From Caldicellulosiruptor diazotrophicus (GTDB lineage Bacteria; Bacillota; Thermoanaerobacteria; Caldicellulosiruptorales; Caldicellulosiruptoraceae), in NCBI RefSeq assembly GCF_017347585.1, contig NZ_AP024480.1:1324001-1388000 (forward strand): 64,000 bases of DNA, read 5' to 3'. The stretch's first letter is position 1. Every line of letters begins with the position of its first letter. A model generated the notes under the pieces. It saw only the letters and a program-made list of their open reading frames with translations, ran no database searches and was not told where the DNA came from. Below are positions 1 through 64,000 of this stretch, in pieces. Made by a program: the position numbers and the translations under genes.

Positions 1-128
1 CCTTTTTTTATAATTACGTTGTGACCAATTTTGCATCCGCTACCTATCTCAACATCATCTTCTATCACCACAAAATAGCCCATTTCAACGTCTTTTGATA
101 TCTTTGCTTTCTCACTTATAAATCTCAT
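1..128 (-). CDS. Sugar-nucleotide N-acetyltransferase, left-handed beta-helix family (N-terminal fragment)
   Basis: Only the first 42 or so codons lie in the window; the gene runs off the left edge. The start ATG (128-126) overlaps the TGA of the oxidoreductase upstream (ATGA), so the two are translationally coupled. The fragment contains hexapeptide-like turns (VEIGSGCKIGHNVIIKK) typical of LpxA/WbbJ-type trimeric acyltransferases. Because it follows an aminotransferase, a UDP-sugar dehydrogenase and a WlbA-like oxidase, the likely job is acetylation of the 3-amino group to give UDP-2,3-diacetamido-2,3-dideoxy-glucuronate (WbpD/WlbB role). The fold is visible; the substrate is inferred from context. 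Confidence 0.75.
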   Translation of the reverse strand, partial: MRFISEKAKISKDVEMGYFVVIEDDVEIGSGCKIGHNVIIKK

Positions 129-1249
129 CTTACCAACCTCTGCCTTTCATAAACCTTTTTCATATCCATTGTAGAAAAATTAGTAAGTGGTATTTTTATT
201 GGTCTTTTCTCAATTGCAGACTTGTAAATACCCAGAATTATCTCTAAGGACTTTTTACCTTCCTCACCAGTAACCAGTGGATTTTGTCCACTTTTGATGG
301 CTTCAATAACATTCTTGATAAAAGGGGTGTGGCCAAACCCATATACATTATCTGGATTTTCGGCAAACTTCTCTAAAGCCTCTTTTTCATCCTCATCAGG
401 TACACGCCATACAACAATTTTGTTAACCGATGTACCACCAAGAACTGCAGTACCTGTTTGACCAAAAACACTGAGCGTCTCTTCTAAATTTGAAGGCCAA
501 ACGCATGTTGTTCCTTCGACAACTCCTCTTGCTCCACTTTTAAATTTCAAAATAGCAAAACCTGTATCCTCTGCTTCAATCGGTCTTAAAAATGTTTCTA
601 TATCACCATAAATCTCGTCAACTTCAGAACTTATTATCCATTGCAGAAGGTCAATGTTGTGGGTACATTGGTTCATAAGCGCACCACCATCTTGTTCCCA
701 AGTACCTCTCCAACTATCATGTCTGTAGTATTCATCGTTCCTATTCCATCTGATACTTGCAACTGCATACAATAACTTACCAAATTTCCCACTATCTACA
801 GCACTTTTAAGTTTTTGTACGCTTTTGTTAAACCTGTTTTGAAGACATACACTAAGTATCTTCTTTTTTTCTCTTGCTTTTTTAATCATCAAATCCGCAT
901 CTTCTATTGAAAGTGCCATAGGCTTTTCTACAATCACATGCTTATTAAAATCCAAAGCAACAAGTGTCTGCTCAGCATGGCACCCACTGTATGTGGCTAT
1001 GTCAACTATGTCACATTCTTGTTCTTTTAACATCTTGATATAATCCGTGTATATAGGTATATCCTTTTTTATTTCAATTCCTTTGGTTGCAAGCAGTTCA
1101 TAATACTTTTGTCTTGTCCTCAAAGCTTTTTGGCTATCTAAGTCACAAAATCCCACAACCTCAAGTTGATCATAGTTGTTGGCATAAGCCTCAGCATGTT
1201 TAAATGATATCCTTCCACATCCAACAAGACAAATTTTTAGCTTCTCCAT
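125..1249 (-). CDS. Gfo/Idh/MocA-family UDP-sugar 3-oxidase (WlbA/WbpB-like)
   Basis: NAD-dependent oxidoreductase of about 374 residues. An N-terminal Rossmann fold carries VGCGRISFKHA (residues 6-16), the family EKP motif is near residue 108, and a substrate-domain stretch reads GGALMNQCTHNIDLLQW, with the His expected in the active site. WlbA-type enzymes oxidise C3 of UDP-GlcNAc-uronate before transamination, and the neighbours supply the other three steps. The start is placed at the ATG at 1249 because GGAGG sits about 10 nt upstream; the GTG at 1264 would overlap that ribosome-binding site. The stop overlaps the acetyltransferase start. The assignment to this pathway rather than another Gfo/Idh reaction rests on context. 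Confidence 0.8.
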   Translation of the reverse strand: MEKLKICLVGCGRISFKHAEAYANNYDQLEVVGFCDLDSQKALRTRQKYYELLATKGIEIKKDIPIYTDYIKMLKEQECDIVDIATYSGCHAEQTLVALDFNKHVIVEKPMALSIEDADLMIKKAREKKKILSVCLQNRFNKSVQKLKSAVDSGKFGKLLYAVASIRWNRNDEYYRHDSWRGTWEQDGGALMNQCTHNIDLLQWIISSEVDEIYGDIETFLRPIEAEDTGFAILKFKSGARGVVEGTTCVWPSNLEETLSVFGQTGTAVLGGTSVNKIVVWRVPDEDEKEALEKFAENPDNVYGFGHTPFIKNVIEAIKSGQNPLVTGEEGKKSLEIILGIYKSAIEKRPIKIPLTNFSTMDMKKVYERQRLVR

Positions 1250-1276
1250 CAACAAATCCTCCACTATGCTAGATTT

Positions 1277-2590
1277 TTATAGTTTATAAATTTTATCAGA
1301 TTTAATGCCTTTTGTTGCATTTCTTGTGTCAAAAATAAGATTAGCATTTTCTACTATAAAATTATAATCATATTTTGAATGGTCTGTTGTGATAACCACT
1401 ATATCATATTTTTTGAGCGACTCTGCAGTAAAATCCACCGAAAAATACTGTTTCCCGTTATAAGTAAAACTCGGTACATATGGATCATTGTAATCTATCT
1501 CTGCATTCTCTTTTTCAAATATTTCAATAATTTTTAATGCGGGTGACTCTCTTATATCATCAATATCTTTTTTGTACGCCACGCCTAAAATCAAAATTTT
1601 TGAGCCGTTCAAAGGTTTTTTGAATTTGTTTAGGATTTTCATAACTCTTTCTACCACGTACTCTGGCATATAGTTGTTTATCTCACCAGCTATTTCAATG
1701 AGCCTTGTATGATAATCGTATTCACGTGCTTTCCAAGTAAGATAAAACGGGTCAATCGGTATGCAATGACCGCCCAGCCCAGGTCCGGGATAAAATGCCA
1801 TAAATCCATAAGGTTTTGTTTTCGCCGCTTCAATTACCTCCCATATATCAATGTTCATCCTCTCACATAAAATAGCCATTTCGTTTACAAGAGCAATATT
1901 GATATTCCTGAATGTATTTTCTAAAATCTTTTCCATTTCCGCAACCTTTGGCGAGCTTACCCTGAATACCTCTCCTTTCAAAACATTCTCATAAAGCCTT
2001 GCGGCTATTTCTGTACATATTTTTGTTACTCCACCAACAACTTTTGGTGTGTTCTTTGTATTGTACACTTTGTTACCCGGATCAACCCTTTCAGGTGAAA
2101 AAGCTAAAAAGAAATCCTCACCGCATTTTAGTCCACTCTTTTCTAAAATAGGTTTCACAACTTCTTCAGTTGTTCCCGGATATGTAGTACTCTCTAAAAC
2201 AATTAGCATTCCTCTATGAAGGTATTTTGAAATCTCTCTTGTAGAGTTTACAACGTACGAAATGTCAGGCTGTTTGTATTTATCAAGTGGAGTGGGAACA
2301 CATATAGCAACAGCATCAACATCTCCAATCTTGCTGTAGTCAGTTGTGGCAAAGATTCTACCTTCCTTTACAAGATCAGCAAGTTCTTTGTCCACAACAT
2401 CGCCAATATAATTTTGGCCTTTGTTTACCATGTCAACTCTCTTTTGCTGTATGTCAAATCCAATAACCTTGTACCCTGCTTTTGCCTTTTCGACAGCAAG
2501 AGGAAGACCTACATATCCAAGTCCTACAACTCCAATCACTGCTGTTTTGTTTTCAATCTTTTCAAGAAGTTTTTGCGCAATTTCATTCAT
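1277..2590 (-). CDS. Nucleotide-sugar dehydrogenase (UDP-GlcNAc 6-dehydrogenase type)
   Basis: 437 residues, normal for the UDP-glucose/UDP-GlcNAc/UDP-ManNAc dehydrogenase family. VGLGYVGLPLA (residues 22-32) is the NAD-binding loop; Cys276 in GPGLGGHCIPIDPFYL is the catalytic nucleophile; the C-terminal substrate lobe starts with LGVAYKKDIDDIRESPA. The enzyme performs a two-step NAD-dependent oxidation of C6 to the uronate. It overlaps the stop of the aminotransferase upstream (TAATG) and has its own GGAGGGAG ribosome-binding site. The neighbours suggest UDP-GlcNAc as substrate (WbpA role); UDP-ManNAc dehydrogenase (WecC) is the main alternative and cannot be excluded by sequence alone. Confidence 0.88.
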   Translation of the reverse strand: MNEIAQKLLEKIENKTAVIGVVGLGYVGLPLAVEKAKAGYKVIGFDIQQKRVDMVNKGQNYIGDVVDKELADLVKEGRIFATTDYSKIGDVDAVAICVPTPLDKYKQPDISYVVNSTREISKYLHRGMLIVLESTTYPGTTEEVVKPILEKSGLKCGEDFFLAFSPERVDPGNKVYNTKNTPKVVGGVTKICTEIAARLYENVLKGEVFRVSSPKVAEMEKILENTFRNINIALVNEMAILCERMNIDIWEVIEAAKTKPYGFMAFYPGPGLGGHCIPIDPFYLTWKAREYDYHTRLIEIAGEINNYMPEYVVERVMKILNKFKKPLNGSKILILGVAYKKDIDDIRESPALKIIEIFEKENAEIDYNDPYVPSFTYNGKQYFSVDFTAESLKKYDIVVITTDHSKYDYNFIVENANLIFDTRNATKGIKSDKIYKL

Positions 2591-3699
2591 TATAAACTCC
2601 CTCCAAATTGATTTATTGAAGTTGTTATATATTCTATTTCTTCATCAGTCAGTTCAGGATACATTGGAATTGCAAATGACCGTCTGCACAACCTTTCGGC
2701 AACCTCAAAGTCACCTTCTTTATACCCCAAAAAGCTCAAAGCTTTAGTAAGATGTAATGGCACAGGATAATATATGCCTGTTGCGATTCCTTTTTGTTTT
2801 AAATACTCCATTATACAATCTCTTTTTTCATGTTGGAGAACATATAGGTGATATATGTGACCAAACTCAAAATTATTACATTTTTTAGGGGTGACTAACC
2901 CATCGAGTTTTAAATTTTGAGAAAACTTTTGAGCTATTTCTATTCTTCTTCTATTCCAATTGTCAATATATTTTAATTTAACAAGAAGTATTGCTGCCTG
3001 CACTTCGTCAAGCCTGCTGTTAAATCCTATCATCTCATTGAAATACTTCTTTTTTGAACCATGCTGTCTGAGCATCCTTGCTTTTGACGCAATCTCATCA
3101 GAATCTGTTACAATCAAACCTCCGTCGCCAAACCCACCCAAGTTCTTCGTAGGAAAGAATGAAAAACATCCCACATCTCCAATTGTGCCTGCCTTTTTCC
3201 CTTCAAATTCAGCACCAAACGCCTGGCAAGCATCTTCTATAATATACAGGTTATACTTTTGGGCAATTTGTACTATTTTCTTCATATCACACACTTGACC
3301 AAATATGTGGACAGGAATAATAGCTTTTGTATGTTTAGTAATCTTTTCTTCTATCTTTTCATGGTCTATGTTATACGACAGAGGATCAATGTCAACAAAT
3401 ACCGGCTTTGCACCCACTCTTACTATTGCCTCCGCTGTTGCAAAAAAGGTAAAAGGAGTAGTTATAACCTCATCACCTTTTCCTATACCAAGACTTTCAA
3501 GTGCTATGACCAAGGCGTCTGTCCCATTTCCAACACCTATTGCATGTTTTACATTCAGATATTCAGTACACTTTTTTTCAAATTCTGTGACTTTCGGTCC
3601 TAAGATATATTGTCCACTTTCAAATACCTCTTTTACGCTGTCCATTATTTCTCTGGAAATATTTTTGTACTGTCTTTTCAAATCAATAAGCGAGATCAT
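2590..3699 (-). CDS. DegT/DnrJ/EryC1-family sugar aminotransferase (WbpE/WlbC-like)
   Basis: PLP-dependent aminotransferase of 369 residues with the family signatures: GVGNGTDALVIAL near residues 55-67, the EDACQAFGAE block (residues 155-164) and the Schiff-base Lys185 in FFPTKNLGGFGDGG. It would aminate the 3-keto UDP-sugar made by the oxidase encoded two genes downstream, probably with glutamate as donor. ATG at 3699 follows GAGATGAGG by 8 nt. It opens the four-gene nucleotide-sugar block and shares stop/start bases with the dehydrogenase. Family certain, exact sugar inferred. Confidence 0.85.
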   Translation of the reverse strand: MISLIDLKRQYKNISREIMDSVKEVFESGQYILGPKVTEFEKKCTEYLNVKHAIGVGNGTDALVIALESLGIGKGDEVITTPFTFFATAEAIVRVGAKPVFVDIDPLSYNIDHEKIEEKITKHTKAIIPVHIFGQVCDMKKIVQIAQKYNLYIIEDACQAFGAEFEGKKAGTIGDVGCFSFFPTKNLGGFGDGGLIVTDSDEIASKARMLRQHGSKKKYFNEMIGFNSRLDEVQAAILLVKLKYIDNWNRRRIEIAQKFSQNLKLDGLVTPKKCNNFEFGHIYHLYVLQHEKRDCIMEYLKQKGIATGIYYPVPLHLTKALSFLGYKEGDFEVAERLCRRSFAIPMYPELTDEEIEYITTSINQFGGSL

Positions 3700-3743
3700 C
3701 TTTAAATCCTCATCTCCATTCTAAATTTGATATTTGAACAAAT

Positions 3744-4529
3744 TTATAAATTCTGGATAATATATTTTCTCTCTCTGTATATTACATACAAAATTGCCAC
3801 AATTACACCTGCTAACATCCCAGCAACAACTCTCAAAGCCTTCTCAAACTTGCTACCAGCAGATTCATACACCTTTACTTTTCCATACTGATAAATAGCA
3901 TTTTTCAAATCAATCACTTTGTTGAAATGACTATTTACCCATTTTATAAGATTTATAGCAGCTGAGATTTGGCTTAGCTGTTCTTGTTCACTTGAAGTTA
4001 AGCTTGTTTTTTCATATTTTCTCCTTTCAAGTAAAAGCTCATCTAAAAGTTTTTGAGCTGCTTCTGATTTACTTTTCAAATCTGAGATTACCTGGTTATC
4101 CAAACTTTTGAGATATTCATTTAGCATATTCTGAGCAGCAGTCTGTGAATCTGCAACAGCTCTAACCATAACATAATTTATTCCGCTCTTTGAAGCTTTA
4201 GGTTCAATAAAAATTCCAAATCTCTCATCTTCACCATATCTGCTTGTGACATAGTCAATAAAAGGAGGGTTCAGTGCCACCATCTCTAAATATTCTTTGT
4301 TTAAATCCAATGAGGTTATATTTGAATACAATCCCTGTACTATATTAGAAACACTGGTGGATAAAGTATTAAAGTTGAATGGATTCAGAAGATTATTATC
4401 AAGCCTTAGGTTTGTCTCAGCTGTCCACAATGTTTTTGTGAAAAATTGTACAACCACAGCTGATAGTATTAAAAATAATACAACTATTACTACCATTTCC
4501 TTAATTCTTTTCTTGAATATATAAATCAT
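3744..4529 (-). CDS. Wzz/YveK-like polysaccharide chain-length or export protein
   Basis: 261 residues with the classic Wzz layout: a short basic N-terminus, one membrane span (about residues 12-32), a long helical extracytoplasmic domain (about 33-230, with a heptad-like stretch KSEAAQKLLDELLLERRKYE), and a second span near the C-terminus (VVAGMLAGVIVAILYVIY). No Walker motifs, so this is not a fused BY-kinase. Such proteins set chain length of surface polysaccharide or act as kinase activators. It precedes the nucleotide-sugar genes by 44 nt and is probably co-transcribed, which ties that block to envelope polysaccharide. Confidence 0.72.
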   Translation of the reverse strand: MIYIFKKRIKEMVVIVVLFLILSAVVVQFFTKTLWTAETNLRLDNNLLNPFNFNTLSTSVSNIVQGLYSNITSLDLNKEYLEMVALNPPFIDYVTSRYGEDERFGIFIEPKASKSGINYVMVRAVADSQTAAQNMLNEYLKSLDNQVISDLKSKSEAAQKLLDELLLERRKYEKTSLTSSEQEQLSQISAAINLIKWVNSHFNKVIDLKNAIYQYGKVKVYESAGSKFEKALRVVAGMLAGVIVAILYVIYRERKYIIQNL

Positions 4530-4547
4530 TTTTTGCTTTTCTCCTTT

Positions 4548-5435
4548 CTATCTTTGTGTAATGAGTTTTAATGTGCCATCTGGAAATATCAATGCAACAA
4601 TATTGCCATTTCGTTCTGTTGTAAATATTTTGACTTTAAATTTCTCCAATCTCCTTATTGTGGATGAATGCGGATGACCGTACGGATTGTCCTTCCCCAC
4701 ACTTATGATAGCAACTTTGGGATTTACCTTTTCCAAAAACAAGCTTGATGTTGCAGCATAGCTTCCGTGATGAGAAACCTTTAAAATATCTGCCTCTATA
4801 TCATGAATATCCCTTATTATGTCATATTCTACGTTCTTTGAAATATCACCAGTAAATAACAACCTTCTTCTTGCAAATTCAAGCATAACAACCACACTCG
4901 AATCATTCAAATCATCATAATCTTTAAGAGGTGACAAAAAAGTCAATGTGACACCATTTAATTTTAATCTGTCAAATGGTCTTGCAATTGAAATCTTTAG
5001 GTTTTTTTTCTTTAGTGCATTTAGCATATCCTCAAATGTCTGAGTATTTGTTGTTTTATTTGTTGTATAAAATCTTTCTATGTCATATTTAGAAATAATC
5101 TTGTCCATGTTGCCAATATGGTCCTCATGCGGATGAGTTACAATCACCACATCTAATTTTTTGACATTTAATCTATCTAAGGTTTGTAAAACATTCTGTT
5201 CAGCAGAATTTGGTCCTGAGTCAATCAATACAAACTTATTTTCGGGAGTTTTTATCAGTATACTATCTCCCTGACCTACATCCAAAAAAAATACACTACA
5301 TACTTGCTTATCTAAAAACTGGGCTGAATTTGTTCCCCAAAAGTCAGAAGTTTGAAATAGATACGAACATCCACTTAAAAAAAGAAAGAATATAATTGTC
5401 ATTAATAGAATATATAACGAAAGTTTTTTCGTCAT
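4548..5435 (-). CDS. Secreted lipoprotein with ComEC-like metallo-beta-lactamase fold
   Basis: 295 residues. The N-terminus is a lipoprotein signal with lipobox LSGC (Cys23), so the mature protein should be tethered outside the membrane. It continues as a soluble copy of the ComEC/Rec2 hydrolase domain: FFLDVGQGDSILIK (49-62), the metal motif HPHEDH (101-106), a later GD in LLFTGDIS and KVSHHGS. No competence channel (multi-span) domain is present. Stand-alone members are often called beta-lactamase-fold hydrolases; nuclease or phosphodiesterase activity is plausible but unproven. Strong GGAGG ribosome-binding site; 18 nt before the Wzz-like gene and 31 nt after etfA. Confidence 0.8.
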   Translation of the reverse strand: MTKKLSLYILLMTIIFFLFLSGCSYLFQTSDFWGTNSAQFLDKQVCSVFFLDVGQGDSILIKTPENKFVLIDSGPNSAEQNVLQTLDRLNVKKLDVVIVTHPHEDHIGNMDKIISKYDIERFYTTNKTTNTQTFEDMLNALKKKNLKISIARPFDRLKLNGVTLTFLSPLKDYDDLNDSSVVVMLEFARRRLLFTGDISKNVEYDIIRDIHDIEADILKVSHHGSYAATSSLFLEKVNPKVAIISVGKDNPYGHPHSSTIRRLEKFKVKIFTTERNGNIVALIFPDGTLKLITQR

Positions 5436-5466
5436 TACTTAAACTTCCTCCGTTACTTCATAGAAA

Positions 5467-6465
5467 TCAGCAACCTTTAACCTTGCTTTTAAAAATCTTT
5501 ACAAAACTTTTTAAAGCATGGGTAGCATCAGCAACAATCCCGTAATGTGCAATTTTAAAAATTTGTGCATCCCTGTTTTTGTTAACTGCTATTATGAGTT
5601 TTGGACTACCAATCCCACAAACATGATGGGCTGCACCCGAAATACCAAACGCAAAATATATCTGTGGTGATATAATCTTTCCACTTTGACCAATTTGATA
5701 TTCTTTGTCAACCCACCCCATGTCAACAAGCGGCCTTGTAACACCTACTGCAGCATTTAAAATATTTGCAAGTTCAAAAGCATATTTTAAATTTTCCTTG
5801 TCTTTAATTCCCCTTCCTACACCAATAACTATTTTAGCACTTTCAAGTTTGTTATCAATATCATGAGCTAAATTTTTTTCAATAACCTTTACAGCAAAAG
5901 GTTCAATATTTTCAATGAGAGTATTAATAACCTCCACCTTGTTATCAATGGTCTCAAAAGAACATTCATCTGCATTTTTTATTTTTAAAGTTGCAAATAC
6001 AATAGATGAATTTTTGACTAAGATCTCAGCGTTTATATTACCTGCATACGCAGGCTTCAAAAAACTATATTTGTAAGTACTTTCATCAAATATAATGTCT
6101 GTACAATCAACAGCAAACCCACATGAAAAGCGTGCAGCAACTCTTGCTAAAATTGACTTTATAAAATCACTTGATATTGAAATGACAGCATGAGGTTTTA
6201 TTATATTTATATGCTGGGTTATAGCATCAATGTATGGTAATTCCCAACCTGAAAAAAGTTTGTTTTCACAAATGACAATCTGACTTACCGGAAGAGTCTT
6301 CAGGTAATTTATATCTTTATCTTTCACTTGGCTATTTGTATATAGATACAAAATAATTTTTTTACCTTTAATTGTAATTCTGCTATCAATAAAAGAAAAA
6401 AGAGAACCAAGTTGTGAAACATCACCAATATGATAAATTGCTGGTACAAATATAACATGTTCCAT
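5467..6465 (-). CDS. etfA: Electron-transfer flavoprotein alpha subunit
   Basis: 332 residues. The C-terminal third is the conserved FAD domain: VGVGRGIKDKENL, TRPLVDMGWV, QIGQSGKIISPQIYFAFGISGA and AHHVCGIG. The N-terminal half is less conserved, as is usual. With EtfB it accepts electrons from the acyl-CoA dehydrogenase encoded upstream. Order acd-etfB-etfA on one strand with gaps of about 32 and 34 nt indicates an operon. The N-terminus has no ferredoxin domain, so if this Etf takes part in flavin-based bifurcation the sequence does not show it directly. Confidence 0.92.
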   Translation of the reverse strand: MEHVIFVPAIYHIGDVSQLGSLFSFIDSRITIKGKKIILYLYTNSQVKDKDINYLKTLPVSQIVICENKLFSGWELPYIDAITQHINIIKPHAVISISSDFIKSILARVAARFSCGFAVDCTDIIFDESTYKYSFLKPAYAGNINAEILVKNSSIVFATLKIKNADECSFETIDNKVEVINTLIENIEPFAVKVIEKNLAHDIDNKLESAKIVIGVGRGIKDKENLKYAFELANILNAAVGVTRPLVDMGWVDKEYQIGQSGKIISPQIYFAFGISGAAHHVCGIGSPKLIIAVNKNRDAQIFKIAHYGIVADATHALKSFVKIFKSKVKGC

Positions 6466-6499
6466 TTCTCACTTTATCCCCCTTATAAAATTGAAATTT

Positions 6500-7288
6500 T
6501 TATATTAATCTCATAACAATGTTAGCTATACACTCTATTTGGCTATCATCAATATTTTCATAAATTTCACACTTATTATTATCAAAGCTTTGTTCAATAA
6601 ACCTATTGACCAAGGTTTTTGAACCTTCTATCCCCACTTTACTAAAATCAAAATTTTCTAAGTCTGCCAAATTAACGATTTGAGGAGTATAACAAAGAGC
6701 TTTTAGCATTAAACTCAGTTTTGGAAGTCTGAGATATGCACTATCTTTCTTTACAGAAATCAGTGCAGGTAACTTCACTTCAAATCTAAATAATTGATTT
6801 TCCAATTTTCTTTCAACTTCAATTCTTTGTGTATCTAAAACCTTTATATCAGATGCGGATGCAATGTGAGGGATATTGAGATATTCAGCAATTTGAGGTG
6901 GAACAATAGATGTTTCACCGTCTAAAGAAGACTCTCCGCACAGTATCAAGTCAAAATCGCCAAGTTTTTCAATAGACTTTGCTAGTGCATACGCAGTAGA
7001 ATACGCATCAGAACCAACAAGTCTTTTATCTGTCAAAAGGACACAACTATCACAACCAACCTCAATAAGTTCTTTTATTTTGTTTTTACATTCATCAGGA
7101 CCCATTGAAAGTGTTGTGATATAAGCATCATTATACGCATCTTTTATTTTTAAAGCAAATTCTAAAGCGCTAAGGTCTGCAGGATTGTTTATTAAATGTT
7201 GAGCACTTCTCTTTATCGTCTTTGTTTGAGCATTATACTCTATTTTATCCGAGTTTATTACTTGTTTTATACATACAAGAATTTTCAT
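6500..7288 (-). CDS. etfB: Electron-transfer flavoprotein beta subunit
   Basis: 262 residues starting MKILVCIKQV, the usual EtfB beginning. Typical segments follow: LIINNPAD-like LINNPADLSALEFAL, LSMGPDE, GSDAYSTAYALAKSIE, the signature LCGESSLDGETSIVPPQIAEYL, and VKLPALISVKKDSAYLRLP. It forms the heterodimer with EtfA and in canonical ETFs binds AMP; bifurcating ETFs bind a second FAD here. Sits between the dehydrogenase gene and etfA. Function as electron acceptor is well supported; the physiological oxidation is unknown. Confidence 0.92.
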   Translation of the reverse strand: MKILVCIKQVINSDKIEYNAQTKTIKRSAQHLINNPADLSALEFALKIKDAYNDAYITTLSMGPDECKNKIKELIEVGCDSCVLLTDKRLVGSDAYSTAYALAKSIEKLGDFDLILCGESSLDGETSIVPPQIAEYLNIPHIASASDIKVLDTQRIEVERKLENQLFRFEVKLPALISVKKDSAYLRLPKLSLMLKALCYTPQIVNLADLENFDFSKVGIEGSKTLVNRFIEQSFDNNKCEIYENIDDSQIECIANIVMRLI

Positions 7289-7320
7289 TTCTAAAAAGTC
7301 CCCCTTGAATCTTTATTATT

Positions 7321-8466
7321 TTAATACTCTTTTATGATCTCGGAAGCTATAATATTTCTCTGTATTTGATTTGCTCCTTCAAATATCTGAGTTACCTTAG
7401 CATCTCTCATCATCTTTTCAACCGGATAATCCTTAACATATCCATTTCCACCCATAATCTGAACAGCATCAGTGGTGACCTTCATAGCAACATCAGATGC
7501 AAAAACTTTGCATGCTGAAGATTCCTTTGAAAAATCCTTTATCCCACTGTCTATCATCCTACATGTTGAGTAAAGTAAAGATCTTGCAGCTTCGATGTTT
7601 ATGTACATGTCAGCCAGCATATGCTGGATTGCCTGAAAGGACGAAAGAGGTTGCCCAAATTGAAACCTTTCTTTTGCATACCTGACTGCGTGCTCATAGG
7701 CACCTTGGGCAATCCCAACAGCCATTGCAGCCACTCCAGGACGTGTCCTGTCAAACGTCTTCATTGCAACAATAAACCCTGTCCCTTCACGACCTAAAAG
7801 ATTTTCCCTGGGAACTTTACAATCTTCAAATATAAGCTCTGTAGTAGAAGATGATCTTATTCCCATCTTGTCCTCTTTTTTACCACAATAAAATCCTTCA
7901 TACCCCTTTTCAACAATGAAAGCTGAAATTCCGCGCGGTCCTTTAGACTTATCAGTTACTGCAAATACTACATATATATCAGCTTCACCTCCGTTTGTTA
8001 TCCAGTGCTTGCTACCATTTAAAATATAATAATCTCCTTTTTTCTCTGCAACTGTCTTTATACTGCTCACATCACTTCCAGCGTCAGCTTCTGTCAATGC
8101 GAAAGCAGCTATTAACTCTCCTTTTGCTATTTTAGGCAAATATTTTTTCTTTTGTTCTTCATTTCCATAAAGAATTATGGGATATGCACCCAGAGCTGTA
8201 GCTGCATATGATACCGCAACACCTGCACAGTTTCTTGAAAGCTCTTCCACAACAAGGCACATTTCCATAACACCGCCACCAAACCCACCATATTCTTTAG
8301 GAATATATACCCCAGTGAGCTCAGTGTACGCCAAAAGGTTCAATATATCTCTTGGGAATATACCTTCTTTGTCATATTTTATTGCAACCTTTGACACATA
8401 TTCATCTGAAATTCTTTTTGCAAGTTTCTTTATAATCTTCTGCTCTTCGCTTAAAAAATACTCCAT
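7321..8466 (-). CDS. Short-chain acyl-CoA dehydrogenase (butyryl-CoA dehydrogenase type)
   Basis: About 381 residues. Family blocks are all present: [18 protein letters not shown] (FAD/substrate loop), [68 protein letters not shown] and the C-terminal [10 protein letters not shown], whose Glu (about residue 363) is the expected catalytic base for short-chain enzymes. The ATG at 8466 is chosen over 8508: a sigma-A promoter with its -10 at 8514-8509 would put the transcription start near 8502, after the upstream ATG. Couples to etfBA downstream. No crotonase, thiolase or hydroxyacyl-CoA dehydrogenase gene lies nearby, so the substrate is open. Confidence 0.88.
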
Positions 8467-8508
8467 CTTAAAAAACTCGCCCCCTACTTTTTCTGTATCC
8501 TTCTTCAT

Positions 8509-8538
8509 AGTTTATCAGATGAAATTCTCTATTGTCAA
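8509..8538 (-). promoter_or_regulatory. Sigma-A promoter of the acyl-CoA dehydrogenase/etf operon
   Basis: On the minus strand TTGACA (8538-8533), an 18-nt spacer and TAAACT (8514-8509), the latter preceded by TG one base upstream (extended -10). It reads toward the dehydrogenase and fixes its start at 8466. Confidence 0.7.
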
Positions 8539-8656
8539 ACAGCCATAATATCCTCTATTAACAGGACTATATTGTAATTATATTTGTTGTATCGTTCAAT
8601 TGTTTTTTGATATTATATTTCATATAAAAAAGTTTGTCCTAAGGAAGGAATACAAA

Positions 8657-9859
8657 ATGAAGGTTGCTGGAATAGTAGTAGAATACAACCCTTTTCACAA
8701 TGGACACCTGTACCATTTGCAAAAGACAAGAGAAATAACAAAGGCAGACATAGTTGTGGGCGTAATGAGTGGCAATTTTATTCAAAGAGGAGAACCAGCA
8801 ATTGTAAATAAATGGGCAAGGACAAAGATGGCCATTTTAAATGGAGTGGATGTTGTCTTTGAGCTTCCATTTGCATATGCCTGTAACAGTGCTGAAATAT
8901 TCGCATATGGCGCAATATCCATTTTAAACCAGCTTGGCGTTGACTTTATTGTCTTTGGCTCAGAATGCGGTGATATAAATAAGCTTAAAGAAACTGCTAA
9001 ACACTTAGCATTTGAAGAAGATGATTTCAAGTCAAGTTTGAAAAGTTATTTGAAAGAAGGGCATTCCTTTCCAAAAGCTCGTGAACTTGCTCTTACCAAA
9101 ACATGTAAAACCAGTATTGAATTTTCTTCAAATAACATACTCGGAATTGAATATATCAAATGGATTTACAGGTTAAATTCAAAGATTGAACCATTTACTA
9201 TAAGAAGGATAGGTACCTCTTATAATGACCCCAACCTCACGCAAGACACATACGCTTCTGCTACTGCTATAAGAAGAAACATAAATAACTTACACGAAAT
9301 CAAAAACAAAATGCCATCTGTTTCATATGAAATACTGATAGAAGAATTTGAAAATGGAAGAGGTCCTGTTTTTCTTGAGGATTACTTTAAGTTTTTTATC
9401 TACAACGCCATCGTTGTACCAGATTTTTTGAAAAATAAAATTGATGTCAAAGAAGGACTTGAAAATAGATTTGAAAAGTACATTTTCAATTCTCAATCAG
9501 TTAAAAATCTCTTTGAGAATGTAAAAACTAAAAGATATACCCTCACAAGACTTCAGAGAATATTTATACACGCTATTGTGAGAAATAATCTTGACCAAAA
9601 AACTCTTCTTTCCATTACACCCTATGTAAGAGTTTTGGGATTCAACCAAAAAGGAAAAGAATATCTCAATAAGATAAAAGGCAAAATTGAGTATATCACA
9701 AAAATAAATCAGCAGTGGTTAAAAAAACCTCAATATAAAGAACTTCTTGAACTTGAAATCAGGTCTTCAATGTTACATGCTTTGCAGTATAAAGATTTTC
9801 ACAAATATTTGTTGACAGAATTTAAATCATCTCCTATCTACATTAGTTCAAGAAGCTAA
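8657..9859 (+). CDS. tmcAL: tRNA(Met) cytidine acetate ligase TmcAL (YlbM family)
   Basis: About 401 residues. The nucleotidyltransferase-like N-terminus reads VEYNPFHNGHLYHL, with the HxGH nucleotide-binding motif, followed by MSGNFIQRGEPA and LPFAYACNSAEIFAYG, all family signatures. TmcAL uses acetate and ATP to make N4-acetylcytidine at the wobble position of elongator tRNA-Met. The start at 8657 follows AAGGAAGG closely and begins MKVAGIVVEYN like its homologues; a longer frame from 8600 has no ribosome-binding site. Its last 12 nt overlap the convergent patatin gene. In Bacillus the homologue ylbM lies in the same neighbourhood of ylbH-ylbK genes. Confidence 0.9.
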   Translation: MKVAGIVVEYNPFHNGHLYHLQKTREITKADIVVGVMSGNFIQRGEPAIVNKWARTKMAILNGVDVVFELPFAYACNSAEIFAYGAISILNQLGVDFIVFGSECGDINKLKETAKHLAFEEDDFKSSLKSYLKEGHSFPKARELALTKTCKTSIEFSSNNILGIEYIKWIYRLNSKIEPFTIRRIGTSYNDPNLTQDTYASATAIRRNINNLHEIKNKMPSVSYEILIEEFENGRGPVFLEDYFKFFIYNAIVVPDFLKNKIDVKEGLENRFEKYIFNSQSVKNLFENVKTKRYTLTRLQRIFIHAIVRNNLDQKTLLSITPYVRVLGFNQKGKEYLNKIKGKIEYITKINQQWLKKPQYKELLELEIRSSMLHALQYKDFHKYLLTEFKSSPIYISSRS

Positions 9860-10606
9860 AATTTTTAAGTTTGCTAACTCCTCTTCTGCCCTTTTTTTCC
9901 CTCTTTTATACGCCTTTTCTACATCTACAAGAGTATATGGATTTATATCTTCAAGATTAATTTTTATGAGATAATCAAAGTAACCTTGTTTCAGTCTGAG
10001 TATCTCTTCACCCATAATATCAATGGTAGTCATAATCATTTCAAAAATATTTTTGGGTTCTTTAAGTGAATTTTTACCTGAAACATCAACTCCAACTACA
10101 AATTCACAACCGTTTTCTCTCAAGACCTTTCCCGGCACTTTGTCTACTACCGCTCCATCAACCAGTACAGCATCCCCTATTTTATATGGTGGAAGAACAC
10201 CCGGAATAGATATGCTGCTTCGCACAGCATCATATAAGCTTCCCTCACTGAAGACCACCTGCTCACCTCTTAGAAGGTCTGTTGCAACAACATAAAACGG
10301 ATATTTCAAATCTGAAAACCTTTTATCTCTCAAAAAAAGTTTCAAAATCTCTTCAATATTTTTACCTGAAATGAGAGCATTTTTTCTTACTTTAAAATCT
10401 ATAAGTATATCATTTCTTATTTGCTTTGCAACTTTATATATAAGATTAAGATCATACCCAAGACAGTAAAACGCACCTATAACAGCACCAATGCTCGAGC
10501 CAGAAAAAGCTTCAAATTTAAACTCCTTTTCCAGCACTTCTATAACCCCTATGTGTGCAAATCCTCTCATTGCACCAGAGCCAAGTGCAAGCGAAACTTT
10601 TTTCAT
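9848..10606 (-). CDS. Patatin-like phospholipase/acyl hydrolase (RssA/YlbK type)
   Basis: About 252 residues. Oxyanion loop GSGAMRGFAHIG (residues 8-19), nucleophile elbow GSSIGAV (Ser-Asp dyad serine) and DGA in LVDGAVVD are present, so the catalytic dyad is intact. No signal peptide or extra domain; a cytoplasmic or membrane-peripheral lipid hydrolase is likely. The ATG at 10606 has GGAGG 5 nt upstream; the upstream frame to 10648 adds a Cys/Tyr-rich segment not seen in the family. Convergent with tmcAL (12-nt overlap) and divergent from ylbJ. Corresponds by position to Bacillus ylbK. Confidence 0.85.
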   Translation of the reverse strand: MKKVSLALGSGAMRGFAHIGVIEVLEKEFKFEAFSGSSIGAVIGAFYCLGYDLNLIYKVAKQIRNDILIDFKVRKNALISGKNIEEILKLFLRDKRFSDLKYPFYVVATDLLRGEQVVFSEGSLYDAVRSSISIPGVLPPYKIGDAVLVDGAVVDKVPGKVLRENGCEFVVGVDVSGKNSLKEPKNIFEMIMTTIDIMGEEILRLKQGYFDYLIKINLEDINPYTLVDVEKAYKRGKKRAEEELANLKILAS

Positions 10607-10673
10607 TTTACCCTCCATACAGCAATAATATTTTAAGTAGAATACCATTTAAATATGTATTGGAGCAGAGGAC

Positions 10674-11651
10674 TTGAGAGAGATATTTAACTTTACCGTA
10701 ATAATATTATGTATACTTTATTTTTTATCTATGTTTTTAAATCCTCAACTTATCATTCAATCAACAACAAAATCAGCAATCATATGGTGGGAAAAAGTTC
10801 TTCCTTCTCTCTTTCCATACTTTTTGATTATAAATGTACTTATCGAATCAAAACTTATAAATTATCTTTCTAACATCTTCTTTTTGCCCTCCAAAAAGAT
10901 ATTCAAACTTTCGCCAAACGGCTTTTTAGCTATGATAATAGGAATGTTAACAGGATATCCTGTTGGAAGCAAGATGGTATGTAACTTATATAGCCAAAAA
11001 TTAATCAGTAAAAACGAAGCTGTAAGGCTCCTTTATTTTGTAAATAATTCCGGTCCTCTTTTTATCATTGGAACGGTTGGAATCAACCTGCTCGGTTCTA
11101 GAAAGTACGGATATATACTATTTTTTACTCATATATTTGCAAGTTTGATAATAGCCCTGTGCTCCACTCGATTTGTACAAAGTGAAATATTATCAGTTTC
11201 AGAACTTTACAAACCTTTAAATTTTGATATTGGCAATGTACTATCAAAATCAGTGAAAGATTCAATTGAGTCCATACTTATTATAGGAGGCTTTATAACA
11301 CTCTTCTTTAATTTGAACAGTATCCTCGAATATTTCAAAATTTACCATTTAATATGTAATCTCTTAAGATATACAGGTGTCGATGCTTCTTTAATAAAAG
11401 GACTTTTATACGGATTTTTCGAAATAACAAATGGGTGTTTACAGATAAACATAAACCCTCTTCCTATCTGGCAAAAATTAATAGCATCTGAACTCATAAT
11501 TTCCTGGGGCGGACTTTCTGTACACTTTCAAACAATATCCTTTTTGACCGCAGTAGGTTTGCAATCATCTCACTATATTATTGGAAAATTAATTCATTGT
11601 GTTTTATCCGCTCTTCTTACAATTATAATTTTAATGACTTTGTTATTATGA
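10674..11651 (+). CDS. ylbJ: YlbJ-like sporulation integral membrane protein
   Basis: 325 residues, about eight hydrophobic spans, with nucleoside-recognition (Gate)-like features: GMLTGYPVGSKM, FVNNSGPLFIIGTVG and a repeat-like second half with LLYGFFEITNGC. YlbJ is made under sporulation control in Bacillus. Start is a TTG at 10674 with GGAG 8 nt before; the next in-frame ATG (10728) would remove the first span. The last 6 nt overlap the convergent coiled-coil gene. Its neighbours coaD, rsmD, patatin and tmcAL match the Bacillus ylb cluster. Substrate unknown. Confidence 0.8.
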   Translation: MREIFNFTVIILCILYFLSMFLNPQLIIQSTTKSAIIWWEKVLPSLFPYFLIINVLIESKLINYLSNIFFLPSKKIFKLSPNGFLAMIIGMLTGYPVGSKMVCNLYSQKLISKNEAVRLLYFVNNSGPLFIIGTVGINLLGSRKYGYILFFTHIFASLIIALCSTRFVQSEILSVSELYKPLNFDIGNVLSKSVKDSIESILIIGGFITLFFNLNSILEYFKIYHLICNLLRYTGVDASLIKGLLYGFFEITNGCLQININPLPIWQKLIASELIISWGGLSVHFQTISFLTAVGLQSSHYIIGKLIHCVLSALLTIIILMTLLL

Positions 11652-12104
11652 ATTTTTTTGCTTTATTTGGTCGATATTGTCATTCAATTCTTTCACAACA
11701 TTTTCAATTGTTTTCTTTGTCTGTTCTAATAGCTCGATGGTATAACTCTGAGCCATAAGTCTATATTCTTTTGCATGTTCTTTAGCTTTTTGTATAATCT
11801 CTTCCGCTCTCTTTTCTGCCAATTTGACAATCTCTGTTTCATCTACAAGCCCTTTTACCTTGCTCTCAGCATCATTTATGATTGCTTCTGCTTCCTTCTG
11901 AGCTCTCTCTAAAATCTTCTTTCTTTCTTCTTTTGCCCACTTGACTTGAGAAAGTTCCTGTGGCAATAAAAGCCTTATTTCTTTTATTATCTCTAAAAGC
12001 TCATCCTTTTCTACCATAACCTTTGATGTAAACGGTATTGATTTGCTATTTTCTATTATTTCCTCCATTCTCTCTAAAAGCTCTAATATGCTCAGCTCAC
12101 CCAT
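11646..12104 (-). CDS. Conserved coiled-coil protein downstream of coaD, function unknown
   Basis: 152 residues, almost wholly charged alpha-helix: long heptad-rich segments such as EERKKILERAQKEAEAI and AEKRAEEIIQKAKEHAKEYR resemble ATP-synthase b/DivIVA-type stalk helices, but no membrane anchor is visible and it is not beside atp genes. The start codon shares its A with the coaD stop (TGATG); a GTG at 12107 is an equally possible start, since GGAGG lies 7 nt from GTG and 10 nt from ATG. Co-transcribed with rsmD and coaD. I do not recognise a named family with certainty. Confidence 0.7.
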   Translation of the reverse strand: MGELSILELLERMEEIIENSKSIPFTSKVMVEKDELLEIIKEIRLLLPQELSQVKWAKEERKKILERAQKEAEAIINDAESKVKGLVDETEIVKLAEKRAEEIIQKAKEHAKEYRLMAQSYTIELLEQTKKTIENVVKELNDNIDQIKQKNS

Positions 12105-12610
12105 CACTTATTTTCCTCCGTTTCTGCATATTTCTTATTCAATTTTTTCATTACCTTTTTAGCAATCTTTTCAGGCACCAAGTCCTCTATGCACCCGCCA
12201 AATCTTGCTACTTCTTTGACCATGCTTGAACTGAGGTATGAATACTTACTATTTGTCATCATAAAGATTGTTTCAATCGAAGGTTCAAGTTTTTTGTTCA
12301 AGAGTGCCATCTGAAATTCATATTCAAAGTCAGACACTGCTCTCAATCCCTTTACTATAACCTTAGCATTTTCTTGTTTCATGAAATCAATTAAAAGACC
12401 TTTAAAAGCTTTTACCTCAACATTCGGCAAATGTTCTGTTGTCTCTTTTAGAAGTTCAACCCTCTCTTCAATGTCAAACACAGGAGTTTTATTTGGATTG
12501 ACCAGAACAGCCACAATAAGTTTATCAAAAATTTTTGAAGCCCTTTCAATTATATCAAGGTGACCATTCGTTACGGGGTCAAAACTTCCCGGATATACTC
12601 CTATCTTCAA
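12104..12610 (-). CDS. coaD: Phosphopantetheine adenylyltransferase
   Basis: 168 residues, the family length. [19 protein letters not shown] at the N-terminus holds the TxGH nucleotide-binding motif; [17 protein letters not shown] and the [13 protein letters not shown] segment are also diagnostic. It adenylates 4'-phosphopantetheine to dephospho-CoA, the penultimate CoA step. It overlaps rsmD upstream by 4 nt (ATGA) and the coiled-coil gene downstream. The rsmD-coaD pair is conserved across Firmicutes. Confidence 0.96.
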
Positions 12611-13161
12611 CTTCTCTTACCCCCAAAACAAAATATTGTGATTTTAGTGTCACCATATTCTCTCTCTCTTAAAATAGAAAGTTTCTCATATTCATACTGA
12701 AACTCTAAATTGGATTCAACAATTATAAGACCATTTTCATTTATTCTACAGTTTTCTATTATTTCAGAAATACACTCTTTTGCATAACCAGACTTGTATG
12801 GTGGGTCTAAAAAGATGATATCAAATACTGGACAGTTTGTAGACTTTAAAAATTTTAATACATCACCTTTTATTATCCTCGCCCTCTTTAGCAAATCTAA
12901 ATTTTTAAGGTTTTCCTTTATCAGATTAATGCACCTTATATCTTTTTCGACAAATGTAACTTCTCTGACACCTCTTGACAAAAACTCAATCCCCACATTT
13001 CCTGTCCCCGCAAAAAAATCAGCTACAATAAGATTTTCATTCAAAAAAGGTGCTATAATATTAAAAATAGCTTCTTTTACTCTATCTGATGTGGGTCTTA
13101 ATCCTTCAATATTGGCACTTTTTAATTTTCTACCTTTTTGTAGACCACTTATAACCCTCAT
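12607..13161 (-). CDS. rsmD: 16S rRNA (guanine-966-N2)-methyltransferase RsmD
   Basis: 184 residues. The N-terminus [13 protein letters not shown] and [15 protein letters not shown] are typical; SAM-binding [13 protein letters not shown] (motif I) and the catalytic motif [13 protein letters not shown] identify an N2-guanine methylase of the RsmD group. It is the first gene of the rsmD-coaD-coiled-coil unit and overlaps coaD by 4 nt. The 120 nt upstream carry the terminator of the spore-protein gene. Confidence 0.93.
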
Positions 13162-13216
13162 CTTTTAAGCAACTTCTTACAATTTGTTTATATATTGATT
13201 ATATAAAAATCACTCT

Positions 13217-13260
13217 AAAAAAACAACAACGAAGAGACTCAAAAAGTCCCTTCGTTGTTG
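13217..13260 (-). terminator. Rho-independent terminator of the spore-protein gene
   Basis: An 11-bp perfect stem (13224-13234 with 13250-13260), extended internally by GAC/GTC, is followed on the minus strand by seven U (complement of 13217-13223). It lies directly after the SASP gene. Confidence 0.88.
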
Positions 13261-13285
13261 GTAAATTTTAAGCACCTTAGTGAGG

Positions 13286-13483
13286 TTATTTGCCTGCTGC
13301 TCTATTTTCATAATCCTGAATCATTCTCTTTACCATATAACCACCAATTGAACCTGCCTGTTTTGCTGTCAAGTCACCATTATAACCAGGTTTAAGTGGT
13401 ACTCCAATTGAACTTGCTACCTCTGCTTTTAACTGGTCAAGAGCCTTAGTTGCTTCCGGAACAAGCTTTCTATTTCTTGCCAT
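13286..13483 (-). CDS. Alpha/beta-type small acid-soluble spore protein (SASP)
   Basis: 65 residues starting MARNRKLVPEA, with the GPR protease site context LKAEVASSIGV and the C-terminal signature GGYMVKRMIQDYE. SASPs coat and protect DNA in dormant spores and are digested at germination. The ATG at 13483 has AGGGGG 9 nt upstream; a TTG three codons earlier is not needed. Monocistronic, with its own terminator. Upstream, GGCATATTA could be part of a forespore (sigma-G-like) -10 element, but the -35 match is weak. Confidence 0.93.
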   Translation of the reverse strand: MARNRKLVPEATKALDQLKAEVASSIGVPLKPGYNGDLTAKQAGSIGGYMVKRMIQDYENRAAGK

Positions 13484-13581
13484 GGCCTTCAACCCCCTTT
13501 TTTTGTTTGAGACTTTTCTTTTTTCACTATTTAATATGCCCTCTTTTTAAAAACATTATAACAAGAAATTTTTGAAAAGGG

Positions 13582-15621
13582 TTAAAGGCCTATATTTTCT
13601 ATATTATTGTAAAATTGTTTGTTGATTTTTTCTAAAAGTTTGTTATCAACAAGATTGAGTCTAATGGTCTCTTCTGCAGCTATTCTCGCTTGTTTTAGAA
13701 TATCCATATCATTTATGATATCGGCTACTTTAAAGTTCATAATACCGTGCTGTTTTGTCCCAAACAAATCACCAGGCCCTCGAAGTTTTAGGTCCATTTC
13801 AGCAATTTCAAAGCCGTTCTGACTTCTGGTTATAGCTATCATTCTTTTTTTGGCAATCTCTGAATCGCTTTGATTAAACAAAATACAGTACGACTGGTGC
13901 TCGCCTCTGCCAACTCGTCCCCTTAGCTGATGCAGCTGGGCAAGTCCAAATCTTTCAGCATTCTCAATCACCATTACTGTTGCATTTGGAACGTTTATTC
14001 CAACCTCAACAACTGTGGTTGAAACTAATATTTGAATGTTTCCATCTTTAAAATCATTTAAGATTTTGTCTCTCTCTTTTGCAGAAAGTTTTCCGTGTAG
14101 ACACCCAACATTGTAGTCTTTAAAAAATCCTTCTTTTAAGGATTTCGCAAATTCAACTGCTGATTTTGCATTCAAAGTTTCTGACTCTTCAATCAAAGGA
14201 CATATCCAGTAAACCTGCCTTCCTTCATCTAACTGTTTCTTTATGAAATTAAAAACCCTCTGTCGAAAACTTTCATCAACAGCGTAAGTTAAAATCTTTT
14301 TTCTTCCGGGAGGTAGCTGGTCAATAATAGAAATATCAAGGTCTCCATACAAAACCAAACTCAAAGTTCTGGGAATTGGAGTTGCTGTCATAACAAGAAT
14401 GTTTGGCGAACTTCCTTTTTTTGTGAGTTCTACCCTTTGGATAACTCCAAATCTGTGCTGTTCATCAGTAATTGCCAAGCCAAGGTTTTTAAATTTTACC
14501 TCATCTTGGATAAGTGCATGGGTTCCAATGACCATTTTGCAAAGTCCATGTTCAAGCTCTTTTAAGATTATTTCTTTTTCTTTTTTTGGAGTCGACCCAA
14601 TTAGAAGTCTTACATTAAATTGATTACCAAAGTACTTCTTACATTCATTATAATGCTGCAATGCTAAAACCTCTGTTGGTGCCATCAATGCAACCTGATA
14701 TCCTGCCTTTATTGTTGCATACGCGCTTGCCAAAGCTACAACTGTTTTTCCACAACCAACATCTCCTTGGATAAGCCTGTTCATCTGCTTTGTACTCTCT
14801 AAATCATGTGCAATCTCTGCTAGCACTCTTTTTTGCGCCTCGGTCAACTCAAACGGAAGAAGCTCTTCAAACTCTTTTAAGCTACTTTGTACATTTTCAA
14901 CTTTAATTCCTTCGTTTTTTTCTATGCTTTTTTTCAAAAGCAAAAGGGATAGTTGAAGAAGATAAAATTCTTCAAATACAAGCCTTTTCCTTGCAAGTTC
15001 TAAGCTCAATTTGTTCTCTGGAAAATGAATATTTTTAATTGCAAAATTAACTTCGCACAAATTATATTTTTGCCTTATATAAGGTGGAATTATATCTATA
15101 AGTGCTCCATCAACTTGCTGCAGAAGATTGTTCACAATATTTCTAATCACCTTTTGAGAAAGACCTTCTGTCGAATTGTATACAGGAACAATCCTGCCTG
15201 TATGAATAAGATGTTGGTCATATTTCTCAAATTCTGGATTTTTAATTTCAATATAAAAGCCTTTTCTCTCAATCTTCCCAGAAAAGCAGAACACTTCTCC
15301 TTCTCTCAAAACGTTTTTTATATAGTCCTGGTTAAACCATACTGTTGTAACAACGCCTGTACTATCTTCAACAGGAATTTTTATTATCTTTACTGACTTT
15401 GTCTCTATCTCCATAGGCTTGCCAGCAACCTTTCCAACAAATGACTCTATTTCACCATCGCAAAGCTCTCTTATTTTCTTTAGCCTGCTATAATCAAGAT
15501 ATTTTCGGGGTATGTGCCAAAGCAAATCTTCGGCTTTTTTTATACCCAGCTTTTTAAACAGCCTTTCTCTGTTTTCTCCAACACCTTTTAAGTATCTTAT
15601 GTCTTTCTCAAGAATATTCAT
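13582..15621 (-). CDS. recG: ATP-dependent DNA helicase RecG
   Basis: About 679 residues. N-terminal wedge/OB domain (about 1-160), then superfamily 2 helicase motifs: Walker A GDVGCGKTVVA, DEQH box, TATPIPRTL (motif III) and QLRGRVGRGEHQSYC (motif VI), ending with the RecG-specific LRGPGDLFGTKQHG. It regresses stalled forks and processes recombination intermediates. The start MNILEKDIRYLKG at 15621 matches homologues and lies 7 nt after the fakA stop. Gene order yloU-fakA-recG is common in Firmicutes. Confidence 0.96.
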   Translation of the reverse strand: MNILEKDIRYLKGVGENRERLFKKLGIKKAEDLLWHIPRKYLDYSRLKKIRELCDGEIESFVGKVAGKPMEIETKSVKIIKIPVEDSTGVVTTVWFNQDYIKNVLREGEVFCFSGKIERKGFYIEIKNPEFEKYDQHLIHTGRIVPVYNSTEGLSQKVIRNIVNNLLQQVDGALIDIIPPYIRQKYNLCEVNFAIKNIHFPENKLSLELARKRLVFEEFYLLQLSLLLLKKSIEKNEGIKVENVQSSLKEFEELLPFELTEAQKRVLAEIAHDLESTKQMNRLIQGDVGCGKTVVALASAYATIKAGYQVALMAPTEVLALQHYNECKKYFGNQFNVRLLIGSTPKKEKEIILKELEHGLCKMVIGTHALIQDEVKFKNLGLAITDEQHRFGVIQRVELTKKGSSPNILVMTATPIPRTLSLVLYGDLDISIIDQLPPGRKKILTYAVDESFRQRVFNFIKKQLDEGRQVYWICPLIEESETLNAKSAVEFAKSLKEGFFKDYNVGCLHGKLSAKERDKILNDFKDGNIQILVSTTVVEVGINVPNATVMVIENAERFGLAQLHQLRGRVGRGEHQSYCILFNQSDSEIAKKRMIAITRSQNGFEIAEMDLKLRGPGDLFGTKQHGIMNFKVADIINDMDILKQARIAAEETIRLNLVDNKLLEKINKQFYNNIENIGL

Positions 15622-15628
15622 TTTATCA

Positions 15629-17269
15629 TCACATCTCAGCCACAATAATTAGTTGGTAAACTTCATTTCCACTTTCATAACTCTCAATATCAATTTTCTG
15701 GTATCTTTTTTGTATGTTTTTAACAAGCATTTCTATATCTTCTAAAGCCACATCTTTGCCATAGTAGATACTCAAAATCTGGGTTGTAGAATCAACAATT
15801 TTTTCCACACAAGCCAGAGCTACTTTTTGCATATCTTTGTCGCATGCCACAATTTCTTTTTTTGAAATCCCTATAAAATCACCTTCCTCAATCTCAAACC
15901 CGTTTATTTTTGTATTTCTCACCGCTTTAGTTATTTCTACAACCTTTACTGAATTTATAGCTTCTTGCATGAGCTTTATATTTTCTTCAACACTTTTACT
16001 CAAATCAAACTTTATCATTGCAGCAATGCACTCGGGAATGTTGGTTGTCTTCATAATCACTACATTTTTATTTGTATTTACCAGCTGCAAAGAAAGCTCT
16101 GCAGACATAATCACATTTTTGTTGTTTGGGAAAATAAATATATTTCTGGCTGGTACATTCTTTATAGCATTTACAAAGTCCTCAGCGCTTGGATTCATAG
16201 TCTGTCCGCCTTCAATTATAAAATCAATACCCAAACCTTTTAATATTTCATTGAATCCTTCTCCCTGTGATACAGCTACAAAACCATATTCTTTTATAAT
16301 AACCTCAGCTTGTGTTTGAACTTCTGTCTTAAGGCTTTCTCTTTTACCTATAAACTCCTGGTGTTGATATTTCATATTATCAATCTTTATGTTTATAAGC
16401 TCACCATACTTCAAAGCCTTTTCTATTACCTTGCCAGGCGAATTTGTGTGAACGTGAGTTTTGAGAATGTCACCATCCTGGATAACAATAATTGAATCAC
16501 CAATTGTATCAAGATATTCCTTAAATTCTTTTTCAATATTCTTTTTCAAACCAGTAATAAAAAACTCCGTACAGTAAGTAAACTTAATCTCTTCAGGTTT
16601 AAAAGTAAGGGCTGTATAAACTTCCTGCTGTGACGATTCTTCAAATACCATCCCTTCTTTTAAAAATTTATACATCCCTTCAAAAATTATGACAAGACCC
16701 ATACCGCCACTGTCAACTACATTTGCCTCTTTTAAGATTGGAAGCATCTCTGGTGTCTTTGCAAGCCACTTTTTCCTGCTTGAGACGCACACTTCCAGCA
16801 AATCCTCTATTTCGCTTACAATGCCTTCTGCTACTTCTTTTTCAACATCTTCTGCGATCCCGCGTGCAACTGTGAGCATCGTACCTTCTGTAGGTTTCAT
16901 CACTGCTTTGTAAGCACTTGCAGACGCAGATTTTAAACAAGCAACAAATGTTTGTATATCTATAACATCCTTGCCTTTCAGCTCTTTGGCAAATCCTCGC
17001 AAAAGCTGAGAAAGAATAACTCCAGAATTGCCGCGTGCACCTTTTAAGCTGCCAAAAGCAACTGCATTCATAAGTTTGTCCACATCTTCAAAAGTCTTCC
17101 CGTTTATCTCTTTTATGCTGCTGTCAAGAGTCGCAGACATATTGGCGCCTGTGTCACCATCGGGCACCGGAAAAACGTTTAAAGAATTTATTTTATCGAT
17201 GTGCAATTTTAAGTAATTATTTGCAGCTTTTAACATGTTTTTCAATACATCTGCAGTTAAAAGTTTCAT
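15629..17269 (-). CDS. fakA: Fatty-acid kinase catalytic subunit FakA (DhaL/DAK2 domain, YloV)
   Basis: 546 residues. The N-terminal DhaL domain (about 1-200) contains NVFPVPDGDTGANMSATL, whose Asp residues bind Mg-ATP, and GARGNSGVILSQLLRGFAK; the middle and C-terminal parts form the FakB-interacting region. FakA with a DegV-type FakB phosphorylates exogenous fatty acids for phospholipid synthesis. No fakB lies in the window. Linked to the Asp23 gene upstream (about 21 nt) and recG downstream (7 nt). Confidence 0.9.
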   Translation of the reverse strand: MKLLTADVLKNMLKAANNYLKLHIDKINSLNVFPVPDGDTGANMSATLDSSIKEINGKTFEDVDKLMNAVAFGSLKGARGNSGVILSQLLRGFAKELKGKDVIDIQTFVACLKSASASAYKAVMKPTEGTMLTVARGIAEDVEKEVAEGIVSEIEDLLEVCVSSRKKWLAKTPEMLPILKEANVVDSGGMGLVIIFEGMYKFLKEGMVFEESSQQEVYTALTFKPEEIKFTYCTEFFITGLKKNIEKEFKEYLDTIGDSIIVIQDGDILKTHVHTNSPGKVIEKALKYGELINIKIDNMKYQHQEFIGKRESLKTEVQTQAEVIIKEYGFVAVSQGEGFNEILKGLGIDFIIEGGQTMNPSAEDFVNAIKNVPARNIFIFPNNKNVIMSAELSLQLVNTNKNVVIMKTTNIPECIAAMIKFDLSKSVEENIKLMQEAINSVKVVEITKAVRNTKINGFEIEEGDFIGISKKEIVACDKDMQKVALACVEKIVDSTTQILSIYYGKDVALEDIEMLVKNIQKRYQKIDIESYESGNEVYQLIIVAEM

Positions 17270-17290
17270 AGTCCAATCCTCCTCAGCAAG

Positions 17291-17641
17291 TTACAAACGA
17301 ATACCATCTACAAAGATATTTATAGCCCCCGGTTTTAGACCTGTGTATTTTTCAATAGCATATGAAACTCTTTCTCTGATATTTTCAGCAACAACAGGAA
17401 TTCTGGTGCCGTACTCCACAATTATGTGAATATCAATATTGACAACACCGTTTTCTGCCAAAACCTTTATACCTTTTTGCAAGTTTTCCCTGCCAAGAAG
17501 TGTAACTATCCCGTCTGCTACACTCTTTGATGCCATACCAACAACACCATAGCTTTCCATACACGAAAGCCCAATTATTGTAGCAATGCAATCATTGGTA
17601 ATCTCTATCTTCCCAAATTCATTTTCAAAATGAACGCCCAT
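17291..17641 (-). CDS. Asp23/Gls24 family envelope-stress-like protein (YloU)
   Basis: About 116 residues: GKIEITNDCIATIIGLSCME at the N-terminus, GIKVLAENGVVNIDIHIIVE in the middle and PGAINIFVDGIRL at the end match the Asp23/YloU family. The function is not fully known; members sit at the membrane or affect envelope stress. ATG at 17641 is chosen because AGGAG is 9 nt upstream and directly abuts the alternative ATG at 17650. Precedes fakA as in Bacillus (yloU-yloV). Confidence 0.88.
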   Translation of the reverse strand: MGVHFENEFGKIEITNDCIATIIGLSCMESYGVVGMASKSVADGIVTLLGRENLQKGIKVLAENGVVNIDIHIIVEYGTRIPVVAENIRERVSYAIEKYTGLKPGAINIFVDGIRL

Positions 17642-17653
17642 AATCTTCATCTC

Positions 17654-18238
17654 CTATCTTTTTACTATCTTCGACAACCTTTTATAAAGAATAAAAGTAA
17701 CCACCGAAATAATTGCACCTTTTACCAAATTAAATGGAATTATTGAAAACAAAATTAATGTAAACTTATCTGTCACAAAACCATTTACCTTTGAAGCAAT
17801 TTTTACTATCTCTGAGATTGGAAATTTCAAAGCCTTTTCGTAAAGAGGAAGAAGTACAAAGTAGTTTAGCAAGCCTGCCCAGATAGAAAATGCAATGGTA
17901 GAAATAATAAGAGCTATTGCAGCACCTTTTTTAGTTCTATTCTTGGCATATATGTATCCCGCAATGTACACAAAAAAGCCGCCAATCATAAAGTTAGCAA
18001 ATTCGCCTATCCCGGCCGTTTTGGTAACAAACAGATGAAGTACATTTTTCAAAAATTCAACACCCACACCCCAAGCAGGTCCAAGAGCAAACGAAATTAT
18101 CAATGCTACACAGTCACTAAAATCAAGTTTTAAAAAGTCCGGAAATATTCCTAAAGGAAACTCTATAAGCATTACAACAAATGCCAAAGCACCGAAAATT
18201 GAAACCTTAACAAGATTTTTTAACTCAACCTGTTTCAT
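17654..18238 (-). CDS. ribU: ECF transporter substrate-binding protein, riboflavin type (RibU)
   Basis: 194 residues, six hydrophobic spans. LIEFPLGIFPDFLKLDFSD and GPAWGVGVEFLKNVLHL are typical of RibU S-components, which pair with a shared EcfAA'T module to import riboflavin. No FMN riboswitch is visible in the 24 nt between this gene and the pseudouridine-synthase gene; it appears to be read through from upstream. The EcfT and EcfA genes are not in the window. Family well supported, vitamin specificity from signature residues. Confidence 0.82.
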   Translation of the reverse strand: MKQVELKNLVKVSIFGALAFVVMLIEFPLGIFPDFLKLDFSDCVALIISFALGPAWGVGVEFLKNVLHLFVTKTAGIGEFANFMIGGFFVYIAGYIYAKNRTKKGAAIALIISTIAFSIWAGLLNYFVLLPLYEKALKFPISEIVKIASKVNGFVTDKFTLILFSIIPFNLVKGAIISVVTFILYKRLSKIVKR

Positions 18239-18262
18239 CTTTCAATTATCTCTCCTCTCTTT

Positions 18263-18964
18263 TTACTTACTAAATACCAAATAAGCCTCTTCTTCTTTCA
18301 TCACTCTGTATTCACCCGGTTTTAAACTTTCGTCTAAATTAAGACCTCCTATTCTCAGGCGTTTTAAATCAATCACCTTATTTCCAATTGCTTCGAACAT
18401 CCTTTTAACCTGATGATATTTACCCTCATATATACACAATTTGACTTTGGTACTATCAATAATAGTATATTTTGCAGGAAGTGTCTTATAACCATCATCT
18501 AAAATAATCCCATTTTCAAACTCTTTCAGCTTTTCCTCATCCACCGCTTTTTCAAGCCTAACTAAATACTCTTTTTCAATTCTTTTTCTGGGTGAGATAA
18601 CTCTATGCGTATATTCACCATCATCTGTAATTATCAAAAGACCTTCTGCATCTTTGTCAAGCCTACCAACTGTATGCAAATCTGGATACTTTAAATCATT
18701 AGAAATAAGTGAGAACACTGTAAGTGATGCCGGGTCGTCATTTGAGCACACATAACCTTTCGGTTTGTTCATCATGATATAAATCCGTCTACTGAACTTT
18801 ACAATCCTGCCATCGACTTCTACTACATCTTCTTCGGGATTAATCTTAAAATCAACTTCTACTATTTGTTTCCCATTTACAGTCACAATTCCTTCTCTTA
18901 TTAGTTTTTTAACCTGACTTCGTGAACCAAATCCACAGTGATTCAGATACTTGTCAAGTCTCAT
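18263..18964 (-). CDS. Pseudouridine synthase, RsuA/RluB family
   Basis: About 233 residues. An S4 RNA-binding domain (MRLDKYLNHCGFGSRSQVKK) precedes the catalytic domain with VGRLDKDAEGLLIITDDG, where the Asp is the nucleophile, and the KYHQVKRMFEAIGNKV block. It modifies U in 16S or 23S rRNA; RluB versus RsuA cannot be decided by eye. The start MRLDKYL at 18964 lies 2 nt past the rsmF stop; the longer frame from 18982 lies inside rsmF. Confidence 0.88.
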   Translation of the reverse strand: MRLDKYLNHCGFGSRSQVKKLIREGIVTVNGKQIVEVDFKINPEEDVVEVDGRIVKFSRRIYIMMNKPKGYVCSNDDPASLTVFSLISNDLKYPDLHTVGRLDKDAEGLLIITDDGEYTHRVISPRKRIEKEYLVRLEKAVDEEKLKEFENGIILDDGYKTLPAKYTIIDSTKVKLCIYEGKYHQVKRMFEAIGNKVIDLKRLRIGGLNLDESLKPGEYRVMKEEEAYLVFSK

Positions 18965-18966
18965 TT

Positions 18967-20334
18967 TTATTCCAATCTCCATCCTTTTGGAAAATAATTT
19001 TTTATTATATGTCCCTCTGCTTTACCCCATCCAAGGGTAAAGCCGTCTACACATATTCCTACAAATCCACTTAGATTCTCTTTATTCTCTATTGTCTCAC
19101 CTTTTAAATATCTCACCAGCCTTTCATCATCTTGAGAAAAGTTAATAGCAACCTTGAGATTTTCATACTTTAAACTTGCAATCAAATGAGCAGAAGGATA
19201 AAATCTTCCTTTGTAAACTTCTCCCAGCAAAAGACCATTTCGAAGCGGTGTTATCTTATCAAAAGGTCCATCAAAACCCAAATACAGTTTGCTTGCTTTC
19301 TTATAAAACACCCTATTTTTGAAGTGACTTAAGTCTATGTTTAAATATTTATTGCAAAATTTATCAAAAATTTTCAATTCATTGCTGTCCACCTCAAATC
19401 TTTGTGGCTGAAAAGTCCACTCATCTCCACTTTCTCTCACCTTTTTTAGCTTGCAAATAAAATGTCCCTCACCTCTGACCCTGTGTGGGTAAATTCTCAC
19501 CGCTTTTTTTAAATTTTTATTACCATTTATTTCAATCCCATCCGAAAAACCCTCATATTTTTTTATCTCAACAACTTCATAGTTTTTATGTTTTTTCAAG
19601 AACCAGTCAATAATTCCTTCATTCTCTTCTACTTCAAACGTACAGGTAGAATATACTATCTCGCCACCCACTTTTAAAAGTTCATCTACCTCTGTCATGA
19701 TACTTCTCTGCAGATTAACATACTTTTCAGGGTGATTGGAAGTCCATTTTTTAGCTGCCGTCGGGTCTTTGCGAAACATTCCTTCACCAGAACAAGGTGC
19801 ATCAACCAAAATCTTGTCAAAATATGCACCATAGCTTTCAGCTATCTCTTTCGGCTTGTTATTCAGAATTACAACATTTGTAAGCCCGAGATTTTCAACA
19901 TTCTTTACAAGCGCCTTGATTCTTGATGGTTTTACATCATTGGATACAAGCAAGCCATTTTGACCAAGTCTTGCTGCTATCTGAATGCTCTTCCCCCCAG
20001 GTGCGGCACACAAGTCCAAGACTTTTTCGCCTTCCTTTACATCCAAAGCCTCAACCGGAAACATGGCAGATGGTTCCTGAATATACACAAGCCCAGCAAA
20101 ATAGTATGGGTGTTTGCTCAGTCTTATCTCTTCAGTGTAGTAAAAGCCGTCTTTACACCATGGGACCTTTTCAAATTCAATTCCCATTTTCTCTACAAAC
20201 TCTTCGACTGAAACTTTGGCAGTGTTGACCCTAAAACCTTTATAACTGTCAAAGTCGTATATTTTTATAAACTGGTCAAATTCATCATTTAAAATCTCTT
20301 TCATCTTCGATAAAAATTCTTCTGGCAAGTTCAA
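18967..20334 (-). CDS. NOL1/NOP2/Sun-family rRNA m5C methyltransferase (RsmF/RsmB type)
   Basis: About 455 residues. CAAPGGKSIQIAARLGQNG (motif I), DAPCSGEGMFRKDP (motif IV Cys) and STCTFEVEENEG (motif VI nucleophile Cys) define the family; the C-terminal PUA-like region contains GLLLGEVYKGRFYPSAHL. The start is set at TTG 20334, after an AAGGAGG; the ATG at 20385 lies in the upstream gene and lacks a ribosome-binding site, and its extra residues (RR) simply translate that AGGAGG. Spacing from AAGGAGG to TTG is long (12 nt), so the start is moderately sure. Confidence 0.87.
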   Translation of the reverse strand: MNLPEEFLSKMKEILNDEFDQFIKIYDFDSYKGFRVNTAKVSVEEFVEKMGIEFEKVPWCKDGFYYTEEIRLSKHPYYFAGLVYIQEPSAMFPVEALDVKEGEKVLDLCAAPGGKSIQIAARLGQNGLLVSNDVKPSRIKALVKNVENLGLTNVVILNNKPKEIAESYGAYFDKILVDAPCSGEGMFRKDPTAAKKWTSNHPEKYVNLQRSIMTEVDELLKVGGEIVYSTCTFEVEENEGIIDWFLKKHKNYEVVEIKKYEGFSDGIEINGNKNLKKAVRIYPHRVRGEGHFICKLKKVRESGDEWTFQPQRFEVDSNELKIFDKFCNKYLNIDLSHFKNRVFYKKASKLYLGFDGPFDKITPLRNGLLLGEVYKGRFYPSAHLIASLKYENLKVAINFSQDDERLVRYLKGETIENKENLSGFVGICVDGFTLGWGKAEGHIIKNYFPKGWRLE

Positions 20335-20360
20335 TTTTAAGTTAGACCTCCTTGTAAATC

Positions 20361-21530
20361 TTATAAAACCTGAAAAATAAAACATTTGAGGTACAAAGAC
20401 TCTTCATAGTTTACAAGATACGGATGATCTTTTGCCTGTGTTCTGTACTCAATGAGCCTTAACGTCTTTTTTGCGTCTTTTGCAGCATCTTTAATAACCT
20501 CAAAAAATATATCCGGTTTCATATAATGTGAACATGAACAGGTCACAAGAATTCCACCTTTTTTGAGTATCTTCATAGCTCGCAAGTTTATCTCTTTATA
20601 ACCTCTTTTTGCATTTTCCAAAGTGTGTATGCTTTTTGCAAATGCAGGAGGGTCAAGTATTATCATATCGTATTTTTCTTTCTTGTCGTCAAGTTCATTA
20701 AGATAATCAAAAACATTTGCAACCACAAATTCACATTTTGATTCAACCCCGTTTAACTTAGCATTTTTCACTGCTTGTTCAATTGCTGTATCTGAAATAT
20801 CAATACCTATAACCTTTGACGCACCGAATTTGGCTGCGTTTATGGTAAATCCTCCTGTGTGACAAAAACAGTCCAAAACTACCTTATCCTTTACAAAGTT
20901 CCTTATTGCAACTCTGTTCTCTTTCTGGTCCAAAAAATATCCTGTTTTTTGTCCATTTTCTATATCTACTATCATCTTGATACCATTTTCTTCTATCTCA
21001 ACTTCCACAGGCGAGCTGCCATATAAAAATCCTTTTCTTAAATCAAGTCCTTCAATTTCTCTCACTCTTGCATCATTTCTTTCATATATAGCTTTTGGTT
21101 TGACAACCTCAACTAATATTTCTACCAGTTTATCTTTAAATTTGTCAACACCTTTTGACAATGTCTGCATTACAAGAACATCACCAAACTTGTCAACAAT
21201 AAGTCCTGGTAAGAAATCAGCCTCAGCAAATATGAGCCGGCAATTTTGTGTATAGCCTATACTCTTTCTGTAATCCCAGGCATCTTGGATTCTCTTTTTA
21301 AAAAAGTCAATACTAATCTCCTCATTTTTTCGTGTAAGAAGTCTTACAAGTATTTGAGACTTGGAATTTATAAATCCTTTTCCTACAAACTTCCCTTTAA
21401 AGTTAAACACATCAACAATCTGACCATCCTCGAACTCCCCATCTATCTTCTGTACTTCATGCCTGAAAACCCACGGATGACCGTTTTCTACTCTCAGTCC
21501 CTTCCCTTTTGCCAAAAACACTTTTGCCAT
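20361..21530 (-). CDS. Class I rRNA methyltransferase with PUA domain (RlmI-like)
   Basis: 389 residues. A PUA domain (GKGLRVENGHPWVFRHEV, residues 8-25), the central EEHE-like linker and a Rossmann methylase with DCFCHTGGFTINAA (SAM loop) and ILDPPAFAKS (catalytic NPP-like motif). RlmI makes m5C1962 in 23S rRNA. It overlaps no essential features downstream except the distal end of the rsmF frame. Together with rsmF and the pseudouridine synthase it forms a small RNA-modification block. Confidence 0.88.
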   Translation of the reverse strand: MAKVFLAKGKGLRVENGHPWVFRHEVQKIDGEFEDGQIVDVFNFKGKFVGKGFINSKSQILVRLLTRKNEEISIDFFKKRIQDAWDYRKSIGYTQNCRLIFAEADFLPGLIVDKFGDVLVMQTLSKGVDKFKDKLVEILVEVVKPKAIYERNDARVREIEGLDLRKGFLYGSSPVEVEIEENGIKMIVDIENGQKTGYFLDQKENRVAIRNFVKDKVVLDCFCHTGGFTINAAKFGASKVIGIDISDTAIEQAVKNAKLNGVESKCEFVVANVFDYLNELDDKKEKYDMIILDPPAFAKSIHTLENAKRGYKEINLRAMKILKKGGILVTCSCSHYMKPDIFFEVIKDAAKDAKKTLRLIEYRTQAKDHPYLVNYEESLYLKCFIFQVL

Positions 21531-21551
21531 ACTTTAAACAACACCTCTTTT

Positions 21552-22148
21552 TTAGTTTATTTTCTTTCGTACAAGATACTCATATACAAGATAAGTAGAA
21601 TAGAACCTAAACCTGCCCCAATCACCCCAAAAACCCTTTTGTCCTTTTAGAATATCACAAAGATTTTTTAATTCATCCAAAGATACCTTTATAACCTCTG
21701 AAATCTCTCCATCAGTTTTTGCAAGATTATCATTTTCATATTTTTCAATCAAAAATATAAACGAATAAAAATCGAAATGTTCTTGCAAATAGAGAAGATT
21801 ATACTTTATCGATCCAATCAGCAAAAAATCTTTAATATTCAGTGCAAGCTCTTCTTTTACTTCTCTTTTCAAAGCCTCATCCACATCCTCGTTAAGACCG
21901 ATACCACCAGAAGGTACTCTATAAACTTTATCAGGATACTCTTTTTGTCTCACAACAAGCACTTCATCACCATCTTTTATTGCAAACACCACTTCACCTA
22001 TTCTATCAACATTTATTTTGCTTTTAACATATTCAAAGAACTTTCTATCTTCTATCGTTACAGTAACCTCTTTAACAATCAAATCTGAAGCAATTGGTAT
22101 TTTTCCTAAATCAAACCTGGCTTGAAAGTACTCTTCTAAACCTTTCAT
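21552..22148 (-). CDS. Nudix hydrolase
   Basis: 198 residues. The Nudix box is complete for metal binding: GGIGLNEDVDEALKREVKEE (about residues 117-136), with the REVKEE core; the Gly that usually follows is Ala. The flanking regions are not those of MutT or ADP-ribose pyrophosphatase I can name. A good ribosome-binding site (GGAGGAGG) precedes the ATG, so the 38-nt overlap with the mobA end is probably real. Substrate unknown. Confidence 0.85.
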   Translation of the reverse strand: MKGLEEYFQARFDLGKIPIASDLIVKEVTVTIEDRKFFEYVKSKINVDRIGEVVFAIKDGDEVLVVRQKEYPDKVYRVPSGGIGLNEDVDEALKREVKEELALNIKDFLLIGSIKYNLLYLQEHFDFYSFIFLIEKYENDNLAKTDGEISEVIKVSLDELKNLCDILKGQKGFWGDWGRFRFYSTYLVYEYLVRKKIN

Positions 22149-22707
22149 TTGCCTCCTCCAAATCAGATTGAGTATTTATGTTTTTAAAACTTTCAAGATA
22201 AGGATCGAATCTCAAAATTTCGTTAAGCTCAATCTTCTTTACATTTGAATTTTGTAAAATAGCAGAAAGAGAAAATATACCCTTGTTTATAAAATCCAAT
22301 CCTTTTTCCAAAAATGATTTGCTATATACACAAAAAAGAGGCTCAAAATAACTATTATAATAAGGAACAATTGCATCGTACCCATCAAACCCAAACATGT
22401 ACTCTACAAGTTCTTTTTTGGCAAACGGCATGTCGCATGCTATTATAAAATTCTTGTCTGTCATGCTTACCATTAAACTTGTTAAGACTCCTGCAACAGG
22501 CGCATCTATTTCAAATCTATCTTTTACTACTTCAAATCCTTCAAATTCTGGATACCCGTTTTTTATCACAATAAACTTTTTGTCAAAAAGGCCACCTATA
22601 CTCTTGTCTATTAACTGTATAACACTTTGATTACCAATCTTAAGATGTAATTTGTTAAATCCAAGCCTTTTTGACTTTCCACCCGCCAAAATAAATAAAT
22701 TTTTCAT
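22111..22707 (-). CDS. mobA: Molybdenum cofactor guanylyltransferase
   Basis: 198 residues with the nucleotidyltransferase start LAGGKSKRLGFNKL, IIACDMPFAKKEL (metal-binding Asp) and FEPLFCVYSKSF. MobA joins GMP to molybdopterin to make the bis-MGD cofactor used by DMSO-reductase-family enzymes; the enzyme encoded immediately upstream is such an enzyme and the two share 4 nt. Other moa/moe genes are not in the window. Confidence 0.88.
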   Translation of the reverse strand: MKNLFILAGGKSKRLGFNKLHLKIGNQSVIQLIDKSIGGLFDKKFIVIKNGYPEFEGFEVVKDRFEIDAPVAGVLTSLMVSMTDKNFIIACDMPFAKKELVEYMFGFDGYDAIVPYYNSYFEPLFCVYSKSFLEKGLDFINKGIFSLSAILQNSNVKKIELNEILRFDPYLESFKNINTQSDLEEANERFRRVLSSQV

Positions 22708-24635
22708 GTTGCCACCTTTTTCACAAATACAAAATTTGAATTAAATGCTGCTTGACTGTCCATCTCTGCCGTTTTGGAAAAGATGCAAGAGTTTATTGTC
22801 TCAATATTCTGGTTTTGATAACCTTCTTCAACTATTATATACCCTCTTTTTATACGCTGTCTCAGCACTGCTTCAACAACAAAACCTCCACAGCCATTGT
22901 AAAGAAGCACTTTATCGCCATTTCCAATTCCAAGTCTTTTTGCATCCTCAATATTAAAAATAGCAACTGGTCTTCTTTCAAAAAACTCCTGAGAATGCAA
23001 TGTTTTTTGAGAATGAACGGTCACAAGTCTGAGCTGGTTTTTTAACACTCTTTCTTCATCTGTAGATGGTACAGCTACACCCATCTTTTCGTCTTCAAAT
23101 TCAAATTTTTTGCTCTTTGTTACAAATACTTTATCTTCCCATGGAACATCCATTCTGGTTGCACGCACAAAATGCTTGTCAAATTTAATGTTCAAAGCTT
23201 TCTCAAAATGAGCTTTTACATATTCTACCCATTCTTTTTCTGATTTCATAGGAAAATCTAAATCAAGCCTTTTTGCAAGCTGGTTTATTATTTCAACCTC
23301 TGACTTTGACTCACCAATGTTTTCAATAACCTTCTCAGAAACCCCAATATAATCATGCCACATATTGGGCACAAATACATCCTCTTTCTCAAGAAAACTT
23401 GCAGCAGGAAGTATAATGGTTGCTGCCTTAGCTGTTGCTGTCAAAAACATGTCAACAACAACCACAAATCTTTTTTGAAGTTCTCTAAATACCAAATCTG
23501 AATCAGGACACTGTGAAACGGGATTTCCGGCAGATATATAAACCATCTCAATTGGTGGATTTTGCTGGTCTTTTAGATATTCTCCAAGTTTTGCTCTGTT
23601 ATAAAAGCGCTTATTTATAGCTCTGGTATCGTCTTTGAAAACCGAAACTATATTTTTAGTGAACCTGTGAGCAAAGTTTGAACCTCCGCCTTTTATTCCC
23701 ACATTACCTGAGATTGCAACAAGATAGTCAATTGTTCTTATTGTATTTACTCCATTTGTATATCTTTGTAGACCATAGCCAATAAAAGTTGACACTGGTC
23801 TTTGAATATAAATATTGGCAATGTTTTCTATATCTTTTTTATTCACACCGCACTTTTTCTCTATCTCTTCATATGTTAATCTATTCGCAATTTCTTTTAC
23901 CTTTTCAAATCCAATGGTATACTTTTCGATAAATTCTCTATCTTCCTTTCCATTTTCCAATATATACTTTATTGCTCCATAGGCAAGGTAAGAGTCAGAC
24001 CCAGGATTTATAATCAGCCCAATATCAGCTACCTTGAATGTTTCGGTAGGGTAAATGTCAATCACTGCTACTTTTTTACCCTGTTTTTTTGCCTTATGGA
24101 CAAAATAAAAAAGGTGAAGATTTGTCCACAGAGCGTTTCTTCCCCAAAGAACAATCCAGTTAGAATTAAAAATGTCGAACGGTGAATGACAAAGCGAATT
24201 TCCAAAATCTATTTTCTGGGCAAGAAGACCTGCTCCCCAGCACAAACTCCCTTCAGAGTATGTCGTACCTCCCAAATAATCAAAAAACAATCTTTCAATA
24301 TTTCTCAAATACCCTTCGTACCCATCTCCACTATAGTGTAAAATGGCACTTGAGTTGTGCTTTTTTAAAATCTCTTTTATTTGCTCTGCAATCATGTCAA
24401 AAGCTTGGTTCCAGGAAATTTGGTGAAATTCATTCTTGACCCTCAAAAGAGGAGTGGTTACCCTCTCTTTTGAATAAACCTTCTCAAGCAATCTATAACC
24501 TTTCGGGCATAAAAAACCATTAGTGATAGGGTGGTCTTTATCACCATAAAGCTTTACTGCTTTCCCATCTTCAACCTGAGCAACAATCGCACAACTGTCA
24601 AAACAGTCAAGTGGACAAAATGTCTTTTTTTTCAT
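22704..24635 (-). CDS. Molybdopterin oxidoreductase of the DMSO-reductase family, substrate unknown
   Basis: 643 residues. An N-terminal [4Fe-4S] site (CPLDCFDSC, with the fourth Cys in FLCPKGYRL), then Mo-bisPGD binding segments: GSLCWGAGL, WGRNALWTN, VAISGNVGIKGGG, AGNPVSQCPDS and a C-terminal domain with HSQKTLHSQEFF and GDKVLLYNG. No Tat signal is seen, so it should be cytoplasmic. No dedicated small subunit or membrane anchor is adjacent. It resembles Bacillus YoaE-type enzymes; formate, sulfur-compound or hydratase-like chemistry all remain possible. It is coupled to mobA and lies in the nad operon. Confidence 0.82.
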   Translation of the reverse strand: MKKKTFCPLDCFDSCAIVAQVEDGKAVKLYGDKDHPITNGFLCPKGYRLLEKVYSKERVTTPLLRVKNEFHQISWNQAFDMIAEQIKEILKKHNSSAILHYSGDGYEGYLRNIERLFFDYLGGTTYSEGSLCWGAGLLAQKIDFGNSLCHSPFDIFNSNWIVLWGRNALWTNLHLFYFVHKAKKQGKKVAVIDIYPTETFKVADIGLIINPGSDSYLAYGAIKYILENGKEDREFIEKYTIGFEKVKEIANRLTYEEIEKKCGVNKKDIENIANIYIQRPVSTFIGYGLQRYTNGVNTIRTIDYLVAISGNVGIKGGGSNFAHRFTKNIVSVFKDDTRAINKRFYNRAKLGEYLKDQQNPPIEMVYISAGNPVSQCPDSDLVFRELQKRFVVVVDMFLTATAKAATIILPAASFLEKEDVFVPNMWHDYIGVSEKVIENIGESKSEVEIINQLAKRLDLDFPMKSEKEWVEYVKAHFEKALNIKFDKHFVRATRMDVPWEDKVFVTKSKKFEFEDEKMGVAVPSTDEERVLKNQLRLVTVHSQKTLHSQEFFERRPVAIFNIEDAKRLGIGNGDKVLLYNGCGGFVVEAVLRQRIKRGYIIVEEGYQNQNIETINSCIFSKTAEMDSQAAFNSNFVFVKKVAT

Positions 24636-24657
24636 AAGAATTTGCCTCCAAAAAACT

Positions 24658-25494
24658 TTAGTCTACAAAGTCAAGGCTAATATCAAGGCTTTTTACTGAA
24701 TGGGTAATAGAACCAACAGAAATAATATCAACACCTGTTTTTGCAATCTCCTCAATGTTATCAATATTTATATTTCCCGATGCTTCTATTAAAACTCTTC
24801 CTTCAGCTTTCTCAACAGCCCTTTTCATCTCATCAACTGTGAAATGGTCAAGCATAATTACATCTGCACCCGATCGCAATGCCTCTTCAAACTCTTGCAT
24901 ATTACGCACTTCCACTTCAACCTTCATTGTATGTGGGACATTCTCTTTTGCCCTTTTTACAGCCTCTGTAATACTCCCTATAGCCTTTATGTGATTATCC
25001 TTAATTAGCACCGCATCAGACAAGGAATACCTATGATTTTTTCCACCACCGACAAAAACAGCGTATTTATCAAGCATTCTCAAAAGAGGAATGGTCTTTC
25101 GAGTATCAGTGACAGCTGCCCTGTATCCTTTCACCTTTTGGACAAGCATATTTGTAAATGTTGCAATACCGCTCATTCTTTGAAGAAGGTTTAAAGCAAG
25201 CCTTTCACCCATCAAGATTGCTCGTGTTTTTCCTTGTATTTTGGCCAAAACATCACCTTTTTGAATATAGTCTCCATCAGTTTTTAACTTTTCAAATTTT
25301 ATGCCGCCATCTAATATCTCAAATACCCTTTTTGCCACATCTATTCCACATAAAATTCCATTCTCTTTAGCCAATAAAACAGCATTCGACGTGCTCTCTT
25401 GCGGAATTAATAAGTCTGTCGTAATATCTCCATATGGCATATCCTCTACAAGTGCATCCTTAATAATTTTATCAATTACCAAAAAATTTAGCAT
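24658..25494 (-). CDS. nadC: Nicotinate-nucleotide pyrophosphorylase (quinolinate phosphoribosyltransferase)
   Basis: 278 residues. EDMPYGDITTDLL, GERLALNLLQRMSGIAT, TRKTIPLLRMLDKYAV with GGGKNHRYSL, and VEVEVRNMQE are family landmarks, and the basic residues that bind quinolinate and PRPP are present. It converts quinolinate to nicotinate mononucleotide. Last of the nadA-nadB-nadC set; its ATG directly adjoins the nadB stop. Confidence 0.95.
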   Translation of the reverse strand: MLNFLVIDKIIKDALVEDMPYGDITTDLLIPQESTSNAVLLAKENGILCGIDVAKRVFEILDGGIKFEKLKTDGDYIQKGDVLAKIQGKTRAILMGERLALNLLQRMSGIATFTNMLVQKVKGYRAAVTDTRKTIPLLRMLDKYAVFVGGGKNHRYSLSDAVLIKDNHIKAIGSITEAVKRAKENVPHTMKVEVEVRNMQEFEEALRSGADVIMLDHFTVDEMKRAVEKAEGRVLIEASGNINIDNIEEIAKTGVDIISVGSITHSVKSLDISLDFVD

Positions 25495-27120
25495 TTAAAA
25501 TATTTCCTCCCATCCATAAATGTTTGAGTATACCAAATGCTTCTTCCAGTTAGCATCGTCCTGGTACGGGAAATCTTTTCTGTAATGAGAACCTCTGCTT
25601 TCTTTTCTCATCAGCGCTGCATTTGCCAGAATATATCCTATCATGAGCATGTTATAATATTCTATCTCTTTTTGTGTGCTGAGTTTCATTGTATTCAATA
25701 TTTCTAACCTTGAGACAATGTAATCTATCAATTTTTCAAGCCCTTCTTTTGTTCGCACAATCCCTGCATGCTCACTCATTTTACTTCTCAAACCTTCAAT
25801 CTCGGTAGCTACGTTCAAATCAAAATCCTTTTTACTCAAACTTCTATGGCAGATTGCTATATATTTTACATTTTTTTGTGACCTGCCATTGATATATTGA
25901 GCTATTCTTCTTCCAAAAACAAGACCTTCTAAAAGTGAATTTGATGCAAGCCTGTTTGCTCCATGAACACGTGTCCCTGCTGCCTCACCACATACAAAAA
26001 GGTTTTCTACAGTGGTTCTGCCAAACTCGTCAGAAAGCACGCCACCCATACTATAATGCTGCGCAGGTGCAACAGGAATTCTTTCTTTTGTAATATCAAT
26101 GCCAAGTTCCAAACATTTTTTATATATATTAGGAAATCTCTTTCTTATAAAGTTAGCATCAAGATGAGTAATATCGAGAAATACGTTTTCAGAACCTGTC
26201 CTTTGCAGCTCAAAGTATATGCTACGAGAAACAATATCTCTTGGTGCAAGCTCTGCAAGAGGATGGTACTGGGGCATAAATCTTTCACCAAAAATATTGT
26301 AAAGAAGGCCACCTTCTCCTCTTACTGCCTCTGATATCAAAAAACTTTTGTTTACTTTATGATAAAGCACTGTAGGATGAAACTGCACAAGTTCCATATC
26401 AACAACCTTTGCTCCACACCTTATTGCTGCAGCACAGCCATCACCTGTTGTCACCTCAGGGTTTGTTGTGTATTTGTATAAATATCCATAGCCACCAGAT
26501 GCCAGAACAATGTTTTTTGCAAATAAAATGACATTCTTATTCTTTATCTTTAGTAAAACTCCTATAGCAGTGTTATTCTCATCGGTGAGTATATCAACCA
26601 GAAAAGCATTTTCAAATATTGTAACATTTTCATACGACTTTACTACATGTCCTAAATGCTCAGACACAATTCTTCCTGTTGCATCTCCACTTGCATGAAT
26701 TATTCTTCTTCGGCTGTGTGCTCCTTCCTGACCTAAAATAATCTCCCCTTCGTCATCTAAATCAAATGGAATATTCATCTTAAGCAAAATGTTTATATTT
26801 TCAATAGCCTCGTCAACCAAAATTCTTACCATGTGCAAATCACAAAGACCACTGCCTGCTTTTATCGTGTCCATGTAGTGTATGTCAGGGCTGTCATCAT
26901 GGCTGAGTGGCGCTGCAATCCCGCCTTGGGCTAAATTGGTATTGCTAACCTGCATGGTTTCTTTTGTTACAAGAGCAGTTTTTAGTCTTTTGTCAAGATT
27001 GACTGCAGTGTATAGCCCTGCAACACCTGTTCCAATAATCACTACATCAAAATTTAATACTTCATCACTACCAGAGTCAAATTCAATACAAAACCTTTTA
27101 AACTCTGCCAAGCTAACCAT
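25495..27120 (-). CDS. nadB: L-aspartate oxidase
   Basis: About 541 residues. FAD-binding VVIIGTGVAGLYTAVNL near residue 26, QGGIAAPLSHDDSPDIH, HASGDATGRIVSEHL, the active-site stretch ELVQFHPTVLYHK, and PVAPAQHYSMGGV with CGEAAGTRVHGANRLASNSL. It makes iminoaspartate for NadA; in an anaerobe fumarate is the likely electron acceptor. The start is uncertain: ATG 27120 directly follows GGGG, and TTG 27111 would be better spaced. Sits between nadA and nadC. Confidence 0.93.
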   Translation of the reverse strand: MVSLAEFKRFCIEFDSGSDEVLNFDVVIIGTGVAGLYTAVNLDKRLKTALVTKETMQVSNTNLAQGGIAAPLSHDDSPDIHYMDTIKAGSGLCDLHMVRILVDEAIENINILLKMNIPFDLDDEGEIILGQEGAHSRRRIIHASGDATGRIVSEHLGHVVKSYENVTIFENAFLVDILTDENNTAIGVLLKIKNKNVILFAKNIVLASGGYGYLYKYTTNPEVTTGDGCAAAIRCGAKVVDMELVQFHPTVLYHKVNKSFLISEAVRGEGGLLYNIFGERFMPQYHPLAELAPRDIVSRSIYFELQRTGSENVFLDITHLDANFIRKRFPNIYKKCLELGIDITKERIPVAPAQHYSMGGVLSDEFGRTTVENLFVCGEAAGTRVHGANRLASNSLLEGLVFGRRIAQYINGRSQKNVKYIAICHRSLSKKDFDLNVATEIEGLRSKMSEHAGIVRTKEGLEKLIDYIVSRLEILNTMKLSTQKEIEYYNMLMIGYILANAALMRKESRGSHYRKDFPYQDDANWKKHLVYSNIYGWEEIF

Positions 27121-27134
27121 CCCCAATTTACAAA

Positions 27135-28046
27135 TTAGCCCATTTCAAGCATCTTAGAAAGTGCTCTTTTTGCGCCTTCCATAATTTCTTCCTCAACTTC
27201 TATCTGGTACCTCTCATACAAAAGAGCATCTCTTACCGATTGCAAAGTATTCTTCTTCATATTAGGACAAATCATCCCTGGATGAAGAATATAAAACTTC
27301 TTGTCGGGATTTAGCTTCTTTAAACTGTATAGCACTCCCATCTCTGTTCCAATAATAAACTCTTTTTCTTTTGAGGCAGTAGCAAAATCTATTATCTGTT
27401 TTGTACTTCCGACAAAGTCAGCAAGCTCAACTACTTCCGGTCTACACTCAGGATGGACCAAAACCAAAGCATTTGGATGTAAAGACTTGGCTTTTTCAAC
27501 ATCCTCTTTTTTTATCTTGTAATGGGTAATACAGAATCCTTCCCATAGAATGATGTCTTTTTCAGGTACCTGTTTTTTTACAAAACTCCCTAAGTTTTTG
27601 TCTGGCAAAAAAATTATTTTGTCATTGGGAAAGTCTTTTACAATTTTTACAGCATTTGATGAAGTACAGATAACATCTGATTTTGCTTTGACAGAAGCAG
27701 GAGAGTTAATATAACATACAATTGAATAATCAGGATATTTCTTTTTTAAATTTTCAACATCTTCTGCAGTCACCATATCAGCAAGAGGACATCCAGCATC
27801 TATCTCTGGCAATAGGACTTTTTTATGTGGCGAAAGTATCTTTGCACTCTCAGCCATAAAATGAACTCCACAAAACACTATAACTTTTTCAGGACGCTGA
27901 GCACATACTTTGCTAAGATAAAAAGAGTCGCCCACAAAATCTGCAATCTCCTGCACTTCATCAATTTGATAATTGTGAGCAACTATCAAAGCTTTCTTTT
28001 CTTCTTTTAGCTTGTAAATTTCATTTTTAACCACTTCTATATTCAA
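27135..28046 (-). CDS. nadA: Quinolinate synthase (4Fe-4S)
   Basis: About 303 residues. [59 protein letters not shown] and [11 protein letters not shown] contain the three cluster Cys and the substrate-binding His/Ser residues. It condenses iminoaspartate with dihydroxyacetone phosphate. TTG 28046 gives a reasonable distance to GCGAGTGA; the GTG at 28055 abuts it. Transcribed from a strong promoter 40-60 nt upstream. Confidence 0.93.
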
Positions 28047-28084
28047 TAATATCACTCGCTTTTCTTGGTAAGATTTTTATCATT

Positions 28085-28113
28085 AATATACCATTTAAGA
28101 AGACCAAAATCAA
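28085..28113 (-). promoter_or_regulatory. Sigma-A promoter of the nadABC operon
   Basis: Minus strand TTGATT (28113-28108), exactly 17 nt, TATATT (28090-28085). The predicted transcription start near 28078 leaves a leader of about 30 nt before nadA. Confidence 0.75.
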
Positions 28114-28129
28114 CATACACAAAAGATTC

Positions 28130-28546
28130 TTAGCTTCCATTATAAAAGTCAAGATATCCCTGGAGAATATAAACTGCCGCAACCTTGTCAATTATCTTTT
28201 TTTTTCTTTTCCAGTTTAGTTCTTCATATATCACCCTTTCAACAGCTTTTGTTGAAAATCTCTCATCCCATTTTACAATCTCTACATTGTATCTGCTTTC
28301 AATCTTTTCAGAAATCTCATCAATTTTTTTGAGTTTTTCATCTTTCTGATCAGGATGCAGCTTAGAAAGAGGATAGCCTATCACAACCTTTTCTATATTG
28401 TATCTTTGAAATATCTTGTCAAGCTCCTCAAACAAATCTTTATTTCGTAGCTCAATTGTCATAACCGGCTGAGCAGTAATTTTGAGTGGGTCTGAAATTG
28501 CAACACCAACTCTGCTGTTACCTATGTCAAGACAAAGAATCCTCAA
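28130..28546 (-). CDS. ruvX: Putative pre-16S rRNA nuclease / Holliday-junction resolvase-like YqgF (RuvX)
   Basis: 138 residues with the RNase H-like start CLDIGNSRVGVAISDP, VVIGYPLSKLHPD and WDERFSTKAVERV, carrying the acidic catalytic residues. YqgF homologues mature 16S rRNA; the resolvase name is historical. It lies in a run with ireB upstream, as in Bacillus (yrzL-yrrK), although here two extra genes separate them. Confidence 0.9.
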   Translation of the reverse strand: MRILCLDIGNSRVGVAISDPLKITAQPVMTIELRNKDLFEELDKIFQRYNIEKVVIGYPLSKLHPDQKDEKLKKIDEISEKIESRYNVEIVKWDERFSTKAVERVIYEELNWKRKKKIIDKVAAVYILQGYLDFYNGS

Positions 28547-28579
28547 TTTACAACCACCTTTCTACTTTTCCAATTTGCT

Positions 28580-29527
28580 TCAGATTACTTTCAAAGCAAA
28601 AAGCTTACAATAGCTGCTGCAGTATCCACAGCAAAGACATTTGGAGTAATCAACAATCACTTTTCTATCTTTCACAGAAATAGCATTTTGGTGGCAATGC
28701 AAGGCGCACTCTCCACAGCCTTCACACCAGCTTTCAACATGAAGCTTTTTTGTCTTTATATTTTCTAATAATTCCTTTTCCAAGTAAACCTTCTTTGCCT
28801 CAAAGCATCTAATATTATAATCAACCTCAAATATACTTTGCATACCAATTGCAACAGAATGAAGATATGGAAAGTCAAATATAAACTCAAGCGCTTGTTT
28901 AAAATTAGAAAGGAGGTTGCCTCCACCAAATATTTTCATAGCAAAAATTCCTTTGCCGTGTATGTAAGCTTGTTTTATCGCCTCTGCCATCTCATCAACT
29001 GTACCATCTACAATTCCGATTCCTTTGTAGTTAAATATTGGATGGATAACTTCAATTTCTGGATATTTGAGGGCATCTTTTACCGCCTTTACATAGTGGG
29101 TAGAAATGCCAAAATGTTTGATATACCCTTTTTCTTTTGCTTTTAAAAAATACTCAACTGCTTCATAATGTCCTTTGAAAGTATGCTCACCTTCCTGTTC
29201 ATGGAGCATAAATAGGTCTATGTAGTCAACATCCAGCTCTTTCAAAGCCTTATATAAAGAAAACTCTGCTGATTTTTTATCATAAGCATATGATTTTGTA
29301 GATATCACAGGTCGTATCCCACTTATCTGGATTGACTTTCTTATGTATTCATATGTCTCATACAACTCAGCAGTATCAACAAAATTTATGCCTTTTCGAT
29401 ATGCGTACGCTAAAAGCCTTGCCCCATCTTCAATAGATAATCTCTTTTGAAGCGGTCCCATAGTCAATGTACCAAAACATATTTTGCTCACATAAAGTGA
29501 TGTATTTCCAAGTTTAATTATTTCCAT
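28580..29527 (-). CDS. Aldo/keto reductase with C-terminal 2x[4Fe-4S] ferredoxin domain
   Basis: About 315 residues. The TIM-barrel part (1-245) has the AKR pattern: FGTLTMG, NFVDTAELYETYEYI (catalytic Asp-Tyr), and HFGISTHYVKAV. The last 60 residues form a clostridial-type ferredoxin: CEGCGECALHC and CLCCGYCSSYC. Such fusions are common in anaerobes, but the physiological substrate is unknown. ATG 29527 is preferred (GGTGA 6 nt before). It overlaps the membrane-protein stop by 14 nt. Confidence 0.85.
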   Translation of the reverse strand: MEIIKLGNTSLYVSKICFGTLTMGPLQKRLSIEDGARLLAYAYRKGINFVDTAELYETYEYIRKSIQISGIRPVISTKSYAYDKKSAEFSLYKALKELDVDYIDLFMLHEQEGEHTFKGHYEAVEYFLKAKEKGYIKHFGISTHYVKAVKDALKYPEIEVIHPIFNYKGIGIVDGTVDEMAEAIKQAYIHGKGIFAMKIFGGGNLLSNFKQALEFIFDFPYLHSVAIGMQSIFEVDYNIRCFEAKKVYLEKELLENIKTKKLHVESWCEGCGECALHCHQNAISVKDRKVIVDYSKCLCCGYCSSYCKLFALKVI

Positions 29528-31022
29528 ATTCATTCACCAACTTTGCAAGGTATATACTCAAGTTTAAAAATCCTAATAAAAGACCTACAATTATCGTACC
29601 TGAATCGTTCAAAAGCCATCCAAACATAGTGATTATAATAAACAATTTTATCTTTTCTCTTTCAAGTGATCTCAAAACCAAAATTTTATTTTTGGACAAA
29701 GCTAAGATACTTAAAGCTACAGAGCAATTAACAAGCAAAATTGTCAATGGATAGGATACAAAATAAGAAAGATTCATGAACAATTTTCTTTTTATTGTGT
29801 CAAGCAAAACCTCAGTGTTTGAAAAAACATTAAATAGATAGCTATTCTTGAAGATAGCAAAAACTATCAAGATTGCAACTGGTAACAACAAAAAAATCAT
29901 CTTTTTTTTATTTTCTGATTTTATAACTGAAAATAAAGTAAAACCTAAAAGTATAGAAACAAGCCCGCCAAAATTTATACCATAATATGGAATCGTCAAA
30001 AATATAGCTAAGGCCCCGAGTATTATATAAACATTTTTTAAAGGAATTTTAGTTGCAACTGAAAATACAAATGTAAAGCCCAATAAATAAGCAAAAAATT
30101 CATTGCCTATACCATAAAACCTGTTTGCAAATGAAGGATGATATCCTGCAGTAGAAATAAGTTGCAAATAGTTGTCATAAAAAATAGCCTGAATCAAAAT
30201 AGAAAGGATTCCAGCCAAAGCAACTCCAGCTTGAGTTTTTTCTAAACTGAAGTATGATAATATTAACGAGGTTGCAAAAAACAGTAATAAAAATACAAAA
30301 ACATGGTTAATATACTGAACTATTATCGGTGAGTAGATAATAAAAAGGTATGAAAGTATCACAGTGGTAGGCAATAATTTTAAAATATACATACGTATGC
30401 CGTTTCCTGCATCTATTTTAAAATCGCCAAAATAGATTGTTGCTTCTAAAATTGAGAAAATAATAATAACAGTAAAAAGCACTATCAAATACTTATTAAG
30501 ATACATAAGCTGATAATTCAATACCCAAAAAAACTTCCACAAGTATTGTAAAAAGTCTTTTGCTATTAACATTTTAGCATCTTTATTAAACTTGCCTTCT
30601 AATATATCCATAAACTCTCTGTCCAGTACAAGCCCAGCTCTTTTAGTGTGAACTGATTTGAAAGTAAAAAAGCCTTCATCAGAAAGGTTATTGAACACAA
30701 AGATTAACCTGCCATCACCACTGTATAAAAAAAATAGACCCTCTTTTTTCTTTTTCATCTGTGATAGATTACTAATATTTGTCCCTTTTTTTCCAAGATA
30801 TTCTTTAATCTTTTGACTTCTTTCTTCATCTTTTAAAACTACAATCACTGCCCAACCTTTTTTGCTACTTGAAATAACTTCTTTTACAGTAGCAAAAAAA
30901 TATTTATTAATAAACTCTTTCCCTTCAAACTTGTAGAAACTGAATGCGAAACTTAAGCTGAAAATTAAACTACTCAACATTATTATCAATATAAAACTTA
31001 ACAATTTCTTCCAATATTTCAT
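29514..31022 (-). CDS. Polytopic membrane protein of unknown function
   Basis: About 502 residues. A first span (about 10-30) is followed by a roughly 140-residue soluble, probably extracytoplasmic region containing a possible beta-rich domain ([36 protein letters not shown]), then some ten membrane spans. A loop reads [18 protein letters not shown] and a late span contains LNDSGTII; paired motifs of this style occur in large uncharacterised membrane proteins whose N-terminus is often a phosphatase-like domain. The AAGGAG and the start lie inside ireB, giving a 53-nt overlap. No function can be named. Confidence 0.75.
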
Positions 31023-31224
31023 CTCTTTCAATTCTCCTTATTATAGAGCGGGCATTCTTATGATTAGTAATATAAGTTGGATCGCCCGATATTAAGTATC
31101 CTACAAGTTGCGCAATTGGATTGTAACCCTTTTCTTTCAGCGCACTGTAAACCTCACTCAATATCTCTTTAACCTTTTTGTCCATACTCTCTTCAAATGA
31201 AAAATGTTGAGTTTTATCGTTCAT
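30970..31224 (-). CDS. ireB: IreB-family regulatory phosphoprotein (UPF0297, YrzL)
   Basis: 84 residues, the whole family length: [38 protein letters not shown] and [18 protein letters not shown]. In enterococci IreB is phosphorylated by the Ser/Thr kinase IreK and tunes envelope stress resistance. In many Firmicutes it lies between alaS and ruvX; here alaS is absent and a membrane-protein gene overlaps its 3' end. Confidence 0.93.
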
Positions 31225-31250
31225 TTCTTATACCACCCTTTAATTAATTT

Positions 31251-31292
31251 TTAAGCCCTCATCCACAATTTTAACTCTGGATGAAGGCTTAA
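31251..31292 (-). terminator. Inverted repeat between trmH and ireB, possible terminator
   Basis: TTAAGCCCTCATCCA (31251-31265) is complementary to 31278-31292 with one mismatch. The position, directly after the TrmH-family stop, suits a terminator or processing site, but on the minus strand it is followed by an A/U mix and not a clean U run. Confidence 0.45.
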
Positions 31293-31295
31293 ATT

Positions 31296-32108
31296 CTATC
31301 TTTTTCTCAATTCATACAACACAATTGAAGCTGCCACCGCCGCATTTAAAGACTCTACTTTGCCAACCATAGGAATTTTTATCTTTCTTGTTGCCACCTT
31401 TGCAAAAGAATCGCTAACTCCTTCAGACTCATTACCAATAACAACACAAAATCTTTTGTCAGGAACAACTTTTGAAATTTCAATATCACCATACGGCGTT
31501 GCCACATAAACTGCAAAGCTATTATCTTTTAGGATTTTGATTAATTTTCCCTCTTCAGCCTCTCTCATAATATGCAGATGAAAAAGTGAACCCATTGTGG
31601 CACGTATTGTCTTGGGATTGTAGATATCAACTGTACCCTTTGTTGTAATAATAGCATCAAATTCAAATGCATCAGCACATCTAATTAATGTTCCTAAATT
31701 GCCAGGGTCCTGTAGATTGTTAGCTATAACTACTCTTCTCAGATTTTTTATAAAGTTTATGTCTTTGTCAACAAAGTTACACTCAGCTAAAATACCTTGC
31801 GGTGTAGAAGTTGTAGTAATGTATTCAAACAACTTATCAGGAATCTCAATAACTCTTTTTATTTTCCCATCTTCTAAAAGACGCTTGCACTCCCAGTAAA
31901 ATTCTTGATACCTATCTTTCGCCTGTTGAGAAAATATCACCAAGTTTATACATTCAATCTGATAGTCAATAGCTTCTTTTACAAGTTTTAAACCTTCAAT
32001 TATGAAAGACCTAAACTCTTCTCTGTACTTTTTATCATGCAGTTTTTTTACTCTCTTTATACATTCGTTCTCGCGACTGCTAATAAACTCAACTTTTTTT
32101 GTGGACAT
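31296..32108 (-). CDS. TrmH/SpoU-family RNA 2'-O-methyltransferase
   Basis: 270 residues: an N-terminal substrate-binding domain (SRENECIKRVKKLHDKKYR, RSFIIEGLKLVKEAI), then the SPOUT knot with NNLQDPGNLGTLIRCADAF (motif 1), GNESEGVSD (motif 2) and IPMVGKVESLNAAVAASIVL (motif 3). It methylates ribose in 23S rRNA or tRNA; the exact site cannot be read. It lies after the infC-rpmI-rplT operon and could be read from it. Confidence 0.9.
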   Translation of the reverse strand: MSTKKVEFISSRENECIKRVKKLHDKKYREEFRSFIIEGLKLVKEAIDYQIECINLVIFSQQAKDRYQEFYWECKRLLEDGKIKRVIEIPDKLFEYITTTSTPQGILAECNFVDKDINFIKNLRRVVIANNLQDPGNLGTLIRCADAFEFDAIITTKGTVDIYNPKTIRATMGSLFHLHIMREAEEGKLIKILKDNSFAVYVATPYGDIEISKVVPDKRFCVVIGNESEGVSDSFAKVATRKIKIPMVGKVESLNAAVAASIVLYELRKR

Positions 32109-32152
32109 CTTACCAATAACCCTTGTTCAAAAAAATTAAAATTTAAAACATT

Positions 32153-32512
32153 TTACTGCGCATTTATTTGCTTTTTAGCAATTTCAACCAGCTCAGCAAA
32201 TGCTTTTTGGTCATTAACAGCCATATCTGCTAAGACTTTTCTATTAAGATTAATTCCTGCTTTCTTAAGACCATTCATAAACTTGCTGTACGAAAGACCA
32301 TTTTGTCTTGCTGCTGCATTAATTCTTGTTATCCACAGCCTTCTAAAATCTCTCTTTTTAAGCCTTCTACCTATATATGCATATCTTAAAGACCTCATTA
32401 CAGCTACATGCGCTTGTTTAAAAATCTTGCTCTTTGCACCAAAATAACCCTTTGCAAGTTTTAGCCATTTTTTATGTCTCTTTCTTGCCCAAACACCATT
32501 TTTTATTCTCAT
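32153..32512 (-). CDS. rplT: 50S ribosomal protein L20
   Basis: 119 residues, family length, with [39 protein letters not shown] and [20 protein letters not shown]. Needed for early 50S assembly; in Bacillus L20 also binds the leader of its own operon. The leader found at 33332-33470 fits such autoregulation. Last gene of infC-rpmI-rplT. Confidence 0.97.
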
Positions 32513-32544
32513 TTATAACTCTACCTCCTGCTCAAAATTGTTGT

Positions 32545-32742
32545 TTATAGGTACGGCAAAAGCTTTTTGACTGCTTTAACGTTAGTAGCATCAACAACCA
32601 CCGTCTTTTTCAAATTTCTCTTTCTCTTTCTTGACTTACCGCTCAAAAGGTGACTTTTACCTGCTTTCTTTCTCAAATATTTCCCACTTCCGCTAATCTT
32701 AATTCTTTTTGCAAGACCTCTATGTGTTTTTAGTTTCGGCAT
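32545..32742 (-). CDS. rpmI: 50S ribosomal protein L35
   Basis: 65 residues beginning MPKLKTHRGLAKRIK, very basic, with GKSHLLSGKSRKRKRNLKK. The ATG at 32742 is 7 nt after GGAGGAG; the seven-residue upstream extension from 32763 just translates the ribosome-binding site. Sits between infC and rplT. Confidence 0.97.
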   Translation of the reverse strand: MPKLKTHRGLAKRIKISGSGKYLRKKAGKSHLLSGKSRKRKRNLKKTVVVDATNVKAVKKLLPYL

Positions 32743-32769
32743 CAAAAAACTCCTCCCCATCAAAAATTT

Positions 32770-33285
32770 TTATTGCTGTTTTGGCGCAATGACCGCTGTA
32801 AGGTTCTTACCATCCAATTTTGGCTTTTTCTCAACAACTCCGTACTCTTTTATCTTTTCTATAAACTTGTTTATAATCTCTTCACCTATTTCAGGATGCA
32901 AGACTTCACGACCCCTAAAGCGAATAGATACCTTTACTTTGTCTCCATCCTGTAAAAATCTAATTGCATTTTTTACTTTTACGTTAAAGTCATGTTCTTC
33001 AATTGTGGTTGTAAGCCTGATTTCTTTTACGTTAATAACCTTTTGATTTTTCTTTGCCTCTTTCTCTTTTTTGGCAAGTTCAAACTTATACTTGCCATAA
33101 TCCATTATCTTGCACACAGGCGGATTAGCATGAGGAGCAATCTTAACTAAATCAAGCTTTTTTTCCTCAGCAATCCTCAGTGCCTCTTTTATGCTCATAA
33201 TTCCAAGTTGAACACCGTTCTCATCAATAACTCTTACCTCTTTGTCTCTTATCTGCTCATTAATGAGCAAATCTTTATTATTTAT
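32770..33285 (-). CDS. infC: Translation initiation factor IF-3, apparent AUA start
   Basis: About 171 residues. INEQIRDKEVRVIDENG near the N-terminus, then IAPHANPPVCKIMDYGKYKFE and the C-domain (RFRGREVLHPEIG). AGGAGGTG lies 9 nt upstream of ATA at 33285-33283 and 24 nt from the first conventional codon (TTG 33270). Starting at ATA gives (M)NNKDLLINEQIRD, which aligns with the Bacillus IF-3 N-terminus, whose start is AUU. IF-3 rejects non-canonical start codons, so a rare start provides negative autoregulation. AUA is inferred from spacing and alignment. Confidence 0.92.
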   Translation of the reverse strand: MNNKDLLINEQIRDKEVRVIDENGVQLGIMSIKEALRIAEEKKLDLVKIAPHANPPVCKIMDYGKYKFELAKKEKEAKKNQKVINVKEIRLTTTIEEHDFNVKVKNAIRFLQDGDKVKVSIRFRGREVLHPEIGEEIINKFIEKIKEYGVVEKKPKLDGKNLTAVIAPKQQ

Positions 33286-33331
33286 ATTAAAACACCTCCT
33301 GGAAATAAATAACCCTAATTCCTAATTTAAA

Positions 33332-33362
33332 CAAAAAGTGGATAGAAGCATAGCCTATCCAC
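33332..33362 (-). terminator. Intrinsic terminator (attenuator) upstream of infC
   Basis: 8-bp GC-containing stem with nine-base interior followed by five U and UGUUU. It lies between the promoter and infC, so must be conditionally bypassed. Confidence 0.8.
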
Positions 33363-33470
33363 TCCCGTAACTCTTTTTGAGCCATATTAAATGGCTCAAA
33401 AAGCACTATTGACCCTCCGAGTCATTTCTCGGAAAGGTGAGAAGCGATAGACTTCTACTTCTTTTTCACC
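33332..33470 (-). promoter_or_regulatory. L20-type autoregulatory leader of infC-rpmI-rplT with attenuator
   Basis: The leader RNA contains several stems and ends in a strong terminator: GTGGATAG/CTATCCAC (33338-33345 with 33355-33362) followed by U5 (33337-33333). Upstream, a 13-bp stem (33373-33385 with 33391-33403) and segments GGTGAGAAGCGATAG and GACCCTCCGAG recall the Bacillus L20 leader. Repression by L20 through premature termination is the known mechanism in Bacillus; here it is inferred. Confidence 0.72.
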
Positions 33471-33476
33471 TCTATA

Positions 33477-33506
33477 AGGATACCATATATACTTTGAAAA
33501 TGTCAA
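33477..33506 (-). promoter_or_regulatory. Sigma-A promoter of infC-rpmI-rplT
   Basis: Minus strand TTGACA (33506-33501), 18 nt, TATCCT (33482-33477) with the extended -10 TG one base upstream. The start of transcription would be near 33470, leaving a leader of about 185 nt. Confidence 0.72.
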
Positions 33507-33530
33507 TATCAAAAAAGAAAAATTTGAAGT

Positions 33531-33929
33531 TTATGGCTTTAGCATAAAGTTAAGTCCCCACGTTACTCCAAACTTATCGGTTATAACTGCATGTAGCGCA
33601 CCCCAAAATGTCTTTTGTAAAGGAAATCTTACTGTCCCTTCCTTTGAAAGATTATTATAAATCATTTTAATCTCCTCTTCTGAGTCACATTCAATCACAA
33701 GTGTAATGTTGCTTCCTTCATTAGTGTTATTAAATTGGTCTGCTAAATATATTACGCATTCATCAGATAAAAAAAGTTCTGCATGGAGTACCTTACCTTT
33801 GGAATTCTCAAAACCTGGAACGTTATCAGCCATCTGAACATTTTTTACTTCTGCTCCAAACACATCTTTATAGTATTCTATTGCCTGTGCACAATCATTG
33901 AGATGAAGTTCAGGAATTACTTTTTTCAT
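33531..33929 (-). CDS. VOC-superfamily protein, PhnB/glyoxalase-like
   Basis: 132 residues with the paired beta-alpha-beta-beta-beta pattern: PELHLNDCAQAIEYYKDVFG, KVLHAELFLSDECVIYLAD and FWGALHAVITDKFGVTWGLN (the HAV..DKFGVTW end is the PhnB signature). Metal ligands are not complete enough to predict activity. Monocistronic, between infC and larE. Role unknown. Confidence 0.78.
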   Translation of the reverse strand: MKKVIPELHLNDCAQAIEYYKDVFGAEVKNVQMADNVPGFENSKGKVLHAELFLSDECVIYLADQFNNTNEGSNITLVIECDSEEEIKMIYNNLSKEGTVRFPLQKTFWGALHAVITDKFGVTWGLNFMLKP

Positions 33930-33996
33930 TTTTTATTTCCTACCTTTCAAATCAAAAAAATATAATTTTTATACACACTTTATTTTAATACAAAGT

Positions 33997-34827
33997 TCAC
34001 AAATTCAAACTCAAATTCATACTCCCTGTTCTGTACCCCTCTAAATCTAAAGTAATATACAAAAAACCTAACTCTTTAAACTTATTCCTAACACTCTCTA
34101 TTAACTTAATATCTAAAAACTTCTCCATCTCATCCTTACCTATTTCTATTCGTGCAAGTTTGTCTTGATGATACCTTACCCTCACCTGCTTAAACCCAAG
34201 TCCAAGTAAATATTCCTCAGCTTTTTCTATCATGCTCAATTTTTCTTTTGTTATTCTTTCTCCGTAAGGTATACGTGAAGAAAGGCATGCAAAGGCAGGT
34301 TTGTCCCATGTTGGAAGTCCAAACTCTTTTGACAATTTCCTAATATCCTCTTTTGTAAGCCCAGCAACTTTAAGTGGACTTACAACATTAAGCTCACATG
34401 CCGCCTTCATGCCAGGTCTAAAATCATTCAAATCATCAAAGTTTGAACCATCCGCAACATACTCAATTCCATGTGCCTTTGCTACTTTCCATATCTTTTC
34501 AAAAAGCTCTTTTTTGCAGTAATAGCATCTATCAACAGGGTTCTTATTGAATCCCTCAATTTCAAGCTCTTCTGATTCTATGACTATGTGTTTTGCTCCT
34601 ACTTGTTTTATGAATGTTATTGCATCATTGAGTTCTCTTTTTGGATAGGTTGAGGATGTTGCAGTCACAGCAATAACTCTATCTCCTAAAACATCATAAG
34701 CAACTTTGACTAAAAATGTACTATCCACTCCACCTGAATAAGCAATTGCAAGGCTTCCTAAGCTTTTGATATAGTTTTTTAATTTTTCATATTTTCCTTG
34801 TAATGTTTCATCTATTATGATATCCAT
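33997..34827 (-). CDS. larE: ATP-dependent sacrificial sulfur transferase LarE, three-cysteine type
   Basis: 276 residues. PP-loop SGGVDSTFLVKVAYD (residues 33-47) for ATP pyrophosphatase activity; then DRCYYCKKELF and AFACLSSRIPYG. LarE supplies sulfur for the nickel-pincer nucleotide of lactate racemase. Lactobacillus LarE has one reactive Cys; forms with CxxC plus the ACxxSR Cys, as here, bind a [4Fe-4S] cluster (Thermotoga type) and can act catalytically. No larA, larB or larC is nearby. Good GGAGG ribosome-binding site; own transcript likely. Confidence 0.88.
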   Translation of the reverse strand: MDIIIDETLQGKYEKLKNYIKSLGSLAIAYSGGVDSTFLVKVAYDVLGDRVIAVTATSSTYPKRELNDAITFIKQVGAKHIVIESEELEIEGFNKNPVDRCYYCKKELFEKIWKVAKAHGIEYVADGSNFDDLNDFRPGMKAACELNVVSPLKVAGLTKEDIRKLSKEFGLPTWDKPAFACLSSRIPYGERITKEKLSMIEKAEEYLLGLGFKQVRVRYHQDKLARIEIGKDEMEKFLDIKLIESVRNKFKELGFLYITLDLEGYRTGSMNLSLNL

Positions 34828-34959
34828 AAAATTATCCTCCTGTATGTTATTGTATTAAATCATTTAGATAGATTTAGTATAAATTTATTTTACACATCTC
34901 TTTTTCTTCTATCAACATCTTTTTAAACACACTAAGTAAGCTACAAGATGTTGTTCTTA

Positions 34960-36240
34960 TCATTTCCTTTTTGAAGAGCAAAATTCCTCAGCAACTTCAA
35001 CGAATTTTTCTACATCATTTTCGCTATGTGCTACAGACAAGAAAAACGCTTCAAATTGAGAGGAAGGAACATAAATATGGTTTTTTATCATATATTCTGC
35101 AAAACTTCTGAACAAGTCTAAATCGCTCATCTTTGCCATCTCGAAATTTTCTACCTTTTCAACTCCAAAAAATATTGTTAGCATTGAACCTACCCTGTTT
35201 ATGCAAAAAGTTAAATTGGAATTAGAAAAGACTTGTGTCAACTCTTTTTCGAGTTTTCCTGATAACATCTCCAAATTATTATAAAAATGAGGATTTTCTT
35301 TAAGCTTCTTGATAGTAACGTACCCTGCACTCATCACAATTGGATTGCCCGACATAGTACCTGCCTGAAAGACATTTCCTTGGGGTGCTAAGCACTGCAT
35401 TATCTCTTTTTTGCCACCAACTGCGCCGCAAGGAAGCCCCCCGCCAATTATCTTTCCAAAAGTTATAAGGTCCGGCTCAACATTATATAAAGCTCTTGCA
35501 CCTTTCAGTGAAAGTCTAAAACCAGTTATCACTTCATCAAAAATCAGAAGACTGCCGTGGAGGTTGCAAATTTCTCTTAGGGCTTGCAAAAACTCTTTTT
35601 TGGCAGGTACAACACCCATATTCCCTGCCACAGGCTCGATTATAACAGCTGCTATCTCATCTTTGTTTTCTTTAAAAGCTTTTTCTACCGAATCTAAATT
35701 GTTGTATTCAACCACAATTGTATTTTGTACAATGTCTTCATCAATTCCCTTTAATCTTAGCTCGGCTACTGCTGACCCTGCTTCTTTCAGAAAGATGTCA
35801 TGATGACCATGATAACAGCCTGCAAACTTTACTATTTTTTTCTTCCCAGTATAGCCTTTCGCAAGTCTTACAGCAGTCATTGTAGCTTCTGTCCCTGAAT
35901 TAACAAATCGAACCATATCAATTTGGGCTGTCTCACATACAAGCTTTGCCATCTTATATTCAATTTCTGTTGGAGCACCAAATGCTATTTGATCTTCCAC
36001 CACTTCTTTTATCCTATTTACAACATCATGGTCACAATGTCCTAATATCATCGCTCCCCATGATAATACAAAGTCAATGTATTCATTGCCATCAATATCA
36101 AATATACGGCAACCTTTTCCTTTTGAGATGACAGGCGGTGTAATACTCAAATTTTTAAATGCACGAACTGGACTGTTAACCCCGCCTGGTATATATCTTT
36201 TGGTGTTGTCAAATACTTCTTTACTTTTGTCAAGTCTCAT
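34960..36240 (-). CDS. hemL: Glutamate-1-semialdehyde 2,1-aminomutase
   Basis: 426 residues. IPGGVNSPVRAFKN at the N-terminus, VNSGTEATMTAVRLA, GCYHGHHD, and the PLP Lys in TFGKIIGGGLPCGA. It makes 5-aminolevulinate from the product of HemA (C5 pathway). Last gene of the hem cluster; 2 nt from hemB. Confidence 0.96.
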   Translation of the reverse strand: MRLDKSKEVFDNTKRYIPGGVNSPVRAFKNLSITPPVISKGKGCRIFDIDGNEYIDFVLSWGAMILGHCDHDVVNRIKEVVEDQIAFGAPTEIEYKMAKLVCETAQIDMVRFVNSGTEATMTAVRLAKGYTGKKKIVKFAGCYHGHHDIFLKEAGSAVAELRLKGIDEDIVQNTIVVEYNNLDSVEKAFKENKDEIAAVIIEPVAGNMGVVPAKKEFLQALREICNLHGSLLIFDEVITGFRLSLKGARALYNVEPDLITFGKIIGGGLPCGAVGGKKEIMQCLAPQGNVFQAGTMSGNPIVMSAGYVTIKKLKENPHFYNNLEMLSGKLEKELTQVFSNSNLTFCINRVGSMLTIFFGVEKVENFEMAKMSDLDLFRSFAEYMIKNHIYVPSSQFEAFFLSVAHSENDVEKFVEVAEEFCSSKRK

Positions 36241-36242
36241 TT

Positions 36243-37220
36243 TTAAAGCTCCTTTCCATTCAATATCTTTGCAGCCTCTAAAGCATGGTATGTTATAATC
36301 GCATCAGCACCTGCTCTCTTCATAGCAGTCAATATCTCAATTATAACCTCTTCTTCATTCAAAAGACCAAGCTTGCCAGCACTTTTTACCATAGCATACT
36401 CGCCGCTAACATTATAAGCTATAATAGGAATATTGAATTTCTCTTTTGCAGTAGAAATTACATCAAGTGATGTCAAAGCAGGTTTTATAATTACTGCATC
36501 GGCGCCTTCTAAAATGTCAGCTTCTATCTCTCGCAAAGCCTCTCTTTTGTTTTGGTATGGCATTTGATAACTTTTTCTGTCACCAAAAGCAGGCCGTGAG
36601 TTTGCTACATCTCTAAACGGTGCATAAAGTGAGGATGCAAACTTTGCACTGTATGGTATGATGGGAGTATAAACAAATCCGTGACTGTCAAGTTTCTCAC
36701 GGATAGTGGCAACCCTTCCGTCCATCATATCAGATGGGCAAATTATATCTGCCCCTGCTTTTGCATAGGACAGTGCTATTTCACTTAAAACTTCTATTGT
36801 CTTATCATTGTCTATTTTTTCACCTTTCAAAATACCGCAATGTCCATGAGATGTGTACTCACAAAGGCACACATCTGCAAACACCAATATATCTTTGGAA
36901 TATTCTTTTATTTTCCTTATTGCCTGCTGGACTGCCCCATCATCCTTGGTAGCATAACTGCCCATCTCATCTTTCTGTGAAGTCACACCAAATAAAATTA
37001 CACCGCCAATGTCAGCTTTCTTGATCTCATCCAAAATTTCATGTAGTCTGTCAACAGATACCTTCACAATGCCATCTAATTGCGGCATTCTTTCAAACAC
37101 GTTTTTACCATCATCAATAAACAGTGGAAAAATAAACTCTTTGCTGTAAAGTCTTGTTTCATAAAAAAGTTCTCTTAAAGCTTTTGTCTGTCTTAATCTT
37201 CTTAATCTTTTAAACTCCAT
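36243..37220 (-). CDS. hemB: Porphobilinogen synthase (delta-aminolevulinate dehydratase)
   Basis: About 325 residues. The zinc-type site DVCLCEYTSHGHCG (CxC...C) is intact; the two Schiff-base lysines lie in TPIIPYSAKFAS and DAVIIKPAL. Start ATG 37220 has GGAGG 9 nt upstream and overlaps the cobA-hemD stop by 11 nt; the frame three codons longer is not favoured. Condenses two 5-aminolevulinate molecules. Confidence 0.95.
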   Translation of the reverse strand: MEFKRLRRLRQTKALRELFYETRLYSKEFIFPLFIDDGKNVFERMPQLDGIVKVSVDRLHEILDEIKKADIGGVILFGVTSQKDEMGSYATKDDGAVQQAIRKIKEYSKDILVFADVCLCEYTSHGHCGILKGEKIDNDKTIEVLSEIALSYAKAGADIICPSDMMDGRVATIREKLDSHGFVYTPIIPYSAKFASSLYAPFRDVANSRPAFGDRKSYQMPYQNKREALREIEADILEGADAVIIKPALTSLDVISTAKEKFNIPIIAYNVSGEYAMVKSAGKLGLLNEEEVIIEILTAMKRAGADAIITYHALEAAKILNGKEL

Positions 37221-38685
37221 TTTTAACAACCTCCAAAATCTTATTTACTATTCCCTCATCAGTTGCCTCATTACTAATGATACTTTTAATACCGAAACTT
37301 TCCAATGTCTTTTGAGTATGCTCACCGATTGAAATGACTATTTTATTAGAAAGCACTTCAACCCCATAGCATTCTATAAAGTGTCTAAACATTCCTGAGC
37401 TTGTGAATACAAATATATCTGAATCGTAAACTGCGTCATTTGGGTTTTTAGTAAATTCCATTGAATATGCAAAGATGGTATCAACCTCAAATCCCAAGCT
37501 TTCAAGGGAATTTTTTAGGTAATCTTCTGCATTTTTTGACTGCACAGTCAATATCTTTTTGCTTTTATCAATTTCATTTTCGAAAATCTTGAACAAGCCA
37601 TCTGATGAATGTTCATCTGGAATGTATTTTACCCCAAATCCTCTCTTTTGGAGTGAAAGTGCAGTTTTTTTGCCTATTGCAGCAAAGTCACCTTTAATAT
37701 TTCTTACATCTACATTTTTTTCAATCAAGTAGTCAAAAAAACTATCAACACCATTTACACTTGTAAACACTAATATATCATACTCTGGCAAAGAGTTTAA
37801 AACTTTATCAATCTCCTCCCTATGGAGAACCAGTTTTGAGCAGCAACCATCAACAACGTCCGCACCAAGACTGAATAGCAAACTCTTTATATTCCTTGAG
37901 ACACTTTTTGGACGTGTGATATAAATTCTCTTACCAAATAAAGGCAAACTCTCATAAAAAGAAAGCTTATTTCTAAATTTTATAACCTCACCTATTACAA
38001 ATACCATTGGCGATGCAATTTGATTTTTGAACTTTCCAGTTGCAAAGTCTTCTAAATACCCGCTAATTACTTTTTGCCGACCAGTTGTTGCATTAATTAC
38101 TGCTGCAGCAAGGGTTTGAGGCTGTTTGCCGTGTAAAATCAGTTTTTGTGAGATACTTTTAATATTTTCGGCAGACATGAGAAATATTAAAGTTCCATCA
38201 AGTTTAGAAATTATGTTCCAATTCAGTTCTTCATCATCGCACGTGTGCCCAGTAAACACATGAAATTCACGTGCAAGTTTTCTATACGTGATTGGAATAC
38301 CCGCAAAGGTTAAAGCAGAGTAAAATGAACTAACACCAGGAATAATCTCAAAAGGTATGTTATTTTCAAATAGTTTTTCTGCCTCCTCTGCCCCCCTTCC
38401 AAATATATATGGGTCTCCACCTTTTAACCGAACAACATTAAAACCTTTTTTTGCATATTCTATTATCAAGTTTATAATTTCATCCTGAGAAAGGGTATGG
38501 TTTTTTGGCTCTTTGCCACAGTAGACATAAATTGCCTCATCTTTTGCAAGCTTCAGCAAATTCTTATTTACTAACCTATCGTAAATTATTACATCAGCAG
38601 TTTTTATAGCATTCAGACCCTTTACTGTTATCAAGTCCTCCATGTATGGACCAGCACCAACAATATATACTTTCCCAACTTTCAA
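37210..38685 (-). CDS. Fused uroporphyrinogen-III C-methyltransferase and uroporphyrinogen-III synthase
   Basis: About 491 residues in two domains. Residues 1-245 are CobA/SUMT: KVYIVGAGPYMEDLITVKG, VRLKGGDPYIFGRGAEEAE, GIPITYRKLAREFHV. Residues 246-491 are HemD: KRIYITRPKSVSRNI, VFTSVNGVDSFFDYL, IGEHTQKTLESFGIKS. The protein closes the tetrapyrrole ring and then makes precorrin-2. TTG 38685 is chosen, 9 nt after AAGGAG; a TTG at 38694 abuts the site. Same fusion is common in clostridia. Confidence 0.93.
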   Translation of the reverse strand: MKVGKVYIVGAGPYMEDLITVKGLNAIKTADVIIYDRLVNKNLLKLAKDEAIYVYCGKEPKNHTLSQDEIINLIIEYAKKGFNVVRLKGGDPYIFGRGAEEAEKLFENNIPFEIIPGVSSFYSALTFAGIPITYRKLAREFHVFTGHTCDDEELNWNIISKLDGTLIFLMSAENIKSISQKLILHGKQPQTLAAAVINATTGRQKVISGYLEDFATGKFKNQIASPMVFVIGEVIKFRNKLSFYESLPLFGKRIYITRPKSVSRNIKSLLFSLGADVVDGCCSKLVLHREEIDKVLNSLPEYDILVFTSVNGVDSFFDYLIEKNVDVRNIKGDFAAIGKKTALSLQKRGFGVKYIPDEHSSDGLFKIFENEIDKSKKILTVQSKNAEDYLKNSLESLGFEVDTIFAYSMEFTKNPNDAVYDSDIFVFTSSGMFRHFIECYGVEVLSNKIVISIGEHTQKTLESFGIKSIISNEATDEGIVNKILEVVKNGV

Positions 38686-38733
38686 TATACACAACTCCTT
38701 CTTTGGAAATCTAATTTCACAAGGTATAAAAAG

Positions 38734-39606
38734 CTAACTTTTGAGCATATTACTTAGCTTATTTGCAAGAGACAAAAAGTCAGCTTTGTCACCCTCAATA
38801 CTTGCTTTTACTAATTTATCACCTCTTAAAATGGAAGCAAATGCATAAATTTTGTCCTGGTCTGTTTTACAAAAAACACCAATCGACGAATGACACCCTC
38901 CTCCCAAAAACTTCAAAACAAGTCTTTCAAACTGGGTTTGGATATATGCATCAGTATCGTTTATTTTACTTAATATGCTTTTATAAGGACTATCTTTAAG
39001 GCACTCAATGCATATTGCTCCTTGACCTGGGCAAGGTGTAATCTCATTTACATCGAAAATATAACTCACATGAGAATCTAAGTTTAATCGTTTTAATGCA
39101 GCATAAGCAAGCACAACTCCATCAAGCCCTTCTGACTCAATCTTTGAAAGTCGCGTTTCTATATTGCCTCTTATGTTAACAACCTGTATATCTTCTCTTA
39201 AATTTTTTAAATGTACCTCCCTTCTTAAACTGCTTGTTCCAATTTTTGCGTTTGGTTTTAGCTGGTAGAATCCCACACCATCTTTTGACACAAGCACATC
39301 TCTGGGGTCCTCCCTTTCAACAACTGCAACAATCTCAAAATTACTATCCATTTCACAAGGCAGGTCCTTTAAGCTGTGGACAGCTAAATCTATTTCTCTT
39401 GATAAAAGTGCAAGTTCAATCTCCTTTACAAATACACCAGGGCTTTTAAAATCTTTTAGGCTTTTTGTTCTATCAATATCTCCTTTTGTCTTTATAGGAA
39501 CAAATTCACATTCAATACCTAAGGTTTGCTTGATTTTTCTTGCTACAATATCAACTTGAATTCTGCTAAGCTTGCTGTCCCTTGCACCAATCCTTAATTT
39601 TTTCAC
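38734..39606 (-). CDS. hemC: Hydroxymethylbilane synthase (porphobilinogen deaminase)
   Basis: About 290 residues. KLRIGARDSKLSRIQVD, LAVHSLKDLPCEM, GTSSLRREVHLKN, RGNIETRLSKIE and the dipyrromethane-cofactor Cys in LGGGCHSSIGVF. Start is a GTG at 39606 with GAGG 8 nt upstream; GTG 39615 would overlap that site. Forms the linear tetrapyrrole for the HemD domain encoded next. Confidence 0.95.
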   Translation of the reverse strand: MKKLRIGARDSKLSRIQVDIVARKIKQTLGIECEFVPIKTKGDIDRTKSLKDFKSPGVFVKEIELALLSREIDLAVHSLKDLPCEMDSNFEIVAVVEREDPRDVLVSKDGVGFYQLKPNAKIGTSSLRREVHLKNLREDIQVVNIRGNIETRLSKIESEGLDGVVLAYAALKRLNLDSHVSYIFDVNEITPCPGQGAICIECLKDSPYKSILSKINDTDAYIQTQFERLVLKFLGGGCHSSIGVFCKTDQDKIYAFASILRGDKLVKASIEGDKADFLSLANKLSNMLKS

Positions 39607-39624
39607 TTTTTTCACCTCAAAATT

Positions 39625-40278
39625 TTAAACATCTTCATAAAATAACTTTATAACTTTATTTGCATATCCTTTTTTGAAAAAATAATAAAAGTCATCTGAA
39701 CAGACAAATTCCAATATTTGGTCTTTTTGCGGGTGATGCTTTAATTTTTCTCTCAAATCAGTTGCCCATTTGCAGAACATGGCAAAAGTCTGAAGAAAAT
39801 TGAGAACTTTCGGTGTAAGATATTTTGAAAGTTTCGGATTTCCCCTATTTATTGACAAGCTAAAAACAAATTCATCAGTTCTTTCTTGAGCACCAAGCCT
39901 CAAGTTTCCAAGCTTATAATCTGAACACACCAGATATAGTTTATTCAGTCTTTTGCAGTGCCAAATAATTCTTTTTTCAAGTTTTTTGTTTGACACTCCA
40001 ATCACAATTATGTGTTTATCATTTAAAAAACTTTTGTGAAACTTTCCCTTCTTAAGCTTAAGACATTCACATCTCAACCTTCTAAAGCCTATATCAAACC
40101 TTGGCGACAAAACTTCAACCTCGCAGCCAGCTTTTAGAAATGTTTTGGTTTTTATCAAAGAAGCTTTTCCTGCACCAATAACCCCCACCTTAATGTTATT
40201 TGCTACAAGTCCAATATGCATGAGATTTTCAAAGCCTGAATCTATTTCAAGAATATCCTCTCTATCAGGTTTGAGCAA
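39625..40278 (-). CDS. Met8/CysG-N-like precorrin-2 dehydrogenase (siroheme synthesis)
   Basis: 217 residues. An N-terminal NAD-binding fold with [20 protein letters not shown], then a segment [13 protein letters not shown] whose Asp aligns with the catalytic Asp of CysG, then the dimerisation region with [13 protein letters not shown]. It should oxidise precorrin-2 to sirohydrochlorin and may insert iron. It is diverged: the usual GGG loop is GAGKAS. Start is a TTG overlapping the hemA end by 37 nt; an ATG at 40221 is possible but lacks a ribosome-binding site and still covers the NAD fold. Supplies siroheme for the sulfite reductase in the neighbouring operon. Confidence 0.78.
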
Positions 40279-41426
40279 ATTTCACCACTTCCCTCTTTGT
40301 GTGCCTCTCTTAAAACCTCAATTGCCCTGTCAATATATAAATTTGCCATCCTTATCAAAAGCCTTTCAACCTCTTCTCTTTCTCTGCTATTAACATTCTT
40401 TATATACTTCACCTGTGCTTTGCACAGCTGCTCTGCGTGTCTTTTCATCTCCATAATCAAGTTTCTGTACTGTCTAAATTCAAGCCATTCAATGAATTCA
40501 TCAATATATTTCTCAATTATATTATAATTTTCTTGCATTTTGGAAATTCTAATTTCTCTGGAGATAGCATCCATTTTATGGACTTGGTCTATATCAATCA
40601 CTTTAACGTTCGGAAGTTTATACACCTCAACATCCACATCTCTTGGCACAGCAAGGTCAAATATGAGCAGATTTTTTCCCTCTGGTATATCATCTTTGTG
40701 GACAACTGGATGTGGGGCAGATGTTGAACATATCAGGCATTGTGCTTCTGAGATTGCATCTTTTTTGTCGCTATACTCAAATTTTTCAGGATATAGCCTG
40801 ACAAATTGGTCAATTCTCTCGTTTTTGCGCCCAATTAAAAATACTTTGTCCACATCTGAGTTTTTAAAGTAGTTGCAAAATAAAAATCCAATATTTCCAA
40901 GTCCAATTATAGCAATTTTTCTGATATTTGATTCTTTCAAAACCTTTCCAACAACTGATGCGATGGTGATGGGATGCTCGTTTAACCTTGACTTTGTTCG
41001 AAATTCCTTTGAACATTTTAAGGCAACCTCAAAAAGCCTTTCAAGGACTGGATTTTTACCGCCCACCAGCTTTGAAATCTCTTTTGCTTCTTTTACCTGA
41101 GCAACAATTTGTTCTTCGCCAATTAAAAGTGAATCAAAGCCGCATACAACTTCAAATAGGTGCTTTATACAATCTTTGTCTTTGTAAATATAAAATAAAT
41201 GCATATATCTCTTATCCCAGTCAAATTCAGTGAATATTTTTTCTATGTCCACATACTCTTCTGAAAAGAAGTAGATTTCTGTTCTGTTGCAGGTACTGAG
41301 AATTATGACTTCATTTGCTAATTTTTTTAAGCCAATTAGCTTTTCTTGTAGCTTGGTCTTTGTCAGAGAAAATTTTTGTCTGATATCAACTTCTACTTTG
41401 TGATTGATCCCAATGACCCAAAGCAC
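40242..41426 (-). CDS. hemA: Glutamyl-tRNA reductase
   Basis: 394 residues. [18 protein letters not shown], catalytic Cys in [24 protein letters not shown], and NADP-fold [17 protein letters not shown]. First committed enzyme of the C5 tetrapyrrole pathway and first gene of the hem operon. Start is GTG 41426 with GGAG 10 nt upstream. The leader holds a 13-bp inverted repeat that flanks a TATAAT. Confidence 0.94.
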
Positions 41427-41506
41427 AAAACATCATCTCCAAAGGTTTTTGAGTATATAATTGAACAAATGAAATGCTTGAAATATATTTTTCCTTATGA
41501 TGAACT

Positions 41507-41562
41507 GCCCTCAAGAGAAATTTTAGCAAGTTTGCAAATTCCATTATAATTCTCTTGAGGGC
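41507..41562 (-). promoter_or_regulatory. 13-bp inverted repeat around a TATAAT upstream of hemA
   Basis: GCCCTCAAGAGAA (41507-41519) and its exact reverse complement (41550-41562). On the minus strand TATAAT (41548-41543) lies just inside the upstream arm; the -35 region is poor (TATTTG at 17 nt). Centres are about 43 bp apart, near four helical turns. Each arm contains CTCnnGAG. It could be a paired operator at a hemA promoter or a long RNA hairpin. Confidence 0.5.
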
Positions 41563-41622
41563 TGGCAAATAATTTTTAGTATTGCAAAATTTTATTTTTT
41601 AAATTTAGATATTATAATACTT

Positions 41623-43317
41623 TCAGTCTGTAAATTTGAAACTTTTATTTGCAGATATATCATACCACTTGTTAGCAAACATGGCTAAAAGAAGGTTATC
41701 GTTTTTTTGTAATTGAACTAATTCATTCTTAAAATCCTTAAATTCATCAATTGAGTTCACTTTCAAGTAAAATCCATCTGCTGTTATAATTGGAAGTTCA
41801 CTGTAAATATACTGATCAATATCTACTAAGTCGTTTAATTGGCCTTTTCTAATTTTTGCAACAAGTTTACCAACTATATCAATGACATCAAAACTTTCAG
41901 GGTAAGAATAAGTTTCACCCTCAATAGGAACAGCATCTCCTACTTTAAATGTTTTTTTGTACTTTGGATGTTTTCTAATAAGATCTTCAGACAATGAATA
42001 ATAATATTCATCAAAGCAATGAACTATCATCTCTTTGTCATCTTTTGCAAATTTAGTTGCCTCTTCTTTTAGGTTAGCTAAGCCTGATATGATGCCACCG
42101 CCAGAGACATCATACTCGTCTACTATAACGAACCTACCTGTTGAAGAATTTGCTTTAAATTCATCAAAGCAAATCTTTTCCTTAGTTTTTATAGTCACTT
42201 CTGCAACATCGTTTGTTCGAACCTCAAGAGCATTTTCAACTGTCTCAAGAGTTGTCGCATCTATAACTTTGTCTATAGAAACAATTTCACATTCTGTCTC
42301 TTGTGTAACAAGCTTTAGTTTATATGTTTTATTCTTCACAAGATTTCTTTTTCCAAGCCAAAACAGATTTGCCCTGAACGTATCTGAAACATATAAAGTA
42401 TTATCGTTTTTGTGAACAATAACTTCTCCTCTTTTGTTAAAGAACTCATCTTCAATAGTAATTCCAATAGACATTCCTGCCACTACTTCGTCTTTTTTAT
42501 TATTTTCTGGCCAAAACTCAATTGATTTTACTCTGCTAACCTTTCCTTCTGGCAGGATTTTTATTTCGTCTCCCACTTTTAGCCTTCCAGACTCAAGTCT
42601 GCCAGCAATTATCCTCCTGTGGTCAAATTTATACACATCCTGTATAGGAAATCTTAGAGGTTTGTCTTCCAATTCTTTGTCTTTCTCAAAAAGGTCCAAA
42701 GCCTGAAGTAGAGTCTCACCCTTGTACCATGGCATTTTATCAGACTTTCTTGCTATATTCTCTCCCAAAAAACCTGATACTGGAATGTACTTTTGAGGAT
42801 ATACGTTGAGCTTGCTCAAAAATGTTGAGATTTCGTATTTGATTTCTTTGAACTTTTTTTCTGAAAATTCTATCATGTCCATTTTATTGACTATAACATA
42901 TACCTTTTGGATACCCAAAAGTGATAGAATATATGCATGTCTTTTTGACTGTTCCTGTACACCTTCAGCAGCGTCAATAACAAGAAGTGCTGCCTCTGCA
43001 TTTGCAGCACCTGAAACCATGTTTTTGAGAAATTCCTTGTGCCCCGGAGCATCTATAATTAAATAGTCTCTTTTTGGTGTTGAAAATTTTATCTGAGTGG
43101 TATCAATTGTAATTCCTTGTTTTTGTTCTTCTTCTAATGCATCTAAAAGATAAGCATATTCAAAAGGTCTGCCTTTTTCTTTACTTATTCTTTTTACTCT
43201 TTCTATTGCAGCTTCCGGAACAGATTTGGTATCATAAAGAAGTCTTCCTATGATTGTAGACTTTCCATGGTCAACATGTCCAACCACCACAATCTTGAGT
43301 AATTCTCTTGCAGTCAT
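41623..43317 (-). CDS. cysN: Sulfate adenylyltransferase subunit 1 (CysN GTPase) with C-terminal extension
   Basis: 564 residues. EF-Tu-like GTPase: VGHVDHGKSTIIGRLLYD (P-loop, residues 12-29), DAPGHKEFLKN, NKMD; domains II and III follow to about residue 420, ending FVIVDEYDVSGGG. CysN activates ATP sulfurylase CysD by GTP hydrolysis. The last 145 residues (after about 420) are not found in E. coli CysN (475 aa), show no P-loop and so are not the APS-kinase domain of NodQ. No cysC or cysH in the operon, in line with APS reduction by AprAB. Confidence 0.9.
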   Translation of the reverse strand: MTARELLKIVVVGHVDHGKSTIIGRLLYDTKSVPEAAIERVKRISKEKGRPFEYAYLLDALEEEQKQGITIDTTQIKFSTPKRDYLIIDAPGHKEFLKNMVSGAANAEAALLVIDAAEGVQEQSKRHAYILSLLGIQKVYVIVNKMDMIEFSEKKFKEIKYEISTFLSKLNVYPQKYIPVSGFLGENIARKSDKMPWYKGETLLQALDLFEKDKELEDKPLRFPIQDVYKFDHRRIIAGRLESGRLKVGDEIKILPEGKVSRVKSIEFWPENNKKDEVVAGMSIGITIEDEFFNKRGEVIVHKNDNTLYVSDTFRANLFWLGKRNLVKNKTYKLKLVTQETECEIVSIDKVIDATTLETVENALEVRTNDVAEVTIKTKEKICFDEFKANSSTGRFVIVDEYDVSGGGIISGLANLKEEATKFAKDDKEMIVHCFDEYYYSLSEDLIRKHPKYKKTFKVGDAVPIEGETYSYPESFDVIDIVGKLVAKIRKGQLNDLVDIDQYIYSELPIITADGFYLKVNSIDEFKDFKNELVQLQKNDNLLLAMFANKWYDISANKSFKFTD

Positions 43318-43339
43318 GCGTTCTTTACCTCCTACTTAA

Positions 43340-44140
43340 TTACATATAACCTTCTTTTCTCAGTTTTTGCATTGCATACGCATCTTCTTGGTCTTGAGCT
43401 CGTCCTGCTCTTTCGTTTACCTTGGTGTTTTTTAGCTCTTCAATTATCTCATCAATTGTTGTTGCATTTGACTCAACAGGGAATGTGCACGGTGCACAAC
43501 CAAGGCTTCTGTATCTTTTTCCATTTTTAGCAAAGTACAGGTCAATAACTGGGATGTTTTCACGTTTGATGTACATCCAAATATCAATTTCTGTCCAGCT
43601 AAGCAAAGGATGAACTCTTACATGGCTTCCTTTAGGAAAATCTGTATTGAACTGATTCCAAAACTCAGGTGGCTGATTTGTATAGTCCCATTCAGAATCC
43701 TCATTTCTAAGACTGAAGAACCTCTCTTTTGACCTTGAACCTTCTTCGTCTCTTCTTATGCCAAGTATCAAAGCTTCAAATTTGTATTTATTAATCACCT
43801 GCTGAAGTGCATCAGTCTTTAGTGCTTTGCAGCAAACAAGTCTTCCCTTCTCAGGCCCCATCCCTTGTTTTATGGCTTCTTCATTTATGTGGACAATTAA
43901 ATCAAGGTTGTATTCCTTTGCTAATTTATCCCTGTACTTTATCATTTCTGGAATTTTATATGTGGTATCTATATGAATCAGGGGAAACGGGCAATGTCCG
44001 AAAAACGCTTTTTTAGCAAGCCACAAAAGCACTGTTGAGTCTTTTCCTATTGACCATAGCATTGCTATCTTGCTAAATTTGCTATAAGCCTCTCTCAAAA
44101 TATATATGCTTTCTGCTTCCAATCTATCTAAGTGATCCAT
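43340..44140 (-). CDS. cysD: Sulfate adenylyltransferase subunit 2 (CysD)
   Basis: 266 residues. PP-loop [20 protein letters not shown] (SxGKDS), [35 protein letters not shown] and [10 protein letters not shown]. It makes adenosine 5'-phosphosulfate from ATP and sulfate with CysN, encoded 22 nt downstream. Sits after aprB in the sulfur operon. Confidence 0.95.
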
Positions 44141-44154
44141 TTTATTCTTCCCTC

Positions 44155-44472
44155 CTAATATGTGGTGTTATCTTTGAGATTCTGTACAATCATTTCTTTT
44201 TCGCCGCTGGGTTTTTCAAAGTACCAGTACATAATCTCATCATTTTCTTTTTCTACATACATAGTTGTTCCATTTCCCCCAATTTCTGCACCTAAAAAAT
44301 ATCTGATTGCAGAAAATTTACACTCTTTTACACACGCAGCACAGCCCCAGCAATCACGCGGGTCTCTGATAAATGCTTTCTTATCTTCATCTATCACAAT
44401 TAAATTGCCTGGACAAATTTCAGCACATTTTCCACATCCAATACATCTTTGTCTATCAATCCTTATGCTCAT
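44155..44472 (-). CDS. aprB: Adenylylsulfate reductase beta subunit-like ferredoxin (AprB)
   Basis: About 105 residues. Two [4Fe-4S] sites: [12 protein letters not shown] and [11 protein letters not shown]; the C-terminal part (residues 60-105) includes [13 protein letters not shown], similar to the AprB tail but shorter than in sulfate-respiring bacteria (about 150 aa). It passes electrons to the AprA FAD. ATG 44472 is favoured; it overlaps the aprA end by 17 nt. Confidence 0.88.
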
Positions 44473-46147
44473 ATACCTCATCCTTTTTTACTAAGCTTCT
44501 AAAGATTATCTTGACTTGGCCATCTTCAAATCGGGAATTCACATACTTCAAAAAGTTCTCATCGTCCTTATAGGGATAATCAACAAATTCTTGGAATGCT
44601 CTCCATCTTGTTTCTTTCCTTGCTTCTAAATGATGTAGCAAAACTTTGCAAACATAAAGCCTGTCAATAAGCTCATAAATTTTCATAAGCTGGTAAGTAT
44701 CTTCGGCTCTTAATCTTTGGGCAAGTGTAAAAAGTTCTTCTATTCTTTCTTTAGCAATTTGTAGCCCTTTTAGATTGTACGCATAACCTGTCGAAATCCC
44801 ACCAGCATAAACATCCATTACTTTTTGCATAGCTTCTTCTAATTCTTCTGTGGTGTACAAAGGAGAAGTATTGGTGAAAAATCTCTGCACCTCATTGAGT
44901 TTTTGTTCTATTGAGGATATATCTAAGGTTTCAAACTCTTTGTCTTTTATATACTTTAGCGCAGAATTTGCAGCTATTTCAGCCTCTGCAAAGCAGCCTG
45001 TTACATACTTGTGAGGACATCCTCCAACAACATCGCCTGCTGCAAATAAGCCTCTCAAGGTTGTTTGTCTTTCTGTATCTACCCAATAACCACTTGCTGA
45101 ATGACCACCAACGATGTATGGTTCTGAGCCTTCAATTTCGACATTCTCAACCGCCGGTCCTCTGCCATTGTTGATCCACTTAAGTGTCTGTGATGGTGCC
45201 ATGTGAAGATATGCTTTTATTAGCCTCTGCTCGTCCTCTTTAGAAATCCCAACTGTTTTTAAATAACACGGACCTCGGCCTGCTTTTATTTCCTCAACTG
45301 TTGAAAATACTCTGTTGTATGTGGTAGGTCTTCCATATCTTTTTTCATAGTACTCACCTTTTGAATTGATAAACTCAGCTTTTACCTCTTGAGCTATTGT
45401 TCCTGTTGGCGCTAAAGTATCCTTGCAGCGAAGAGCTATAAATCTAACTTCATAACTTGTCATTTCGCAACCTGCTCTGATTCCCATTGCATATCCTGAA
45501 CCCACATTAAAAGGCGGATACCACATCTTGTGCCTTGAAAATCCAGGGTTGTTGGGCCTGTAAAGACCTGCAGCACCACCTGTTGCACAAATCACTGCTT
45601 TGGCGATGATAATGTAGAAAACATTGCTATTTATAGAGAATCCATATGCCCCTATTACTTTACTGTCTTTGACGATGTAATCAATGATGTTCACATGATT
45701 TAGCACTTTAACATTTTCTTTACTCTCAACTGCTTTTGCTAAAATTGGTTTTATATTTTCGCCATTTATTTTTATGTTTCTTTTACCTCTTGCTAAGTAT
45801 TTCCCATTTGAATCTTTTAAAATGACAAGACCCATATCTTCAATCTTTTTAGTAACTTCATTTAACCTCAAGGCCATAGTGTATACTAAATCTTCTCTTA
45901 CGATATTTTCATAATCTTCTTTGACATACTGCAAATATGTCTCTGGAGTTTCACCTTCTGTGATATAGGCATTGAGAGCATTGACACCTGCAGCAAGGCA
46001 TCCGCTTCGCTTAATGTTTGCCTTTTCTGCAATTAAAACACTCACGTTTGGCGCTTTTTCAGCAATTGCTATGGCAGCAAAACACCCAGCTGTTCCACCA
46101 CCAATTATGAGTATGTCAGTTTTTAGCATCTTCACTTCAAAGTTCAT
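44456..46147 (-). CDS. aprA: Adenylylsulfate reductase alpha subunit (AprA)
   Basis: 563 residues. FAD-binding DILIIGGGTAGCFAAIAIAE at the N-terminus; AprA-type segments MWYPPFNVGSGYAMG, AGCEMTSYEVRFIALRCKD, GHSASGYWVDTERQTTLRG and GDVVGGCPHKYVTGCFAEAE. It reduces APS to sulfite and AMP. In dissimilatory organisms it works with the Qmo complex; here it lies in a biosynthetic operon with no qmo or dsrAB genes, so an assimilatory role is inferred. Fumarate-reductase-like flavoproteins are related but lack these motifs. Confidence 0.9.
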   Translation of the reverse strand: MNFEVKMLKTDILIIGGGTAGCFAAIAIAEKAPNVSVLIAEKANIKRSGCLAAGVNALNAYITEGETPETYLQYVKEDYENIVREDLVYTMALRLNEVTKKIEDMGLVILKDSNGKYLARGKRNIKINGENIKPILAKAVESKENVKVLNHVNIIDYIVKDSKVIGAYGFSINSNVFYIIIAKAVICATGGAAGLYRPNNPGFSRHKMWYPPFNVGSGYAMGIRAGCEMTSYEVRFIALRCKDTLAPTGTIAQEVKAEFINSKGEYYEKRYGRPTTYNRVFSTVEEIKAGRGPCYLKTVGISKEDEQRLIKAYLHMAPSQTLKWINNGRGPAVENVEIEGSEPYIVGGHSASGYWVDTERQTTLRGLFAAGDVVGGCPHKYVTGCFAEAEIAANSALKYIKDKEFETLDISSIEQKLNEVQRFFTNTSPLYTTEELEEAMQKVMDVYAGGISTGYAYNLKGLQIAKERIEELFTLAQRLRAEDTYQLMKIYELIDRLYVCKVLLHHLEARKETRWRAFQEFVDYPYKDDENFLKYVNSRFEDGQVKIIFRSLVKKDEVYEHKD

Positions 46148-46189
46148 CTTACTTTATCACCCTTCTTTAGTTTTGGGAGGCATGCCCTT

Positions 46190-47419
46190 TTAAATCTTTT
46201 CAAGTGCCTGGTAAAAATCTTCTATTATGTCTTCTACATCCTCAAGGCCAACACATATTCTTATCATATCTTCATAAACACCCATAGCTTCTTTTTCTTC
46301 AGCGGAAAAACCTACATATATAGTTGACGCGGGATGTACAACAAGTGTCCTTACATCTCCTATATTGGTTGAGTTTATGGCATACCTTAGTGAATTTATC
46401 ACTTTAAATGCATTTTCCTTGGTTCCAACCCGTATTGTTAAAATTGCTCCATATTTGCCTCCAAACTGTTCTGTTGCAAGCTGATAATATATACTTTCCT
46501 CAAGCCCAGGATAATTTACTGAAACTACCTTTTTATTTTCCTTTAAGGCCTTGGCAAGACTAAGAGCATTTTCGCAAATCTTTTGCATACGAACACCAAG
46601 AGTTTCAAGCCCGATTGTATTTAAAAATGCATTAAAAGGCGATATACAGGCACCAAAATCTTTAAGTAAGTTATTTCGAAGTCGTGCAATGTACGCAAAT
46701 TCACCATACTTTTTGTATTCCTTAATAAGCGGATACCTATCATAATCAATTTTCATGTTGCTGCTTGCAACTATAACTCCGCCAATACAGCTGCCGCTTC
46801 CATTTATAAACTTTGATGTTGAATGAACCACTACATCAGCACCAAGTTTTATGGGTTTTACAAGATACGGCGTTGTGACAGTGCTATCAACAACAAGTGC
46901 AATACCATGCTCATGTGCAAGCTCAGCTATTTGCCTGATATTTGGAACATCAAGTTTTGGATTTCCTATCGTTTCTATAAAAATTACTTTAGTTTTATCT
47001 GTTATATACTTTTTAAAGCTTTCAACGCTACTGTCCTCTGCAAATCTTGTTTTGATACCAAAATTCTCAAATGATCTGAACAATGAATATGTGCCACCAA
47101 AAATGCCACTTGCTGAGACAATTTCATCTCCACTTTTTACCAAATTCAATATTGCTAAGGCAATTGCTGCCATGCCAGACGATGTGGCAACAGCAGCAAT
47201 GCCTTCTTCTAAAAATGCTATTCTCCTTTCAAATGCCTCAACTGTAGGATTATTAATCCTTGTATATACAAAACCTGGCTTTTTCCCAGAAAAAACCTCT
47301 TCCAGTTCGTGTGCAGTTTCGTATTGGAAAGAATTACACAGGTATATTGGAATATTTGTTGAACCCCTTTCTTCCTTTGGACCAACATTTCCATGAATCA
47401 AAGAAGTATTAAATCTCAT
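46190..47419 (-). CDS. metY: O-acetylhomoserine sulfhydrylase-like PLP enzyme (MetY)
   Basis: 409 residues, Cys/Met-metabolism PLP family. TSSGMAAIALAILNLVKSGD, YTRINNPTVEAFERRIAFLE, DSTVTTPYLVKPI and the PLP Lys in VVHSTSKFINGSGSCIGG. It replaces the acetyl group of O-acetylhomoserine with sulfur to give homocysteine. Here the likely sulfur donor is the thiocarboxylate of the ThiS-like protein of the same operon. Cystathionine synthase/lyase roles are less likely in this setting. Start ATG overlaps the tusA-like stop by 4 nt. Confidence 0.88.
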   Translation of the reverse strand: MRFNTSLIHGNVGPKEERGSTNIPIYLCNSFQYETAHELEEVFSGKKPGFVYTRINNPTVEAFERRIAFLEEGIAAVATSSGMAAIALAILNLVKSGDEIVSASGIFGGTYSLFRSFENFGIKTRFAEDSSVESFKKYITDKTKVIFIETIGNPKLDVPNIRQIAELAHEHGIALVVDSTVTTPYLVKPIKLGADVVVHSTSKFINGSGSCIGGVIVASSNMKIDYDRYPLIKEYKKYGEFAYIARLRNNLLKDFGACISPFNAFLNTIGLETLGVRMQKICENALSLAKALKENKKVVSVNYPGLEESIYYQLATEQFGGKYGAILTIRVGTKENAFKVINSLRYAINSTNIGDVRTLVVHPASTIYVGFSAEEKEAMGVYEDMIRICVGLEDVEDIIEDFYQALEKI

Positions 47420-47664
47420 TCTTGTCCACCCTTTTTTACAAATACTGTATATGTCCCATCATTGTTATTTATCACTTTTAAAATCTCATGACCTTCTTCT
47501 TTTAAACTTCTCGGGACATTTTGAATAGGCTCACCCTCGTTCATTCTTATCTCTATGATTTGTCCTACCTCCATGTCCTCCATTGTGGCTTTTGCCTTTA
47601 CAAACGTCATTGGACACACAAGATTTGTAATATCCAAAAAAACATCAGCTTTGATGTCACTCAT
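47416..47664 (-). CDS. TusA-like sulfur-carrier protein
   Basis: About 82 residues. Beta-alpha-beta fold of the SirA/TusA/YeeD group: DITNLVCPMTFVKAKATME contains the reactive Cys, but the usual CPxP is CPMT. The central acidic segment reads IEIRMNEGEPIQNVP. It may shuttle sulfur or assist MetY. ATG 47664 has GGAG 8 nt upstream; the longer frame translates that site. Overlaps the sulfite-reductase end by 8 nt. Confidence 0.85.
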   Translation of the reverse strand: MSDIKADVFLDITNLVCPMTFVKAKATMEDMEVGQIIEIRMNEGEPIQNVPRSLKEEGHEILKVINNNDGTYTVFVKKGGQE

Positions 47665-48547
47665 CAAAATCACTCCTTTCATTTTCTATTGCTTTTTCTA
47701 ACTCTTTTTTGAATATATCCCATCCAACTCTCTCTATGGTATTTCTAAACCTCTCGCCTTGTTTGCCATATTTTTTGTAAAATTCAAGTGTAGCTTGAAT
47801 GACCTTGTGAACATCCTCTTTTGAAAATAGGATCGGCAAAATCTGTTTTCCAAGTGCTATATTGTTTCCAAACATACCACCAAAATAGAGAAGATAGCCA
47901 GGCTTGCCTTTCCACGAATTAGTTTGACACGACTTTACACACCTTCCACAATAGGTGCACTTGTCTCTATCTATGGTAATCTCTTTATTTTTCTCATCTA
48001 TTTGTATTGCTTTTGTTGGACATACAGCCTGGCAAAGTCCGCAAAACGTGCAGCTGCTCTTTTCCCACTCAGGTTTTACTGCTCCTTTTATACCTAAATC
48101 ATTTTCTTCAGCTTTAAGGCAATTATTACCACAACCTGTTATTCCGATTTTAAATTTGTGTGGAAGTTCCTGGGCATAATATCTCTTATCACACTCGTTT
48201 GCAAGCTCTGTTGTGTCTATAATTCCGTTTGGGCAAATGCTACTGCCTTGGCAAGCAGTAATTGTCCTTACTCTTGGTCCGCATGCACCAGGCTCAATGC
48301 CCGCTTCTGATAACTCTTTTTTAACTGCCTCTATATCCTCCAGTTTGATAAATGGTATTTCTACTCCCTGTCGTGCAGTCAGGTGTACATATCCTCTACC
48401 ATATTTGTTTGCAACCTCGTATATTTTTTTTAATTGTTCGGCACTTAGTCTTCCGCCAACTACTCTTAGCCTCATAGAAAAATAACCTTTTTGGACCTGT
48501 CGCATAAACCCCCCTTTTTTTAGCTCACTGTAATTTATCTCTTTCAC
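47657..48547 (-). CDS. Small sulfite reductase with embedded 2x[4Fe-4S] ferredoxin domain
   Basis: 296 residues. A single nitrite/sulfite reductase half: VRVVGGRLS-like RLRVVGGRLSAEQL, TARQGVEIPFI, then siroheme-cluster ligands CQGSSIC (Cx5C) and GCGNNC (Cx3C). Between and after these lies a ferredoxin insert with CTFCGLCQAVCP and CTYCGRCVKSC. Similar to AsrC and to one half of Fsr. It should reduce sulfite to sulfide using siroheme. GTG start 9 nt after GGGGG. Needs precorrin-2-derived siroheme from the hem cluster. Confidence 0.88.
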   Translation of the reverse strand: MKEINYSELKKGGFMRQVQKGYFSMRLRVVGGRLSAEQLKKIYEVANKYGRGYVHLTARQGVEIPFIKLEDIEAVKKELSEAGIEPGACGPRVRTITACQGSSICPNGIIDTTELANECDKRYYAQELPHKFKIGITGCGNNCLKAEENDLGIKGAVKPEWEKSSCTFCGLCQAVCPTKAIQIDEKNKEITIDRDKCTYCGRCVKSCQTNSWKGKPGYLLYFGGMFGNNIALGKQILPILFSKEDVHKVIQATLEFYKKYGKQGERFRNTIERVGWDIFKKELEKAIENERSDFDE

Positions 48548-48569
48548 CTCAAATTACCCCCTAATCTTT

Positions 48570-48980
48570 TTAAATGATGTGGATTTCTTCCTCTTCCACA
48601 TAACTTTCATATATCCTAAATGATTTTAAAACAGGATTTTTTTCGTCCATGAGTGATAATATGAGATAGCTCAAACTCTTATCGAAAGCAAGTCTTTTGT
48701 CCTCCTCAGACGGTCTTGCGGGTGTGGTTGGATGGCTATGAAAATTGCCAAGTAATACCCAGCCATTTTTTCTCATGTCTTTTACAGCTGCAAACTGCTC
48801 AAGCGGATCCATTGAAAAATGCTCTGGACTTTTGTCTACATTGGTAAGTAAGTAAACTTTCTTGACAATTCTTTTTTCATCCTCAATAACTCCACCCAGA
48901 AGTCCACACGCCTCCATAGGCAAGGAGTTTAAACAATGATTTAACATCTCCTCATATAATGTTTTTGGCAATATTATCAA
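48570..48980 (-). CDS. JAMM/MPN+ metallopeptidase (HcyD/Mec+-like)
   Basis: About 137 residues. JAMM zinc motif: Glu in MEACGLLGG, then HSHPTTPARPSEED (HxHx7Sx2D), all ligands present. In actinobacterial Mec+ this family cuts the CysO-cysteine adduct; in Wolinella HcyD trims the sulfur-carrier precursor. Here it is flanked by the E1-like enzyme and the sulfite reductase, so it should trim the carrier encoded two genes upstream. Start TTG 48980 follows AGGAGGG; the ATG at 49010 would translate that site (NRRD). Confidence 0.9.
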   Translation of the reverse strand: MIILPKTLYEEMLNHCLNSLPMEACGLLGGVIEDEKRIVKKVYLLTNVDKSPEHFSMDPLEQFAAVKDMRKNGWVLLGNFHSHPTTPARPSEEDKRLAFDKSLSYLILSLMDEKNPVLKSFRIYESYVEEEEIHII

Positions 48981-49025
48981 TTCTAATTTATCCCTCCTGT
49001 TTTTTGGCATTCACTTTTGGTACTC

Positions 49026-49844
49026 TTATCCTTGACCTTTTAAATCACACTGAGGCTGTTCATAGTCGATTAATTCTTTTATTGTTGGATTTTTACCACA
49101 TACCTCACAGCTTTCTCTCTTGTTTATCTTTACTTTTCTAAATTCCATCTTCAAAGCGTTGTAAATTAAGATATATCCTGTTAGCAGGTCACCAATTCCA
49201 AGCAAATATTTAATTGCTTCTGTTGCCTGGATTGTGCCAATTATACCACCCATCACACCTAAAACTCCTGCTTGCTTGCAAGTTGGAACTGCATCAGGTG
49301 GTGGTGGGTTTTGAAAGATACATCTAAAGCACGGCCCTTTCTCTGGCACATAAGTCATGGTTTGCCCATCAAATCTTATGATACCTGCATGTGAAAATGG
49401 TTTTTTTAGCATTACACAGGCATCGTTTATCAAAAATTTTGTTGGAAAGTTGTCTGTGCCGTCGATTATAAAATCATAATCTCTATCCTTGATGATATCT
49501 ATTATGTTCTTTGAATTTACCATTTCACGATAAATTACTACTTCCACGTCAGGATTCATTTGGTTTATCTTTTCCTTTGCAGAAAACACCTTTGGCTTGC
49601 CTACATCAGGTGTAAAGTGTATTATTTGTCTTTGAAGATTGGAAAGCTCAACTGCGTCAAAATCAACAAGCCCGATTGTCCCAACACCGGCAGCTGCCAA
49701 AAACATTGCAGCAGGACAGCCAAGTCCCCCAGTCCCAATGATCAAAACCTTAGATTCCAAAAGTTTTTGCTGTCCTTTTGCGCCAACCTCGTTCAGGATG
49801 ATATGTCTTGAGTATCTTTCAAGTTGTGTATCTGTTAACTTCAT
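49026..49844 (-). CDS. ThiF/MoeB/HesA-family E1-like adenylyltransferase (HcyF-like)
   Basis: 272 residues. GTGGLGCPAAMFLAAAGVG (ATP loop), DFDAVELSNLQRQIIH, DGTDNFPTKFLINDAC, Zn-binding CFRC and CEVC pairs, and CKQAGVLGVMGGIIGTIQATE. It adenylates the C-terminal Gly of a ubiquitin-like carrier before thiocarboxylation. ThiF and MoeB are relatives, but no thi or moa genes are adjacent; the ThiS-like gene overlaps its start (ATGA). Confidence 0.9.
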   Translation of the reverse strand: MKLTDTQLERYSRHIILNEVGAKGQQKLLESKVLIIGTGGLGCPAAMFLAAAGVGTIGLVDFDAVELSNLQRQIIHFTPDVGKPKVFSAKEKINQMNPDVEVVIYREMVNSKNIIDIIKDRDYDFIIDGTDNFPTKFLINDACVMLKKPFSHAGIIRFDGQTMTYVPEKGPCFRCIFQNPPPPDAVPTCKQAGVLGVMGGIIGTIQATEAIKYLLGIGDLLTGYILIYNALKMEFRKVKINKRESCEVCGKNPTIKELIDYEQPQCDLKGQG

Positions 49845-50050
49845 AATTGTCCCCCTCCCATGAAATATAAAAACTCAACCTCATCGCCATCTTTTACTGT
49901 AACCTTATCATACTCACTTCTGGGGATAATTTGACCGTTCAGCTGCACTGTTACGTATTCTTTCATTGAGACATTTAAAGCATCTAACATCTCAAAGATT
50001 GTCATCTCTCTTTCAATTTGTACTTCATTACCATTTGCCTTAATTTTCAT
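49841..50050 (-). CDS. ThiS/MoaD-like sulfur-carrier protein with C-terminal GGGQL (HcyS-like)
   Basis: 69 residues, beta-grasp: MKIKANGNEVQIE, TIFEMLDALNVSMKEYVTVQ, LNGQIIPRSEYDKVTV and GDEVEFLYFMGGGQL. ThiS and MoaD end exactly in Gly-Gly; this one carries Gln-Leu beyond, so it should be a precursor needing cleavage. The codons for the Gly run double as the ribosome-binding site of the E1-like gene, whose ATG overlaps the TGA. Probable sulfur donor for MetY. Confidence 0.92.
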   Translation of the reverse strand: MKIKANGNEVQIEREMTIFEMLDALNVSMKEYVTVQLNGQIIPRSEYDKVTVKDGDEVEFLYFMGGGQL

Positions 50051-50076
50051 TCTTTTCTACCTCCCTCATAAATTTT

Positions 50077-50871
50077 TCATGTATTTTTAAGGCCCCATCT
50101 AAGTCTTATCTGATTTTCTAAAGGGCCAAATATTGCCTTTTCTACAACAAGTCCGAAAATAATTGTTACTATCATCACGCTAATGACTTGGCTCATATCT
50201 GCAAGGTCTCTCCCAACCATGAGTACTTGCCCTAAACCTTTTGTAGCAAAGAGCATCTCACCTGCCATCAATGCTCTAAATGCAAACGACCAACCTTGTT
50301 TCATGCCTGAAATAATATACGGAAGGCTTGCGGGGATTATTACATTTAAGTAAAGTGTTATACCTTTTGCACCCATCGTTTTTGCTGCTTTTATATAAAG
50401 TGGATTTACATTTTTAATACCTGACTCAACTGCAAGTGTTATAGAAAATAGAGAACCAATTGCAGTTACAAATATAATAGCTTTTTCTGAAAGACCATAC
50501 CATAATATGGCAAATGGTAGCCAGCAGACGCTTGGCAATGTTTGAAAACCAAGAATAAGTGGTCTTAAATTTCTATCTAAAAATCCGAACTTTACTATTG
50601 AAAGTCCAAGAATAATTCCCGCAATAAGAGAAATCAAATAACCTATAACCATTCTTTTAGTTGTTGCCCAGATTGCTATGAACAAAACATTGTTATCCAG
50701 AAGTCTTATAAAAGTTTCTGCTACTGATACAGGAGATGGAAACACATAAGGTTTCCATATCTTAAAAAGCTCAACAAAAATTCTATAGACCAATTCCCAA
50801 GCTGCTATCAGAGCTATATAAAACAGTGTCCTTTTCAAAACTCCAATCGCTATCGTATTCTGCTTTTGCAA
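50077..50871 (-). CDS. ABC transporter permease, SsuC/TauC-like
   Basis: About 264 residues, six spans, with the ABC-interaction loop AAKTMGAKGITLYLNVIIPASLP and the usual end GLVVEKAIFGPLENQIRLRWG. Forms the channel for the SsuABC-like importer; substrates of this group are sulfonates, nitrate or similar oxyanions. Start TTG 50871 with GAGGTGG 6 nt upstream is favoured over ATG 50886. Either way the gene overlaps the ATPase 3' end by about 90-100 nt in another frame. Confidence 0.85.
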   Translation of the reverse strand: MQKQNTIAIGVLKRTLFYIALIAAWELVYRIFVELFKIWKPYVFPSPVSVAETFIRLLDNNVLFIAIWATTKRMVIGYLISLIAGIILGLSIVKFGFLDRNLRPLILGFQTLPSVCWLPFAILWYGLSEKAIIFVTAIGSLFSITLAVESGIKNVNPLYIKAAKTMGAKGITLYLNVIIPASLPYIISGMKQGWSFAFRALMAGEMLFATKGLGQVLMVGRDLADMSQVISVMIVTIIFGLVVEKAIFGPLENQIRLRWGLKNT

Positions 50872-51622
50872 TCTTTTCCACCTCATCTTTTAATTCTTTC
50901 ATAATAGCAGATATCATATAGACTATGTCAGGATTATCAAGAAGTCGCGGCCTTGCAAGTCTTATTTCAAAAACCTTTTTGATTTTTCCCGGGTTTGAAG
51001 ACATAACCACAACCTTGTCTGCTAAAAGAACCGCTTCTTCTATATTGTGTGTCACAAACATAATTGTCTTTTTAGTCTCCCACCAGATTCGCTGAAGTTC
51101 AAGCAGTAAGATATTTTTTGTCTGGCTGTCAAGTGCTGCAAAAGGCTCATCCATCAGCAATACTTCAGAATCAAGCGTCAACGCCCTTGCTAAGGCAACC
51201 CTCTGTTTCATTCCGCCTGATAATTGGTGAACATAAGCGTCTTTAAACTTTGTTAAGTGAACCATCTTTAGGTATTTTAGTGCTTTTTCATATCTTTCTT
51301 TTTTGGGGACACCGCGTAATTTCATACCAAATTCAACATTGTCAATAACTTTTAGCCATGGAAATAAAGCAGACTCTTGGAACATTACAATCCTATCTGG
51401 TCCGGGTGACAAGACTTCTCTGCCGTTTAAAAAAACCTTTCCCTCAGAGGGTTTTTCAAGCCCAGCTATTATATTCAAAAGTGTAGATTTGCCACAGCCA
51501 GATGGACCGAGAATGCATATAAACTCTCCATTTTGTACTTCTAAATTTATTTTTTCTAACACATTTATTTCTTTGTTTTTTGATTGAAATCTCTTGCTTA
51601 CATTTTCAATTACCAGTGCCAA
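50783..51622 (-). CDS. ABC transporter ATPase, SsuB/TauB-like
   Basis: 279 residues. Walker A GPSGCGKSTLLNIIAG, Q-loop MFQESALFPW, signature LSGGMKQRVALARAL, Walker B EVLLMDEPFAALD, H-loop VTHNIEEAV. The last 35 residues (KDTVLYSSDSSLGIGL) are beyond the usual family end and are read from DNA shared with the permease. Four nucleotides from the binding-protein gene. Confidence 0.92.
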   Translation of the reverse strand: MALVIENVSKRFQSKNKEINVLEKINLEVQNGEFICILGPSGCGKSTLLNIIAGLEKPSEGKVFLNGREVLSPGPDRIVMFQESALFPWLKVIDNVEFGMKLRGVPKKERYEKALKYLKMVHLTKFKDAYVHQLSGGMKQRVALARALTLDSEVLLMDEPFAALDSQTKNILLLELQRIWWETKKTIMFVTHNIEEAVLLADKVVVMSSNPGKIKKVFEIRLARPRLLDNPDIVYMISAIMKELKDEVEKIAKAEYDSDWSFEKDTVLYSSDSSLGIGL

Positions 51623-51625
51623 TTT

Positions 51626-52654
51626 TTAGTACACCTCTTTGTTTTTGATTCTATCTAAAATTTCTGCGTTTACTAATTCTTTAATATTTGGCTTTTCTCT
51701 TAAGTATCCCAACTCAAAATATGACTCAATGGCTTTTTCTAAGGATTCTCTTTGTATTTCGCTTGAAAGTTTGATATTTTTGAAGGAGTCTTTTAGGATG
51801 TCTGCCGGCAGCGGCTTAGAAGTTATCTCAGAAATTTGGTTATTTATTATTTCATATGATTTTTCAGGATTTTTTTCAATAAAGTCTGTTACCTCAAGAT
51901 GCGCTATGAGAAATTTTTCTACAATATCAGAATGCTCTTTTAAAAACTTTGTGGTAGTAATAATTACTGTTGTAGGAATATCTATGTATTGTCTTATTTG
52001 GCTACTGTCAAGCACAACATTGGCATTTACTTCTTTTTTTAACCTTGTCCCCCAAGGTTCAGGAACCAACGCAGCATCTATCTGGTTTCTATCAAGCAAA
52101 GTTTTAATGTCTGGATTTTCAGCTTGAATAATCTCAACATCTCCACCTTTGGTAGTATCTTTTAGCCCAGCTTTGTTTAATAAAAACCTTAATACAATAT
52201 CCTGGGTATTCCCAAATTGAGGAACCGCAATTTTCTTACCTTTTAGGTCACCTAAATTTTTTATATCCAAGCCCTGCCTTGAGACCAGCATCATTCCTCC
52301 ATTTGCAGCACCTGCGATAATCTTTATTTCCCCGTTTGTCTTTTCAAAGCCGTTTATCGCAGGAATTGGCCCAATATAACCTATGTCAACCTCATCAGGT
52401 AAAAACGCTTCTATCTCAGCCGGACCTGCATTGAAGACCTTATATTCAACTTTTACATCCTTGCCTATTCTCTTTTGGAAGGTACCAAGTTCTTTCCCTA
52501 CCAACGCTTGGGCATGAGTTATATTCGGGAAAAATGCAATTCTTACCTTTAGATTTTTGTCTTCTTTTCTTGCATAGCATCCTGAAAGGAGAAATGACAA
52601 AGTAATTGGTAGTATGATTAAGGCAGCCACTTTATAATATCTTTTTATTGCCAT
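51626..52654 (-). CDS. ABC transporter solute-binding lipoprotein, SsuA-like
   Basis: 342 residues. Signal with lipobox LLSGC (Cys at about 26), then the NMT1/SsuA-like fold: VRIAFFPNITHAQALVGKE, DIGYIGPIPAINGFEK, KIAVPQFGNTQDIVLRFLL, ALVPEPWGTRL. The operon encodes sulfate activation but no other sulfate permease, so sulfate is a candidate ligand besides sulfonates; no SsuD-type monooxygenase is present. First gene of the sulfur operon, with a consensus promoter upstream. Confidence 0.88.
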   Translation of the reverse strand: MAIKRYYKVAALIILPITLSFLLSGCYARKEDKNLKVRIAFFPNITHAQALVGKELGTFQKRIGKDVKVEYKVFNAGPAEIEAFLPDEVDIGYIGPIPAINGFEKTNGEIKIIAGAANGGMMLVSRQGLDIKNLGDLKGKKIAVPQFGNTQDIVLRFLLNKAGLKDTTKGGDVEIIQAENPDIKTLLDRNQIDAALVPEPWGTRLKKEVNANVVLDSSQIRQYIDIPTTVIITTTKFLKEHSDIVEKFLIAHLEVTDFIEKNPEKSYEIINNQISEITSKPLPADILKDSFKNIKLSSEIQRESLEKAIESYFELGYLREKPNIKELVNAEILDRIKNKEVY

Positions 52655-52716
52655 TTATGTGCCTCCTTAATATTAACTATTTTTATCGAAATACTTTGTA
52701 TTAGTATTATTTTTTA

Positions 52717-52744
52717 TCTCTGCTCAAAAAACAATGAGCAGAGA
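52717..52744. repeat. Perfect 10-bp hairpin in the sulfur-operon leader
   Basis: TCTCTGCTCA (52717-52726) and its complement (52735-52744) with an 8-nt loop, within the 136-nt leader before ssuA. No U run follows on the minus strand, so it is not an obvious terminator. It does not match the S-box or T-box consensus that I know. Confidence 0.6.
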
Positions 52745-52796
52745 CAAGTTTTTAACTTAAACTTATAAATTTCTATCAGTTTACTTGGTTATTAAA

Positions 52797-52825
52797 ATTA
52801 TAATACATGGTAATTTTTATGTCAA
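52797..52825 (-). promoter_or_regulatory. Consensus sigma-A promoter of the sulfur operon
   Basis: Minus strand TTGACA (52825-52820), 17 nt, TATAAT (52802-52797): both hexamers exact. Transcription should start near 52790, giving a 136-nt leader. Confidence 0.88.
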
Positions 52826-53112
52826 TAGTTTTTTTAAATGTTTTTTCAAATGGTGAACAGAATATTCATAACCACTTAATTACAATAAATTCAAAGAGTA
52901 TACAATGTAAACTCAGTAAAATTTTATTAAAAGATAAACACAAATTTTGAGCGTGTATTTTTTTTTGACAAATGCTATATCAAAATAATTTAAATTTGAA
53001 TGCAAAATACTGCAAAAAAAACAATATTATTAATTGAGACTAAAAAAAGTTTCAGATATGTTTTAATTGTAAAGTTAATAGGATAAAGAAAAAAAGAGAG
53101 GAGGTGTAAAAA
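52826..53112. other. AT-rich divergent intergenic region
   Basis: The 458 nt from 52655 to 53112 hold no gene. The left part is the sulfur-operon leader and promoter. This right part is over 75% A+T with no clear long repeat; TTGACA at 52965-52970 is a possible -35 for the gene at 53113, but its -10 (ATTTAA at 17 nt) is poor. Confidence 0.6.
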
Positions 53113-54066
53113 ATGAAAAAGTATATCATTTTAGTATTGGTAGTATTGTTGAATATGTGTTTATTACATACACCAGCATTTGCTTATATGCTTTCAAGTT
53201 CAACTATAAACCATGATGAAGAAATAATGAAGTCACAAAGGCAAGTATCAGCTGAATATACATTAAATATTATATGTGATATAGTAAACAGCAAAGATTC
53301 AAATCCTTTTAAAAAAGAATTAGAAAAATTAACCGGTAAAAAAGCACCTTATGAACGAACCAGGTTCAAGTTAAGTGAAGAGTATGAGTTATATCGTCCG
53401 TTTGTTTTTCCTTACAAAAAGATATTAACCGAACGTGGCACATCTATCTATTTTGAAGAAAATGTTAAAGATAAAATGAAAAATTTTAGGATTGATACGT
53501 TTCAGGATCTTATTAATAACCAATTTGTTGACAAAAAATGGTTAAGAATAGTTTACTATGAAGATAAACCTGTTGGATATATTCAAATTAATTGGTATGA
53601 TGATATAGGCAGTTATGACTCGTCAGAATGGTCGATAGGTAATTACCATTTATTTAATGCAATAGAAACCATGAAAGATTTTCTAAAATACAAAAAAGAA
53701 AATACCAACGTCAAAATCTTATCATTTGATGGATTAGCAAAATATATTGTTTCAGAAGATGGGAATTGGTGGTGCACTGACGGTGAAGGAACTATAAATC
53801 CAGCAAAATATAAAAATATGATATGGAGTTTTGAAGAAATAAAAAATAATTTAAACAATAGACCAAAAGAAATGTTAAATTACTTCGAGACACATAAATA
53901 TGTGTCAGAGATGCCTTTGGGTGGTTTACCATTTAAACCTCTTTATGAAAGCGTGTATGAGCGCAGAAATAAAATAAAAAATATGCTTATAACAATAATT
54001 TTATTGCTGGCAACCGCTATGACTGTTGCAGGTATTAAACTTGTTTCAAGAATAAAAAATGCCTAA
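53113..54066 (+). CDS. Secreted, C-terminally membrane-anchored protein of unknown function
   Basis: 317 residues. An N-terminal signal peptide ends near AFA-Y (residues 24-25); a single C-terminal span (about 292-310, IIL-LATAMTVAGI) is followed by KLVSRIKNA, so the bulk would sit outside, anchored at the C-terminus. The middle is rich in Trp, Tyr and Asn (NWYDDIGSYDSSEW, SEDGNWWCTDGEGTINP). No family recognised and no catalytic motif obvious. A perfect GAGGAGGTG ribosome-binding site precedes the ATG. It is the only plus-strand gene between 12 and 62 kb and has its own terminator, hinting at separate acquisition. Confidence 0.85.
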   Translation: MKKYIILVLVVLLNMCLLHTPAFAYMLSSSTINHDEEIMKSQRQVSAEYTLNIICDIVNSKDSNPFKKELEKLTGKKAPYERTRFKLSEEYELYRPFVFPYKKILTERGTSIYFEENVKDKMKNFRIDTFQDLINNQFVDKKWLRIVYYEDKPVGYIQINWYDDIGSYDSSEWSIGNYHLFNAIETMKDFLKYKKENTNVKILSFDGLAKYIVSEDGNWWCTDGEGTINPAKYKNMIWSFEEIKNNLNNRPKEMLNYFETHKYVSEMPLGGLPFKPLYESVYERRNKIKNMLITIILLLATAMTVAGIKLVSRIKNA

Positions 54067-54087
54067 CTTTTTCAATTTTGTTATTTA

Positions 54088-54152
54088 CCATCCTCATTGT
54101 TGCGTTTTCCTTCTTGTGATTGAAATTTTACCTCAATGAGGATGGATTTTTT
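54088..54152 (+). terminator. Terminator after the secreted-protein gene
   Basis: 12-bp perfect stem (54088-54099 with 54134-54145) enclosing 34 nt, followed by A and six T on the plus strand. The long loop is unusual. Confidence 0.7.
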
Positions 54153-55377
54153 ATTCATATTTTCTGGTTGGTTTTAAGTAAAAAAGAATAATTATGATTC
54201 CAATAATTGATAATATGGCTGTTATATAGAAGTTAAATATATAACTCCCAAAAATATCTCTTATTTTTCCAGACATTAAGTTTCCTAAAACAGCCCCTAC
54301 CCCGTATCCTGTAAATAGAATACCATAATTTTTACTATAGTGAATTGTTCCAAAAAACTGTGCAGTTGCAGCTGGTGCGATTGAGAGCCAGCCACCTAAG
54401 CTCAACCACAATAAGCTAAAAGTTATCATAAACAAAAGAGTCATTCTCTCTTTTGCAAAAAGCATACTTAACGATGCTAAGAACATTAAAGAAAAATTAA
54501 TTATTGCCGCAAATCTTGGTGTAATTTTATCAGTAAGCCATCCAAAAAATGGCCGACCAATCCCGTTAAATATAGCAAATATAGAAACTGACACAGCAGC
54601 AGCTTCAGCTGATAATTTTATTATCTCCTGCCCAACAGGGCTTGATATTCCAATCGCCATCAGTCCGCTCAGTGTCCCTATAACAAAGCAAATCCAAAGA
54701 GCCCAGAAGGTTTTTGTTTTTACCATCTCAGAAGGAGAATAAGAAAGTTTGTCTTTTTGGGCCTTAACTCCTTCATCAGTTTTTACTTCTCTAAATGGGA
54801 ACTTTAATGGGATTGATAATAAAATAATAACAATCAGAAAAACTACTCCTAATATTCTAAATGTAAAAAGAGGACCATACATCTGTATAAGTTTTCTTGC
54901 AATAGGCGCTGTAATAAGAGGTGACATACCAAATCCTAAGACAGTCAACCCTACTGCAAATCCTCTTTTGTCCTCAAACCATTTCGCAGAAACCGCAATT
55001 GGCACCCCATACGTAATTCCCACGCCAGTTCCAGCAATAATTCCATATCCCAGAATCAAATTTATCAAACCATTAGAAAAACCCGCCAAAATCCAACCAA
55101 TACCAACTAAAATTCCTCCAACTATTGATACCATCCGCGGTCCAAACTTATCTAAAACCCTTCCCGCAAGCGGCATCAAAATAGCATAAAATACAAGAAA
55201 AAACATATATGGCAAACTACTTTCTGTTGCACTTAGTTTAAATAGTTGCTCAAGCGGTTTTCTAAACACACTCCATGAGTATACAGAACCAAGACATAAA
55301 TTAATAATGAGTCCCAACAATATGTAAATATAACGCTTTTTGTTGGCTACAAAATTTTTATGATGATTTTTTATCAC
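54151..55377 (-). CDS. MFS transporter, OFA (oxalate:formate antiporter-like) family
   Basis: 408 residues, 12 spans. [18 protein letters not shown], the MFS loop [47 protein letters not shown] and [14 protein letters not shown] are OFA-family marks. Anion or monocarboxylate transport is likely; the substrate is not evident. Start GTG overlaps the purE TGA; AGGAGG lies 8 nt upstream within purE codons. Co-transcription with purEK may be incidental. Confidence 0.85.
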
Positions 55378-55901
55378 CCCTCCTGCCTCCTTTTAAGATA
55401 TTCTTCATATCCAACGCTTTCTAAGCCTTTGGCTTTTTCTTCTACTTCTATTTTCATTTTTTCTTTATATTCAACCACCTTTTGTCTGATATTAGGATAC
55501 TTTATACTCAGGATTTGAGCTGCTAGAATTCCGGCATTCTTAGCATTATTAATTGCAACAGTTGCAACAGGCACTCCCGCTGGCATTTGCACAATCGATA
55601 AAAGAGAATCAAGTCCATTTAAAGAAGATGTTTTTACTGGAACGCCAATAACCGGCAAAGATGAAATTGAAGCAACCATGCCAGGAAGGTGTGCAGCGCC
55701 GCCAGCACCGGCAATAATTACTTCTATCCCCCGGACTTCTGCCTCTTTTGCATATTTGAACATCCTCTCAGGAGTCCTGTGAGCAGAAACAATTGTTATC
55801 TCATACTCTATCTCAAAATCTTCTAAAACTTTTGCTGCCTCTTTCATCACAGGAAGGTCAGAATCGCTCCCCATAATGATACCAACAAGTGGTTTTTTCA
55901 T
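55374..55901 (-). CDS. purE: 5-(carboxyamino)imidazole ribonucleotide mutase
   Basis: 175 residues. [43 protein letters not shown] and [12 protein letters not shown]: class I PurE, which works with PurK. Moves the carboxylate of N5-CAIR to carbon. Five nt after purK. Confidence 0.96.
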
Positions 55902-55906
55902 TAATC

Positions 55907-57073
55907 TTACACCTCCGCTTTAATCTTTAGAATTTCTTTAACCCTCTTTGCTTTTTCAATTGCTGCTTCCAAGTCACTATCGATTATTGTCACATGCCCC
56001 ATTTTTCTGAAAGGTGCTGTTATATTTTTTCCATAGAAATGAAATGAAACCCCTTCAATCGCCAAACTTTCTGCCAAGCCCTCTATTTTTGGTCTTCCTT
56101 TATAATCTTTTTCGCCCAAGAGGTTTATCATGACAGCCGGTGAAAGTTGCTTTGTAGACCCAAGCGGCAGGTCACAGATTGCTCTTATATGCTGTTCAAA
56201 CTGACTTGTCACACATGCTTCTATTGTATAATGTCCAGAGTTATGTGGTCTTGGAGCAACTTCATTTATTAAAATTTCGTCATCCTTTGTCAAAAACAAC
56301 TCAACTCCAAACACACCAACACCATCCAGTACTTCAACCACTTTGATTGCTACTTCTCTTGCTCTTTGTGCTATCTTTTCGTCAATCCTTGCAGGCGCAA
56401 CTAAAAAGTCAAGAATATTTGCTGACTGTTCAAAAACCATTTCAACAACAGGATAGCTTTTAACATCTCCTCTTTTGTTCCTGGCAACAATCACTGCCAA
56501 TTCCTTTTTTATATCAACTAACTCCTCTACAAAAGAATCTGTCTTAAGTATTTTATTTAAATCCTCTTTATCATTTATTACAACAACTCCTCTTCCATCA
56601 TAGCCGCCTTTTGAAGCCTTTTGGACACACGGGAAACCAAACTTCTCAAAAAAAGACACATCCAAATTAGTTACCTTTTCAAACCTTGGTACGGGAAGAT
56701 TTGCGTTTTTGAACATTTGCTTTTGTTTGTATTTGTCTTGAATGACTTCCAAACAATAAGGTGATGGATAAATTTGATATCCCTTATCATAAAGATCTTT
56801 TAACACTGCTGTGTTGATATGTTCTATCTCATAAGTGGTGATATCGCTTTTTTCAACAAGTTCTTTTAACTTTTCAGGGTTGAAAAAATCACTTACAATC
56901 AGCTCATCAGAAACCGAAGCTGCAGGACACTCAGGGCTGGGATCTAAAGAGATGACATAAAAGCCCATCTGTTTTGCCTTTTGCGCAAGCATCTTACCCA
57001 GCTGTCCGCCACCAATAATTCCAATTTTTTTTATGGGAAAACTAAAAGTGCTGCGATGCATTTTGCTTTTCAT
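55907..57073 (-). CDS. purK: 5-(carboxyamino)imidazole ribonucleotide synthase
   Basis: 388 residues, ATP-grasp. [68 protein letters not shown]. It makes N5-CAIR from AIR, bicarbonate and ATP. AAAGGAG abuts ATG 57073; ATG 57061 is the alternative start. Other pur genes are elsewhere. Confidence 0.94.
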
Positions 57074-57109
57074 CTCTCCTTTCCAATATATAGTTTACCA
57101 CAAACTCTT

Positions 57110-57156
57110 CAAAAAACAATAAATGACCTCCCCACAAAATATTCTTTGCAGGGAGG
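57110..57156 (-). terminator. Terminator after the DUF4914 gene
   Basis: CCTCCC(C) and GGGAGG arms (57127-57132 with 57151-57156), with further ACAAAA/TTTTGT-like pairing inside; a T-rich stretch including six T follows on the minus strand near 57110-57116. Confidence 0.7.
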
Positions 57157-57167
57157 CATTGTTTTGT

Positions 57168-59036
57168 CTATTTTATCAAAGATACATAGTCATCCAGGCT
57201 TCCATCATCCAAGCAACATTCTATAATTTTTCTTCCAAGGGGATGTAAATCCAATGTTTTGAATTTTATAATCTCTTTCTTGAAAAATTCTGTCAAAATC
57301 TTTGCACCCTCCATATAGCCTTCTTCTCCAACCTCTTGCTGAAGGTCAACCTGGAGTAAAAACTTTGGTATATAAGTTCCTTCAACTTTCATGTATTCAA
57401 GTGCCCACCCCAAAAGCGGCAGCTTTGCAGGCTTTAGCTGGTCAGATCTTAATTTTACATTTCCTCTTTTTGCTAAATACTCTCTTGTTATCCATTGCGG
57501 CATAAAACCAACCTTGTATGCACCTATATGCTGGTTTGGAACTAGAATATATTGAGTTTTTGTAAACTGCAAAATCTGTTCAAGCAAAAGATTCGCTTGC
57601 TTTACCATAAGCCCTGTTGCAAATGGCCAGTAAGACCCAACCCCTTCTGAACTCAATGCTTCTGCCTGTGTTATGCTTGGATTTGCATGGCCGCGGGGGC
57701 TAACAAGCCTCCACAGCCATGCCAGTGCAGGTGGTAAAAGGTGAAACATCCCTATAATACCGTAAGTTGGCTTTTGTTTAGTGCAAGGTGGTGTCCTCAC
57801 TCCAAAGCTTCTTATGTCAACCTCAACAGGTTCATCCACAATGTTCGGAATAAACCTGCGAGGCAAAATAACTCTTGGGTTAGGACAAGGTTTTCCTGGC
57901 TCATCCATTGTGTGTTCCCATATAAGACAGGTTGAACCAGGAACACCCTCTAAATTTAAGAATATTAACGGCTCGGGTGGATGAATGCAAAGCCTTTCAA
58001 GCTGTGGGTCTGTACCGTAATGTGGAATATTATCAAGTCTTACAAACCAACCTTGTTCTGCGTCTTTTACAACCATTTTTGAACCCTTTTGAAGGCTGGG
58101 ATGAACAAGTGCTATATCGTCTGTAACTGGATGTATCTCGCAAGATTCTTTTATCTCAAGGTAAATTCTTTCTTTTGTTATAATATTTTCTCCAAGCAAG
58201 ACTCTATTGTCTTTTTCTCTATGCATCTGCTGGCACATTTCACTCTTTCCGCCACCACTTGCTCCCTCGTGCATGATTGTTATCACGTTGTCATATGGTG
58301 TAACAATCCTGACTGTTGAAGCATGAGCTGCAACCCAGCCTTCCATTTCACCGATGTTCAAAAGCACACCATATACTCCCTTTTTAGCACTTGGTCCTGG
58401 GTACAAGTTATATGAAAATATTTCATGGACACCATTTAACCTATTGTGCACAACCACTTGTTTTCCGTTAAAATGTGTATGTCTAAAAGGTGGAGCTACA
58501 TATATCACTGCTTTTGGTTCAAAAACATCAATCTTTTCAAATTCAGTTTTTGGAATAAACCCTTGAATATCAGCAAGCGCAAATCCAAAAAATGCAGCAT
58601 TGAGCGGAGCTATCACAAGAGCAGGATATCCATGTTCCTTTCCTCCAGCATAGAAACCGTATACTACTAATTCTTGTTTTTTTAACCATTCAAATGTTTC
58701 TTTCCTCACTGTTTCAAAATTGTCTCCATAAATGTCTTTATATCGTTGTTTGTCAGTTTCACCATCATCACCAATAATTAAGCTATCTGGGTCTCTTCTT
58801 CTCATGTACACATCAGGATAATTTACAACAATACCATTTTTACATCTTGTAACTATCGCCTCAACCACTTCACCCTTACTTTCTACCTCATATTTCACCT
58901 CAAACACCATATTATCTTTTCCACCAAGGGATAAATCTATAAAATCAAGTCTCTTTTCTGGCATAACTATTCCTTTGCAGTTGCTTAAAATTTCATACAC
59001 TTCATCTTTTACCTTTAAGTTTAGAAGCTTTATCAT
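57168..59036 (-). CDS. DUF4914-family PEPCK-like ATP-binding protein
   Basis: 622 residues. A P-loop GASGGGKSEMCQQMH (about residues 273-287) in a context like phosphoenolpyruvate carboxykinase, plus IYVAPPFRHTHFNGKQVVVH and AAHASTVRIVTPYDNVITIM. I match it from memory to the uncharacterised DUF4914 family, which shares the PEPCK fold. PEPCK substrate residues cannot be confirmed by eye, so a kinase or small-molecule enzyme are both open. Preceded by a 141-residue unknown protein under one structured leader; its own terminator follows. Confidence 0.8.
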   Translation of the reverse strand: MIKLLNLKVKDEVYEILSNCKGIVMPEKRLDFIDLSLGGKDNMVFEVKYEVESKGEVVEAIVTRCKNGIVVNYPDVYMRRRDPDSLIIGDDGETDKQRYKDIYGDNFETVRKETFEWLKKQELVVYGFYAGGKEHGYPALVIAPLNAAFFGFALADIQGFIPKTEFEKIDVFEPKAVIYVAPPFRHTHFNGKQVVVHNRLNGVHEIFSYNLYPGPSAKKGVYGVLLNIGEMEGWVAAHASTVRIVTPYDNVITIMHEGASGGGKSEMCQQMHREKDNRVLLGENIITKERIYLEIKESCEIHPVTDDIALVHPSLQKGSKMVVKDAEQGWFVRLDNIPHYGTDPQLERLCIHPPEPLIFLNLEGVPGSTCLIWEHTMDEPGKPCPNPRVILPRRFIPNIVDEPVEVDIRSFGVRTPPCTKQKPTYGIIGMFHLLPPALAWLWRLVSPRGHANPSITQAEALSSEGVGSYWPFATGLMVKQANLLLEQILQFTKTQYILVPNQHIGAYKVGFMPQWITREYLAKRGNVKLRSDQLKPAKLPLLGWALEYMKVEGTYIPKFLLQVDLQQEVGEEGYMEGAKILTEFFKKEIIKFKTLDLHPLGRKIIECCLDDGSLDDYVSLIK

Positions 59037-59068
59037 TGCGATATATACCTCCTATCAAGAAAAATTTT

Positions 59069-59494
59069 TCAATTACTCTCAATAAACTCAATCTTCTCAA
59101 TCAAAAGCTTTAAAAGATATCTATAGTTTTCAATTACCTCTTTAGTTTGCCTGAAATACTCTCCATTTTCTTTGAAAAATTCTACAACATAATACTCCAA
59201 ACATTGCACAACAATTTTCAAGTCTTTGAGAAAATTTTTATCTTTCCTTATATAAAAATTAAGGGTTTTGGTGTTGAGGCGAAATACATCCAACAACACA
59301 AGTGGCAAGGCCCACAGGTCAATGTAGCTTCCATCCCAAAAATATTTATAAAAGAAGCCTGTTAAAAAAGGATTTGTCTCACAGTATTCTTTAAAAAATT
59401 TCTCTATGAGTATAAAAAATGTTTTTCTTGTAAACAACTTTGACGCTAAGTCCTGAGTCTTGTGGAGGTTTGCCTCATAAATTTCAGCAAACAA
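59069..59494 (-). CDS. Small helical protein of unknown function, partner of the DUF4914 gene
   Basis: 141 residues, mostly helical and aromatic-rich (FFKEYCETNPFLTGFFYKYF, DLWALPLVLLDVFRLN, YYVVEFFKENGEYFRQTKE). No signal, no known motif. TTG start with a perfect AAGGAGG 8 nt upstream, so it is a well-expressed gene and not a chance frame. 32 nt before the DUF4914 gene; likely operon partner. Confidence 0.75.
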   Translation of the reverse strand: MFAEIYEANLHKTQDLASKLFTRKTFFILIEKFFKEYCETNPFLTGFFYKYFWDGSYIDLWALPLVLLDVFRLNTKTLNFYIRKDKNFLKDLKIVVQCLEYYVVEFFKENGEYFRQTKEVIENYRYLLKLLIEKIEFIESN

Positions 59495-59528
59495 TACAAA
59501 TACCTCCTTAATTTGTATTTATCACCTC

Positions 59529-59616
59529 TGCAGGGCATCAAAAAAGGCCAATATTTGCAAAACCTTTTTCGCCCTGCAAATATTGGCCTACCTTGCAACT
59601 GGCCAATTTATTGGCC
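59529..59616 (-). promoter_or_regulatory. Structured leader with alternative terminator/antiterminator pairing
   Basis: GGCCAATATTTGCA (59546-59559) pairs with 59575-59588: a 14-bp perfect stem followed by U6 on the minus strand (59545-59540), a strong terminator. TGCAGGGC at 59529-59536, beyond the U run, can instead pair with 59571-59578, disrupting that stem. Another hairpin (59601-59606/59611-59616, GGCCAA/TTGGCC) lies upstream and could compete for the same arm. This looks like an attenuator of the two-gene unit below, or simply the end of the DUF2294 transcript. Confidence 0.65.
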
Positions 59617-59637
59617 CTTTGCTCGGTCTGCCAAATT

Positions 59638-60000
59638 TTACTGATTTAATTTTTTTTCTAAGTTTTCATTTAGAGTTATTACAATTACTTTTTCACCATT
59701 TACTGTGTTCACATCTGAGTAAATACCCGCAATATCAACATCAATTACCTGTTTTATTAAGTTTGCCAAATCATCTTTTGCATTCTCAAACAAAGTTGCT
59801 CTCACCTTTTTGATAAGTTCAATACCTTCCTTAGTTTGTGCAAGCTTTTTTTCTGTAGGACTTAAAAAACCAATCAGTCTTACTACAATAATATCCTCTG
59901 TAATTATAGTTTTGATCTGCTTTGGTCCTCTACCCATATAGTCTATTTCAAATTTGCTAACCGCCTCGCTGATTTTTGCCTCTATCTGCCCCTTTGTCAT
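59638..60000 (-). CDS. DUF2294-family protein
   Basis: 120 residues: MTKGQIEAKISEAVSKFE, YMGRGPKQIKTIITEDIIVVRL and DVDIAGIYSDVNTVNGEKVIVITL match the DUF2294 pattern, a small family of unknown role. ATG 60000 is required because the promoter lies at 60047-60075, so the longer frame to 60075 cannot be translated from it. Short transcript; ends before or in the structured leader that follows. Confidence 0.85.
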   Translation of the reverse strand: MTKGQIEAKISEAVSKFEIDYMGRGPKQIKTIITEDIIVVRLIGFLSPTEKKLAQTKEGIELIKKVRATLFENAKDDLANLIKQVIDVDIAGIYSDVNTVNGEKVIVITLNENLEKKLNQ

Positions 60001-60046
60001 TTTGTTTTCCCAAAAACCATTCCTGCTTTGTTCAATTTCTGTCTTT

Positions 60047-60075
60047 AGTATAGCAAAATGAAAGTTACATGTCAA
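60047..60075 (-). promoter_or_regulatory. Sigma-A promoter of the DUF2294 gene
   Basis: Minus strand TTGACA (60075-60070), 17 nt, TATACT (60052-60047) with extended -10 TG. Start near 60040. Confidence 0.82.
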
Positions 60076-60191
60076 TATATTTCAATTAAATTTTTTATTA
60101 TGTCGCTAAATTATTGATTATTCTAAATTTCAAAAGTTTAACTTTATATAAATTGCAAGTTCGATTTTTTCATTATGCACCTTAAGATAAC

Positions 60192-60232
60192 AAAAAGGCA
60201 GGGCTGTGTTTTTTGACACAGTCCTGCCTTTT
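60192..60232 (-). terminator. Terminator of the hcp operon
   Basis: 17-bp stem with one G-U/A-C interruption (60192-60209 with 60216-60232), AAAAGGCAGG...CCTGCCTTTTT form; U run on the minus strand. Being A-rich on the other side it could work both ways. Confidence 0.88.
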
Positions 60233-60245
60233 ATTCTATCTTCGC

Positions 60246-61898
60246 TTATTTTTTTGACAAAATTTCGTTCAAATCATTCTCTGGGTTTGAAATAGGCTTT
60301 ATATTGAATCTTTCAACAAGTACTTGTAGAATATTTGGCGAAACAAATGCTGGCAGTGATGGACCCAAGTAGATATTTTTAATACCAAGGGATAGCAGTG
60401 TTAAAAGTATCGCTACTGCTTTTTGTTCAAACCACGAAAGGACAAGTGTAAGCGGCAATTCATTTACATCAACTCCAAAAGCCTTTGCAAGTTCAATTGC
60501 AATGATGATTGCAGAATATGCATCGTTGCACTGACCAACATCTAAAAGTCTTGGAAATTCAGCAACCATCCCAAAGTCTTTCTTATTGAATCTATACTTT
60601 CCACATGCAAGCGTCAAAATAAGCGTGTCTTTTGGAGTTTTTTCAGCAAACTCTGTATAGTAGTTTCTACCTGGTTTTGCACCATCGCATCCACCAATTA
60701 AGAAGAAATGCTTGATCTGACCACTTTTTACAGCTTCAATTATCTTGTTTGCAACACTAAGCACAGTCTTGTGAGCAAATCCAACAAGGATTTTCTTTTC
60801 TTCTTCGTCTTCCTGCCAACCACCAAGTTCTAATGCCTTTTGAATAATTGGTGTAAAATCCTTTTTGCCATTTACCTCTTCAATGTGTGCAACACCATCA
60901 AACCCAACTACCCCCGTTGTAAATATTCTGTCCTTGTAACTGTCGCGTGGTTTTTGCAGACAGTTTGTTGTCATCAAGATACAACCTGGAATGCCGTCAA
61001 ATTCCTTCTGTTGGTCTTGCCATGCACCACCATAATTACCAACAAGATGTTTGTACTTCTTTAGTTCTGGATAACCATGCGCAGGAAGCATCTCACCGTG
61101 TGTATAGATATTTATTCCTTTTCCTTCTGTTTGATCTAAAAGCTCTTTCAAGTCTTTCAAATCATGCCCAGAGACAATTATAAATGGTCCTTTTTTCTTG
61201 GAAATCAAAACTTCTGTTGGCTGTGGATGACCAAAAGTCTCAGTGTGAGCTTTGTCCAAAATTTCCATACATCTAAAATTCTTCTTTCCAAGTTCCATAC
61301 AAAGGTTGTAAAGCTCATCTGTTGACAAGTTGCTGTCCAGCGTTTTTGCAAGCGCCGTAAAGAAGAAATTGTTCACATCATCATCCTTGTAGCCAAGCCT
61401 ATATGCATGATGAGCATATGCAGCCATTCCTTTCAAACCATAAATAAGAAGCTCTCTTAAAGACCTGATATCCTCATCAATGTCATCTGCCAGAATTCCA
61501 ACCTTTTTCCCGTCTGTTATCATCTTTTCAACATCTTCTGGTGGTCGATAGTAAACGGCATTTGGCAAATTATCTAAGCTCGAAACTTGATTTTTTAGAT
61601 TTTCTTTCACACTGTCTGCTTCAAGAATATACCTTACAAATCTTTTCTCATCAAAATTTACATTTGTAAGGGTGGAAAATAGAGCATCCATCACGAATTT
61701 GGTTGTACCTTCGTCAATCATTTTTCCTTCAGCTAAAATTTTGCTGCCCAAGTATGCAATGCCTTTTAGCTGGTACAAGAGCAAATCCTGAAGTGTAGCA
61801 ACTCTGCTGTCTTTCCCACAAACACCTACCTTTGTGCATCCTTTCCCACCTGCTGTCTGCTCGCATTGGAAACAAAACATATCAGTTTGAATCATCAC
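60246..61898 (-). CDS. hcp: Hydroxylamine reductase (hybrid-cluster protein)
   Basis: 550 residues, class I Hcp. N-terminal CFQCEQTAGGKGCTKVGVCG (Cx2Cx8Cx5C), and hybrid-cluster ligands in the second half (GGCDGAKPGRNYY, LACGKYRFNKKDF, DVGQCNDAYSAI). Hcp removes hydroxylamine and reduces NO or acts in nitrosative signalling. Start GTG 61898 (9 nt from AGGAGG) or ATG 61895. It follows a ferredoxin-like partner gene and the unit is probably controlled by the divergent Crp/Fnr regulator. Confidence 0.95.
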   Translation of the reverse strand: MMIQTDMFCFQCEQTAGGKGCTKVGVCGKDSRVATLQDLLLYQLKGIAYLGSKILAEGKMIDEGTTKFVMDALFSTLTNVNFDEKRFVRYILEADSVKENLKNQVSSLDNLPNAVYYRPPEDVEKMITDGKKVGILADDIDEDIRSLRELLIYGLKGMAAYAHHAYRLGYKDDDVNNFFFTALAKTLDSNLSTDELYNLCMELGKKNFRCMEILDKAHTETFGHPQPTEVLISKKKGPFIIVSGHDLKDLKELLDQTEGKGINIYTHGEMLPAHGYPELKKYKHLVGNYGGAWQDQQKEFDGIPGCILMTTNCLQKPRDSYKDRIFTTGVVGFDGVAHIEEVNGKKDFTPIIQKALELGGWQEDEEEKKILVGFAHKTVLSVANKIIEAVKSGQIKHFFLIGGCDGAKPGRNYYTEFAEKTPKDTLILTLACGKYRFNKKDFGMVAEFPRLLDVGQCNDAYSAIIIAIELAKAFGVDVNELPLTLVLSWFEQKAVAILLTLLSLGIKNIYLGPSLPAFVSPNILQVLVERFNIKPISNPENDLNEILSKK

Positions 61899-61944
61899 AA
61901 CATAGCACCTCCTGAAATATTATCAATTTCTATTTACCCAAAAA

Positions 61945-62673
61945 TTATTCTTTTATACCACCATCGGTGGTAATTGTTACCTCTTGATACGGCAAAATCT
62001 TCTGTGCCTGAAGCATGGCCTTTTTAACTATGTTTGCAATACCATTGCAACAAGGAACTTCCATCTTGACAACTGTAATGCTTTTTATATTATGACTTTG
62101 AATAATTTCTAAGATTTTTTCATAGTAGTATTCAATATTGTCAAGCTTTGGACATCCTATTATTGTCACTTTTCCTTTCATAAAATCTCTGTGGAAAGAC
62201 GCATATGCATAGGCAACACAGTCAGCAGCAATGAGTATATGCGCGTTATCAAAAAACTTTGCATAAGGATTTATTAGATTTAGCTGTACCGGCCAGTTAA
62301 CAAGTTCAGAAAACTCTTCTTTGGTCTCTTCTACCTTTTGATTTTTCTCCTCTGAAGTTGTATCAGTATTGTTTCTTTCAATAATCTTTTCCTGAGAACC
62401 AGGGCACATACATGAAAACTGCTCATGCTGTTTTTTCTGATTGAGTCTTTCTTCCACAGCCTTTTCATTGAATGGTTTTGCTTCAGCTTCAATTATCTCA
62501 ATTGCCCCTGTTGGACAAACAGGTAAGCAATTTCCAAGTCCGTCACAGTATTCTTCACTGACAAGTCTTGCCTTGCCATTTACAAGCTCAATCGCACCCT
62601 CAATACAAGCATTCACACACAGTCCGCACCCATTGCACTTTTCTTCGTTGATCTTCACAATCTTTCTTATCAT
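61945..62673 (-). CDS. 4Fe-4S ferredoxin-type partner of Hcp
   Basis: About 243 residues. N-terminal ferredoxin with CNGCGLCVNAC and CDGLGNCLPVCP; a variable charged linker with CMCPG; then a domain with ILIAADCVAYAYASFH, IIGCPKLDNIEYY and VPCCNGIANIVKKA. This architecture is regularly found beside hcp in anaerobes and may supply electrons. ATG 62673 is preferred with GAGGG upstream; the promoter -10 near 62710 places the transcription start by 62703. Confidence 0.85.
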   Translation of the reverse strand: MIRKIVKINEEKCNGCGLCVNACIEGAIELVNGKARLVSEEYCDGLGNCLPVCPTGAIEIIEAEAKPFNEKAVEERLNQKKQHEQFSCMCPGSQEKIIERNNTDTTSEEKNQKVEETKEEFSELVNWPVQLNLINPYAKFFDNAHILIAADCVAYAYASFHRDFMKGKVTIIGCPKLDNIEYYYEKILEIIQSHNIKSITVVKMEVPCCNGIANIVKKAMLQAQKILPYQEVTITTDGGIKE

Positions 62674-62709
62674 TTTCAACCATCCCTCTCTGTTTACTTG
62701 CAATTATAT

Positions 62710-62749
62710 TTTATATGGTTTAGAATATATTTGCGGTAACATATGTTAC
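62710..62749 (-). promoter_or_regulatory. Palindromic Crp/Fnr-type operator and promoter of the hcp unit
   Basis: GTAACATATGTTAC (62736-62749) is a perfect 14-bp palindrome between the divergent regulator and hcp-unit genes. Relative to a TATAAA (62715-62710) and start near 62703 it is centred about 40 bp upstream, where a class II Crp/Fnr activator sits. Confidence 0.7.
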
Positions 62750-62783
62750 AGTTTTATATGCATTTTAAAGAAGGTGAAATCCG

Positions 62784-63464
62784 ATGAATCTTGAAATGGT
62801 ATGTCAAAGCAAGCTGTTTAAGATGATGGATCAAAGCGAAATAAAAGAGATATTAGATTCCTTTTATATTCCTAAAAAGGATTTTGAAAAAGACCAGGTG
62901 ATTGTACTTGAAGGTGACGAATGCAGCTTTGTAGGGCTTATACTCAGCGGAATGGTTGAAGTGAAGAAAAGCTCTGTCTCAGGCAAAGAATATACCATAA
63001 CCACATTGTTACAAGGTGATACATTTGGTGAAGCTGTCATATTTTCTTCGGCAAACACTTTTCCTGCGACAATTGTTTCAAAAACCAAAACAGAGGTTAT
63101 ATTTATTCCAAAGCATGCCATAATTGAGATGTGCAAAAAGAACGAAAAGTTTTTGTACAACTTTTTAAACCTTCTTTCAGATAGAATCCTTCTCTTGAAC
63201 ACTAAACTTAAAGAAAATACGCTTTCTACTTTGAGACAAAAGATTTGTAATTTTTTAATTGAAGAGTACAAAAAACAAAAAACTACAAAATTAAAACTTA
63301 ATTTGACAAAGCAAGAGCTTGCTAAAATTTTTAATGTGCAAAGGCCTTCACTTTCAAGAGAGCTTATAAAAATGAAAGAAGAAGGACTAATTGATTTTTG
63401 GGGAAAAGAGATCTGGGTCAAAGATCTGGAAAAGATAGAGGGGTATTTGTACGAAGAAGCATAA
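62784..63464 (+). CDS. Crp/Fnr-family regulator, probable HcpR
   Basis: 226 residues. A cyclic-nucleotide-binding-like N-domain (ECSFVGLILSGMVEVKKSS, GDTFGEAVIFSS) and a C-terminal helix-turn-helix (LTKQELAKIFNVQRPSLSREL). No FNR-type Cys cluster is seen (one Cys in MVCQS, one in DECSF, others scattered). Divergent from the Hcp operon with a shared palindrome, as is usual for HcpR, which senses nitrosative stress. Start ATG 62784 with AAGGTGA upstream. Confidence 0.85.
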   Translation: MNLEMVCQSKLFKMMDQSEIKEILDSFYIPKKDFEKDQVIVLEGDECSFVGLILSGMVEVKKSSVSGKEYTITTLLQGDTFGEAVIFSSANTFPATIVSKTKTEVIFIPKHAIIEMCKKNEKFLYNFLNLLSDRILLLNTKLKENTLSTLRQKICNFLIEEYKKQKTTKLKLNLTKQELAKIFNVQRPSLSRELIKMKEEGLIDFWGKEIWVKDLEKIEGYLYEEA

Positions 63465-63488
63465 AAGGCTGGGTATCTACCCAGCCTT
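63465..63488. terminator. Bidirectional terminator between the regulator and ftsY
   Basis: 11-bp stem (63465-63475 with 63478-63488; effective loop about 4 nt) shared by convergent genes; short T runs on each side. Confidence 0.8.
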
Positions 63489-63498
63489 GTGACTCTTT

Positions 63499-64000
63499 TT
63501 AGTTTTCAAAAAGAGCATCTACAAATTCTTTTGCGTTAAATTGCTGGAGATCATCTATCTTTTCTCCTACACCTACAAACTTTACCGGAATCTTTAGTTC
63601 ATCACAAATGGAAATCACAATACCACCTTTTGCCGTACCATCAAGCTTTGTAAGTACAATTCCAGAAATATTAACTGCATGGTTAAACTCTTTTGCTTGA
63701 TTTAAAGCATTTTGACCGGTTGTTGCATCAATCACAAGCAAAGTCTCCTTGCTGGCTTCTGGCATTTGCTGATTTATCACCCGGTCAATCTTTTTGAGCT
63801 CCTCAACCAAATTCTTCTTAGTATGAAGTCTGCCAGCCGTGTCTACTATCAAAACATCAGCCTTTCTTGCCCTCATTGCTTGGATACCATCAAACACAAC
63901 AGCTGCTGGATCGCTACCTTCCACATGCTTTATAATATCACACCCAACCCTTTTTGCCCAAATCTCAAGCTGTTCAGCAGCTGCTGCTCTAAAGGTGTCT
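63499..64000 (-). CDS. ftsY: Signal-recognition-particle receptor FtsY (C-terminal part)
   Basis: Truncated by the right edge; 167 codons of the NG domain are visible. DTFRAAAAEQLEIWAKRVG (G-domain), LIVDTAGRLHTKKNLVEEL, DATTGQNALNQAKEF, TKLDGTAKGG and VKFVGVGEKIDDLQQF distinguish FtsY from Ffh. Docks ribosome-SRP complexes at the membrane. Confidence 0.96.
   Translation of the reverse strand, partial: DTFRAAAAEQLEIWAKRVGCDIIKHVEGSDPAAVVFDGIQAMRARKADVLIVDTAGRLHTKKNLVEELKKIDRVINQQMPEASKETLLVIDATTGQNALNQAKEFNHAVNISGIVLTKLDGTAKGGIVISICDELKIPVKFVGVGEKIDDLQQFNAKEFVDALFEN

What the first reader, a model, noticed from the sequence alone, without database searches (positions are those of the whole stretch)
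49841..50050. Sulfur-carrier protein made as a precursor (ends GGGQL) in a methionine-type sulfur operon
The ThiS-like protein ends Gly-Gly-Gly-Gln-Leu, whereas activated carriers need a free Gly-Gly end. A JAMM peptidase, an E1-like enzyme and MetY are encoded in the same operon. This is the layout of protein-thiocarboxylate-dependent homocysteine synthesis (HcyS, HcyD, HcyF, MetY) described in Wolinella, here in a probable thermophilic Firmicute. Two terminal residues would be removed.
Basis: partly seen in the sequence, partly recalled or inferred. Interest (0 to 1): 0.8.

Follow-up and report, generated by a model that had tools for sequence, protein, structure and literature searches.

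The report
Capped sulfur carrier for homocysteine synthesis
A Caldicellulosiruptor bacterium encodes a small sulfur-carrying protein with two extra end residues that a neighbouring peptidase is predicted to cut off before the protein would hand over sulfur for methionine synthesis, a pathway already known elsewhere; across relatives the extra tail varies freely, and in a few it is replaced by the enzyme that likely uses the sulfur.

Summary
The 69-aa ThiS-type carrier at 49841-50050(-) ends GGG-Gln-Leu, in an operon with E1, JAMM, sulfite reductase, TusA-like, MetY, AprAB and CysDN genes. The two other ThiS-family matches in the genome end at free GG. In 13 genomes of the same family, the 9 with a capped carrier are exactly the 9 with JAMM over cut-off; 21 of 21 other carriers are uncapped. 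In 80 named loci, 77 carriers are capped and JAMM is nearby in 57 of 57 loci with at least 4 kb held on each side (E1 50, MetY 41). The operon type was listed for C. saccharolyticus and Wolinella in 2006 and its chemistry shown in Wolinella in 2011 (recalled): a new member of a known kind. Added here: the tail is free in sequence and length (1-18 residues) and usually holds the overlap with the next gene; eight related proteins are carrier-MetY fusions joined right after GGG, with JAMM and E1 downstream in the 3 loci read; cluster MetYs lack a loop of ordinary MetYs, as does PDB 3ri6 (Wolinella, recalled). All catalysis is inferred.

The parts
49841..50050 (-). Capped ThiS/HcyS-type sulfur carrier, 69 aa, ends FLYFM-GGG-QL
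   Evidence: beta-grasp model, mean pLDDT 90.6, residues 67-69 under 50
49844..49849 (-). Codons of the Gln-Leu cap; stop TGA 49841-49843 overlaps the E1 start ATG 49842-49844
49850..49858 (-). GGA GGG GGA codons of the Gly-Gly-Gly end; also a Shine-Dalgarno-like stretch for the E1 start (function inferred)
   Evidence: sequence
49026..49844 (-). E1-like (HcyF/MoeB-type) enzyme, 272 aa, GTGGLG, two CxxC, Cys189; no rhodanese domain
48570..49010 (-). JAMM metallopeptidase (HcyD-type), 146 aa, HSHPTTPARPSEED and upstream Glu
   Evidence: the only Prok-JAB match found in the genome
47657..48547 (-). Sulfite reductase of the siroheme/4Fe-4S type with added Fer4 sites, AsrC-like
47416..47682 (-). 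TusA/SirA-like sulfur relay protein, Cys23-Pro
46190..47419 (-). MetY (O-acetylhomoserine sulfhydrylase family), 409 aa, lacking the PDPSYHG loop; 452.3 bits to TIGR01326, under its cut-off of 495.1
44456..46147 (-). APS reductase alpha (AprA type)
   Evidence: 987 bits, cut-off 557
44155..44481 (-). APS reductase beta-like ferredoxin
43340..44140 (-). CysD, sulfate adenylyltransferase small subunit
41623..43317 (-). CysN, sulfate adenylyltransferase large subunit
50077..50886 (-). ABC permease (SsuC/SaoP-like)
50783..51622 (-). ABC ATPase (SsuB/SaoA-like)
51626..52654 (-). SsuA-family substrate-binding protein (substrate not known)
   Evidence: 238 bits, cut-off 163.5
52797..52825 (-). Promoter-like TTGACA-17-TATAAT upstream of ssuA (12 of 12; consensus match only)
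   Evidence: 47 promoter-like sites in the region against 42.1 in shuffles, so only the exactness of this one stands out

Best explanation
This operon encodes a sulfur carrier that ends GGG-Gln-Leu together with a JAMM peptidase, an E1-like enzyme and MetY, and it likely makes homocysteine from sulfate by the Wolinella-type route: JAMM would first clip Gln-Leu, E1 would adenylate the freed glycine, sulfide would turn it into a thiocarboxylate, and MetY would move that sulfur onto O-acetylhomoserine. Shown here by sequence: the cap, the operon with a predicted sulfate-to-sulfide path (CysDN, AprAB, sulfite reductase), intact JAMM and E1 motifs, the tight partnership of capped carriers with JAMM, and a MetY without the loop of ordinary MetYs. 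Inferred: every catalytic step, including a second JAMM step that would release homocysteine from a carrier-homocysteine amide as recalled for Wolinella HcyD, and sulfur delivery by free sulfide or by the TusA-like protein. The cap probably keeps the carrier inactive until JAMM acts and, in most of the loci surveyed, also holds the overlap with the next gene's start codon.
For: Cap beyond the family end. Same-genome controls uncapped. Family survey: 9 capped carriers in the same 9 of 13 genomes that have JAMM over cut-off; 21 of 21 other carriers uncapped (Fisher p = 0.0014, genomes not independent). 80 loci: 77 capped (2 of them by fusion), JAMM in 75 of 80 and in 57 of 57 with at least 4 kb held on each side; E1 50, TusA 49, SiR 44, MetY 41 of 57. 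JAMM HxHx7SxxD motif in 75 of 75. Six Selenomonas loci hold a free-GGG ThiS about 3 kb from a capped carrier; in the one whose ORFs I read, a ThiG-like ORF follows the free one. HcyS-MetY fusions in 8 proteins, with JAMM and E1 downstream in the 3 fusion loci read. Cluster MetYs, fusion MetYs and PDB 3ri6 (Wolinella, recalled) lack the loop of ordinary MetYs, which form a separate clade (100/100).
Against: Two FLYFMGGG carriers are uncapped (L044, which has an intact JAMM in its cluster, and L078). MetY was not found near the carrier in 16 of 57 well-covered loci, so another acceptor may exist there. Window MetY is closer to ordinary MetYs (41-48%) than to 3ri6 (37%). The genome has an ordinary MetX-MetY pair and CysK. 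Of 8 genomes examined whose carrier-JAMM locus has no E1 nearby, two show no close E1 in the held assembly. Nothing was assayed.
Confidence: 0.85

Rival explanations
1. The tail is only a by-product of translational coupling: the GGG codons serve as the ribosome-binding site of the next gene and the tail codons are the spacer and the overlapping start/stop; JAMM is needed merely to undo this.
For: By a start-codon rule, 64 of 64 carriers whose stop overlaps the next cluster gene are capped (of 77 examined); both uncapped carriers lie among the 6 whose next cluster gene does not overlap. In the window the stop overlaps the E1 ATG by 4 bp and GGAGGGGGA precedes it.
Against: Of 8 carriers without such an overlap (6 apart, 2 with no cluster gene downstream on that strand), 6 are capped; the four that are clearly apart (L012 39 bp, L059 64 bp, L027 and L061 none) are all capped. 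Tails reach 18 residues or a whole MetY. Starts were assigned by rule and long overlaps are unsure; 5 further loci had no start found.
Confidence: 0.3
2. JAMM acts only on the product, freeing homocysteine from the carrier, as Mec+ does for CysO-cysteine (recalled), and the Gln-Leu tail is removed by another protease or stays on.
For: Recalled precedent only: Mec+ is a JAMM protein acting on a carrier-amino-acid amide.
Against: In 13 related genomes JAMM over cut-off is present exactly where a capped carrier is, while uncapped carriers occur without it; a tail cannot stay on a carrier that must be adenylated at its terminal Gly (established for ThiS/MoaD).
Confidence: 0.08
3. The carrier is a ubiquitin-like modifier, with JAMM as its deconjugase, rather than a sulfur donor.
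For: The JAMM protein weakly matches the haloarchaeal desampylase model (71 bits, cut-off 130) and P. furiosus JAMM1 (36-37 bits).
Against: The neighbourhood is sulfur assimilation; MetY is the fusion partner in relatives; the nearest JAMM structure by sequence is the uncharacterised 2kks (181.8 bits), far above the other types.
Confidence: 0.04

Closest known systems
[quoted passage not shown] title seen in reference lists, content recalled)
   Same: Capped ThiS-like carrier, JAMM, E1-like, MetY, sulfite reductase and sulfate activation genes in one cluster (Wolinella side recalled); loop-less MetY
   Different: Wolinella carrier has a one-residue Ala cap (recalled), here Gln-Leu; window MetY only 37% identical to 3ri6
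Gene-neighbourhood type 4e of Iyer, Burroughs and Aravind 2006 (PMC1779556, passages read)
   Same: Same gene set including SirA/TusA; C. saccharolyticus and W. succinogenes are listed
   Different: The passages shown do not mention the capped end or a carrier-MetY fusion; they note a ThiS-like domain fused to sulfite reductase
QbsE/QbsD and PtmS2/PtmS1 (PMC6006322, passage read)
   Same: Capped carrier whose end is exposed by a protease of this kind
   Different: Secondary metabolism; caps named there are MV or C
CysO/Mec+/CysM of Mycobacterium tuberculosis (recalled)
   Same: Thiocarboxylate carrier plus JAMM in an amino-acid pathway
   Different: Makes cysteine; no CysK/CysM-type synthase in this operon
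ThiS of thiamine synthesis
   Same: Fold and family (3cwi/2k5p, 1zud, 1tyg)
   Different: Free GG end; a separate gene elsewhere in this genome
Ubiquitin-ribosomal protein fusions (recalled)
   Same: Ubiquitin-like domain made in front of a functional partner and cut after its glycines
   Different: Analogy only, for the HcyS-MetY fusions of relatives; cutting not shown

Membership tests
HcyS/HcyD/HcyF/MetY pathway | ThiS-like carrier with residues after its terminal GG | tested here: met
   GGG-QL
HcyS/HcyD/HcyF/MetY pathway | JAMM peptidase with full metal motif in the operon | tested here: met
   HSHPTTPARPSEED plus Glu
HcyS/HcyD/HcyF/MetY pathway | E1-like enzyme without rhodanese domain | tested here: met
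   272 aa, ThiF domain, no rhodanese match
HcyS/HcyD/HcyF/MetY pathway | MetY encoded in the same operon | tested here: met
   46190-47419, 4 bp overlap with the TusA gene
HcyS/HcyD/HcyF/MetY pathway | MetY belongs with the Wolinella enzyme rather than with ordinary MetYs | tested here: inconclusive
   Shares loop absence and lies outside the ordinary clade, but identity to 3ri6 is 37% against 41-48% to ordinary MetYs, 3ri6 is a long branch, and the Wolinella origin of 3ri6 is recalled
HcyS/HcyD/HcyF/MetY pathway | Sulfate-to-sulfide genes in the cluster | tested here: met
   CysDN, AprAB, sulfite reductase
HcyS/HcyD/HcyF/MetY pathway | Cap removal, thiocarboxylate formation and homocysteine release | not testable with these tools
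   needs enzymology
ThiS of thiamine synthesis | Free GG end and thiamine neighbourhood | tested here: not met
   Capped, in a sulfur operon, although over the TIGR01683 cut-off; the free-GGG ThiS is elsewhere beside a ThiG-like ORF recognised by eye
CysO/Mec+ cysteine pathway | CysK/CysM-type cysteine synthase in the cluster | tested here: not met
   None among the 13 operon products scanned; the genome's CysK lies at C1:963247. A cysteine synthase side activity of MetY is not excluded
Haloarchaeal desampylase | Score over the curated cut-off | tested here: not met
   71 bits, cut-off 130

The most novel reading that the evidence does not exclude
The cap of methionine-type sulfur carriers is a free slot, conserved only in being there: 1-18 arbitrary residues, usually the coupling overlap with the next gene, or the acceptor enzyme itself. 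In Goldbacteria-like lineages the carrier is made as a carrier-MetY polyprotein that JAMM cuts after GGG, releasing carrier and acceptor one to one, a bacterial counterpart of ubiquitin fusion genes.
Probability: 0.6. Interest if true: 0.65.

Novelty: new member of a known kind. Interest (0 to 1): 0.42.

Why it matters
It places a second, protein-bound route to homocysteine in a genus of thermophilic plant-biomass degraders (genus traits recalled) that also has the genes of the free-sulfide route, so the two could be compared in one organism. The survey turns a pathway shown in one species into a testable rule (a capped carrier comes with a JAMM gene), and the carrier-MetY fusions point to MetY as the acceptor by an independent line. 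The NCBIfam model and public names call these carriers thiamine ThiS, which is misleading.

Tried and rejected
Rejected: that the carrier is the thiamine ThiS (a separate free-GGG ThiS exists); that the tail is a frame or start artefact (120 of 120 listed homologues have one). Led nowhere: viral contigs gave no relative; no Rfam family over its gathering score in 33000-56000; the papers search for HcyS hit the abbreviation for homocysteine; PMC9506716 mentions thiocarboxylate only in its references; 3ri6 was not among the 50 rows of the structural second look, so its title was not confirmed.

Searches for a printed carrier-MetY fusion or a survey of caps: searches listed nothing that I could recognise as such, from titles, abstract starts and the passages read. 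The term ThiS also matches the word 'this', and most subscription journals, including the two Wolinella papers, are not held, so this is no proof of absence.

Rows dropped: six of 66 MetY rows before the tree (two partial, one odd short hit, two near copies, one duplicate). The two fusions and the broken L087 carrier were left out of the tail-length and overlap counts.

Full report
What is there. The ORF 49841-50050(-) encodes a 69-residue ThiS-family protein ending FLYFMGGGQL. The ThiS profile ends at residue 67, and alignment with the genome's own second ThiS, which stops at SFVGGG beside a ThiG-like ORF (recognised by eye), puts Gln68-Leu69 beyond the canonical end. A third, MoaD-like match, under the ThiS cut-off, also ends at GG. 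The genome has one Prok-JAB match, in this operon. The predicted model is a beta-grasp fold in which only residues 67-69 fall under pLDDT 50. The nearest structure is 3cwi/2k5p, a Geobacter metallireducens protein filed as ThiS, in which GGG is followed by Lys70 and eight more residues that are probably a purification tag (tag inferred).

The operon. Thirteen co-directional genes run from SsuA-type uptake through carrier, E1, JAMM, sulfite reductase, TusA-like, MetY, AprA, AprB and CysD to CysN, with gaps of -104 to +42 bp on mechanical ORF starts, some of which may be too far upstream. A 12-of-12 promoter match lies upstream, though promoter-like sites as a whole are no more frequent than in shuffles. 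Tetrapyrrole and siroheme genes follow after 196 bp, which fits a siroheme sulfite reductase. So a predicted path from sulfate to sulfide and on to homocysteine is encoded together; the MetX match is elsewhere, next to a second MetY (the MetX score, 487 bits, is just under its cut-off of 500).

The cap and JAMM go together. In 13 genomes of the window's family, 9 carriers are capped (QL, LL or SL) and they lie in exactly the 9 genomes with JAMM over the cut-off; 13 thiamine-type and 8 MoaD-like carriers are all uncapped. One of the other four genomes has a JAMM match below cut-off (21.5 bits). In 80 named loci (the best 80 of at least 576, found by conserved peptides that do not include the tail), 77 carriers are capped, 2 of these by fusion, 2 are uncapped and 1 is broken. 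Cap lengths of the 75 short ones: two residues in 34, three in 14, one in 8, up to 18. JAMM is found in 75 of 80 loci and in 57 of 57 with at least 4 kb held on each side, ahead of E1 (50), TusA (49), sulfite reductase (44) and MetY (41). Of the five loci without JAMM, all cut short on one side, two have a strong JAMM elsewhere in the genome, two only weak or partial matches (about 25 and 22 bits), and the fifth (L078, itself uncapped) a 45.6-bit match elsewhere. Of eight genomes examined (of ten loci without E1 nearby), six have a 71-78% identical E1 elsewhere and two do not in the held assembly.

Why a cap. In the window the carrier's stop overlaps the E1 start (ATGA), and its glycine codons GGAGGGGGA form a Shine-Dalgarno-like stretch, so the Gln-Leu codons are also the spacer. 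By a start-codon rule over 77 carriers, 64 of 64 overlapping ones are capped; of 8 without overlap 6 are capped and 2 are not (the two uncapped have gaps of 2 and 3 bp; the four clearly apart are capped); 5 more had no start found. Coupling may thus explain how caps arise and their usual length of two, but not caps kept without overlap.

Carrier-MetY fusions. A search restricted to long proteins found 8 proteins of 478-486 aa in which the carrier runs straight from FLYFMGGG into MetY. In 45 genomes of the phylum of L068, 26 had some match to its carrier domain; of the five best-scoring (59.9 bits and over) three are fused and two are short carriers; the weaker matches, one of them in a 328-residue frame, were not examined. 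In the three fusion loci E1, TusA and a JAMM with intact motif lie downstream. Pfam gives ThiS 8-68 and Cys_Met_Meta_PP 74-479, and the model's only stretch of three or more residues under pLDDT 50 is the junction, 65-71. Since a carrier of this kind needs a free C-terminal glycine to be activated (established for ThiS/MoaD), JAMM cutting after GGG is the simplest reading; it is untested. A carrier-E1 fusion (L067) is a single metagenome case and may be a lost stop codon.

MetY. The window MetY, the cluster MetYs and the fusion MetYs lack the PDPSYHG loop that ordinary MetYs carry, and so does 3ri6, which I recall to be the Wolinella enzyme. In a 60-row tree the seven loop-bearing MetYs form one clade (100/100) and 3ri6 falls with fusion protein P0128 (100/98; both long branches) inside a set of 12 rows that holds all eight fusion rows (99/94). 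Against a simple story, the window MetY is 37% identical to 3ri6 and 41-48% to the four ordinary MetYs compared, it sits in another part of the tree (a set of 24 rows, 100/97, nearly all Bacillota), and other family members of about 398 aa may lack the loop too (not tested).

Known and new. Type 4e of Iyer et al. 2006 lists this gene set for C. saccharolyticus and W. succinogenes and notes that a SirA protein always accompanies it (PMC1779556, passages). Later papers cite the Wolinella work for protein-thiocarboxylate methionine synthesis (passages: PMC6225789, PMC5764234, PMC6271081); the work itself is not held and its details (Ala cap, dual role of HcyD, bisulfide from Sir) are recalled. 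Capped carriers opened by a protease are described with QbsD as the example (PMC6006322, passage). The window is therefore a new member of a known kind. The free-slot character of the cap, its link to gene overlap and the carrier-MetY fusions were not found in print.

Noticed in passing
L068:8001-9446, L180 and L181 (G060, G063), proteins P0121-P0128: In-frame HcyS-MetY fusions, 478-486 aa in the proteins found, with 3-7 residues between GGG and the first MetY motif in seven and about 9 (by eye) in P0125; E1, TusA and JAMM follow in the three loci read.
   Followed up: yes
window 52717-52744: Perfect 10-bp inverted repeat (TCTCTGCTCA-N8-TGAGCAGAGA) between the promoter match and ssuA; near-copies (1 and 3 mismatches) lie about 2.7 kb from the carrier in two sister genomes (G005, G004). 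Possible operator or leader hairpin; no Rfam match.
   Followed up: partly
G000:C1:1433113-1434354 (L185): Second, ordinary MetY beside a MetX match, 99% identical (412 of 417) to 8sf5, titled promiscuous amino acid gamma synthase from Caldicellulosiruptor hydrothermalis.
   Followed up: partly
L063, L066, L069, L070, L072, L074 (Selenomonas): Uncapped ThiS (FMGGG end) and capped carrier within about 3 kb, a natural paired control; the ThiG-like neighbour was read in L066 only.
   Followed up: partly
L033, L041, L050, L051, L053, L062 (Treponema) and L014: Capped carrier plus JAMM without E1 or MetY found nearby; in L051 a siroheme-synthase-like ORF (PF13241; name by eye) follows. Acceptor unknown.
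   Followed up: partly
L044 and L078: The only two uncapped FLYFMGGG carriers of the 80 loci, both directly upstream of metY, the position where other lineages have the fusion.
   Followed up: partly
window 44155-46147: AprAB-type APS reductase, usually dissimilatory (recalled), in what reads as an assimilatory operon.
   Followed up: no
L068:10265-10750: DsrE/DsrF-like protein (PF13686) between E1 and TusA in the fusion locus, a further possible sulfur relay.
   Followed up: no
window 41623-43317: CysN carries about 150 C-terminal residues beyond the matched family region.
   Followed up: no
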